Shown here: positions 1 through 40,438 of the stretch, piece after piece
Layout: each line of letters opens with the position of its first letter
Position numbering within the stretch: the stretch's first letter is position 1
Origin: Roseofilum halophilum BLCC-M91
Lineage (GTDB): Bacteria; Cyanobacteriota; Cyanobacteriia; Cyanobacteriales; Desertifilaceae
Assembly: GCF_030068445.1 (NCBI RefSeq)
Contig: NZ_JAQPOK010000160.1
Span: 1 to 40,438 of the forward strand
Direction of reading: 5' to 3'
DNA: 40,438 nt
The notes under the pieces: model-generated
The model's input: the letters and a program-made list of their open reading frames with translations, nothing else
Databases searched by the model: none
What the model was told of the DNA's origin: nothing
Position numbers and translations under genes: made by a program

Positions 1-341
1 CAAGGTGTTCAGGAGTGCGAGCATCTTGCTCGCTGCTTCCCCAGGGAGCGAGACGCTCCCACTCCAAAATATCCAAGGTGTTCAGGAGTGCGAGCATCTT
101 GCTCGCTGCTTAACCCTAGGGAGCGAGACGCTCCCACTCCGAAATATCCAAGGTGTTCAGGAGTGCGAGCATCTTGCTCGCTGCTTAACCCTAGGGAGCG
201 AGACGCTCCCACTCCAAAATATCCAAGGTGTTCAGGAGTGCGAGCATCTTGCTCGCTGCTTAACCCTAGGGAGCGAGACGCTCCCACTCCAAAATATCCA
301 AGGTGTTCAGGAGTGCAAGCATCTTGCTCGCTGCTTAACCC
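1..341. repeat. 75-bp tandem repeat array with two hairpins per unit
   Basis: Units begin at 1, 74, 149, 224 and 299. The first is 73 bp, the next three are 75 bp, and the fifth breaks off near 341. Each unit holds two short inverted repeats: GCGAGCA-TCT-TGCTCGC and GGGAGCG-AGA-CGCTCCC, both with 7-bp arms and a 3-base loop. They are separated by TGCTTAACCCTA. Copies differ at only a few bases. Because 75 is a multiple of three, open frames run through the array in several frames; I regard these as artefacts. The array continues past the left edge, so its full copy number is unknown. Confidence 0.95.
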
Positions 342-458
342 AACTGAATTCCTGAGAATCGAAAGAAAAACCAAAGCCTGGCTGGGATTAGCGATCGCCT
401 CACTTACAGTAGTACACCAGTGGCATCAGGCCTGATGGTCTTACCCTCTGTCTTCGAT

Positions 459-477
459 GAGTGAGCATTTGCTCGCG
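459..477 (+). repeat. degenerate half-unit of the 75-bp repeat
   Basis: GAGTGAGCATTTGCTCGCG resembles the first hairpin of the array unit (GAGTGCGAGCATCTTGCTCGC) with a shortened stem. It lies between the array and ctaA. The rest of 342-525 shows no gene I can support. Confidence 0.5.
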
Positions 478-525
478 AATTGTTTAACATGGATTGATAA
501 TTATTGAAGATAACGAACTGTGAGT

Positions 526-1443
526 ATGGGCATGGCTAATTTCACACTCCATGAACAGATAGAATCCAAGCATCGAGTTCACCCTCAACAAAGAATCCTT
601 AAGTTAGTGGTCAAACTCGTGGTGGCTACGGTGCTGTTAATGGCAGTCGGTAGCGCCACCAGAGTGATGAATGCAGGATTAGCTTGTCCCGACTGGCCCC
701 TGTGTTATGGAACCTTAGTACCAACCCAACAAATGAATCTACAGGTGTTTCTAGAATGGTTTCATCGTCTGGATGCCAGTTTAATTGGCTTGGGGGCAAT
801 TGTCCTCATGGCTCTATCCTGGTGGTATCGCCAAGAACTCCCCCAATGGTTACCCTGGGCCGCCACTGGGAGTTTAGGATTAGTAGTATTCCAAGGACTG
901 CTCGGAGGCCTCACGGTTACCGAGCTGCTGCGGTTCGATATTGTCGCTGCTCACCTGGGAACAGCCCTCCTATTCTTCCTCAGTCTGGTCACCATCTGGA
1001 TGTTGCTGCTACCCTATAACGGCACAGGAGCAACGGGAAAATTATCCTGGATGGGCGCAGTAGCTGCCAGCTTGGTCTATATTCAAAGTATTTTAGGGGC
1101 GCTGGTGGCTTCCCAATGGGCCGTTCATCAATGCTTAGGAGGAAAACAACTCTGTGGGATTATGCATAGCCATATTGCTGGGGTACTCCCTCCGATTATC
1201 ACCACTGCTGTTCTGATTATTTGGGCCCGGCGCACTCCTGCCCTTCACCCTTTGCTACGGCGCTTAATTCACTATGCTGGAGGCCTTTTAGTTTTACAAA
1301 TTCTGTTGGGAGTGGGAACCTTATGGTTACATCTGCAAGTGGAACCCTTAACGGTGGCCCATCAAACCATTGGGGCCTGTTTATTGGGGATTTTAACTGC
1401 TTTTTCCGTTTTAGCCTGGCGCGATAATGCTCCGCATCGCTAA
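526..1443 (+). CDS. ctaA: heme A synthase (CtaA/Cox15 family)
   Basis: Oxidises heme O to heme A for the aa3-type cytochrome c oxidase, in the membrane. The protein is hydrophobic throughout, with about eight membrane segments. Conserved histidines lie in EWFHRLDASLIG, VAAHLGTALL, IMHSHIAGV and TVAHQTIGA, the expected heme ligands of the family. The family also has a cysteine pair in the loop before the second half, seen here as CLGGKQLC. About 305 residues is normal. A GTG at 520 and ATGs at 526 and 532 are all possible starts; none has a clear Shine-Dalgarno, and 526 is chosen as the first ATG. ctaB follows in the same direction after about 100 bp, the usual cyanobacterial ctaAB pair. Confidence 0.93.
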   Translation: MGMANFTLHEQIESKHRVHPQQRILKLVVKLVVATVLLMAVGSATRVMNAGLACPDWPLCYGTLVPTQQMNLQVFLEWFHRLDASLIGLGAIVLMALSWWYRQELPQWLPWAATGSLGLVVFQGLLGGLTVTELLRFDIVAAHLGTALLFFLSLVTIWMLLLPYNGTGATGKLSWMGAVAASLVYIQSILGALVASQWAVHQCLGGKQLCGIMHSHIAGVLPPIITTAVLIIWARRTPALHPLLRRLIHYAGGLLVLQILLGVGTLWLHLQVEPLTVAHQTIGACLLGILTAFSVLAWRDNAPHR

Positions 1444-1544
1444 CGCGATCGCCAAATTCTACCCGATCTCCAGTAGACACAACACTTTACCCATTGCCAA
1501 TAACCCATTACCCGTTACCTGCGTAAAGCGCTCTATTTGAATCT

Positions 1545-2528
1545 ATGCAAGACACCGCAAGAATTTCTGTCTCTTCTCTCCAACACACTCTTCTGGAGAC
1601 CTGGCGCAATTACTATCAACTCACTAAACCTCGCATTATCCCCCTCTTACTGATTACCACAGCCGCCAGTATGTGGATTGCTTCAGAAGGCAACATCGAT
1701 CCGATACTCTTACTGGTAACCCTGACTGGAGGAACTTTAGCTGCTGCCTCTGCCCAAACTCTCAACTGCATTTATGACCTCGATATTGATTATGCCATGG
1801 TACGCACGCGCAAGCGTCCCCTTCCTTCGGGAAAAGTGCAACCGCGACATGCGCTGATTTTTGCCTTAATTCTGGCTGGATTATCTTTTGGATTATTAAC
1901 CCAATTTGCGAATCTGCAAGCGGCCCTTTTAGCGATGATGGGGATTGTGTTTTATATGGTGGTCTATACCCATATCCTCAAGCGCAATACGCCCCAAAAT
2001 ATTGTCATTGGTGGTGCGGCTGGCTCAATTCCGCCGTTAGTCGGTTGGGCAGCAGTGACGGGAGAATTAAGTTGGGCAGCTTGGTTATTGTTTGCTCTGA
2101 TTTTTCTTTGGACTCCGCCCCATTTCTGGGCTTTAGCTCTGATGATTCGGGAAGATTATGCCACAGTCAATGTGCCCATGTTGCCGGTAGTAGAAGGGGA
2201 AAAAGCGACAACTGTGCAAATTTGGATCTATTCTTTGTTGGTGGTTCCGGTTTCGTTACTGTTAATTTATCCCTTGGGAGTCTGTGGGGCAGTGTATGGG
2301 GTGTTTGCTGTGGTTTTAGGGGGAGTTTTCCTCCAGAAAGCTTGGGTTTTACACCAAAATCCCCAGGATCTGCCTTTAGCCAAATCGATGTTTAAGTATT
2401 CGATTTTGTATATGATGGTATTGTGTACGGGAATGGTGATTGATAGCCTCCCCATTACTCATCAGATGGTACAAGCTTGTACCGGTCATTTAGAGACGCT
2501 GATGGGTATGGTGTTGAATATGAGTTAA
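1545..2528 (+). CDS. ctaB: protoheme IX farnesyltransferase (heme O synthase)
   Basis: Transfers a farnesyl group to heme B to give heme O, the substrate of CtaA. It is a UbiA-superfamily membrane prenyltransferase with about nine hydrophobic segments. The first Asp-rich motif, [20 protein letters not shown], fits the NxxxDxxxD signature. A second polar loop, [15 protein letters not shown], matches the usual second motif. The length of 327 aa is normal. The gap from ctaA (1444-1544) contains a HIP1 site and CCCATTA/CCCATTG-type short repeats. A clear terminator follows the stop. Confidence 0.95.
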
Positions 2529-2566
2529 GATCATTCAACTCTTGTCTGTTCTCTGTTGTTTGTTGC

Positions 2567-2587
2567 ACCCGCTACGGCGGGTTTTTT
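2567..2587 (+). terminator. rho-independent terminator after ctaB
   Basis: ACCCGC-TACG-GCGGGT stem-loop (6 bp, tetraloop) followed by TTTTT. It lies 38 bp past the ctaB stop and just before the convergent lnt stop. The reverse strand lacks a T tract after the stem, so it mainly serves ctaB. Confidence 0.85.
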
Positions 2588-2592
2588 AGTCT

Positions 2593-4122
2593 TTAACCGG
2601 ATTTATTACCTATTATCGCGCCAAGGGCTAGAACTATACACAGCAGTGGGGTGAGCCAATCTCCCCATTGGATATATAAGGTTTGGGTGGTTCTGCGTTC
2701 AATGGTATCGGCGTGAATTTGATAGATGTTGCGATCGGAAATCCAGCGCGTTTTACCATAATGTTCGACAATGGCTGAATAGCCTGTATTGGTGGCTCGA
2801 ATGGTGGTGCGATCGCTCTCTATGGCTCGTAGAACATCTTGAGCATGGTGTTGCCATTGCATGGCAGCGCTGTAGTGTGCATCGTTAGAAGCGGTGATGA
2901 TAAATTCTCCTCCTTGTGCTGTTTGGCGGCGGAAAATTTGCGAAAAGGCAGAGTCGTAACAAATGCCGACAATGGCTTGTCCTACGGGGGTTGGGATGAT
3001 TTGATCGGCAGCACCTTGAGCCAGTTGAGCGTCTAGGGGAGAGAGTCGGTTAATGAGTTTGCCGATCAGGGATTCAAAGGGGATATATTCTCCTAAAGGA
3101 ACGAGTTTAATTTTGTCATATTGACTGATAATGGTTCCGGTTCTATCTAGGGTAAAGAGGCTGTTGGTGAGGCGATCGCCTTTTTGCCCGAATGCACCCA
3201 CCCAAGCGGGGGTTCCCCAGTCGCGGATGGCTTGGAGTAGAGGAGGATAACCCCGGTTCTGTTTTGTCCAAAGAAAGGGGAGGGCGGTTTCGGGAGTCAG
3301 AACGATATCGACTCCTTGAGAGGCTAATTGTTTGTATCCTTGGGTATACCCGGCTATGGCGTTTTGCCATCCTGGAGAATAGAGTTTGATTTCATTGGGA
3401 ATATTGCCTTGAATGATGCCAATGTTGAAGGTTTTTTCGGTTTTTGAGGCTAAGGATTGCTGGGAGAGAAAATAACCGGTTGCATGGCTGGAAAGAAGGA
3501 TGGAAATTGCTCCAATTAGGATTGCTTTATATGTGCTTTTATGATATAATTTATGGCCAATGAATTCGGCGACTAATCCATTTACGGCAACCAATACGGC
3601 GGTAATTGTATTTGGCCCTGAAAGTTGGCTGAGGTGCAAAATGGGGAGGTTAAAAGGACTTTGGGTATAGGAAAGGGAACTCCACCAAAGATCGCTATGG
3701 CTCCAAAGACCTTCTAAAAGACACCAAAGGGTTGTTCCGAGGAGTACGGTATAGATACTGTTTTTCTCGCGGGTCAAATCATTGAATAAAAGTGCCCACA
3801 AACTGACTAGAGCGCTTCCCCAGAGGGTGATGAAGATCCAAACACTGAGGGCGATCGCCAAACTCGCGAACCAAGGAACGCCTAACCAGGTCATGGGATG
3901 AATTCCGGTAATCCAAAACAGAGCCACACCATGAAACCCAATTCCCCAAACCAGACCATAGCTCAGGGTTGCTTTCCAGGAACCAGAGCGCCGAACTAAG
4001 ACCCAAAGGGGGATTAAGGCAATCCAAGCGAAGGGCCAAGCATTGACCGGAGCAGTAGTGATGCCCATCAGTAACCCTCCAATCAGCAAGAGGGTCACAG
4101 TTGCCAAAGATTGAGCTTTCAT
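2593..4122 (-). CDS. lnt: apolipoprotein N-acyltransferase
   Basis: Adds the third acyl chain to the N-terminal cysteine of lipoproteins at the inner membrane. The first 220 residues are about six to seven membrane helices. Residues 230-480 are a carbon-nitrogen hydrolase (nitrilase) domain. The catalytic triad is visible: E278 in TPETALPF, K337 in YDKIKLVPLGEY and C388 in VGICYDSAF. A final hydrophobic helix ends the protein. The length of 509 aa is normal. The start at 4122 has no obvious Shine-Dalgarno. It converges with ctaB. psbI lies about 90 bp upstream on the same strand. Confidence 0.93.
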   Translation of the reverse strand: MKAQSLATVTLLLIGGLLMGITTAPVNAWPFAWIALIPLWVLVRRSGSWKATLSYGLVWGIGFHGVALFWITGIHPMTWLGVPWFASLAIALSVWIFITLWGSALVSLWALLFNDLTREKNSIYTVLLGTTLWCLLEGLWSHSDLWWSSLSYTQSPFNLPILHLSQLSGPNTITAVLVAVNGLVAEFIGHKLYHKSTYKAILIGAISILLSSHATGYFLSQQSLASKTEKTFNIGIIQGNIPNEIKLYSPGWQNAIAGYTQGYKQLASQGVDIVLTPETALPFLWTKQNRGYPPLLQAIRDWGTPAWVGAFGQKGDRLTNSLFTLDRTGTIISQYDKIKLVPLGEYIPFESLIGKLINRLSPLDAQLAQGAADQIIPTPVGQAIVGICYDSAFSQIFRRQTAQGGEFIITASNDAHYSAAMQWQHHAQDVLRAIESDRTTIRATNTGYSAIVEHYGKTRWISDRNIYQIHADTIERRTTQTLYIQWGDWLTPLLCIVLALGAIIGNKSG

Positions 4123-4160
4123 GATGGGGGTTTACAGCGCTTTGCGCCCTCTGTGGGGGA

Positions 4161-4185
4161 GGAGTGGGAGCGTCTCGCTCCCTAG
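4161..4185 (-). repeat. dispersed half-unit of the 75-bp repeat
   Basis: On the minus strand these 25 bases match, without mismatch, the stretch of the array unit that runs from CTAGGGAGCG to CTCCCACTCC and holds the second hairpin. It sits between psbI and lnt, so it could form a stem-loop in a psbI-lnt transcript. Confidence 0.85.
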
Positions 4186-4208
4186 ATGTTCAATTGATTT
4201 TATCGGAA

Positions 4209-4325
4209 TTATTCCAAGTCGCGACGACCAGGGTTACGGGATGGGTCACTCGATAGGAAACCAAAGACAAATAAAGCGACAAAGAAAAGCACAACGATAT
4301 TAACAACGATTTTGAGCGTGAGCAT
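4209..4325 (-). CDS. psbI: photosystem II reaction centre protein PsbI
   Basis: A 38-residue single-helix protein that begins [15 protein letters not shown], continues with [15 protein letters not shown] and ends DLE. This matches PsbI, a low-molecular-weight subunit next to D1 that stabilises the photosystem II core. The hydrophobic helix spans about residues 4-24, and the charged SSDPxRNPGR tail is the family signature. A good Shine-Dalgarno (GGAGA) precedes the ATG by about 8 bases. The gene is small and easily missed. It stands alone between a gene of unknown function and lnt. Confidence 0.95.
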
Positions 4326-4428
4326 TTATGTTTCTCCGAACAGATAGGCTTTGGATTATCATATCGAAATTTGGCTGAAAAACCTAGTCGAGGGAATGGT
4401 GGGGATGGATAGAGTGCCTATTCCCTAT

Positions 4429-5469
4429 TCAAACTTCCTCATTAAGCCAGCGCCAGACTTTAGTCACTTGTTGTTCCACTTGAAGCAAGAGGCGATCGAG
4501 CCAGAGTAAGAGTTTTTCTGTGGGAGATAGGATGTATTCGTGGCTGGTGGCTTTCGTTTCAATGTAATCCGGTGCAGGTTCTGGAGTGCTGGAGGTTTGA
4601 GGTTGAGAGATGGATGAGGGTTGGGTGCGATCGCCCATCGTACCAAATAGTTCCTCGGAGGTTAACCAAGGATCGTCGGTGTGGGTGGGTGCGGGTTGGG
4701 GAGAGGGGGTTCTGAGTTGGGTGGGTTGCTTGGAGGCTAAATCGGTATTGAACCCAGTAGGAGGATGAAGATCGAGGGAAGTGAGCCAAGGAGCGTTGGA
4801 GGTTAAGGGGTTGGGTTGGTGTTGTTTTTGAGGTTGCCCGGTTTGAGATTCTCCAAAGCTGTCAATAGCGATGGCGACTCCGCCTTGTTCCATCCAAGCC
4901 ATGAGTTGCCAAAATCGTCGTATGGGGGGCAATAGATGGGAGCGTTGGGCAAGGGTGGAAAGGGGGGTATAGGGTAGGGAATTGGGGGAGGGAGGGAGCA
5001 GTTTTTGGGCGATCGCCTCTTGCATGGTTTGCTGCTGTTGGGGTGTTAAAATATCGAGGGTTTGATTGGTTTGGGAGACCAGAACTAATTTTCCTGAGTC
5101 GAGCTGACTGGCAATGCCTTGCAGGAGTTTTCTCGATAGGCGATCGGGCGTAGGTTGAGCCGTTGAAGGGAGTTGGACGGGGGGATCGAGTTGGGTGAGT
5201 GCCGCTAAAACTTCCAAAATTGGGGTATCCGTTTCAGTTTCTTGGGGTTCTGGAGCGGTGAGCCAAGGGGCGACTTTATGCTGGAATTGATGATTAATGT
5301 AGCGTCCACTTTGAAAGACCCAATAAATGGGATAAACCATCACTTGGACAGTCCATTGTGCGGCAACTTTCAGGTGGCGTAGGGCGCTAGTTCCTCGATC
5401 GAGCCATTGCTGAGAATAGTGCTGAACCCAATTAAAGATCCGACTTTGATAGCGATCGCCTAGAGTCAT
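4429..5469 (-). CDS. uncharacterised cyanobacterial protein, Pro/Gln-rich middle
   Basis: About 346 residues from the ATG at 5469, which has GGAG 8 bases upstream. An in-frame ATG at 5484 and a longer frame to 5556 exist but lack this signal. The N-terminus (to about residue 90) is aromatic and basic, with a weakly hydrophobic, possibly membrane-associating stretch (VQVMVYPIYWVF). The middle is rich in Pro, Gln, Thr and Ser and looks disordered. The C-terminus (KLLLWLDRLLLQVEQQVTKV) is an amphipathic helix. I recognise no known domain. It lies about 100 bp upstream of psbI on the same strand. No function is proposed. Confidence 0.7.
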   Translation of the reverse strand: MTLGDRYQSRIFNWVQHYSQQWLDRGTSALRHLKVAAQWTVQVMVYPIYWVFQSGRYINHQFQHKVAPWLTAPEPQETETDTPILEVLAALTQLDPPVQLPSTAQPTPDRLSRKLLQGIASQLDSGKLVLVSQTNQTLDILTPQQQQTMQEAIAQKLLPPSPNSLPYTPLSTLAQRSHLLPPIRRFWQLMAWMEQGGVAIAIDSFGESQTGQPQKQHQPNPLTSNAPWLTSLDLHPPTGFNTDLASKQPTQLRTPSPQPAPTHTDDPWLTSEELFGTMGDRTQPSSISQPQTSSTPEPAPDYIETKATSHEYILSPTEKLLLWLDRLLLQVEQQVTKVWRWLNEEV

Positions 5470-5603
5470 CTTTTCCGCTCCCATTAACCCGCTTGATGGT
5501 TTTATTCTATAGCATTTGTGGGATCGGCAGGATGGGAGGGCATGGAGATGGCCCATTACCCATACCCATGAGATACCCCTAGATTGGGCTTCCGGGAGGC
5601 CTC

Positions 5604-5903
5604 TTAGTCAGAGGAGACCTTATTCATGGTTCCGAGTTGGTTGCGCACATCATCAATGGTTTCATTGAGTTGGGCGATTTTGCTTTCTAGGCGGCGACGA
5701 GCCGCTTCAATTTCGGCATCGGCTCTAAAATCGAGATCGGCGTTTTTCAATTCATTTTGAGTATTGCCATTTAAGAGTTCATCGGATTCTAGGTTGTCAT
5801 TGCGGCGAGTGGCTAGGGTGGCCCCTAAAATACCACCTAAAACACTCCCGACAAGGGAACCGAGGAAAAATCCAGTGGCAAAGTTGTTATTAGATTGACT
5901 CAT
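5604..5903 (-). CDS. small YtxH-like membrane protein
   Basis: 99 residues. Residues about 9-32 form a glycine-rich hydrophobic helix (GFFLGSLVGSVLGGILGATLA) like that of YtxH-type and glycine-zipper proteins. Residues 58-95 form a charged coiled coil (AEIEAARRRLESKIAQLNET and onward). Such proteins are common in cyanobacteria and of unknown role. It lies between the previous gene and upp, on the same strand, with no strong Shine-Dalgarno. Confidence 0.75.
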   Translation of the reverse strand: MSQSNNNFATGFFLGSLVGSVLGGILGATLATRRNDNLESDELLNGNTQNELKNADLDFRADAEIEAARRRLESKIAQLNETIDDVRNQLGTMNKVSSD

Positions 5904-5986
5904 AGGATCGGGTGAGTTGAAGCTTTAATTTCTAGGTTAACGGTTATGGGGGATGAATGGCCAAATGGGTATCGCGTTTAAGTGCT

Positions 5987-6637
5987 TTAAGTGCCAAAGG
6001 TGCGATCGCCTGCATCTCCTAATCCCGGTACAATAAATCCTTGCTGATTCAATTGGGGGTCAATACAAGCCGTATAGACCTTGAGCGCGGGATAATTATC
6101 ATTGAGCTTTTGCAGGGCTGGAGGGGCAGCCACTACAGAGACAATGCGGACAAACTGGGGATCGATTCCCCGTTGGGTGAGTTCTTGTAAGGCTAAGGTA
6201 ATGCTACCTCCCGTTGCCAGCATGGGTTCTGGAATTAAAATCCGGGTTTCGGGGGCAAATTCTGGGGGCAGTTTGTTCAGGTAACAACTCGCCTCTAGGG
6301 TTTCTTCATTCCGAGCCAGACCCAGATGGTACACCTTCGATAAAGGGAGCAGGGCTTGGGAACCTTCGAGCAGGGCTAAACCAGCCCGGAGGATAGGAAC
6401 CACGGCTACGGGAATTTCGGGGTTAACCAGGGTTGCTTCACAGGGAGCGAGGGGGGTTTCCAGGGTGGTTTGGAAGGTGGGTAACCAGTCTCGAACCGCT
6501 TCGTAGGTGAGCCAGCGTCCCAGCTCCGTCATGGCAGTTCGGAAGAGGGCGCTGGGAGTTTGGCGATCGCGGGCGATCGCCAACCAATGCTGAATCAGGG
6601 GATGGGGAGGCACATGAACGTGCAGTTGAAAAGTCAT
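5987..6637 (-). CDS. upp: uracil phosphoribosyltransferase
   Basis: Makes UMP from uracil and PRPP in pyrimidine salvage (cytosolic). 216 residues from the ATG at 6637; an in-frame start at 6658 adds 7 unlikely residues. Recognisable parts are PPHPLIQHWL at the N-terminus, VPILRAGLALLEG, the PRPP-binding loop PEPMLATGGS and the C-terminal GLGDAGDRTFGT. In many UPRTs the PRPP loop reads DPMLATGGS; here the leading acidic residue is Glu, a conservative change. It is divergent from crtH, with both promoters in the 80-bp gap. Confidence 0.93.
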   Translation of the reverse strand: MTFQLHVHVPPHPLIQHWLAIARDRQTPSALFRTAMTELGRWLTYEAVRDWLPTFQTTLETPLAPCEATLVNPEIPVAVVPILRAGLALLEGSQALLPLSKVYHLGLARNEETLEASCYLNKLPPEFAPETRILIPEPMLATGGSITLALQELTQRGIDPQFVRIVSVVAAPPALQKLNDNYPALKVYTACIDPQLNQQGFIVPGLGDAGDRTFGT

Positions 6638-6717
6638 GGGGGTGTGAGGATAAACCAAACAATAGTTTACAATTTAAAGGTTAGACTTCTAAAATTATTT
6701 ACTTCCCTTCCTAAGTC

Positions 6718-8229
6718 ATGTCTGTTGAGTCTTCTTCCCCTGATTATGATGTCATTGTGATTGGTTCCGGTATTGGCGGACTGGTCACCGCAACGCAACT
6801 CGCTGCTAAAGGCGCTCAAGTTTTAGTCTTGGAAAGTTATTTAATTCCGGGAGGAAGTGCGGGCTATTTTGAGCGCAGTGGCTATCGGTTTGATGTGGGA
6901 GCCTCAATGATTTTTGGCTTCGGGAAACAGGGAACGACGAATTTACTCACCCGCGCCCTGGATGCGGTGGATATGAGTTTGGATACTTATCCCGATCCGG
7001 TACAAATCCATTATCATTTGCCAGGGGATTTAGAGCTGAAAGTCCATCGGGACTATGAGGCGTTTATCCAAGAATTGAGCGATCGCTTCCCCCACGAACG
7101 CAAAGGCATCCGTAAATTTTATGACGAATGCTGGCGCGTGTTTAATTGCCTCAACGCCATGGAACTCCTCTCCTTGGAAGAACCCCGGTATTTAATGCGG
7201 GTCTTTTTTCAGCATCCCTTGGCTTGTCTGGGTTTAGTCAAATATCTACCCCAAAATGTGGGAGATATTGCCCGTCGCACCATCCGCGACCCCCAACTGC
7301 TCAAATTTATCGATATTGAATGCTATTGTTGGTCAGTTGTCCCCGCCGAACTCACCCCCATGATCAACGCTGGCATGGTCTTTTCTGACCGCCATTATGG
7401 AGGCATTAACTATCCGAAAGGGGGAGTGGGACAAATCGCCCAAAAACTCGTCGAAGGACTAGAAAAAAAAGGCAGCAAAATACTCTACAAATCTAGAGTT
7501 AAACAAATTCTTCTCAAAAACAACAAAGCCGTAGGCGTAGAATTAGTTAATGGCAAACGCTATATGGCTCCCCGCGTCGTTTCTAATGCCACGCGCTGGA
7601 ACACCTTTGAATCTTTACTGCCCTCAGAAACCCTGCCCCCAGCCGAACAAAGTTGGCAAGAACGCTATCAAAAATCTCCCAGTTTTGTCAGCTTACATTT
7701 AGGCGTTGAAGCCTCTGTTTTACCCCAAGGTACAGAGTGTCACCATATCCTACTTGAAGATTGGGATAAAATGGAAACTTCCCACGGCACAATTTTTGTC
7801 TCCATTCCTACCTTACTCGATCCCAACTTAGCCCCTCCGGGTTATCATATTATCCATACCTTTACTCCCAGTTGGATTGACCAATGGCAAGGACTAACTC
7901 CGAAAAAATATGAAGCCCAAAAAGAAGAAATTGCTGACCAAATTATTGACCGCTTAGAATCAATTTTTCCTGGACTAGAAGCTGGGTTAGACTACGAAGA
8001 AGTCGGAACGCCGCGCACCCATCGCCGTTTCTTGAACCGCCAAGATGGAACCTATGGCCCTATTCCGAAACGCAAGTTATTAGGATTATTAGGAATGCCC
8101 TTTAATCGCACGAGCATTCCGGGATTATATTGTGTCGGGGATAGCACTTTTCCTGGACAAGGCTTAAATGCAGTGGCCTTTTCTGGATTTGCTTGTGCCC
8201 ATCGCATAGCGGTAGATTTGGGGTTGTAG
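6718..8229 (+). CDS. crtH: carotenoid isomerase (prolycopene isomerase, CrtH)
   Basis: Converts poly-cis lycopene (prolycopene) to the all-trans form in carotenoid synthesis. FAD-dependent, related to phytoene desaturases. The N-terminal dinucleotide-binding motif GSGIGG is at 16-21, with the ribose-binding Glu at about 39. The C-terminal FAD motif [22 protein letters not shown] is near 460-480 and typical of CrtISO. The length of 503 aa is normal. The next 90 bp (8230-8322) hold a C-rich stretch (CCCTCATCCCCCAGCACCC) resembling a common cyanobacterial intergenic repeat. Confidence 0.93.
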
Positions 8230-8322
8230 CTGTTGCCCTCATCCCCCAGCACCCTTCTCCAAAGCGGACATGAAAGAGAGAGGGCAAGCCATACTAGACA
8301 CGATCAAAAACCTAAAGAAGAA

Positions 8323-10188
8323 ATGCCTGCACAAGATCCAGAACCCTTATCTTTAAGCGATCGCTACTCAGCGTTTATCGAGAAAATCGTTACCGATACC
8401 CTCAAAGGAAAGATTGGTTCCAAAGAGTATGTTTATCGGCAATTGGTAGCACAGCTAGAGTCGGAACGAGGTACGGGGGAGATTTTTGAACGATGTTTAA
8501 TCGAACAAATGACACTGGCTGAAAATAAAATGGAGGCTGAACGGGATGAGTTAAAGCAAGCGAAAGCCCAGCGTCAACTGAGAGCGCTTCGCACTTTGGA
8601 AGAAGCATGGAATCGATACCAAGAGACTCAACGGACGGAAAATGCTTGTAGTGATGCGGTTACCCAACTGATCGATGCAGATGAGAGCGATCGCCTATCG
8701 GTTCTTCTGCAAATTCTCGATCCGAACCAAACTCATGCCTTTAGCAGTAAGGATATTGCATCCCTGGCACAAGAGCTAGAACAAGTTCAAGAATCCGATG
8801 AACATAGGGTTGCCGAACTTCACACTCTGGCAACAGGACTCAAACAAGGTTTGTCAGCCTATAGCGCTCTGGAGTTATTGGGATGGGTATACGAAAAGTC
8901 TCAATTGGGATTTGCTGCCAAAGGAAGTGCAAATAATCCTTGGGCATATTGGGCAAAACAAGTGAATAGTCCATTGTCCAAACGGTTCTTGACGGAACAA
9001 TCTCAGAATCAATCGGCTGTCTCTTTGGCTCAACAACAAACCCATTTAGATTTGAGTGCTTGGGTAGAATTAATTGTCCTATTGCACGGCATCCAAGAAG
9101 GTTTGGTGAACTGGTTTGATAAACAACCCTACAATATTAAGGCGGGCAATGATGCCGCCGCGTCAACCTTTCTCACGTTTGCGATTATCTGGTGCGAATT
9201 AAGCCATGGATTTCGTCAAGCGGAGCAGCTTTTAGCATCCGATCGCGATCGCCTTGCGGATGCTTGCTTTCAAATTGGGCTGCAAATTTTGCGCTCTTTT
9301 GCCCAACGGGATAATTTTCCCCTCTATGGTGGCGTATTCGCTTCGTTTACCGGTAAAAATTTCCGAGACACGATTACCTATCTCGATCGCCCCCTGAAAA
9401 CGATCGAGAAAAAGCAAGAGAAGGCCCGTATTCTCACCGTATTGGGCTATTCTCAACAGTGGATGGGCGATCGCGATCGCGCTCTCCTATTACACGAAGA
9501 AGCCCTAAATTTAGCCCGTCAGGAGTCCGATCGCCACTGTGAAGTGGCTAATTTGAACCATTTGAGTCGCTTGCAGCTCAGTCAAGGACAATTTCTGGAG
9601 GCGATCGATCTGGGACAACGGGCACTCTTGTTTGCGCGTCAGATTGGCGATCGAGTAGGGGAAATTAATGCGATCGCCAATTTAGGCTATGCAGATGTTC
9701 GTCAGGCTCAACAACAAGAACATATGGACATCTCGGAGATAGAAGCTTGTGTCGAAAGGCTCAAACGAGGCATGATGCTATTAGAAAAAAGTCCCGATTT
9801 AGTCTCAGCCATCTTTTGTACTTTGGCCATGGGAATTGCCCATTTAATCTTAGATCAGACCCATAACGCCCAATCCTATCTACAACAAAGCCTAGCCCTA
9901 TCCATTCAGTTAGGCAATTTAGAATTAGAAGGCTTAAGTCATGCCAACCTGGGAGAAGTCAACTATCAACTCGGTCAACTTTCTCTAGCCGTATTTCACG
10001 CTAGTCTGGGGATGTACTTGTTACAGCAAGCCCATTCTACCGAGCAACGACCCGTGTCTAATTTAGTCGCCATTTTGAAGGGCAACCTAGGAGAAGTAGT
10101 CTTTAAGCAGAACCTGCAACAGCAGCGATCGCAGATTATTTCCAGAGTAGGTCTAGACGGATTTGATTACATTAACAATGAACAATGA
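8323..10188 (+). CDS. TPR-repeat protein of unknown function
   Basis: 621 residues from the first in-frame ATG, preceded by AAAGAAGAA. An upstream TTG at 8233 would add 30 low-complexity residues. The N-terminal third is charged and helical, with a likely coiled coil around residues 60-110. The middle (about 190-350) is a helical region unknown to me. From about residue 365 there are several tetratricopeptide-like repeats (VLGYSQQWMGDRDRALLLHE, LSRLQLSQGQFLEAIDLGQR, ANLGEVNYQLGQLSLAVFHA). TPR arrays bind other proteins, so a scaffold role is likely. No catalytic motif is seen. HIP1 sites are dense here, including overlapping pairs near 9241 and 9468. Confidence 0.8.
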   Translation: MPAQDPEPLSLSDRYSAFIEKIVTDTLKGKIGSKEYVYRQLVAQLESERGTGEIFERCLIEQMTLAENKMEAERDELKQAKAQRQLRALRTLEEAWNRYQETQRTENACSDAVTQLIDADESDRLSVLLQILDPNQTHAFSSKDIASLAQELEQVQESDEHRVAELHTLATGLKQGLSAYSALELLGWVYEKSQLGFAAKGSANNPWAYWAKQVNSPLSKRFLTEQSQNQSAVSLAQQQTHLDLSAWVELIVLLHGIQEGLVNWFDKQPYNIKAGNDAAASTFLTFAIIWCELSHGFRQAEQLLASDRDRLADACFQIGLQILRSFAQRDNFPLYGGVFASFTGKNFRDTITYLDRPLKTIEKKQEKARILTVLGYSQQWMGDRDRALLLHEEALNLARQESDRHCEVANLNHLSRLQLSQGQFLEAIDLGQRALLFARQIGDRVGEINAIANLGYADVRQAQQQEHMDISEIEACVERLKRGMMLLEKSPDLVSAIFCTLAMGIAHLILDQTHNAQSYLQQSLALSIQLGNLELEGLSHANLGEVNYQLGQLSLAVFHASLGMYLLQQAHSTEQRPVSNLVAILKGNLGEVVFKQNLQQQRSQIISRVGLDGFDYINNEQ

Positions 10189-10227
10189 ACAATTAATAAT
10201 TACCTAGTCCTCAAAAAAATCCTTAAG

Positions 10228-11265
10228 ATGACTCAAACCCCCGCTATTTCCCGTCGCCAATTTCTACACCTCAGTTCCTTCGGATTAGGGGGTGGCTTAC
10301 TCTCTCGCGACTCCCCTCGCAGCCCCAAGAATAATCCCTTAGACTCGGTAAAATTGGCCCTGAGTTGGAAAGCAGAAGCCGAATATGGAGGATTTTATCA
10401 AGCCTTAGCAACTGGAATTTATCAAAATCATGGCTTAGAGGTCACCATTCGCTCCGTTAATCCCCAAACCAATAATACTCAGTTACTCCTCGGAGGTGCG
10501 GTAGAGTTCAATATGGGAAGTTCTCTCAATATTTTCAAAGCCATAGAACAGAACATTCCCTTGGTTACCGTTGCCTCAATGTTTCAGAAAAATATTCAAG
10601 TGCTGTTAACCCATCCAGGAGTCGGTAATGATTCCCTGGCTGACTTAAAAGGAAAACCCATTTTTATTTCCTCTGGAGCGCAATTTACCTATTGGCAAGT
10701 TCTGAAGAAAAATTATGGATTTACAGATAATCAAATTCGCCCCTATAATTCTAATGTAACTCCGTTTTTAGTCAATGAAAATTCTGCTCAACAGGGTGTG
10801 TTAACCTCAGAACCCTACACCATTGAACAAAAAGGAGGGTTTAAGCCGATTGTACATCTGTTGGCAGATGCGGGTTATAATCCCTATTCTTTTACGATTA
10901 CCACGACGCGAAACTTAGTCAATAATTCTCCAGATTTAGTCCATCGCTTTGTCGATGCATCGATTCGAGGGTGGTATAGTTATTTAGACGATCCAAAACC
11001 GGGCAATCGGTTGATTAAACAAGATAATCCAGATATGACCGATGATTTACTCGATTATAGTTTGAAGAAGCTCAAAGAGTATGATATCGTGACTTCACGG
11101 GAGGCAAAAACTTTGGGCATTGGCGCGATGACGGATGAACGGTGGCAGGCTTTTTTCCAATCGACGGTGGATTTGGGGATGGTGGATGCTGGGGTAGATT
11201 ATCATCAAGCTTATACCCTGAAGTTTGTGAATAAGGGAGTAGATTATTATCAACAGTCGGTGTGA
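10228..11265 (+). CDS. ABC transporter substrate-binding protein, NMT1/THI5-like, Tat signal
   Basis: 345 residues. The N-terminus has the twin-arginine motif SRRQFL at 8-13 and a short hydrophobic segment (LSSFGLGGGLL), so export by the Tat system is likely. The rest is a periplasmic-binding fold of the NMT1/SsuA type: LSWKAEAEYGGFYQALATGI at the mature start, the GGAVEFNMGSS turn, and DLKGKPIFISSG. Relatives bind thiamine-pyrimidine precursors, sulfonates, nitrate or bicarbonate; the ligand cannot be read from sequence. No permease or ATPase gene lies next to it, so it is an orphan binding protein. The gap after it (11266-11367) holds a small inverted repeat, ACCCCTTTAAGGGT. Confidence 0.85.
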   Translation: MTQTPAISRRQFLHLSSFGLGGGLLSRDSPRSPKNNPLDSVKLALSWKAEAEYGGFYQALATGIYQNHGLEVTIRSVNPQTNNTQLLLGGAVEFNMGSSLNIFKAIEQNIPLVTVASMFQKNIQVLLTHPGVGNDSLADLKGKPIFISSGAQFTYWQVLKKNYGFTDNQIRPYNSNVTPFLVNENSAQQGVLTSEPYTIEQKGGFKPIVHLLADAGYNPYSFTITTTRNLVNNSPDLVHRFVDASIRGWYSYLDDPKPGNRLIKQDNPDMTDDLLDYSLKKLKEYDIVTSREAKTLGIGAMTDERWQAFFQSTVDLGMVDAGVDYHQAYTLKFVNKGVDYYQQSV

Positions 11266-11367
11266 ACTAGGAAAGAACCCTCCTATCTCCCCACTCCCCA
11301 GCAGTCAGGAACCCCTTTAAGGGTCGATCATAGAGTTCTCTTGGCTTTAGCCAGCCAGAGGAGTATG

Positions 11368-13179
11368 TCAACCGTTGTCTAACTTCAACACCGCCATAAA
11401 TGCAGACTGGGGCACGTCTACTGTACCAATGGACTTCATCCGCTTTTTACCCTTGGCTTGTTTTTGCAGCAGTTTTTTCTTCCGGGAAATATCGCCCCCG
11501 TAACATTTGGCTAATACATCTTTACGCAAGGCAGGAATATGTTCGCTGGCGATGATCCGGGAGCCGATCGCCGCTTGAATGGGAACCTTAAACTGATGGC
11601 GGGGGATCAATTCTTTCAGTTTTTCTGTTAATCCTCGTCCCACATAATAGGCTTTATCCCGATGGACAATCATCGCCAGAGCATCCACGGGATCGCTGTT
11701 AATCATGATATCTAAGCGCACCAGATCGTTGGAACGATAGCCCAAAAAGTGATATTCCATGCTGGCATAACCGCGCGATCGCGTTTTCATCTGATCGAAA
11801 AAGTCCGTCACTACTTCCGCTAAGGGCAACTCATACACCAACGTGGTACGACTTTGGGTTAAATATTTCATGTCCTTGAACACCCCGCGCCGGGTTTGGC
11901 ACAATTCCATCAATGTGCCCACATAGGTTTCTGGCGTAATAATATCAATTTGTACATAGGGTTCTTCAATGCTTTGCCGTTCGTTGGCGGCTGGCAGGGT
12001 ACTGGGATTATCAATGGTGATGGTTTCTCCGGAGTTGAGAACCACCCGATAAACCACGGAAGGCGCAGTAATAATCAAATCTAGATCGTATTCTCGCTCT
12101 AACCGTTCTTGGACAATTTCCATGTGTAACAATCCCAAGAACCCGCAGCGAAACCCGAAGCCCATGGCGCTAGAGGTTTCTGGTTCATAGGAGAGGGCAG
12201 CATCATTGAGTTTGAGCCTCTCCAGGGCTTCCCGCAGTTCGGGAAACTGGTTGGCATCGGTGGGAAACATGCCGCAGAATACCATGGGGTTGGCTTCCTT
12301 ATATCCCGGTAAGGGTTTCTCGGCAGGTGCGGCTTTGAGGGTAATGGTATCGCCCACCCGCGCATCTTCTACGGCTTTAATCGATGCGGCTAAATAGCCC
12401 ACTTCTCCGGCGTGCAGTTCCTCCACTTGTACTTGGGTGGGAGAGAGAACCCCTAACTCGTCGATGTCGTATTCTTTCCCGGTTGCCATCAAGCGGATGC
12501 GATCGCCTTTGCTAACCTTACCATCCACGACCCGAAAATACACGATCACGCCCCGATAGCTATCATAATAACTGTCGAAAATCAGTGCCCGTAGCCGATC
12601 CTCCGTGGTATTTTGAGGAGCAGGAACCCCCTGAACAATGGCTTCTAGAATCTCCGGAATACCGAGTCCTTCCTTTGCCGAAGCTAAAATTGCGCCACTA
12701 CAATCTAAACCAATCACCTCTTCAATTTCCGCCTTCACCCGATCCGGCTCCGCACCGGGTAAGTCAATTTTATTCAGAACGGGAATAATTTCTAGATCGT
12801 GTTCCAGTGCCAAATAGACATTCGCCAGGGTTTGCGCTTCTACCCCCTGGGAGGCATCCACTACTAACAGTGCCCCCTCACAGGCAATCAGCGATCGCGA
12901 CACTTCATAAGAAAAATCCACATGCCCCGGAGTATCAATTAAATTCAGAACATAGGTTTCCCCATTGTTCGCCTGATAATTCATCCGCGCAGCCTGGAGC
13001 TTAATGGTAATCCCCCGCTCCCGTTCTAGCTCCATGGTATCCAGGAACTGCTCCTTCATATCGCGATCGGCGACCGTTCCCGTAAACTGGAGGAGGCGAT
13101 CGGCCAAGGTAGACTTCCCATGATCGATATGGGCAATAATAGAGAAATTACGAATATGAGAGACTTTAGCGTCGGTCAT
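11368..13179 (-). CDS. lepA: elongation factor 4 (LepA)
   Basis: Ribosome-bound GTPase that acts on stalled or mistranslocated ribosomes. 603 residues, the standard length. The G motifs are clear: AHIDHGKS at 16-23, RGITIK near 55-60, DTPGHVDF at 82-89 and NKID at 136-139. The LepA-specific C-terminus includes [23 protein letters not shown] and the basic tail [20 protein letters not shown]. It stands alone on the minus strand. Confidence 0.97.
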
Positions 13180-13595
13180 AAAGTTTAATTTGAACCTAAT
13201 TGAGTGAAACGTACAGTTAAAAGGGTTGTTCCGGTTCCAGACGCGCTTGAGTCAACAAGCACTCTGTCGATTGGCTCGGATTGTTAATATAGTTTAACCT
13301 AGTACGGGAGTTTAAGGAGATTCCTCCTCAATGACCCACCCATCAGACGATCGCAGCATGTTAGACTAAGATAAACCCTACGCGCTTTAAACAGACCGAT
13401 CCTCTCGTCTGGTAAGCTAAAAACCCCCATTGGCTCTGATTGAGTCCCCCCGCCTCTTGAGGAGACGGAAAAATATCCCTCTGGTTTTGAGGTAAATCGG
13501 GTCTTTTTTCTCTCAATCCAGTTGAAAAAAAAAGACCCAAAAACATTAGGGTAACAACCAAAATCTGATGTCTATCGAGGCTTTAATCTAAATTG
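13180..13595. other. 416-bp intergenic region between lepA and the RHH-like gene
   Basis: No convincing gene. It must hold the lepA promoter (minus) and that of the small gene (plus). It contains a T/A-rich inverted repeat at 13499-13538 (listed separately), the palindrome CCTCTTGAGG near 13453 and several polypurine runs. A 66-codon minus-strand frame across 13361-13561 has no Shine-Dalgarno and overlaps the hairpin, so I do not call it. Confidence 0.6.
13499..13538. repeat. inverted repeat, 11-bp arms
   Basis: GGGTCTTTTTT (13499-13509) pairs with AAAAAAGACCC (13528-13538) around an 18-base loop. It ends 57 bp before the start of the RHH-like gene. It could be a terminator or attenuator in either direction, or a leader structure; the sequence does not decide. 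Confidence 0.6.
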
Positions 13596-13826
13596 ATGAA
13601 CGATCCCACCCTTTCTTCCGAACGCCAACTTGATAAAGTAGAAATTTCTATCACTCTCGATGCTGAATTACTCGAACAAATTCAGCACCTAACCAACGAT
13701 CCCTCTCGCATTATCGAAACAGCGATTCGTCAATGGCTCAGAGGCTCATCTCAACGGGATGATGAACTCACCCGCACTCTGATCAAAAGTCCTCCCCTAC
13801 CTCCCAGGGGTGAATGGAACGATTAA
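13596..13826 (+). CDS. small ribbon-helix-helix-like protein (antitoxin-like)
   Basis: 76 residues from ATG 13596; an immediately preceding TTG is also in frame. The core VEISITLDAELLEQIQHLTNDPSRIIETAIRQWL has the shape of a ribbon-helix-helix DNA-binding domain: a short beta strand, then two helices ending in IRxWL. Such proteins are transcription factors or antitoxins. No toxin-like ORF overlaps or follows, so this would be a solitary member. It ends with a proline-rich tail (SPPLPPRGEW). A structured terminator follows. Confidence 0.65.
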   Translation: MNDPTLSSERQLDKVEISITLDAELLEQIQHLTNDPSRIIETAIRQWLRGSSQRDDELTRTLIKSPPLPPRGEWND

Positions 13827-13904
13827 CCCCATAATCTCCCTGGATGTAACTCACCCACTGGGATCTCTAAATTAGAGCAGTCCCAATGGGGTTTTAGTCT
13901 TTTC
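13825..13904 (+). terminator. terminator-like structure after the RHH-like gene
   Basis: The outer arms AACCCCAT (13825-13832) and ATGGGGTT (13886-13893) enclose a second stem-loop (CTCTAA/TTAGAG flanked by GGGA/TCCC). TTAGTCTTTTC follows. It starts at the stop codon and fits a large rho-independent terminator. Confidence 0.55.
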
Positions 13905-13989
13905 TATTCCCCAGTGCTGACATCAGTAAAATCTGAGTTACTCTAGGTTAGAGGTCAAACGTCTCTATAAATTCACGCTATACCAACTC

Positions 13990-15732
13990 ATGAATGCTTC
14001 TTCCCATGCATACATTCCCGCCTTGAAGGAAACAAGCGTTTCTAACCATTCAGAGAAGGCAAACCAATCAACACCCATCCTAGCAGAGTTAGGGGCTGAA
14101 TTAAGTTTTATTCATAATACTTCGGGTGAGTATCTAGCTTTTAACTGGACTCAAGGGGAACGCTATGGTTTAGTTCCTGAGAGCTTGGTAGGGGAATTGA
14201 TGGAAAACACCCTCTACCCCATTCCCATCGACCCCTATTTAGATCGAGTGCGTCAAGTGCTGGAAAATCAATTACCAGCACGGTTGAGTTATCCATTTCG
14301 CTATGGAGAAAACTACTTACTCTTCGATCTGGTCGTCACTCCAGTGCTAACGTCACCGTTAAAGGCCAATCAGGTGTTGGTTCTCGGACGACTGCTATCG
14401 AGTGCCGTGGGTTCTCAATCTTTTGCCAGTAGTCCGGAAGTGCCAACCGAGCAAGTGGGAAGAAGAAGCGATCATTATCAAACCCTTCTGACTCGAATTA
14501 CACACAAAATTAGACGAACCCTAGATCTAGAAACCATTTGGAATCAAACCGTAGAAGGATTAGGGATTGCCTTAAACTTAGAAAGCTGCGCGATCGCCCA
14601 AAAATGTCTGGAAACCCAACACCTAAAAGTAGTAGCCAACTATAGTCATGAAGGGGAAACGTCACAAGTGGGGAGCTTATTTCCCTTAGAGCAAGATTCC
14701 CCCTTAATCACGGCTTTATCAAGTCTAGAACCCTTAGCTTGGGTAGAACCCGATCGCCAAGGAGTGCCAGAGTCCCGGTTAGCGGTAGCCACCTGCTATC
14801 AGGATCAACCCAATGGGTTATTGCTATTATCCCCTCCCGTGCGATCGGATGAGGAGGAACCCTATTTATGGTCACCCGAAGAAATTGAGTTGGTGAGCGA
14901 GTTAGCCGATCAGGTGGGAACGGCGATCGCCCATGCCACCCTATACCAAGAACTGGAATTAGCCAGAGAACAAGCAGAAGAAGCGTCACGACTCAAAAGT
15001 GAATTTTTAGCCAATACCTCCCACGAACTGCGAACTCCCCTCAACGGCATGATCGGCTTTCTGAAGCTAATTCTCGATGGGATGGCCGACGATCCAGAAG
15101 AGCAACTCGAATGGGTTGAAGAAGCTCATAAATCGGCCCTACATCTGTTAACCCTGATTAATGATGTGCTGGATCTGGCCAAAATCGAAGCCGGTAAAAT
15201 GCAGATCGAGCTAAGTCCGGTGAATCTAGATGAATTGTTGACCAACCTAGAAAACTTTACCCGACCCCAAGCAGAAACCAAAGGCTTAAGTTACGAAGTC
15301 AGCCGTACTTCCACGAGGGACGAAGTGATGATTACCGGCAATTATCAGCGTCTATTGCAAGTGATGTTAAATCTGGTGGGCAATGCCATTAAATTTACCC
15401 ATGAAGGGGGAATTACCATTACCGCAGAAGTGATTGCCAAGAAATTTGAAGTTGACCATCGGGAGTATCCAGGGTTTGTGAAGGTGAGTGTGGCCGATAC
15501 AGGGATCGGCGTAGCCCTAGATAAACAAGAGAAACTGTTTCAATCCTTTTCTCAAATTGATGGATCTCGTACTCGTCAGTACGGAGGAACCGGGTTAGGA
15601 TTAGCCATTTCTCAGAGATTAATTGAGGCCATGGGGGGTGAGGTCAATTTCTTTAGTATGGGAGAAGGACTTGGCTCAACAGTGACCTTTACGGCTCCTT
15701 TGGGACAATTGCCGGTGATTGTGAAAGAGTAA
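13990..15732 (+). CDS. sensor histidine kinase, PAS-like + GAF + HisKA + HATPase
   Basis: 580 residues, no membrane segment, so probably cytosolic. Residues about 30-135 look PAS-like and about 165-320 are a GAF domain (ends DQVGTAIAHATLYQELELAR). The HisKA dimerisation helix follows with the phosphoacceptor H345 in ANTSHELRTPLNG. The ATPase domain has the N box around N465 (NLVGNAIKFTHEGG), G1 DTGIG at 503-507 and G2 GTGLG at 533-537. No receiver domain or response regulator gene is adjacent, so its partner is elsewhere. The GAF lacks an obvious bilin-binding motif (no Cys-His in the usual place). The next gene is a shortened copy. Confidence 0.9.
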   Translation: MNASSHAYIPALKETSVSNHSEKANQSTPILAELGAELSFIHNTSGEYLAFNWTQGERYGLVPESLVGELMENTLYPIPIDPYLDRVRQVLENQLPARLSYPFRYGENYLLFDLVVTPVLTSPLKANQVLVLGRLLSSAVGSQSFASSPEVPTEQVGRRSDHYQTLLTRITHKIRRTLDLETIWNQTVEGLGIALNLESCAIAQKCLETQHLKVVANYSHEGETSQVGSLFPLEQDSPLITALSSLEPLAWVEPDRQGVPESRLAVATCYQDQPNGLLLLSPPVRSDEEEPYLWSPEEIELVSELADQVGTAIAHATLYQELELAREQAEEASRLKSEFLANTSHELRTPLNGMIGFLKLILDGMADDPEEQLEWVEEAHKSALHLLTLINDVLDLAKIEAGKMQIELSPVNLDELLTNLENFTRPQAETKGLSYEVSRTSTRDEVMITGNYQRLLQVMLNLVGNAIKFTHEGGITITAEVIAKKFEVDHREYPGFVKVSVADTGIGVALDKQEKLFQSFSQIDGSRTRQYGGTGLGLAISQRLIEAMGGEVNFFSMGEGLGSTVTFTAPLGQLPVIVKE

Positions 15733-15750
15733 GTAGAGGATGTATGAGGT

Positions 15751-16656
15751 ATGGTGAATGAATCTTTGAACGTGACTTCTAGTGCAAGTGAGGCCAGTGA
15801 TGGGGATGAGTCGTTCTCTAATGCAGAGATCTTAACGGTGATGGCGGCGATCGCCAATGCCACACTGTACGAAGAACTGGAAATGGCACGAGTGCAAACG
15901 GAAGAAACGTCACGGATTAAACAACAACTTCTACACAAAATTTCCCATGAATTTAGAACCCCGCTCAATGGCATGATTGGTTTTCTCAAGCTGATCCTCG
16001 ATGGGATGGCTGACGATCCAGAAGACCAAATGGAGTTTGTTCAAGAAGCTCATAACTCTGCCCTGCGTCTCTTAAATCATATTGAGGACTTTCTAGATTT
16101 AGCGAAACTTCAAAACAATCAAATGCCGGTTGAGTTAAGTTCAGTGCATCTGGATGAACTTTTAAGAGATGTCAATAAATTCACTCGTTCTAAGGCGGAG
16201 AAGAAAGGCTTAACGTATAGTGTTTCTGCAACTGAGACCCGCGATGAGATCATCCTCCTGTGCAATTACCCAGGGCTGCTTCAAGTGATGTTAAATTTAG
16301 TCGGGAATGCCATTAAGTTTACTCATGAAGGGGGAGTGGAGATTAGGGCAGAAGCGATCCCCAAAAAATTTGATTCCCTTGGACGAGAATATCCTGGGTC
16401 GATGAGAATCAGTATATCAGATACCGGTATCGGAGTTGCTCTAGACAAGCAGAGCAAGATATTTGAAGCATTTTATAAAGTGGATGGCTCTCATACTGCA
16501 AGATATGAAGGGACAGGGATTGGATTAACCATTTCCAAAGGATTAATTGAGGCTATGGGAGGTCAAGTGAATTTCTTTAGTTTGGGGGAAGATCTCGGAT
16601 CGACTGTCACGTTAACGATTCCTTTACAACAATTGCCGATTATTATTAAGGACTAG
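15751..16656 (+). CDS. histidine kinase, shortened tandem paralogue without sensor domains
   Basis: 301 residues, 18 bp after the first kinase. From about residue 25 it aligns with the last GAF helix and the whole kinase core of its neighbour; RTPLNGMIGFLKLILDG is identical in both. The phosphoacceptor is H66 (KISHEFRTPLNG), and the N box, DTGIG and GTGIG are all present, so it should still be catalytically able. PAS and most of GAF are missing. The first 24 residues, acidic and Ser-rich, have no counterpart. It looks like a tandem duplication followed by loss of the sensor half. AGAGGA lies 10 bases before the ATG. The stop overlaps the convergent hydrolase by 11 bp. Confidence 0.88.
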   Translation: MVNESLNVTSSASEASDGDESFSNAEILTVMAAIANATLYEELEMARVQTEETSRIKQQLLHKISHEFRTPLNGMIGFLKLILDGMADDPEDQMEFVQEAHNSALRLLNHIEDFLDLAKLQNNQMPVELSSVHLDELLRDVNKFTRSKAEKKGLTYSVSATETRDEIILLCNYPGLLQVMLNLVGNAIKFTHEGGVEIRAEAIPKKFDSLGREYPGSMRISISDTGIGVALDKQSKIFEAFYKVDGSHTARYEGTGIGLTISKGLIEAMGGQVNFFSLGEDLGSTVTLTIPLQQLPIIIKD

Positions 16657-17443
16657 ATAGGGTGGGGAATTTAATCCATTTTTTATCAGTAAGAATACTA
16701 AAAATGCTAATCGACTCTTCTAATAAGCAGGCATGACCACTATGGGGTAAATAAACCACTTGAGAGTTAGGCAGGTAATGTTGCAAATGGCGAGCTTCAG
16801 ATATGGAAGGTAACAAGCGATCGCTACCACTGGCTAAAATAAGCGTCGGTTGTGCGATCTTTTGTATATCTTTGGCCGTGAGGGTAAACTGTCGCAGTAA
16901 AGACAACCGCCAAGCGGAAGTCTCAGCAGGAACATCACAAAGGGCACACCAGAGAGCTTGGCGGTCTTGGGGGGCAATCCGAGGCAAAGCTGCCAGTAAC
17001 AAATAAACCGCCACACTCCCCAAATTATAGAGGCGATCGGGAACCCAAGGCACAATCGATTCCCCCAACATCATCCAAGGACGGCGGTGAAAAGAAGACG
17101 CGGGATTGACCAAAATTAAGTGAGAAATTAAATCCGGCGCTTTGAGAACCGTTTGCAGCGCCAAACAGCCCCCAAACGACTCCCCACACAAATAGACCTG
17201 CCGGTTGGCTCTAGAGCGCAATTGAGCGGTAATTAAATCGATCAGGCGATCGCTCAACCCCTCCCAATCCAAACGATCCTCAGCCGGAATTCTCAAGGCA
17301 CAGACCTCAAAATTCCTCTGCAACTCTCGAACCTGACGACCAAACAACGATCCCCAACCATCCATACCCGGCAAGAAAACCCATAAATCCGCCTCGGTAC
17401 GCACAGCGCTCAACTGGAGAAAATGGGGCAACCGGTCACACAT
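16646..17443 (-). CDS. alpha/beta hydrolase, phytyl-ester-synthase-like
   Basis: 265 residues with the alpha/beta hydrolase triad: Ser89 in the elbow GESFGG, Asp208 in ASGSDRLLP and His237 in LPHSGHACL. The N-terminal FLPGMDGWGSLF with IPAEDR resembles the hydrolase half of plant and cyanobacterial phytyl ester synthase-type enzymes, but the acyltransferase half is absent. The substrate is unknown; a lipid or pigment ester is a reasonable guess. It is convergent with the second kinase and divergent from metG. The 277-bp gap 17444-17720 holds no gene I can see and must carry both promoters. Confidence 0.8.
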   Translation of the reverse strand: MCDRLPHFLQLSAVRTEADLWVFLPGMDGWGSLFGRQVRELQRNFEVCALRIPAEDRLDWEGLSDRLIDLITAQLRSRANRQVYLCGESFGGCLALQTVLKAPDLISHLILVNPASSFHRRPWMMLGESIVPWVPDRLYNLGSVAVYLLLAALPRIAPQDRQALWCALCDVPAETSAWRLSLLRQFTLTAKDIQKIAQPTLILASGSDRLLPSISEARHLQHYLPNSQVVYLPHSGHACLLEESISIFSILTDKKWIKFPTLSSP

Positions 17444-17720
17444 AGGAGAAAATAGAAGTATCGTCTTTGGTATTCAAGATTAACTAATCACGATCATAGA
17501 TTATAGATAATACCTTTAAGGATAAGATCGATCCAGTCTGTTCTGTTGTCTCACCTAGAATCAATTGGCAATCCAGACAAAGTTAATCAACTAAGGCTAC
17601 AATCAGAATTAATTCCCCTTATCGATCCGTTGAGTAAAATCTCTAGTAAACTCCATAAGACAAGCTGACGGGTAGATTTCACAAAGTAGGTCATTTAAAA
17701 AAAACTAACCTTAATATTCT

Positions 17721-19319
17721 ATGAACTCTGAGTATCGAGCAAAAAAAACCTTTACCATTACAACCCCTCTATACTACGTCAATGACTTACCCCATATTGG
17801 CAGCGCCTATACCACCATTGCCGCCGATGTTTTAGCCCGCTACTGGAGACTGCGAGGGGAAGAAGTCTTGATGATTACGGGGACAGACGAACATGGCTTA
17901 AAAATTCAACGGACTGCCCAAGAGCGGGGGAAAGACCCCCAAGCCCATTGCGATGAAATTGTCCAGGGGTTTGAAACCCTCTGGCACAAGCTCAATATCC
18001 AGTACGATCGCTTTAGTCGCACGACAGCAGATAAACATCATCAAATTGTGCAAGAGTTCTTCCAACGAGTTTGGGATAATGGGGACATTTATCAAGGGGT
18101 GCAAAAAGGATGGTACTGTGTTTCCTGCGAAGAATTTAAAGAAGAACGAGACCTGCTCGATGGCCATCGCTGTCCGATCCATACCAACAAAGCCACAGAA
18201 TGGCGAGATGAAAATAACTATTTCTTCCGGTTGTCGAAATACCAAGACCGGCTAGAAGCCTTCTATAGTGAGAATCCTGACTTTATTCAACCGGAAAGTC
18301 GTCGCAATGAAGTATTAAGTTTTGTTGCCCGTGGACTGCAAGATTTTTCCATCTCGCGGGTGAACTTAAATTGGGGATTTCCAGTTCCCACAGATCCTGA
18401 ACATACCCTGTATGTCTGGTTCGACGCGCTCTTGGGCTATATTACTGCCTTACTCGATCCGGAAGATTCCCCCAGTTTAGAGAAGGCCATAGCTCGGTGG
18501 TGGCCGATTCAAACTCATCTGATTGGTAAAGATATTCTCCGCTTCCACACGGTCTATTGGCCAGCAATGCTGATGTCTGCGGGGCTACCGTTACCCAGAC
18601 GAGTCTTTGGCCATGGCTTTTTGACCAAAGACGGGATGAAAATGGGGAAAAGTGTTGGTAATACGTTGAACCCCTATGAGTTAGTGGATCGCTATGGGGC
18701 CGATGCGGTTCGCTACTATTTTCTCAAGGAAATCGAGTTTGGTAAAGATGGGGATTTTAATGAAACCCGATTTATTAATGTTCTTAATGCGGATCTGGCT
18801 AATGATTTAGGAAATCTACTCAATCGGACTCTAGGGATGGCGAAAAAGTATTGCCAAGGTCAAGTACCGGAAATCAGCCCCGATCGCATTCCCGACGATC
18901 ACCCCCTGAAAACTTTGGGAACCTCCTTGAAGTCAAAAGTGGATCTCGGTTATAATGACCTTTCCTATTCCCAAGCCTGTGAAGCTATTCTGGCCCTTGT
19001 CCGAAGCAGTAATAAATATATTGACGAGCAAGCGCCCTGGACATTGTATAAACAAGGACAACAGGAAGCCGTTGCAGAAGTTCTCTACTCAGTTCTAGAA
19101 TCCGTTCGTTTAGCAGCCTATCTGTTCTCACCGATTATTCCGGGCATTAGCACTGCCATCTATAATCAATTGGGTTTTAGTGTTGATTTTAACGAAAATA
19201 CGGATCTAAAGAACCAAATTTCCTTTGACACTCATGGGCAATGGGGAATCTTACCAACTCAACAAGCGTTAGGCAAACCCAAGCCTGTTTTTCAACGTCT
19301 AGAGTTAATTGAAGCTTAA
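17721..19319 (+). CDS. metG: methionyl-tRNA synthetase
   Basis: Charges tRNA-Met. Class I synthetase of 532 residues. The HIGH motif is PHIGS at 24-28. The zinc-knuckle region (WYCVSCEEF...HRC) is of the one-knuckle bacterial type. The KMSKS loop reads KMGKS. The C-terminal anticodon-binding helical domain contains ANDLGNLLNRTL. No C-terminal tRNA-binding (Trbp111-like) extension is present, as is usual for this length. labA follows after about 80 bp. Confidence 0.96.
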   Translation: MNSEYRAKKTFTITTPLYYVNDLPHIGSAYTTIAADVLARYWRLRGEEVLMITGTDEHGLKIQRTAQERGKDPQAHCDEIVQGFETLWHKLNIQYDRFSRTTADKHHQIVQEFFQRVWDNGDIYQGVQKGWYCVSCEEFKEERDLLDGHRCPIHTNKATEWRDENNYFFRLSKYQDRLEAFYSENPDFIQPESRRNEVLSFVARGLQDFSISRVNLNWGFPVPTDPEHTLYVWFDALLGYITALLDPEDSPSLEKAIARWWPIQTHLIGKDILRFHTVYWPAMLMSAGLPLPRRVFGHGFLTKDGMKMGKSVGNTLNPYELVDRYGADAVRYYFLKEIEFGKDGDFNETRFINVLNADLANDLGNLLNRTLGMAKKYCQGQVPEISPDRIPDDHPLKTLGTSLKSKVDLGYNDLSYSQACEAILALVRSSNKYIDEQAPWTLYKQGQQEAVAEVLYSVLESVRLAAYLFSPIIPGISTAIYNQLGFSVDFNENTDLKNQISFDTHGQWGILPTQQALGKPKPVFQRLELIEA

Positions 19320-19402
19320 ATTTGATATAATAACAAGCTTTACCTTTCCCTTTCCAAACCACCATAAAACCATAAGATTTTAATAACTGAGGTATAACAA
19401 TA

Positions 19403-20017
19403 ATGTATGAATCGATGGAACAAAATCAAAGTCTATGTACTCCAGAACAGGTGCTGTCCAATCGGGGAACGGTGGCAATTTTTATTGATGGTTCTAATCT
19501 GTTTTATGCCGCCTTGCAATTGGGGATGGAGATTGATTACACCAAGTTATTGTGCCGCTTAACCAATGGTTCGCGCTTGTTACGTTCGTTTTTCTATACG
19601 GGAGTCGATCGCACCAATGAGAAGCAGCAAGGATTCTTGTTATGGATGCGTCGCAATGGCTATCGGGTGATTGCGAAGGATTTGGTGCAACTGCCCGATG
19701 GCTCGAAAAAGGCGAATTTGGATGTGGAAATTGCGGTGGATATGATGGCGTTAGTGGGCTGTTACGATACGGCGGTATTGGTGAGTGGTGATGGGGATCT
19801 CGCCTATGCAGTGGATTCGGTGAGCTATCGGGGGGTGCGGGTAGAAGTGGTGAGCTTGCGATCGATGACGAGTGATAGTTTGATTAATGTGGCCGATCGC
19901 TATATCGATCTCGAAAGCATTAAGGAAGATATCCAGAAAACTCCCCGACAAAACACCTATTCCTATCGTCCCTTATCGAGTCTAAGTCTGATGGATGAAC
20001 GACAGGAAAAACGATAA
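19403..20017 (+). CDS. labA: NYN-domain protein, LabA-like
   Basis: 204 residues. NYN (PIN-like) domain with the acidic residues expected of a metal-dependent RNase fold: IDGSNLFY at 28-35, LDVEIAVDMMAL, and SGDGDLAYAVD. It matches the LabA family. In Synechococcus elongatus, LabA acts in circadian output by repressing RpaA-dependent gene expression; whether it cuts RNA is unclear. GAGG lies 10 bases before ATG 19403. The stop overlaps the start of lptC by one base (TAATG), suggesting translational coupling. The symbol is by homology; several LabA-like paralogues are common in cyanobacteria. Confidence 0.85.
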   Translation: MYESMEQNQSLCTPEQVLSNRGTVAIFIDGSNLFYAALQLGMEIDYTKLLCRLTNGSRLLRSFFYTGVDRTNEKQQGFLLWMRRNGYRVIAKDLVQLPDGSKKANLDVEIAVDMMALVGCYDTAVLVSGDGDLAYAVDSVSYRGVRVEVVSLRSMTSDSLINVADRYIDLESIKEDIQKTPRQNTYSYRPLSSLSLMDERQEKR

Positions 20018-21231
20018 TGTTATGGAGTACAGGGTTGAAGTATCAAAGCATGAGTCCCAAAAGCTCTTGCATTGTGCGAAGCACTCTATCCTTAATTTTA
20101 GCGATCGCTTTATCCGCTTGTGGGGGATCGAATCCCTCCGATCGACTGGTGGAAGCAGCATCCGATGCTGAATCCTCTGATGAGGTTCAATTGGTCTTTA
20201 AGGATATCACTCTAGAACAGGGAGATAATCAAGGTCAGTTATTATGGAAAGTCCATGCCAAATCAGCAACTTATAGTGAAGATCGACAAATTGCCATCGT
20301 TGAAGAACCATTAGGGGAATTGTATCAAGATGGAAAATTAGTCTATCGGGTGGAAGCTAAACGCGGAGAAGTTCACCAAGATGGCAATTTGATTTTACTT
20401 AAAGACGAAATTAAGGCGATCGCCGTTGAAGATGAAGTCGTTTTGGAAGGCAATGAACTGGAATGGCGACCCCATGCGGATGTGCTGATTGTTCATAATA
20501 CCCTAACCGGTTCCCATCCCCAGGTGGAAGCCAAAGCCGATCAAGCTAAAGTGTATAGCCGTTTGCGACAAATGGAATTGATCGGCAATGTAGAGGCTAT
20601 TACCCATACTCCCCAGTTACGGATGAACACCGAACACTTAGTCTGGTTGATGAAAGATCGGCAAGTGGTGGGATCGGTTCCCCTGGAAGTCAAACACTAT
20701 GAAGAGGAGGAAGCAACGGAACAAAAGTTAACTGATGAACCCAAAACTCCCCCCAGTCACACGGCCTTAGCTGGAGGGAGTATGGTGGATTTAGAGAATG
20801 AATCGGTTACCTTGATGAATCAAGTCACCTTAACCGCAGCGAATCCAGCTTTAGAAGCCAAAAGCGATTCCATGACCTGGGACTTGAAATCCCAGTCTGT
20901 GGGAGCTAATCAGAAGATTACCCTAGAACATTTGGATGAACAACTGACTTTAGTGGCCGATCGCGGTACGGTAGATTTAGCCAATCAAGTGGCCCATTTA
21001 ACGGAAAATGTTCGGGTAACTGGGGGACGCAATCAGTCGGATCTATCGGCAGAAAATGTTACCTGGTCTTTTGGCACGGAAGAGGTGGAAGCCACGGGGA
21101 ATGTGACCTATCGACAAGTGAATCCCCCTGTGTTTCTGCAAGGGGCTAGGGCCTTTGGTCAGTTACGGGATCAAAATATTACTGTAACCAGTGGCGATCG
21201 CACCAGAGTGGTGACGGAGATTATCCCTTAG
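20017..21231 (+). CDS. lptC: LPS export protein LptC (cyanobacterial long form)
   Basis: Links the inner-membrane LptBFG exporter to the periplasmic LptA bridge in lipopolysaccharide transport. 404 residues, about twice the E. coli length, as is usual in cyanobacteria. A lipoprotein signal is visible: a hydrophobic stretch then LSACGG, with the lipidation Cys near residue 35. Residues about 55-190 match the LptC fold (VFKDITLEQGDNQGQLLWKV). The remainder consists of repeating beta-strand motifs like LptA/OstA (LTENVRVTGG, EATGNVTYRQ). ATG 20017 overlaps the labA stop and has AGGA 9 bases upstream; ATG 20050 is an alternative giving a shorter signal peptide. Confidence 0.85.
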   Translation: MLWSTGLKYQSMSPKSSCIVRSTLSLILAIALSACGGSNPSDRLVEAASDAESSDEVQLVFKDITLEQGDNQGQLLWKVHAKSATYSEDRQIAIVEEPLGELYQDGKLVYRVEAKRGEVHQDGNLILLKDEIKAIAVEDEVVLEGNELEWRPHADVLIVHNTLTGSHPQVEAKADQAKVYSRLRQMELIGNVEAITHTPQLRMNTEHLVWLMKDRQVVGSVPLEVKHYEEEEATEQKLTDEPKTPPSHTALAGGSMVDLENESVTLMNQVTLTAANPALEAKSDSMTWDLKSQSVGANQKITLEHLDEQLTLVADRGTVDLANQVAHLTENVRVTGGRNQSDLSAENVTWSFGTEEVEATGNVTYRQVNPPVFLQGARAFGQLRDQNITVTSGDRTRVVTEIIP

Positions 21232-21262
21232 ATTCGGGTTCAGGCGATCGCGAAACGGAGTT

Positions 21263-22060
21263 TTATCGGCGAATCAAAACCGCCATCCCTTTATGCAGTT
21301 TACGTTGCAGGGAAAAGGGCAAAGAACCGGTAAATTTTTCGATGCCATCCACTACCCCCTTGGGCAAAATTTTCAAGAGATATTCGAGTTTAATATGGCC
21401 ATTGGTTAAGGAATTGGTAAACAAGCGAATTTCTTCGATTTCTAATCCCGCTTGCTTCACCAGGGGCGAAATTTCATCGGTGTGCATCAGAAAAATATGA
21501 CCATCCGAATTGGGGCTAAATTGTTGTTCTTCGTACAAAGATGGATCGGGACAATCGGAAAACTTGGGTAAATTATGGCGAATATATTCCCCATTGGGCG
21601 TGGTCATCACAATATACCCTCCTGGCTTCACCAATTGGGAAATTTTTTGCAGAAATCGATCGGGATGGGCTACATGCTCAATAATTTCCGTAATCAAGAC
21701 CACATCAAAGCAAGAATCAAACCCTAAATCAAATAAATTACCAGGGGCATACTCAATATTGCCCTTTTCATACTTCATTTTCACGTAATCTACTAATTCC
21801 GATCGCAAGTCATTCCAAGTCACTTGGTAGCCCAATTCCGCCAGCCACAAACTATAATTGCCTTGAGAAGCTGCCACATCTAACACCTTAGCTCCCGGTT
21901 GGGCCACTTTTTGCACCAAATCAATCACCACCTGACGGCGATTCTGGTAAGCATAGGTATGACCCAGAATCCGGCGATCGCCATAAATTTCCATCTGGTC
22001 ATAGTAAAATACTTCTTGCCAACTTGCGGGGGATTCTGGGGGAAGAGCGATCTGCTTCAT
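21263..22060 (-). CDS. class I SAM-dependent methyltransferase
   Basis: 265 residues with a Rossmann-type methyltransferase core. SAM motif I is VLDVAASQGNYSLWLAE (about 60-76), the acidic end of strand 2 is WNDLRSE, and ITEIIEHVAHPDRFL is motif II-like. LVKPGGYIVMTTPNG is the post-motif strand. The acceptor cannot be named; its place at the edge of the glycan region suggests a sugar or lipid-linked glycan. AGGAGA lies 9 bases before the ATG. It is divergent from the following glycosyltransferase and convergent with lptC. Confidence 0.88.
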   Translation of the reverse strand: MKQIALPPESPASWQEVFYYDQMEIYGDRRILGHTYAYQNRRQVVIDLVQKVAQPGAKVLDVAASQGNYSLWLAELGYQVTWNDLRSELVDYVKMKYEKGNIEYAPGNLFDLGFDSCFDVVLITEIIEHVAHPDRFLQKISQLVKPGGYIVMTTPNGEYIRHNLPKFSDCPDPSLYEEQQFSPNSDGHIFLMHTDEISPLVKQAGLEIEEIRLFTNSLTNGHIKLEYLLKILPKGVVDGIEKFTGSLPFSLQRKLHKGMAVLIRR

Positions 22061-22118
22061 GGCTGAATTTCTCCTAGGTTATGGTAAAACGTATCAGTAG
22101 AGTCTTCCACATAATTAT

Positions 22119-23324
22119 ATGAAAATTCTTATGCTTTCCTCCACTTTTCCTTACCCCCCTAGTCGGTCAGGAACAGAAGTGAGGACGTTTAATCTGCTTA
22201 AATATTTACAAAAAGACCATCAAGTAACCGTAGTTGCCCAGCGATCGCCCGATGTCACTGATGAAGATATTACCGGTTTGCAGGATCATGTCAGCGATCT
22301 GAAGATTTTTCCCATTCTCGCCGATGAGCGCAAAGGGGCGATCGCCAAAGGAAAGCGCCTATTCTCCTCGTTCTGGGAAGGAAAACCCCAAAATGTGATT
22401 CACCGTTACCTCAAGGATATTCAAACCCTGGTTCTTGAAGGAGTGGAGCAGGGTAAATACGATGCCATTACCTGCGAACATAGTGCCAACGCCGTTTATT
22501 TACGTCCAGAGCTAAAAAATCGGGTGGGGATGGTGGTGAATGTCCATAGTTCCATGTATTGGGGAACCAAAAATGCCATTGATACCGGAGCGTCCGAAAA
22601 CCCCTGGCGCGATCGCCTGTATTTACCCGTTCTCTACCGCTACGAAAAACAATATTCCCAAATTACAGACAAACTGGTTGTCACTACAGTAGATGACCAA
22701 AAACAACTGCAAATTTTTGCCCCGGCTTCTAAAATTGAAGTCATTCCCAATGGCGTAGATCTAGAGTTATTTCCCTATCGAACCCACGATCCTGGCGGTT
22801 ATACCTTAGCCTTTGTGGGATCAATGGACTTAACCCACAACATGGATGCAGCCATTTTCTTTGCCAAGAAAGTCTTACCCCAACTGCGCCAGCGCTATCC
22901 TGAAGTCAAATATCGCATTATTGGCAATCGTCCGACTCCTCAAATTAAAGCCTTAGCCAACCAACCCGGTGTAGAAGTCACTGGAAGAGTCCCCTCCATG
23001 GTGGAAGCGCTCCATCAAACCACCATCTGTGTCGTCTCCTTACAAACCGGTTTTGGCATTAAAAACAAGACCCTAGAAGCCATGGCAGCCGGTGTACCGG
23101 TTGTGGGGAGCGATCGCGGTTTAGAAGGACTCGATGCTGATAGCACTGCCTTGCGAGCCAATACGGTAGAAGAGTACATTGAAACCATTTCCCGATTATT
23201 TGAGAACCCCGAACTCAGAGCCAAACTCTCTCAAAATGGTCGCAAACTCATTGAAGATCGGTTCACTTGGGAACAGATGGGCAAAAAATATGAAGAAACT
23301 TTAGCAAACGCTCGCTCAAGGTAA
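22119..23324 (+). CDS. glycosyltransferase family 4 (GT-B)
   Basis: 401 residues. The N-terminal MLSSTFPYPPSRSGTEVRTFNLL is the acceptor-side Rossmann start of GT4 enzymes. The C-terminal nucleotide-sugar domain has LAFVGSMDLTHNMDAAIFF and the E-x7-E-like element IKNKTLEAMAAGVPVV. The family transfers a sugar with retention to a growing glycan at the inner membrane; donor and acceptor are unknown. The gap after it (23325-23401) holds a CCTTTTG-type short tandem repeat. Confidence 0.9.
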   Translation: MKILMLSSTFPYPPSRSGTEVRTFNLLKYLQKDHQVTVVAQRSPDVTDEDITGLQDHVSDLKIFPILADERKGAIAKGKRLFSSFWEGKPQNVIHRYLKDIQTLVLEGVEQGKYDAITCEHSANAVYLRPELKNRVGMVVNVHSSMYWGTKNAIDTGASENPWRDRLYLPVLYRYEKQYSQITDKLVVTTVDDQKQLQIFAPASKIEVIPNGVDLELFPYRTHDPGGYTLAFVGSMDLTHNMDAAIFFAKKVLPQLRQRYPEVKYRIIGNRPTPQIKALANQPGVEVTGRVPSMVEALHQTTICVVSLQTGFGIKNKTLEAMAAGVPVVGSDRGLEGLDADSTALRANTVEEYIETISRLFENPELRAKLSQNGRKLIEDRFTWEQMGKKYEETLANARSR

Positions 23325-23383
23325 AAGAAAACAGTGGGAGAAAAGGGCGAAACTAGCTTTTTCCCATTCCCCATTCCCTCTTA

Positions 23384-23402
23384 CCTTTTGCCTTTTGCCT
23401 TT
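23384..23402. repeat. CCTTTTG short tandem repeat
   Basis: ACCTTTTGCCTTTTGCCTTT, with a 7-base period. Such short tandemly repeated repeats are frequent between genes of filamentous cyanobacteria. A second copy lies at 39523-39550. Confidence 0.8.
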
Positions 23403-24352
23403 CAACGATAGAGTTCCTGAACCCATTTCCATTCCTGAGTTAACCCCTCCTCTAGGGAAACTTGAGGCTGATATCCGATCAGTTTATTGGCTTTAGAAAC
23501 ATCGGCACTCGTATGGCGAGCATCTCCCATGGCGCGATCAATGTGGTTTCTACGGATAGGTTGACCCACAATTTTTTCCATCGTATCCAACACATCCGTC
23601 AGTACCACCCGACTGCCACCACCAATATTAAAAATTTCCCCCACCCCATCAGTCGCCGTTGCCGCCGCCATATTCGCCGCCACAGCATCCTTAATAAACG
23701 TGAAATCCCTCGTTTGTTGACCATCTCCGTAGACATCGATCGCCCGATCTTCCAAAACAGCCTTGTAAAATTTGTGAAACGCCATATCCGGACGTTGACG
23801 GGGGCCATACACCGTAAAATACCGGAGTGCCGTAAACGGAACCTGGAAATTTTGGTGATATAACACACATAACCGTTCCGCCGCTAACTTCGTAATCCCA
23901 TAGGGAGAAACCGGTTGGGGAGGAATCAGTTCCGAAGTCGGAAAGGTTTCCGCATTGCCATACACGGAAGAGGTAGAAGCATAGACAAACCGCTTCAAGG
24001 TCTTCACAGTTTTTGCTGCTTCCAGCATAATTTGAGTGGCGTTAATATTCCGTTCCGTATAGGAGCGAAACCCTTCCCCCCAACTCGCACGCACCCCCGC
24101 TTGCGCTGCTTGGTGATAAACCACTTCTACATCGGTAAGCAGGGAATTCCAGTCTAAGGTTTGAATATCCCCTTCTACCAGCGTGAACTGCGGATGATTT
24201 TCAAAACTGCTGACATTCCGGCGTTTCAGCGTTGGGTCATAATAGTCATTAAATTGATCGATCCCAATCACTTCTTGACCTTCATTGAGTAAGGTTTCCG
24301 CTAAGGTGGAACCGATAAAACCCGCCACACCGGTTACAATTACTTTAGTCAT
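23402..24352 (-). CDS. NAD-dependent sugar-nucleotide epimerase/dehydratase
   Basis: 316 residues, extended short-chain dehydrogenase fold. NAD-binding motif GVAGFIGS at 8-15, the catalytic STSS at about 126-129, and Y151xxxK155 (YGITK). ALRYFTVYGPRQRPDMAF is typical of the UDP-glucose/UDP-glucuronate 4-epimerase branch. It supplies an activated sugar for the neighbouring glycosyltransferases. The exact substrate is not decided by sequence. It is slightly shorter than classical GalE. Confidence 0.88.
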   Translation of the reverse strand: MTKVIVTGVAGFIGSTLAETLLNEGQEVIGIDQFNDYYDPTLKRRNVSSFENHPQFTLVEGDIQTLDWNSLLTDVEVVYHQAAQAGVRASWGEGFRSYTERNINATQIMLEAAKTVKTLKRFVYASTSSVYGNAETFPTSELIPPQPVSPYGITKLAAERLCVLYHQNFQVPFTALRYFTVYGPRQRPDMAFHKFYKAVLEDRAIDVYGDGQQTRDFTFIKDAVAANMAAATATDGVGEIFNIGGGSRVVLTDVLDTMEKIVGQPIRRNHIDRAMGDARHTSADVSKANKLIGYQPQVSLEEGLTQEWKWVQELYR

Positions 24353-24401
24353 TATGAAGATAGTTTTTAGCTCTCATTTCTGGACAATTATAAAAGATGA
24401 A

Positions 24402-25319
24402 TTAACCGATGATGGTTTTCTTAATCTTTCTCAGCTTTTGTTTCCATTGGGGTTCTGGTTTGGGCGCTGGAGGATCGGCCGGAGGATTGGGATCGCCAAG
24501 ATAGCGGTAATATCTCCAAATATTCCAATAGGGACAACCGGGTTCAATCCGCATCCCTGCCCAGTGAAGATATTGTAGGGGTTGGTTCGTTTTGGGGTCA
24601 ATTAAGGTATTTCCCTGTTGCTGGAAATGGGGACTGCCTGCCCAACTTCCTGGTGCTTTTCCGGGTCTGCGAACGACATTAAAGCGCCGGTTAATTCGCT
24701 TTAGGATCGTATAGTTAATGATGGGCTGATCGGAGGTTTTTTGACTAAAGTCGAAGTATTCAGGATGTTGGGCGCATTCGGTAAAGGCTTCATAGAGATC
24801 GGTTTCGCTCAAGAAGTTCTTTTTAGAGGCCCAAAATCCACAGTTAAAGATGTCTTGGAGATCGGTTGGCGTAAATACACCGTCTTCAATCACTTTGTTG
24901 GTAAATACGTTGGTAATGCCACCAGCATGTTGATAGTCACAACACAGAAAGTCGTATTTGTCAAGATAATTGAGGTTGTCGATAATCTTTTCAAAAACGA
25001 CGATATCAGTATCAATATAGAGAAATTGATCGAAGTCTCCAAACCAACAGGCTTGTTTGCGGAATTGGTTGGGACGGGCGAAAAAGCCTTCACCAAAGAT
25101 ATCATAGAGCTTTTGAGAGAGCCGCTTAATGAAGTCTAGATCTCCGTATAGAGATACTCCATAGTCGTTTTTGAGTCTTTGGGCAATATTCTGATAGTTG
25201 TCGTCATAGGGAATCAGGACGACGGGGGTATCTTGGTCGTAATATCGGATACTATTGAGGAGGGCGATCGCCTGCTCGGTAAATTTATCGTTTGCTGTAA
25301 TGTAAATTCCACGATTCAT
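24402..25319 (-). CDS. Npun_R2821/Npun_R2823-family glycosyltransferase
   Basis: 305 residues. It starts MNRGIYITANDKFTEQAIALLNS and has a DxD-type metal motif in LYIDTDIVVFE (near residue 100). Late family signatures are NCGFWASKK and LQYLHWAGM. Fold and motifs fit a GT-A transferase (GT8-like); no member's reaction is known to me. It starts 2 bp after the stop of its upstream paralogue. AGGA, which straddles that gene's last codons, lies 8 bases before the ATG, so the two are very likely coupled. Confidence 0.85.
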   Translation of the reverse strand: MNRGIYITANDKFTEQAIALLNSIRYYDQDTPVVLIPYDDNYQNIAQRLKNDYGVSLYGDLDFIKRLSQKLYDIFGEGFFARPNQFRKQACWFGDFDQFLYIDTDIVVFEKIIDNLNYLDKYDFLCCDYQHAGGITNVFTNKVIEDGVFTPTDLQDIFNCGFWASKKNFLSETDLYEAFTECAQHPEYFDFSQKTSDQPIINYTILKRINRRFNVVRRPGKAPGSWAGSPHFQQQGNTLIDPKTNQPLQYLHWAGMRIEPGCPYWNIWRYYRYLGDPNPPADPPAPKPEPQWKQKLRKIKKTIIG

Positions 25320-25321
25320 GA

Positions 25322-26335
25322 TTACTTCCTAGAGGTCTTCATCCCTAATTTGCGAAACACTTTATCCATAAATGTGGGAGGTGGGTTATAGGGTTTAGGT
25401 TTACCAACAAATTGAGGTCGTTTCTCTGGCTCATGGAGATAACGATAGTGCAAGAAAATATCTCGATAGGGAAAGTCTAAGTTTTCTCCAGCACAGAGTC
25501 GAGTAAACACCTTAGAAGATATGCCAATATAGTGCAGGTAAGTGAGCTGTACCCCTTTATCATAGAGCAAATGATCCCGTTGCTCAAAGTGAGGAGAAGT
25601 TACGGAACATCCCGTGGTTTGCTCTTTGGGGAGTTGTAAGGAAAAGTTATACGCTGGATGATTAGAGCGCATAGTCATATAGTTCAGGATAGACTGATCC
25701 GGCCCATTGGGGTATAAAATTTCTGCTTCACCTGATTCCAATTGCTGGAGTAACCACTCTCGCGTTTCTTTAGGAAACAATCCTCGTTTAGAGCCATAAA
25801 ATCCAGCACAAAAAATCTCCGAACTTAAACGCTCTTGTGGAAAAATTTTCCCAACCTTCTCAGAGTTGATATTATAAACATGACTGAGATCTTTATATTG
25901 GAAATCATAGACCACAAAATCTCGATCGTTGATGCGATCGAAAATAAAATCTAACTGATTTAAAACCAGTACATCGCCATCACAATAAATAAATTTTTCT
26001 AAAGGACTATTTTCATCAAAAGCACAAAACCTCCGATGCATTCCCAAACGATTAACACCTTGAATTCCTCTTGAGTTCCAATTTTGTAAAGCAGAAGGAT
26101 GTCCCTTCCAAATTTCGTAAGCAAAGTCTTCCCATCGAGAAAGAATCTCTTCATCACAGAGAAGCTCTACATTGTTTCGACTTTTGACTAAATCCTGAAT
26201 TTGGTTTAAGCGGTTATCATAAGGGATAATCCAAACGGGAAACTCTGGACTGAGATTAACTTCAATACTGTTTAACAGAGCCACCACTTGATCGTAGACG
26301 ACATCATTAGCAAGGGTATATATTCCATCAGTCAT
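25322..26335 (-). CDS. Npun_R2821/Npun_R2823-family glycosyltransferase, paralogue
   Basis: 337 residues, same plan as its downstream neighbour: MTDGIYTLANDVVYDQVVALLNS at the start, YCDGDVLVLN as the metal-binding motif, then CAGFYGSKRG and LTYLHYIGI. The two have diverged well beyond recent duplication. There is no Shine-Dalgarno in front of the ATG. Instead the start codon lies inside one arm of a 14-base inverted repeat whose partner is in the leader (see the separate entry). That may control translation of this gene and, through coupling, of the next one. Confidence 0.83.
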   Translation of the reverse strand: MTDGIYTLANDVVYDQVVALLNSIEVNLSPEFPVWIIPYDNRLNQIQDLVKSRNNVELLCDEEILSRWEDFAYEIWKGHPSALQNWNSRGIQGVNRLGMHRRFCAFDENSPLEKFIYCDGDVLVLNQLDFIFDRINDRDFVVYDFQYKDLSHVYNINSEKVGKIFPQERLSSEIFCAGFYGSKRGLFPKETREWLLQQLESGEAEILYPNGPDQSILNYMTMRSNHPAYNFSLQLPKEQTTGCSVTSPHFEQRDHLLYDKGVQLTYLHYIGISSKVFTRLCAGENLDFPYRDIFLHYRYLHEPEKRPQFVGKPKPYNPPPTFMDKVFRKLGMKTSRK

Positions 26336-26404
26336 AAGCTTATTATCTGTAGGTAAATACAGAAATTATGGAAAAACAGGTTTGTCTCCATTATGACTGA
26401 TGGA
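26324..26404 (-). promoter_or_regulatory. inverted repeat covering the start codon of the 25322-26335 gene
   Basis: TCCATCAGTCATAA (26324-26337, plus strand) is the exact reverse complement of TTATGACTGATGGA (26391-26404). In the minus-strand mRNA the upstream arm would pair with the first codons including AUG (26335-26333), with a 53-base loop. A 14-bp perfect match at this place is unlikely by chance, but its function is inference. Confidence 0.5.
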
Positions 26405-26472
26405 TTCTGACTTTGGCAAGGCTTGTCGGGTTTACAAGTAGTCTAAAAACAAAGATCGAGAAAATCAGTTTT

Positions 26473-27519
26473 TTATAATCCGTGATTTTTTAATCTCTTC
26501 AAAGATAGAACTCGTCGTTGTAAACTATTCCATTTGAGGGCTAGATAACGACCCATGAAAAATTTTTGCCGTTGCCAATCTGACAAACTGCGCCATTCTT
26601 CATAAGCAGGAACGCAAGTATTAAGTAAAAAGTCTTTCCATCGCTTAGTTATATTCTCTGGAGCTATTTCCTGGGCCCGTTGTTTACAGTTGTTAATCAT
26701 CGCTTGGCGAAATTGCGTATCATCTCGTAGACGTTTAAGCGCATTAACAGTTTCTTCATAGCTATTGACTTCGATATAGTCAAGCTCACTTTTTCTCTCT
26801 CCCCGAAAAGCAGACTCACGTCCTAAAATAGCTGGAACTCCTGCATTCCAAGCGTTAAAGAGTTTGGAAGCGGGTTTCCATGGATAATCTGTGCTATCGT
26901 TAAATGAGCGCACAGCAAGAATAGCATCTACTTCACTATAGTTATTCCAGCGATCGCGCTCTTTCTCCCGTCTCCAGTTTAACCCCATTTGCTTGAGCTG
27001 TTCCTTCCATTCGGGTTGAGAAAGTTCCGGTGCTAAATTATAAGTAATACCAAAGTAAGCGACATTCTCAAAGCGATCGCCTCTTTCTGGACTTCTCGGA
27101 ATAACCCCAGCTTGAGGCCAATGAGGTAAGTAAAATCGATCACTTGGCAACAAGTACCTATCTTCATCAATCGATTGAATCTGTAAAGATGGTGAATCGA
27201 CTTCACAAGCATTTTGTACTATATGGATTGGTGCATAAGGATGGGGATTTTGATCTCCCTTCACGCAAACCCAAAGCAGATTGGCAGGAGGTTTCGCTTC
27301 ATAAGGCAAAGAGTATCGATAAGCAACAACAATCCCCTCCTCTGGCATTTCTGGAATCAACTGGCAAGAAAATCCACTTTCTTGTAAGCGCAAATAAGTT
27401 TGTAAAATCCAGCTTCCTAAAACATCCGATGGACGCAGGTCTTCTGCTCTATCAGGAATGACTTGTGGCCAGTCACTCCGAGGAATATAAAAGTATATTT
27501 TAGGTTGTTTTTGTATCAT
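26473..27519 (-). CDS. putative glycosyltransferase (GT-B-like)
   Basis: 348 residues from ATG 27519, which has GGA 10 bases upstream; a longer frame to 27564 adds 15 residues without a signal. The N-terminal KIYFYIPRSDWPQ begins a Rossmann-like half. The C-terminal half has PWKPASKLFNAWNAGVPAIL, the nucleotide-sugar-binding element of GT4/GT1-type enzymes, and ends in a basic amphipathic tail that may bind the membrane. The family is not certain. It stands between the Npun pair and the remnant, and a divergent promoter region separates it from the latter. Confidence 0.72.
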   Translation of the reverse strand: MIQKQPKIYFYIPRSDWPQVIPDRAEDLRPSDVLGSWILQTYLRLQESGFSCQLIPEMPEEGIVVAYRYSLPYEAKPPANLLWVCVKGDQNPHPYAPIHIVQNACEVDSPSLQIQSIDEDRYLLPSDRFYLPHWPQAGVIPRSPERGDRFENVAYFGITYNLAPELSQPEWKEQLKQMGLNWRREKERDRWNNYSEVDAILAVRSFNDSTDYPWKPASKLFNAWNAGVPAILGRESAFRGERKSELDYIEVNSYEETVNALKRLRDDTQFRQAMINNCKQRAQEIAPENITKRWKDFLLNTCVPAYEEWRSLSDWQRQKFFMGRYLALKWNSLQRRVLSLKRLKNHGL

Positions 27520-27606
27520 AAAATTTAATTCCAGACATTTTGAGATCATATAGAAGTATATCAATTATCAAATCATTAAGGTAATTCAGTAAACTTAATC
27601 AAATAC

Positions 27607-27635
27607 TTGACAAAATAGCCTTTGAGTGTTATATT
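27607..27635 (+). promoter_or_regulatory. near-consensus sigma-70 promoter
   Basis: TTGACA (27607-27612), a 17-base spacer, then TATATT (27630-27635). It points into the sulfotransferase remnant and the GT61 gene, with transcription expected from about 27642. One of the best matches to the bacterial consensus I noticed in the window. Confidence 0.7.
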
Positions 27636-27647
27636 CAGTATTTATAA

Positions 27648-28241
27648 TGCTTAAAACTTGATAGAGAAGTTATAATTGATGCCACTAAATTTTATCCCTT
27701 TGTGGAGAAGAAGCTTAAGGCTAGAGAATTTAGAACTGGGGCAGTTGAAGCCTATTTATTACACCTAGTTAGAGATGGAAGAGCAGTCCTCAATTCTTTT
27801 CTACGCAGATTTGATGAAATGAATGTTGTAGACTTTACTGAGCGGTGGGTACAAAAGACTAAGGGAAGGCAGGCTTATTTTCATTCATTTAGAGAAGATA
27901 GAAGAATAGAAGTTGCCTATGAAGAGTTAGCGAGTCAACCCCACCAAACCATTCAAGCCATTTGCCAATGGATTGGCATAGAATTTATAGAGGATATGCT
28001 AGAATACTGGAAGTACGAGCATCACGACATTTCTGGCAATGATGGAACTTACTCTTTAATTAGACGCTACCAAGGCAAAGAAATGCTAGATAAAGTACGT
28101 AAAGTTCATGGAGAATATTACGAGAAACGAGACTTATCGATTAAATTAGATTTACGCTGGAAGAAAGAGTTATCCCCAGAAAATTTAGAAATATTTAATC
28201 GCATTGCTGGAGAAGTCAATCAACCTTATGAGTGGAATTGA
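27648..28241 (+). pseudogene. sulfotransferase remnant lacking the PAPS P-loop
   Basis: The frame is open from 27648 and reads KLDREVIIDATKFYPFVEKK, then the 3'-phosphate-binding element LLHLVRDGRAVLNSFLRR and a normal C-terminal domain (VAYEELASQPHQTIQAICQW). Family-like sequence begins before the first possible start (GTG at 27702), so that start would cut a conserved strand. The first 60-80 residues, which carry the GxxKSGTS-type 5'-phosphosulfate loop, are missing from all frames upstream. It cannot bind PAPS normally. It is therefore probably a 5'-truncated gene, though a short protein from GTG 27702 could still be made. It is not a copy of the intact sulfotransferase at 32094. Confidence 0.7.
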
Positions 28242-28269
28242 GAAAACAGGATGAGAAGGCAATTAAATT

Positions 28270-29439
28270 ATGAACCTTATTCAGGGAATTAAATCTCACT
28301 TCAAACTTAACGGATTACTAGGAACCCTAAGTGATAGATATTTACATTCTTTATTGGTTAAATTAACTACTATAGATAATGCATTTCCTAACTGTACAAA
28401 AATTAGACCTATTTCTCCAGGAAAATTCCCTACACCAGAAGTTGAGCAAATGTTGTTTTTTCCTAGAGCTGAGTCTCTGAAAAAGCCGACATATTCTTTA
28501 CCAGATATTTACTCAACCACACTAGATAATGTATTATACTCTCCTACTTATAATGTCATTCTGAACCAATCTAGGCAAGTAATTTTAGACTCAGTAAACA
28601 CAGGGAAGAGTGCCAAGAGATTTAGTGTTTCTGAATTATATCGCAAGAAAATCAAGACACTAAAAGGTGTATATAGTATATTTCGCTCTACAGACAATAG
28701 TTACTATCATACATTGATTGAAAATGTATCCAGACTTTATTTACTCAATCATAAAGACTATAGGGAAATTCCAGAAATTCAACTTTTATTGTCTAGCAAG
28801 TCAACAAAAATTGAAGAATATTATCTTGACCAAATGTTGCAAGACAATGTTACCATCAAAGTTGTTGAAGAAAATTACATATATTCGCTAGAAAAGCTTA
28901 TTTTTTGTACTTTTTTAAATCGCAGATTTTGTGGTTACTTACCATTAGAATATCTAGAGTATTTTGGAGATAAAATATTACCACAACGTTCTAGAGATAA
29001 GAATAATCGTATTTTTATATCGCGATCAACTGACTTAAAGAAAATTTTAGAAAAGACTAAAGGAATCGGACGTTATGAACAGGACAAAATTGGCAAAGGC
29101 CGTTATCTTCTCAATGAAGAAGAACTCTTTCAGTCTTTGAAAAAATATGGATTTAAAAAGCATGTTCTTGAAGAGCTATCTATCCCAGAGCAAATTGAGC
29201 TTTTTTATGATGCTGATTTTATAGTAGGCGCTCATGGAGCAGGACTCTCTAATATGATTTTTTCCGATCGAGTTAAAATTCTAGAACTATTTCCAACACA
29301 GTTCTGTGTCCCACATTATTATTACCTAGCGAAATCCCTTGGTCATACTTACAGATACTGGTGTGGGCAGGAGGATGAAATTCATTCTAACTTTACCGTC
29401 AACGTTGCAGAGGTGATTTCTCGTTTAGGCGATCTCTAA
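28270..29439 (+). CDS. glycosyltransferase family 61 (DUF563-like)
   Basis: 389 residues. The GT61 signature GAHGAGLSNMIF is near residue 320, preceded by the family's NNRIFISRS and ELSIPEQIELFYDADFIVG. It also has the early NSYYHTLIENVSRLYLL. Enzymes of this family add xylose, arabinose or GlcNAc in eukaryotes; bacterial members sit in capsule and exopolysaccharide loci. It lies 28 bp after the sulfotransferase remnant and may share its promoter. The DNA is strongly AT-rich. It is convergent with the SGNH gene. Confidence 0.87.
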   Translation: MNLIQGIKSHFKLNGLLGTLSDRYLHSLLVKLTTIDNAFPNCTKIRPISPGKFPTPEVEQMLFFPRAESLKKPTYSLPDIYSTTLDNVLYSPTYNVILNQSRQVILDSVNTGKSAKRFSVSELYRKKIKTLKGVYSIFRSTDNSYYHTLIENVSRLYLLNHKDYREIPEIQLLLSSKSTKIEEYYLDQMLQDNVTIKVVEENYIYSLEKLIFCTFLNRRFCGYLPLEYLEYFGDKILPQRSRDKNNRIFISRSTDLKKILEKTKGIGRYEQDKIGKGRYLLNEEELFQSLKKYGFKKHVLEELSIPEQIELFYDADFIVGAHGAGLSNMIFSDRVKILELFPTQFCVPHYYYLAKSLGHTYRYWCGQEDEIHSNFTVNVAEVISRLGDL

Positions 29440-29483
29440 ACAGTAAACCAGTCAAAAAGATCCCCGATTTTAAAATAATCCTT

Positions 29484-30584
29484 TTAACGCTTGAAGGTCT
29501 GAATAAGTTCAATAGCATCGGGATTATTTTTCCTCCATACTTCCCGATCGCCACGAATTAGACCTAAATGCTCTTCAATATTATTAGAATTGATTAATAC
29601 ACCAAAGTCATTCGGTACAGTATCTTCATTATGTTGCAAAATCCGATTGAGTATTAAATCTCCAACCGGGATAGTAAAGTGAGAGCTATCTCGATATTGA
29701 GTCATCTCACTACTTAAGGGTTCTGTGGTAACGCTATTATAGCCTGAGAAATCCCAAACCGGCATGATCTTTACAATTTCCCTTTTTCTGTCTTCTATCT
29801 TGGACTCACCAGCGGCTATAGTAGCTCCTTCAAATTGAATTGCGTGAGGGGGAGTTATAAATACCCTTAAATTTAAACCATGTTCTTGACAAAGATCTCT
29901 AATAATTCTGATATTTTCTAGAGTCTCTGGTACGATGTCATTTTTTTTCTTATTCACAATAAATGGAAGCCAATGAGTGAATTTTATATCAATATAGCCA
30001 ACATCTCTAAGACCATTAGGATGATAATAGATAGTATCTGGTTTTTGCCTGTTTTTTCCCAGAGTTTCTAAGCTTTTATTGAAAGTATTCCAAGAGAGAT
30101 GGGTTTGTAAAAATTCTAATAGACGCAGATGATGTTTTCCAATTCGGTTTTCATCAAATCCAAGTTGGGTAGATTCTGGAAGAGCCAGCAGCCATAAGTC
30201 TATCCCAAAGATAACCACTTCCAGATTGTTCTGAGTCGCGATCGCATGTTCTAAATAACGTCTTTGTTCATAAAAGGTTCCTCCTTGCATCGCTAAATTG
30301 TAAACGGGTTGATACTCTGCTAATGCTGGAGAGTCTGGATTTAAGGCTTCCTCTAACCGAGATGCACCCAAAAAAATAGTTTTAGCATCCTGGCGAGTTA
30401 AATCAATTGCCTTATAAAGTCTAGTGTTATTTATGGTTTCAGGTTTAGACTGATTTATCCCATGAATCCTGGGGCTATTGGTGACACCAAAAGGATCAAT
30501 CAAAGCATTAAACCCGATAACCAGTGAAGAACCGCAACCAGCAACGGCCAAGAATATATAAATAAAGCTCCGATAGGGTTTCAT
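29484..30584 (-). CDS. SGNH/AlgJ-like protein partnering MBOAT
   Basis: 366 residues with an N-terminal membrane anchor (about 8-28). Blocks of an SGNH hydrolase-like fold are visible: FLGASRLEEAL in the position of the nucleophile Ser, VIFGIDLWLL, and the C-terminal DSSH (DxxH) in YRDSSHFTIPVG that would give the Asp-His pair. Such proteins work beside MBOAT acyltransferases, moving the acyl group onto the sugar in the periplasm, as in alginate acetylation (AlgI with AlgJ/AlgX). Last gene of the minus-strand operon, 7 bp after the MBOAT stop. Confidence 0.78.
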   Translation of the reverse strand: MKPYRSFIYIFLAVAGCGSSLVIGFNALIDPFGVTNSPRIHGINQSKPETINNTRLYKAIDLTRQDAKTIFLGASRLEEALNPDSPALAEYQPVYNLAMQGGTFYEQRRYLEHAIATQNNLEVVIFGIDLWLLALPESTQLGFDENRIGKHHLRLLEFLQTHLSWNTFNKSLETLGKNRQKPDTIYYHPNGLRDVGYIDIKFTHWLPFIVNKKKNDIVPETLENIRIIRDLCQEHGLNLRVFITPPHAIQFEGATIAAGESKIEDRKREIVKIMPVWDFSGYNSVTTEPLSSEMTQYRDSSHFTIPVGDLILNRILQHNEDTVPNDFGVLINSNNIEEHLGLIRGDREVWRKNNPDAIELIQTFKR

Positions 30585-30591
30585 CTAAACC

Positions 30592-32079
30592 TCAAAATTG
30601 AAAATAAAGAAATTCGCTGACTTGGTTTAATGAAAGCAAGCAGACTAAAATCATACTACCTGCTCCAACAGCCCACCACCATCTGGGTTGAAAATTTTCC
30701 ATTATTTCTTGAGTGTTAGGTAGCCATATTGCTCCAGCAAGGAATGCCAGGATGATGGATAAATTTATTCCTAGGCTGGTGGCATCAGTACCGGGAAGGT
30801 AGGGTAAGGCAGAGAGCGTTTCTTGCCCCTTAAATTGTATTCCTAGTGGAGTTAACCAAGAGAGAAAGAGTTCAAAGTTACCTGGTAAGATAATCCCTTT
30901 CATACCACTCGCAGCTTGAATCATCAATGCTGCTTCTTCAAAACTGCTAGATCGGAATAATATCCAACCCATAACCACTGCAATAAACGTAATTAACCAC
31001 GCAAGGAATAAAGGTAATTTCATACCCAATCGTTGCCACTGGCGATCTATGACCAAATAGAGGCCATGAAGCCCTCCCCAGACAACAAACGTCCAACCTG
31101 CACCATGCCAAAGTCCTCCTAAGAACATCGTAATCATTAAATTCAAGTTTCGTCGTACTTCTCCCTTGCGGTTTCCTCCCAGCGGAATATACAAATAATC
31201 ACGGAGAAAGTTTGATAAAGTAATATGCCACCTGCGCCAAAAATCAGAAATAGAAATTGCTTTGTAGGGAGAATTAAAATTAATCGGTAATTCAATATTA
31301 AATATCCATCCCAAACCGATCGCCATATCTGAGTAGCCAGAAAAGTCAAAATAGAGTTGTAAGGTATAACATAATGCCCCCACCCAGGCTTCAATAAAAC
31401 TAACTTGACTAGCATGATTGAATACTTCTGCTACCCAAGGAGAAAGGCGGTCTGCAATTAGCATTTTCTTACCTAATCCAAGGGTGAATAACACTAACCC
31501 CTTAGCAAAATTTTTATCGCAAAAAACAAATTTACGTTTTTGCCAAAATTGCGGTATTAATTCATCATGACGCAGTATGGGCCCAGCAATTAATTGTGGG
31601 AAAAAAGATACAAATAAACTATATTCAAGAATTCCATATTTTTTCGTTTCACCGCGATAGGCATCGACTAAATAGGCAATTTGGGTAAACGTATAAAAAG
31701 AAATTGCTAAGGGTAAAACAATATTGGGTACTGAAAAACTTGTAGAGAATAAGTTGTTAACTGATTGAGTTAAAAATCCAGCGTACTTATAATACCCTAT
31801 AAACCCTAAGTTTATACTGATTCCAGTCAGCAGTAGAAACTTGGATTTTTGACTTCCCTGTTCGCTTGCAGACAATCCCCTCCCAATCAAAAAATTTGTA
31901 AAAATTGAAATCAGGAGAAGAGGTAAATAGGCGATATTCCAATATCCATAGAAGAAGAATGATGTTACTACGAGCCAAATGATTGCAGCTAACGTCAGAC
32001 GTAATTTGGCCAGACCAAAAAATCCAATTAACGTAAGTGGCAAGAATAAGAATATAAATACATGAGAGTTAAATAGCAT
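30592..32079 (-). CDS. MBOAT-family O-acyltransferase (AlgI-like)
   Basis: 495 residues with about eleven membrane segments. The MBOAT landmarks are DFSGYSDMAIGLG (245-257), SDFWRRWHITLSNFLRDYLY (278-297) and GGLWHGAGWTFVVWGGLHG (321-339). His325 and His338 match the conserved histidines. It moves acyl groups (usually acetyl) across the membrane for O-acylation of an exported polysaccharide. It sits between the sulfotransferase (14 bp) and its SGNH partner (7 bp). Confidence 0.93.
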   Translation of the reverse strand: MLFNSHVFIFLFLPLTLIGFFGLAKLRLTLAAIIWLVVTSFFFYGYWNIAYLPLLLISIFTNFLIGRGLSASEQGSQKSKFLLLTGISINLGFIGYYKYAGFLTQSVNNLFSTSFSVPNIVLPLAISFYTFTQIAYLVDAYRGETKKYGILEYSLFVSFFPQLIAGPILRHDELIPQFWQKRKFVFCDKNFAKGLVLFTLGLGKKMLIADRLSPWVAEVFNHASQVSFIEAWVGALCYTLQLYFDFSGYSDMAIGLGWIFNIELPINFNSPYKAISISDFWRRWHITLSNFLRDYLYIPLGGNRKGEVRRNLNLMITMFLGGLWHGAGWTFVVWGGLHGLYLVIDRQWQRLGMKLPLFLAWLITFIAVVMGWILFRSSSFEEAALMIQAASGMKGIILPGNFELFLSWLTPLGIQFKGQETLSALPYLPGTDATSLGINLSIILAFLAGAIWLPNTQEIMENFQPRWWWAVGAGSMILVCLLSLNQVSEFLYFQF

Positions 32080-32093
32080 CTTCTTATTTATTC

Positions 32094-33002
32094 TTAGTTA
32101 AGCCAACTCGATAAATCACGCCCAATGAGATCTTGTAGATTTAAAATATCTTCCCGATATTCTACAATCAGTTGCTTCCGCAACTTGTTGGATAATTTTG
32201 GTTTCCCTAAATTTTTCTCTTTGAGTCGATCTGCAATCGTTTTCCGAAGACCCATAGGTAGTATCGTTTTAACTACAGCTTTAATAGGATTAGGTCGGTT
32301 TAGCAGGGTATTGACTGTCTGATTCTTGGGGACACGAGTCGGGTTATGTTTCTTGCTCACATTGGGAACAAAACTATCATCGACTTCTAAGAATTGGAAA
32401 ATATCTTTCATCAGTCCAGTGGTATCTTTAATCAAATCTTCATACAGATACACTCGAATTTGGTTTGCATCGAAAAGATCGAAGTATCGCTTTAACTGAA
32501 CATAGTAAAATCCCCGGCGTTTATGATGCCATTGAAAACTCCAATCTTTAGCGACTCGATCGTCTTCTGCCTTAAGGGTTTTGGCAAAATCTGGAATCGG
32601 TTCTCGACCATTACTTAAGGAAAATAGAAAGTGTGAAAAAGCTCGTTCTGCTGGATGCCGAAGAATGGCGATGAGTTTTGCATCAGGAATGTGATTATGA
32701 ATCCTCTGAGGGGCCTTTTCACTATAAATGTATGAGGTGGATGCTTCGCCTATGGCTTTCTCGTTTGTGACTCCTGCAAACAATTCACTATAACTTTGTA
32801 AATCAGTGATGGCATTGGTCATTACATGAGGGCCATAAGGGCCTATCCGATTAATATCTTCTCCTTCTAAAGTAAAAAAATCTGGCTCCTTTTGATCTCT
32901 AGAAGCTGGCATATAGATTTCCGGATGCTGCTTCAGATAATAATACAGAGATGAAGTTCCTGATTTAGCTGCGCCAATCAACAAAAAGTTTGGGAGTTTC
33001 AT
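32094..33002 (-). CDS. PAPS-dependent sulfotransferase
   Basis: 302 residues. The 5'-phosphosulfate loop is GAAKSGTSSLYYYLKQHP at 10-27. The 3'-phosphate site is AILRHPAERAFSHFLF, with the conserved Arg and Ser. It resembles heparan-type carbohydrate sulfotransferases and keeps all key elements, so it should be active. The operon with a glycosyltransferase (11 bp upstream) and MBOAT (14 bp downstream) points to sulfation of an extracellular glycan. Confidence 0.92.
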   Translation of the reverse strand: MKLPNFLLIGAAKSGTSSLYYYLKQHPEIYMPASRDQKEPDFFTLEGEDINRIGPYGPHVMTNAITDLQSYSELFAGVTNEKAIGEASTSYIYSEKAPQRIHNHIPDAKLIAILRHPAERAFSHFLFSLSNGREPIPDFAKTLKAEDDRVAKDWSFQWHHKRRGFYYVQLKRYFDLFDANQIRVYLYEDLIKDTTGLMKDIFQFLEVDDSFVPNVSKKHNPTRVPKNQTVNTLLNRPNPIKAVVKTILPMGLRKTIADRLKEKNLGKPKLSNKLRKQLIVEYREDILNLQDLIGRDLSSWLN

Positions 33003-33013
33003 AATGTCTACAC

Positions 33014-34093
33014 CTATCCAATTTCATCAATCCACAACTGGGAAACTTTATCCCAAGTTTCTTTTTGGGCTAGTTGCATAAAGTCTTGCCTGAGAGATGC
33101 TAACTGCTCTGGTTCTTTGAGTAACTCTACAATTTTCCATGCAAGAGCCTCTTGTGTTTCTTTAAGATAAGGATTTCCGGGGATTTTCAAACAATAATCT
33201 TTATCTTTAAGACCAGCATAATCTGTGGTCACTGGTATGCAGCCTACAAAAGCTGATTCACGAACTGTATTGCAATCTGTTTCTTGAAAGGTACACCCAT
33301 AATAGTTGATTATTGAAGTTGATTTAGCTTGCATGAGTTCTAATCGTCCTAGTTTTCCTTGATTAATGACTCCAGGTAATTGCATTAATTGCAACATTTT
33401 GTCTTTCCATTCTGGTTTTGCTTCTCTAGGCCAACCATAATAGATATGCAGGGTAGCTTCTGGTATTTCTTTTTGAATTATTGGCCAACCAAATTCTAGC
33501 ATCTTATCTAAGCCTCTAATGTAATTAGAAGCATAAATCAGTTTATAAGGCTCTTTAGGATTTTTGGCTAGATGTAGAAAAGATGGATCGACTCCATTGG
33601 GAATGACTACGACTTTATGATCTGGAATTTCTGTCAGGGTAGAGCGATGAAAACTTGTTTTACAAAAAATAAGGTCATAATTCTTTAGTTTTTCATATTG
33701 AGCTTCTTCAGGTAATAAAACACCCTTTCCTAAATCTAGCCATACTCGGTTTGCTTGAACGGGAAACTTAATTCTCCAAGCAAATTGCCACATAATTAAG
33801 GTATCAAAACTATCATAAGGATTAAACTTAGAGTAGTGAAGATACTGGACTCCATCATAAACACCTTCTTGAGAACCACAATTATTGTAGACTGTAACAG
33901 AATACCCCAGTTTAACCCATTCACGAGATAGATATATAATGCGTGCGTTAGCGCCTCCTAATCCAGTTTTTAGGCTCTGAGGAGACCATGGATACTTTGT
34001 GTGTCCTGTATAGTATACGATAGAGCGATGCGGCCAATTTTTTGGGGTCAACCTTTTTCTGAGGCTACTGATTTTAGATAAAACTTTGTTCAT
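33014..34093 (-). CDS. glycosyltransferase, GT4-like
   Basis: 359 residues. The N-terminal TGLGGANARIIYLSREWVKLGYSVTVYNN is the glycine-rich acceptor-side loop. VVVIPNGVDPSFL is the domain linker of GT4 proteins. The donor-side C-terminus reads YGCTFQETDCNTVRESAFVGCIPVTT, where a Glu-containing element replaces the usual ExFG. First gene of the probable four-gene minus-strand operon, with the promoter presumably in 34094-34250. Confidence 0.85.
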   Translation of the reverse strand: MNKVLSKISSLRKRLTPKNWPHRSIVYYTGHTKYPWSPQSLKTGLGGANARIIYLSREWVKLGYSVTVYNNCGSQEGVYDGVQYLHYSKFNPYDSFDTLIMWQFAWRIKFPVQANRVWLDLGKGVLLPEEAQYEKLKNYDLIFCKTSFHRSTLTEIPDHKVVVIPNGVDPSFLHLAKNPKEPYKLIYASNYIRGLDKMLEFGWPIIQKEIPEATLHIYYGWPREAKPEWKDKMLQLMQLPGVINQGKLGRLELMQAKSTSIINYYGCTFQETDCNTVRESAFVGCIPVTTDYAGLKDKDYCLKIPGNPYLKETQEALAWKIVELLKEPEQLASLRQDFMQLAQKETWDKVSQLWIDEIG

Positions 34094-34247
34094 AAACTTG
34101 TGATTGAAATCAATTGTATACTCTTTTGAATAGCGTGGCTAAATAATATATCGATCATGCATAGCATTCCTTGGATCGTCAAGATGGGCAACTTTTCCTT
34201 TAGGCAAGGGTTATTATGAATCGAGGCAATACTTTTTCAGGAGATAG

Positions 34248-34269
34248 AGGGTGAACGACTGTTCACCCT
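34248..34269. repeat. 9-bp inverted repeat with tetraloop
   Basis: AGGGTGAAC-GACT-GTTCACCCT between the polysaccharide operon and the Psb32-like gene. No T tract follows on either strand, so it is not a standard terminator. It may be an operator or an RNA stem-loop. The remainder of 34094-34337 shows no gene. Confidence 0.6.
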
Positions 34270-34337
34270 TAAGTATCTGAAGTAAGTCTGTTAAGTGACT
34301 CCGATCGCCGCCAAGGGCTTGTTTTCCCATGTCTTTC

Positions 34338-35021
34338 CTACTGATAGAGCCAGAAATAGGTCACCATAGGGATCACCGTAGCCAAAATCAGCAAGACAAT
34401 CACCCAAACGGTAGCATTAGAATTTTTGGTTTCTTCTGCCGAAGCAAAGGTGCTTTCAGCTTGGATGGTGTCTTCAACCACGGGAGGGCCGGGATCGGGA
34501 TTACCGGATAAAATAGCGGTTAAGCGATCGCCAGCGCCTAAAAACGCCCGATTATAGCGATCGCCATTACGCAACGGCACTTGTATCGTTTCACTCGATA
34601 CACTTTCCGCCATCTCATCGGACAACCAGCTCTTCGTTCCCTCTCCCGTGCGAATCGCCGAATTATTAGTCACCACATCTAAAACCAATAACACCTGATG
34701 ACTCTGCTCCTCTGGAGTCGGAAACCACTTTTCAAACAAATCATTCGTAAAACTCTCAATGGTTTCCCCATAATCCAAACGACGAATCGTCACCAAGCGG
34801 ACTTCATTCCCCGTCTCTTGTGCCAACTGACTCAACCGATCGCTCAATTTCCCCTCATTTAAGCGACTAATCACATCCCCTCGATCCAAGATCCAAGTCG
34901 CCTCTCCCGGTTTAACCACAGGCATTTGATAAACCCCCGTTGCTTGTGCCGGTTGAGGATTCATCCACCACAGCAACAGAGTCAAAATACTTATTAATAA
35001 GCCTCGAACTATTTTTTTCAT
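34338..35021 (-). CDS. TPM-domain protein, Psb32-like
   Basis: 227 residues from ATG 35021; GAGGGA lies 9 bases upstream, and a TTG two codons earlier is also in frame. There is a signal peptide with an Ala-x-Ala type end (PQPAQA, about residue 26). A TPM domain follows (ILDRGDVISRLNEGKLSDRL, GNEVRLVTIRRLDYGETIE, VLLVLDVVTNNSAIRTGEG), and a C-terminal membrane helix (VWVIVLLILATVIPMVTYFW). This matches Psb32, a thylakoid-associated protein that supports photosystem II repair in Synechocystis. TPM domains may have phosphatase activity. Confidence 0.8.
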   Translation of the reverse strand: MKKIVRGLLISILTLLLWWMNPQPAQATGVYQMPVVKPGEATWILDRGDVISRLNEGKLSDRLSQLAQETGNEVRLVTIRRLDYGETIESFTNDLFEKWFPTPEEQSHQVLLVLDVVTNNSAIRTGEGTKSWLSDEMAESVSSETIQVPLRNGDRYNRAFLGAGDRLTAILSGNPDPGPPVVEDTIQAESTFASAEETKNSNATVWVIVLLILATVIPMVTYFWLYQ

Positions 35022-35115
35022 CCTCAATTTTCCCTCATTAGAATTCTATCTATGCTTAACTTATCGTGTTATAGGTTATGGGTCATTGTCCATCCCCCCA
35101 TCTCCCCATCCCCTC

Positions 35116-35592
35116 TCACAGATGTACCAAATACACAGAACAGCAAACATGATGCATCACATAATTACTCACACTGCCTAAAAACCATTCTGTGAGATTT
35201 GAGTGTCCCCGTCGTCCCATCACCACTAAATCCGCATTCCAAGATTGGGCCAGATCGCAGATCGTCCGTCCTGGATTACCATAGGTTTGAGTCACTTCCG
35301 TTTCCACACCGGCTTTTAGACTCCGATCTTCAAAGGTTTTCAGTAACTCTAGGCTCTCTTGCTCAAACTTCTGCCATTGATCGTGATACGATTTCACCCA
35401 ATCTGTCCTCAACTGCGCTTCAAGCCCTAAACTCATCATCCGAGGATCGGGAGGACTATCGGTCGATTGACTCGATAGCACATGCAGCAACATTAATCGA
35501 GCAGAGTAAGTCTGAGCCAAGACTAAAGCCGTTTCAAAAATGGTATGACTGATTTGACTGCGATCGAGAGCAACAAGAATTCGCGACACCAT
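35116..35592 (-). CDS. universal stress protein (UspA family)
   Basis: 158 residues from ATG 35592; a frame to 35631 adds 13 residues without support. Begins MVSRILVALDRSQIS and ends with the ATP-binding signature MGRRGHSNLTEWFLGSVS (G-2x-G-9x-G-S). It belongs to the ATP-binding branch. Stand-alone, cytosolic; the specific role is unknown. Confidence 0.9.
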   Translation of the reverse strand: MVSRILVALDRSQISHTIFETALVLAQTYSARLMLLHVLSSQSTDSPPDPRMMSLGLEAQLRTDWVKSYHDQWQKFEQESLELLKTFEDRSLKAGVETEVTQTYGNPGRTICDLAQSWNADLVVMGRRGHSNLTEWFLGSVSNYVMHHVCCSVYLVHL

Positions 35593-35668
35593 AGGGATCA
35601 AGAGGGGCAATACTGGAGAAACTGAGGACAAACCATATAGGGTTTATTGTACTGTCTTTGGTCTATCC

Positions 35669-35776
35669 CTAGGGTAGGCGAGTTATCCATTGCACGAATA
35701 AAACTCCAATCGTTAGAGTCACGGCCGTTTGCAGTAGGTATATCATTGTCCAGCGTAAAACTTGAGAAATTCCCAT
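35669..35776 (-). CDS. putative 35-residue single-helix membrane protein
   Basis: ATG at 35776 follows a full Shine-Dalgarno GGAGGT by 7 bases. The product begins MGISQVLRWTMIYLLQTA, continues VTLTIGVLFVQW and ends ITRLP. It is one hydrophobic helix with a basic/aromatic N-terminus, the size and shape of the small photosystem and cytochrome b6f subunits. It matches none that I know (not PsbI, M, X, Y, T, PetL, G, M, N, PsaM or Ycf12). No homology evidence; the call rests on the ribosome site and composition. Confidence 0.5.
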   Translation of the reverse strand: MGISQVLRWTMIYLLQTAVTLTIGVLFVQWITRLP

Positions 35777-35844
35777 GAGCGTGACCTCCAAAGTTAATGT
35801 GCGATACAGGGATTCATCTCACCCTCAAGAACCCTAAAGAGGGT

Positions 35845-36051
35845 TTAACGAAGAGATTGATGGGTGGTTGATAAGGAAGTCTGTTCATAGGTTCTCTCAC
35901 TAGGTGATTCGGGTATATTTTGAGAGGATAGCCTGGTGATGCCTATCCGCAACACGGTTGACAGGGTAACCACGACCATTAAGCTCAGGGTAGCGGTTGG
36001 CAGGAGGGAGATAAACTGAGGTTGATTTCTTTTCACAATGGTTGTACCCAT
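35845..36051 (-). CDS. putative small membrane protein
   Basis: 68 residues from ATG 36051, which has GGA 5-6 bases upstream. One hydrophobic stretch (FISLLPTATLSLMVVVTLSTVL) is followed by a polar Ser/Thr tail. It lies 68 bp upstream of the 35-residue ORF on the same strand. A small hairpin (AACCCT-CTTT-AGGGTT) follows the stop. The reading frame stays open upstream to about 36290; GTG 36123 and an unusual CTG at 36210 are other possible starts. A shorter plus-strand frame overlaps it. Whether this is a gene is uncertain. Confidence 0.35.
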   Translation of the reverse strand: MGTTIVKRNQPQFISLLPTATLSLMVVVTLSTVLRIGITRLSSQNIPESPSERTYEQTSLSTTHQSLR

Positions 36052-36303
36052 CAATTCCAGTCGGATGGTTAAGCCCAAGGTTACTGAAGGATTGAAAAGA
36101 AATACATCACCCATTCGTATCACCCAGTTGGGTGAATTGGGGAGAATTGAGAGTCGATTGGAGAGCGATCGCCAAATTCTGGTAATCAGCCTCGGTATTA
36201 CTGTTTCCAGGGAGATACCTCCTGAGTCCCCGTTGCCTTCATAGTTGAGAAAACGGATAAGCCACTCAGGTATTATGCCCTAACTTTCAGACCGATTTTT
36301 TAA

Positions 36304-36375
<72 letters not shown>

Positions 36376-36387
36376 TCACAGTTTCTT

Positions 36388-36417
36388 AATGTACCCCTAA
36401 CCCTAGGGTTTTGTCAA
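36388..36417 (-). promoter_or_regulatory. tRNA-Asn promoter with palindromic spacer
   Basis: On the minus strand: TTGACA (36417-36412), 18 bases, TACATT (36393-36388), placing the start a few bases before the tRNA at 36375. The spacer contains the 12-bp palindrome AACCCTAGGGTT (36399-36410), which could be a protein-binding site. Confidence 0.65.
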
Positions 36418-36478
36418 GCCTTTTATCCAAACTTTTTTTTGGGAGCGATCGCCATGCCATCAAGAACCCGATCCCACT

Positions 36479-37030
36479 CTAATAGGGTAACCCCATCCGC
36501 AAAGCCATTAATCGCTCTTGAGCCGAGGCATCCAGCCCATGGAAGAGAGAAGAACGAGAAACTTTTTTCTTCGTTTTCCGTTGCTCATGGAAGACAGTTT
36601 TACTATTGCTCACCTCCTGAGCCAACCGACTTGCTGACATCCATTCCGCTCCATACCCTACCACCGTCATTTGTTGAGCGCGATCGGAAGTCGCCACCAT
36701 CAAGCGCTTTTGATATTTTTCAATCGAGCGACTAAATTTAGCACAGGCAATCTCAATATAAGAATCCGCCGTTTGCCCAAAATTCGTGTAATACACAGAC
36801 AACAGATCAGTAACCACTTCCCGATGACTGGGAGTGTGCTGCAAATGAGCATCAAACACAATCCGGGTATCATAGCCCCGGAAAGCACTATAGTTAGTCA
36901 AAATCTCGATCAGTTGCTCGCGAGCAACCTCTAGGCCTTGGCGATCGCGAGTTGCTTGCAAATCGCTCCAAGCACCAATAATGTTATAACCATCAACAAA
37001 CAAAATAGCAGCAGTTCGGGGTCGGGACAT
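36479..37030 (-). CDS. NYN-domain endoribonuclease, YacP/Rae1 family
   Basis: 183 residues. Begins with the metal-binding strand AAILFVDGYNIIGAWSDL, then IVFDAHLQH, and TADSYIEIACA with further acidic residues, then LMVATSDRAQQ. In Bacillus, YacP/Rae1 cuts mRNA in the ribosomal A site; activity of the cyanobacterial members is by homology only. The tail (GLDASAQERLMALRMG) is a conserved-looking C-terminal helix. It lies about 60 bp upstream of the tRNA-Asn promoter and is read the same way. Confidence 0.85.
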   Translation of the reverse strand: MSRPRTAAILFVDGYNIIGAWSDLQATRDRQGLEVAREQLIEILTNYSAFRGYDTRIVFDAHLQHTPSHREVVTDLLSVYYTNFGQTADSYIEIACAKFSRSIEKYQKRLMVATSDRAQQMTVVGYGAEWMSASRLAQEVSNSKTVFHEQRKTKKKVSRSSLFHGLDASAQERLMALRMGLPY

Positions 37031-37289
37031 GGGTCTTAATCGTCAATTTTCAGTTCCGGATTTGGGCATCTTAAGATAGTATAGTGGCATGATGCTGGCA
37101 TCGTCGTGTCTCAATAGCGATCGATAAACCATTAATCCCTTATCGGGTAACGGTTTCAGAGATTTAACATTGAATAACAGAACTTCAGCCAGAATCACTG
37201 TCAATCCAGACAGCTTAAACCCTCAGTGAGTTCCCTAGGAATCTTTCCTGAGCGTTTACCCCATTACTAACCGTGAAGGAGTGAAACGG

Positions 37290-37742
37290 ATGAACAAAAT
37301 AGCAGCCTTCATTGGTGCGTCACTCATCCTCCTAATACCAGGAAAAACGGTTTTGGCCCAAGAAGCTCAATCCGAAGGCCGTCCCGTTTGTGAAGCCGCC
37401 CAAAAACTCGCTCAAAGTCCTCAAGGTGCAGAACAAACCGTTCGAGGCATTGTGCGCAGTATCGTTGGCGATATGGTAACCCTGGAATTAGCCAGTGGTG
37501 AAGTGCGTACCGTCTATCTTGACCGCAGAGAGCGGGGATTCATCGGCAATATTTTAGGAGCTGATGTAGTCGTAACTCCCGTTTTCTGTAATCGAGTTTC
37601 TCTTTATCGGGAAGCCCCACCCCCCGCGAGAGCCTTTAATATTCCTTCCTTACCTCCCCCGCCACCCCCGCCGAGTCTTCCCCCTCTCAATCCTCCACCC
37701 CCACCGCCACCCCCGGCTCCGTTATTACCTCAAACCTGGTAA
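37290..37742 (+). CDS. secreted protein with proline-rich tail, unknown function
   Basis: 150 residues from ATG 37290; AAGGAG is placed 8 bases upstream, which decides against the in-frame GTG at 37281. A signal peptide ends near PGKTVLAQ. Residues about 30-110 are a small beta-rich domain (VRGIVRSIVGDMVTLELASG, then EVRTVYLDRRER) with two cysteines that could form a disulfide. The last 40 residues are mostly proline runs, as in cell-wall-spanning linkers. No family recognised beyond cyanobacterial hypothetical. A strong terminator follows. Confidence 0.8.
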   Translation: MNKIAAFIGASLILLIPGKTVLAQEAQSEGRPVCEAAQKLAQSPQGAEQTVRGIVRSIVGDMVTLELASGEVRTVYLDRRERGFIGNILGADVVVTPVFCNRVSLYREAPPPARAFNIPSLPPPPPPPSLPPLNPPPPPPPPAPLLPQTW

Positions 37743-37789
37743 TTTCTTTCTGGTGTGGATAGCGAGGAAGACTCTTCAACCTCAAGAAC

Positions 37790-37820
37790 AAAAAGCGAGA
37801 CACAAACTGTCTCGCTTTTT
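37790..37820 (+). terminator. rho-independent terminator
   Basis: AAAAAGCGAGACA pairs perfectly with TGTCTCGCTTTTT around a 5-base loop (CAAAC), with the T tract within the stem. It lies 47 bp past the stop of the proline-rich gene. Being symmetric, it could also stop transcription from the right. Confidence 0.92.
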
Positions 37821-37838
37821 GTATGGTTTCTAGAAAAA

Positions 37839-37873
37839 CCATTACCGCGCTTCGCGCGGCAGAAGCGTAATGG
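37839..37873. repeat. nested GC-rich hairpin
   Basis: The outer arms are CCATTAC/GTAATGG; the inner arms CCGCGC/GCGCGG have a 3-base loop. It is followed by CCCATTA-type short repeats (GGGTAATGGGC). It lies in the 323-bp gene-free stretch 37743-38065 and resembles dispersed cyanobacterial palindromic elements. Confidence 0.7.
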
Positions 37874-37998
37874 GTAATGGGCAGAACCGATCAAAAGTCA
37901 GCCACCCCTGTTTTATGGGTGAGTCAGTGGCAAGAGTCATCTTTCTCCGCTTAACCGAACTTGATATGACAAGTGTTGAACCAGATTTGATATAACAA

Positions 37999-38046
37999 CA
38001 GCGAGCAAGATGTTTGTCCTGCGGACACGCTACGCTACGCACTCCT
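37999..38046 (-). repeat. interrupted half-unit of the 75-bp repeat
   Basis: CAGCGAGCAAGATG (37999-38012) and GCACTCCT (38039-38046) match the reverse complement of the first hairpin of the array unit. A CG-rich segment with repeats of the type TACGCTACGC lies between them. It ends about 20 bp from the L,D-transpeptidase stop. Confidence 0.7.
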
Positions 38047-38065
38047 TTATTCCCTCATTTGAAAT

Positions 38066-38662
38066 TCACGGTTCCACAATGACTTGGGTTCCCACTTCCA
38101 CTTTCTCGTAAAGGGCAATCACATCCTTGTTAAACATACGGACACAGCCATGGGAAACAGCATGACCAATGGAATCCGGGTTATTGGTTCCATGAAAACC
38201 AACTTGAGTTTTGCCATCTGTCCAAAAGCCCACCCATCGGGGGCCGAGGGGATTATCGGGCCCGGGGCCGATTTTGTTGCCTGTCCATAGGCTTAAAAAA
38301 ATCGGATCGACTTCCATATTAAAAACTTCAAAGTCTCCTGTGGGGGTTTCCCATCCCTCTTTACCGACGGCTACGGGATAGCTGGCCAGCTCTTCATCTC
38401 CTTTATAAACATAAACCCGCCGTTCTCCGAGTCTCAAAACCAGATGCACTGGAGTTTGGCCCGGTAGATATTTGGCCGCTTCTCCTAGGGCAGGAACTTG
38501 GGGAACATCTTGAATGAACGGCAGTTCAACCAGCAGGGGAGAAGATTCCGAGTTTGGGGGAACTTCTCCTTCTAGGGCCTGGGTCGGTTGCATGAGTAAG
38601 GGCGAGAGAATGCTCAAACCGATCGCCGTTAAAGGGTGAATCGTTGACCGTCTGTTTTTCAT
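38066..38662 (-). CDS. L,D-transpeptidase (YkuD domain)
   Basis: 198 residues, with an N-terminal hydrophobic signal segment (about 9-29). The YkuD catalytic motif is complete: His157 (GFHGTN), Ser170 and Cys173 in HAVSHGCVRM. The fold's start is LVLRLGERRVYVYKGDEEL. These periplasmic enzymes make 3-3 peptidoglycan cross-links or attach proteins to the wall. No LysM domain is present. It is transcribed alone. Confidence 0.92.
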   Translation of the reverse strand: MKNRRSTIHPLTAIGLSILSPLLMQPTQALEGEVPPNSESSPLLVELPFIQDVPQVPALGEAAKYLPGQTPVHLVLRLGERRVYVYKGDEELASYPVAVGKEGWETPTGDFEVFNMEVDPIFLSLWTGNKIGPGPDNPLGPRWVGFWTDGKTQVGFHGTNNPDSIGHAVSHGCVRMFNKDVIALYEKVEVGTQVIVEP

Positions 38663-38763
38663 AATGTTGCCTGACTTGATGCTCTAAGGTTGATCGATGG
38701 GAGGATTAAGGGGCTTGATGTACCGCAATTGTAATCGGAAGCTGGGAAAATTTCACCCTAATT

Positions 38764-39453
38764 TTAAGAGTTCAAATGGGTAGCCATTAAACGATTTTTT
38801 AACCGTTGGGGGTTTCCTTGGTCAATTACCTGGCCTTGATCGAGCAAAAATGCACCATGACAGTGGTCGAGTTCGTCGAGTCGATGGGTAACCCATAGGG
38901 CGGTGATTCCCCGTTGGATCACCAGGTTTTTGACTTGGATCACCAGTTCCAGTTGGGCTTCCCGGTCTAGGAGGGCGCTGGGTTCATCGAGAAGGAGAAC
39001 TTTACAGTGGCGGGCGATCGCCCCAGCAATGGCGATTCTCTGCTTTTGGCCGCCACTGAGAGCATAAATGGGCCGTCGTTTGAGATGTACCAGATTGACC
39101 GCTTCTAGAGCTTCGTCAACCCGGTGTTGGACTTCCTGGAGCGGGAGTTTTTCTTCCACGAGACCAAAGGCAATATCGGCTCCGACGGTGGGCATCACCA
39201 GTTGATGATCTGGATTTTGAAACACAAATCCCACGGGGGATTCCAGATGGATCTGACCAGACTGAGGATGAAGCAATCCTGCCAGACTTCGCAGGAGGGT
39301 TGATTTACCACTGCCATTGGTTCCCAGAAGCATCCAGAATTGTCCTTGGGGGACTTCTAAGGAACAGGCTTTGAGAACAGATTGGCCGGAGGGCCAAGCA
39401 AAAGAGAGATTTTGAACGTGAATTCCAGGAGGGTTATGAATGGCTCCAGTCAT
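38764..39453 (-). CDS. ABC transporter ATPase, CbiO/EcfA-like
   Basis: 229 residues. Walker A GTNGSGKST (44-52), Q loop FQNPDHQLVMP (78-88, the form typical of cobalt/ECF-type ATPases), signature LSGGQKQR (132-139), Walker B VLLLDEPSALLD, switch His190. It powers import of a metal or vitamin with an EcfT-type membrane partner; no such gene lies nearby. Substrate not decidable. Confidence 0.9.
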   Translation of the reverse strand: MTGAIHNPPGIHVQNLSFAWPSGQSVLKACSLEVPQGQFWMLLGTNGSGKSTLLRSLAGLLHPQSGQIHLESPVGFVFQNPDHQLVMPTVGADIAFGLVEEKLPLQEVQHRVDEALEAVNLVHLKRRPIYALSGGQKQRIAIAGAIARHCKVLLLDEPSALLDREAQLELVIQVKNLVIQRGITALWVTHRLDELDHCHGAFLLDQGQVIDQGNPQRLKNRLMATHLNS

Positions 39454-39522
39454 TTATTTAGATCTCTTGCATAAGTGGCGAGAAAATGAATGGCAAGGCA
39501 GCAATCATATCTTGGTATGACT

Positions 39523-39550
39523 ATTGCCTATTGCCTTTTGCCTTTTGCCT
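39523..39550. repeat. CCTTTTG short tandem repeat
   Basis: CTATTGCCTATTGCCTTTTG followed by CCTTTTGCCT, with a 7-base period, the same family as at 23384-23402. It lies between the ABC ATPase and UPF0367. Confidence 0.8.
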
Positions 39551-39566
39551 GACTTCTGCAAGAAGT

Positions 39567-39836
39567 CTATTGGGTGACGGCGAAGAATCCAGGAGGTCTA
39601 CCCGAAGCGGCTGTGGTTCCGGTTTTCTCAGCTTTTTGGACGGCGGTGATTTCGCTGCTGAGAAGGGCAACGGTTTTTTCGGTTTGGCGATCGCACTTGA
39701 GTTCAACCACCTGGGATTCCGAGGAGCGCATGGCTTCTAGAATCTGGGCATAGAGTCCTTGAGCGTCTTCTTCAGATTTGCGCTCGACAGACAGGGGAAT
39801 GGGATTATTCCTTAAGACAACATCAATCACGTACAT
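39567..39836 (-). CDS. UPF0367 family protein
   Basis: 89 residues from ATG 39836 (MYVIDVVLRNNPIPLSVERK); an in-frame start at 39848 adds 4 residues. The core VELKCDRQTEKTVALLSSEI and the end VQKAEKTG match the cyanobacteria-specific UPF0367 family, of unknown function. The last 20 residues are variable and Gly/Pro-rich. It is divergent from psbD. Confidence 0.8.
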   Translation of the reverse strand: MYVIDVVLRNNPIPLSVERKSEEDAQGLYAQILEAMRSSESQVVELKCDRQTEKTVALLSSEITAVQKAEKTGTTAASGRPPGFFAVTQ

Positions 39837-39935
39837 AGGGTGAAGCAAGAATTTGATTTATTTAAGTTTAGTATGTCAGATTCTCCAGATTTTCCCATTT
39901 TTACCGGCACTCCAGTGGAGGTCAAGATGGAAAAA

Positions 39936-39964
39936 TTGATCATTTCCCTTATAATCCTTATAAT
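39936..39964 (+). promoter_or_regulatory. psbD promoter candidate with twin -10 boxes
   Basis: TTGATC (39936-39941), 17 bases, TATAAT (39959-39964). A second perfect TATAAT (39950-39955) arises because CCTTATAAT is repeated directly with a 9-base period. It lies about 120 bp before the psbD start. Confidence 0.55.
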
Positions 39965-40084
39965 TAAGTAAAGAATCGTAAACTAGACTGGCCAAAGTCA
40001 CCGTTTTCTGCTTAGAGCGGTTGGCTCAAACGTCAGCTAGGGCGCGATCGCAATCATTATGAAAATTTTGGAGAACATCGCTTT

Positions 40085-40438
40085 ATGACAATCGCAGTCG
40101 GACGCGCCCCCAGCGAAAGAGGATGGTTTGATGCCCTCGACGACTGGCTAAAGCGCGATCGCTTCGTCTTCATCGGATGGTCAGGACTCCTCCTGTTCCC
40201 CTGCGCCTACCTCGCCATCGGCGGTTGGCTCACCGGAACCACCTTCGTCACCTCCTGGTACACCCACGGACTCGCCTCCTCCTACCTCGAAGGCGCGAAC
40301 TTCCTCACCGTAGCCGTATCTTCTCCCGCAGACAGCATGGGACACTCCCTGCTCTTCCTCTGGGGGCCAGAAGCCCAAGGAAACTTCGCTCGCTGGTGTC
40401 AGCTCGGTGGACTTTGGCCCTTCGTCGCTCTCCATGGA
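40085..40438 (+). CDS. psbD: photosystem II D2 protein, 5' part
   Basis: The first 118 of about 352 codons; the right edge of the window cuts it. Begins [20 protein letters not shown] and runs through the first membrane helix (about 32-54) to LHG, where His117 is the known ligand of the accessory chlorophyll ChlzD2. D2 forms the photosystem II reaction-centre heterodimer with D1. GGAG lies 11 bases before the ATG. Codon use is strongly biased to C-ending codons, as in highly expressed genes. psbC usually follows and overlaps psbD, but that is outside the window. Confidence 0.98.

Follow-up and report, generated by a model that had tools for sequence, protein, structure and literature searches.

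The window, a stretch of 40,438 nt on contig NZ_JAQPOK010000160.1 of Roseofilum halophilum BLCC-M91 (genome G000), was compared with the sister species (G005), with four other congeners (G001 to G004) and with a genome of another family (G284); contigs of the compared genomes were fragmented. An AT-rich block of glycan genes lies in its second half and overlaps an interval nearly free of HIP1 (27081-34523). The features are as follows.

21263-22060, minus strand: methyltransferase, which also adjoins LptC in G004 and G005 (Pfam; 92-96% identity)
22119-23324, plus strand: GT4a, with the methyltransferase near LptC in G004 and G005 too (Pfam; 92-96% identity)
23325-23401, no strand: rearrangement junction between GT4a and the epimerase gene, evident from synteny and common to G005
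23402-24352, minus strand: Epim, NAD-dependent sugar epimerase/dehydratase (Pfam Epimerase, 1.5e-55), left anchor of the moved block
24402-25319, minus strand: GTman3, putative glycosyltransferase of the Npun_R2821/R2822 family (NF045582, 2e-100), replaced by a different version of the gene
25322-26335, minus strand: second, tandem gene of the Npun_R2821/R2822 family (NF045582, 3e-127), inherited with G005 and G004
26473-27564, minus strand: putative glycosyltransferase, weak PF13524 (Glyco_trans_1_2, E 0.0012, below cut-off)
27702-28241, plus strand: ST1, truncated sulfotransferase (Sulfotransfer_3 matched only at profile positions 125-214 of 216)
28270-29439, plus strand: GT61-family glycosyltransferase (Pfam PF04577, 5.9e-21)
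29484-30584, minus strand: SGNH/DltD-like protein with an N-terminal helix (conserved residues, weak fold matches), carrying the only HIP1 of the interval (30238)
30592-32079, minus strand: MBOAT (DltB-like) O-acyltransferase (Pfam, 3.2e-32), mosaic gene
32094-33002, minus strand: ST3, full-length sulfotransferase (Pfam, 3.1e-14)
33014-34093, minus strand: GT4b, GT4-type glycosyltransferase (Pfam PF13439), right anchor of the moved block
34094-34337, no strand: rearrangement junction between GT4b and the TPM gene, evident from synteny and common to G005

Pfam matches bear out the GT61, MBOAT, sulfotransferase and GT4 genes named in the first-pass annotation; the SGNH gene it also named has no Pfam or NCBIfam name and weak fold support. 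In this SGNH-like protein G73, S75-R76 and S301-H302 were invariant in 11 aligned relatives, and its model (pLDDT 79) gave many weak Foldseek matches to GDSL/SGNH hydrolases and to 3bma, all with E > 0.001. PDB sequence searches returned no match for this protein or for the 26473 protein, and a literature search on Npun_R2821/R2822 found nothing. The GT61 gene has the lowest GC of the genes (0.329) and no HIP1. The ST1 reading frame lacks the first 126 of 305 residues; homology in the DNA begins at approximately 27654, with none further upstream of the remnant, full-length copies were aligned from G005, G004, G001 and G002, and ST1 is probably dead. When ST2 was sought in G000, only the ST1 remnant matched. 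The 300 bases after ST1 in G005 were considered as a relic of GT61 and rejected, having stops in all six frames and no relation by eye. No mobility genes were found among the 20 window proteins scanned (17.7-38.7 kb).

HIP1 and GC composition

The window contained 49 HIP1 sites against a shuffle mean of 0.36. A single site lies inside the interval, at 30238-30245, with bounding sites at 27073-27080 and 34524-34531, in agreement with the first-pass annotation, which had placed one HIP1 near 30240 between about 27.08 and 34.52 kb and had correctly put the others elsewhere; its figure of 40-45 for these was too low, the count being 48. The stretch is also AT-rich as described, and neither GC (0.372 against 0.465) nor HIP1 density equals that of the flanks. 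The GC trough is broader than the HIP1 gap, spanning approximately 25-34 kb.

Genome-wide, G000 holds 6026 HIP1 in 4,848,095 bases (1 per 805). Relative to a background of 297,610 bases sampled from this genome in 20 stretches, the interval is clearly off the norm in both GC and HIP1: none of 631 overlapping windows of 7443 bases held two sites or fewer (minimum 3), the lowest GC among them was 0.408, and the longest of 345 two-gap spans measured 5380 bases, short of the 7451 found here. Single gaps were not exceptional, with 7 of 365 at least 3165 bases and 3 of 365 at least 4286 bases long, the sizes of the two gaps here. At the genome-wide rate the probability of at most one site was 0.001, and after GC adjustment (Poisson fit, 291 one-kb windows; 5.0 sites expected) it was 0.039, both values being too favourable to the interval because 27081-34523 was picked for being HIP1-empty. 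Where 6.9 sites would be expected in the whole AT-rich gene block 24402-34093, 4 were present (P = 0.18). Low GC accounts for roughly half of the interval's HIP1 deficit.

The block from the epimerase gene to GT4b had 38.8-39.7% GC and 0.36-0.62 HIP1/kb in the five genomes that hold it as a block (G000, G005, G004, G001 and G002; G003 has pieces), versus 0.76-1.58 HIP1/kb in the remainder of their stretches. A G003 stretch with ST3, GT4b and GT4b' (a second GT4 gene, divergent from GT4b) was normal at 1.94 HIP1/kb, so these families are able to hold HIP1, and room is left for a late arrival of ST3 and GT4b.

Active exclusion of HIP1, for example by HIP1/CGATCG methylation or repair that hampers or marks recombining DNA, would fit the GC-adjusted deficit (P 0.039) and the tie between HIP1 and a CGATCG methyltransferase drawn in PMC4390886. 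This explanation is not favoured because the adjusted deficit vanishes over the whole block; the HIP1-normal G003 stretch and the absence of such a deficit in 51 other loci also speak against it, and we regard it as highly unlikely. These 51 loci surround relatives of the 24402 gene and are those of at least 18 kb among 80 named loci, the best 80 of 355. A general HIP1 poverty of glycan loci was not borne out among them, the central 7 kb carrying 0.69 HIP1/kb versus 0.62 in the surroundings; central density was below the outer density in 17 loci and above it in 24. In 44 of the 51, the GC of the 24402-gene relative fell below that of the outer stretch.

Synteny and the split locus

From the epimerase gene (23402) through GT4b (34093), the block has the same neighbours on both sides in the sister G005 and is thus present in the same place in a close relative. 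Homologous low-GC, low-HIP1 blocks occur in G001, G002 and G004; there the other half of the locus lies directly beside the block, so that most block genes and a second set of glycan genes form one AT-rich, HIP1-poor locus; the G001 and G002 blocks lack GT61, SGNH and MBOAT. A homologous locus is also present in the other family (G284). The Epim protein is 93-96% identical to those of G005, G004 and G001, and between the G003 and G001 epimerase genes identity is 88%.

In G001, G002 and G004, GT4b is followed by GT4b' and not by the TPM gene, which in G001 and G002 adjoins a 136/142-aa gene instead. At the left junction, G004 has genes of 224 aa and 658 aa after GT4a; its epimerase gene is found on a different contig, next to genes of 198 aa and 502 aa. 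The arrangement of the window was not found in the stretches of G001 to G004 compared, the TPM side of G004 not being judgeable. The old neighbours of the junctions sit elsewhere in G000 and G005, and their surroundings align between both genomes at 88-91%. Synteny indicates that the locus was split by a rearrangement before G000 and G005 parted (their pairing in the core has moderate support, 84/88). On the favoured reading, the stretch is the left half of a surface-glycan locus that the genus has long carried, AT-rich and poor in HIP1. By synteny, a rearrangement in the G000/G005 common ancestor cut this locus between the two divergent GT4 genes and placed the epimerase-to-GT4b block between GT4a and the TPM gene. 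Shared 13-mers were sought in flanks of 300-400 b and none were found at the two block ends; neither a mobile element, nor a repeat, nor any established mechanism came to light that would explain the rearrangement.

The interval had been read as a recent acquisition, arriving as a unit. Arrival of 7.4 kb in one piece from a low-GC, HIP1-poor donor would explain GC and HIP1 clearly off the norm of the genome, a GT61 gene without orthologue in five congeners, and several discordant trees. It is nevertheless very unlikely: the block is in the same place in the sister, its composition is common to four congeners, and the 25322, 26473 and ST1 genes are 88-93% identical to G005 and G004, with third-position identity of 72-79%. 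Furthermore, the ends share no repeats, and the tRNA-Asn (36304) lies 2.2 kb away. Integration anchored at this tRNA was considered and not favoured, since no repeats were found and G001, G002 and G003 keep the TPM-Usp-YacP order although the block is missing there.

Gene-by-gene exchange and inferred function

Identity to G005 in 150-base windows is low only at approximately 24500-25300, between flanks at 85-95%. The best other-family matches of the 24402 gene reach 70-78%, against 53-56% for all five congeners. Grouping with the congeners was rejected by the AU test (p 9e-40) in a 31-row tree, to which 14 more distant versions had been added and from which some near-duplicate rows were left out; in a 23-row tree a clade of all six was not rejected (AU p 0.597), the congeners being set apart there on one long branch. 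For the 24402 gene, both supersede earlier trees that also held neighbouring paralogues as long rows. Judging from these comparisons, the original gene gave way to a different ancient version that occurs in other families. The tandem 25322 gene is 92-93% identical to G005 and G004 and 71% to G001, forming a clade with G005 and G004 in those earlier trees (support 100/100), and the 26473 protein is 88-90% identical to G005 and G004 and 46% to G001; by identity, 23402, 25322 and 26473 do not fall outside the genus.

GT61 gave only partial matches to G005 and G004 (29-40%) and none in G001 to G003; at E<=1e-25 it occurs in 12 of 291 genomes of the order, G000 included, the best other copy being 55% identical. 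These searches indicate no orthologue in the five congeners. MBOAT is 84% identical to G005 and G004, and windows starting at 31050-31275 show 86-91% nucleotide identity to G005 against 65-83% in the rest. ST3 is 86% identical to G001, 82% to G003 and 65% to the sister, and GT4b 68-69% to G001 and G003 and 55% to G005; pairing with G005 was rejected for both (AU 5e-44 and p 1e-73, respectively). GT4b', AU-tested alongside, was likewise taken as evidence of exchange. Placement outside the genus applies to the 24402 gene by tree and to GT61 by distribution, ST3 and GT4b lying within the genus with the wrong partner. In addition, G005 and G004 are 98-100% identical over approximately 6 kb while their core third positions are at 67-68%, pointing to a very recent cross-species exchange.

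Base composition shaped by selection or local mutation bias, with fast evolution mimicking discordance and no transfer at all, would account for the constant low GC of the block across the genomes holding it and for the roughly half of the HIP1 deficit explained by GC. This is very improbable in view of the sharp replacement of the 24402 gene (approximately 0.8 kb), which joins a supported other-family group, the nearly identical G004-G005 tract, and an ST3 nearer to G001 than to the sister. Exchange is real, but gene by gene, single genes having been traded with other species. The different gene pool proposed in the first-pass annotation is consequently retained for the 24402 gene, GT61, ST3 and GT4b, by discordant trees or distribution; of its suggested comparisons, synteny went against recent acquisition (the block is in the same place in G005) and several single-gene trees were discordant.

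Several glycosyltransferases lie together with modifying enzymes, as in an O-antigen-like variable glycan locus, and the alleles form a mosaic with conserved anchors. Sulfotransferase genes accompany the glycosyltransferases (the complete ST3, the truncated ST1 and another Sulfotransfer_3 gene, on C39), and an ABC transporter is encoded in the other (C39) half of the locus; no polymerisation or export genes, including Wzx/Wzy/PCP, were seen in the window half. The glycosyltransferases would build a surface glycan that ST3 sulfates, the MBOAT-SGNH pair O-acylates and the ABC exporter of the other half exports. DltB/DltD and similar proteins are MBOAT-SGNH acyl-transfer pairs, and here too the MBOAT and SGNH-like genes are adjacent; unlike DltB/DltD, the MBOAT matched the DltB model TIGR04091 only in part (158 bits, under the cut-off of 375), and its SGNH-like partner is unnamed in Pfam/NCBIfam with a weak fold match.

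The locus is of an ordinary kind, an O-antigen-like mosaic that probably serves a sulfated, O-acylated surface polysaccharide. Salmonella O-antigen clusters are low in GC and move by recombination in shared genes (PMC3715488). The present locus resembles them in its low-GC sugar genes, in shared genes as recombination anchors, and in alleles moving between lineages with coat structure as the likely target; it differs in being divided into two parts and relocated inside the genome, in its sulfotransferases, and in that no Wzx/Wzy was seen in the window half. The xss (synechan) cluster of Synechocystis PCC 6803 combines sulfotransferases (PF13469/PF00685) with several glycosyltransferases, and partial and ABC-type clusters are described for various cyanobacteria (PMC8205485). 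Sulfotransferases stand alongside several glycosyltransferases here as well; unlike xss, no Wzx/Wzy/PCP was seen, the ABC exporter is in the other half, and a putative MBOAT-SGNH pair is present.

Homologous recombination anchored in conserved neighbours is the probable route by which genes were traded with a wider cyanobacterial pool. The trades comprise the replaced 24402 gene, the arrival of GT61, with which ST1 was truncated, and foreign ST3 and GT4b alleles; they would alter the coat as O-antigen swaps do. Overall, we consider it likely that this is an old locus of the genus, split in the G000/G005 ancestor, with gene-by-gene exchange inside it and a presumed glycan function. It cleanly illustrates how cyanobacterial coats can vary one gene at a time, combining a swap of 0.8 kb, in which one ancient version of a gene took the place of another, with a very recent cross-species exchange of approximately 6 kb.

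HIP1 as a clock and as a foreign-gene marker

HIP1 scarcity had been taken as a sign of recent arrival. Of 99 alignable core HIP1 sites, 86 are common to G000 and G005 at 90.5% identity, and only 3 gains fall on the branch of the window in 31.3 kb (approximately 0.1 gain per kb after the two species parted). This turnover is too slow for anything here to be dated as recent, and HIP1 is a poor clock at this locus. Nor do HIP1 and GC single out the right genes: the clearest replacement (24402-25319) has GC 0.44 and one HIP1, and lies outside the flagged interval. The deficit stems largely from the low GC together with this slow turnover, and less from a recent arrival.

The same logic has been published, HIP1 scarcity with odd GC or codon use serving as a xenolog mark in a cyanobacterium (PMC3025956), and this marker for recent foreign genes can be checked here against relatives. 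In contrast to that use, HIP1 scarcity flags a genus-old locus here and misses the clearest single-gene replacement, which lies next to it; the slow turnover, estimated from 3 gains only, offers a simple reason. A tentative possibility is that an order-wide pool of surface-glycan genes turns over faster than HIP1 gets written into genes. If so, the HIP1 density of a gene would reflect its residence time since the last exchange, and loci of this sort would always look "young", whatever their true age as loci. Two observations accord with the first-pass reading: GT61, lowest in GC and free of HIP1, is the very gene for which five congeners have no orthologue, and HIP1 is at normal density where G003 carries ST3, GT4b and GT4b'.

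Gene content and composition of the block

The block runs from the epimerase gene to the GT4b gene and contains, left to right:
epimerase gene, left end 23402
24402 gene (named by its left coordinate), in tandem with the next gene, both putative glycosyltransferases of the Npun_R2821/R2822 family (NF045582)
25322 gene (named by its left coordinate), second of the tandem pair
weak PF13524 protein
ST1, truncated sulfotransferase
GT61 gene
SGNH-like protein
MBOAT gene
ST3, full sulfotransferase
GT4b, GT4-type glycosyltransferase gene, right end 34093

The ST1 reading frame lacks the first 126 residues, the part that carries the PAPS-binding loop. SGNH is the weakest-supported of these gene names. 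Pfam returned no match for the protein, S75-R76 and S301-H302 are invariant, and a Foldseek search with its structure model (pLDDT 79) returned many GDSL/SGNH hydrolases together with 3bma, a D-alanyl-lipoteichoic acid synthetase (DltD), none at E <= 0.001.

The first-pass annotation had described a single HIP1 site (GCGATCGC) in an AT-rich stretch, and counting bore this out: one of the 49 sites in the window lies in 27081-34523, where GC is 0.372 vs 0.465 in the flanks. The GC trough extends over ~25-34 kb of the window. The Roseofilum halophilum genome (G000) contains 6026 HIP1 sites in 4.85 Mb, and in a background sample of 20 of its stretches (297,610 bases) every one of the 631 overlapping windows cut to the interval's length held at least 3 sites, and each of 345 two-gap HIP1 spans fell short of that length. 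Adjustment for GC lowered the expectation for the interval, whose bounds were chosen post hoc with the data already seen, from about 9-10 to 5.0 sites (P = 0.039). The gene block as a whole (24402-34093) has 4 sites vs 6.9 expected, which is within expectation (P = 0.18). The HIP1 deficit of the interval is real, but it is partly a consequence of low GC.

In the five genomes carrying the block (G000, its sister species G005, and the congeners G004, G001 and G002), the epimerase-to-GT4b genes have 38.8-39.7% GC and 0.36-0.62 HIP1/kb, and the remainder of the same stretches 0.76-1.58 HIP1/kb. A stretch of the congener G003 with ST3, GT4b and a divergent relative of the latter, GT4b', has 44% GC and 1.94 HIP1/kb, arguing against any rule that bars HIP1 from these families.

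Near absence of HIP1 had been taken to indicate recent acquisition or a gene pool of different origin; for the first of these readings turnover is too slow. Over 65,920 bases of aligned core DNA (90.5% identity), G000 and G005 share 86 of 99 HIP1 sites, and in 31,258 three-way aligned bases the G000 side had gained 3 sites and lost 3, with 35 sites kept in all; these counts are low, and the core DNA behind them is GC-richer. At about 0.1 gain/kb since the sister split, a 7.4-kb segment would have gained fewer than one site, so scarcity does not mean recency.

Arrangement of the locus in Roseofilum

Recent arrival of the stretch as one unit is contradicted by synteny: GT4a (GT4-type) and TPM flank the block in G005 (MetRS 95% identical to that of G000) just as they do in G000. 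In G001, G002 and G004 a single locus runs from the epimerase gene through GT4b into GT4b', one more GT4, an ABC transporter and then again a GT4; its second half, from GT4b' onwards, is on other contigs in G000 and G005. The genes formerly next to GT4a (224 and 658 aa) and those formerly next to the epimerase gene (198 and 502 aa) are elsewhere in both G000 and G005, in surroundings that align between these two genomes at 88-91%. Because the block flanks are the same in both genomes and the old neighbours are elsewhere in both, the split of the locus and the move of the block are older than the G000/G005 separation. The core tree supports this pair moderately (84/88), and the TPM-side junction was compared without G004, where the TPM match is weak (E 7e-5).

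G004 has every block gene except GT61, and the block of G001 and G002 is without GT61, SGNH and MBOAT, the nearest MBOAT genes (60-61%) being on other contigs. In G003, one contig carries epimerase, 24402-type, 25322-type and ST2-like genes, and ST3 and GT4b are on another contig. Vertical genes are the epimerase gene, 25322, the gene at 26473 and what is left of ST1, all of which go with G005/G004 at a third-position identity of 72-79%.

Replacement and exchange of genes

The 24402 gene has its best matches (70-78%) in other families and only 53-56% identity to all five congeners, whose 24402-type genes are 77-95% identical among themselves. In the tree the congeners' genes cluster (100/99) with a second version from other genera and families, and the G000 gene falls in a set of 9 with the first version (96/99). 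Placing G000 and the congeners together in one clade was rejected (p 9e-40), although not in a smaller tree (p 0.597). In 150-base windows, G000 vs G005 identity is 47-68% between about 24500 and 25300 and 85-95% either side. A 25322-type gene adjoins the 24402-type gene in 6 of 7 other-family stretches, and in a scan of named genomes the best 80 of 355 relatives were all titled as cyanobacteria. One TAG was flagged in the 24402 homologues of family f7 (L117, L118, L119, L121, L123, L125, L126, L131); their reading frames of 301-311 aa are intact, and the TAG is probably an alignment-end effect.

GT61 of G000 occupies the place of ST2, a further sulfotransferase gene, and an 890-aa gene in G005 and G004. 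It has only partial matches (29-40%) in those two genomes and none in G001-G003; at E <= 1e-25 it occurs in 12 of 291 order genomes including G000 (best other 55%). The 890-aa gene is absent from the G000 block, and a search for ST2 in G000 (assembly 95% complete) found only the ST1 remnant. ST3 and GT4b are nearer G001/G003 than the sister G005, with which pairing was rejected (p 5e-44 and 1e-73, respectively); GT4b', in the other half of the locus, groups with G003 (G005 pairing rejected, p 3e-6). The MBOAT gene is a mosaic. Along the reversed G005 stretch, identity between G005 and G004 is 98-100% from about 10.2 to 16.5 kb, then 93-100% to about 19.2 kb. Third-position identity of these two genomes is 95-100% for the ST1-to-ST3 genes vs 67-68% for MetRS and LptC, and the core tree rejects them as sisters (p 7e-5). 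Since the block sites differ between the two genomes, the simplest route of exchange would be homology inside the block.

Putative function and wider occurrence

The block genes would fit a sulfated, O-acylated surface glycan. Work on synechan describes putative exopolysaccharide clusters with sulfotransferase genes in various cyanobacteria, ABC-type clusters included (PMC8205485). With ST1 truncated and ST2 absent, R. halophilum should sulfate fewer positions than G004/G005 do, unless their role is taken by other sulfotransferases, such as the one encoded on contig C39, which holds the second half of the locus; GT61 should add another sugar. HIP1 scarcity has been published as a xenolog marker (PMC3025956) and HIP1 matters for oligomer-based transfer detection (PMC3497702). 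Low-GC, recombining O-antigen clusters are likewise described (PMC3715488), and the present locus is one more example of that kind. Its new contribution is a test in which scarcity of HIP1 and genuine replacement of genes failed to coincide at this locus.

In G284, a genome of another family, homologues of 26473, the 890-aa gene, ST1, SGNH (several), MBOAT, ST3, GT4b and GT4b' stand in one row in a stretch of 33% GC. There, about four tandem copies of the SGNH gene, one broken, lie beside one MBOAT gene (L171:7407-12634). The 890-aa protein (G004 L034:6272-8944; G284 L171:3674-6340), with AMP-binding, carrier and thioesterase domains (Pfam, G004 copy), resembles a single NRPS module, and in G004, G005 and G284 its gene lies within the glycan locus.

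A second HIP1-poor stretch of G000 (contig C129, L083:15436-18292; GC 0.37-0.39 in 3-kb windows, 14.5 to 16 kb) encodes GmrSD-N, HEPN (MAE_28990-like) and C-5 cytosine DNA methylase (Pfam), and is the stronger candidate for recent insertion, in this case of defence type. At 43-341 of the window, a unit of about 75 bases is present in four tandem copies, with relatives scattered in G005 and G004 stretches (blastn).
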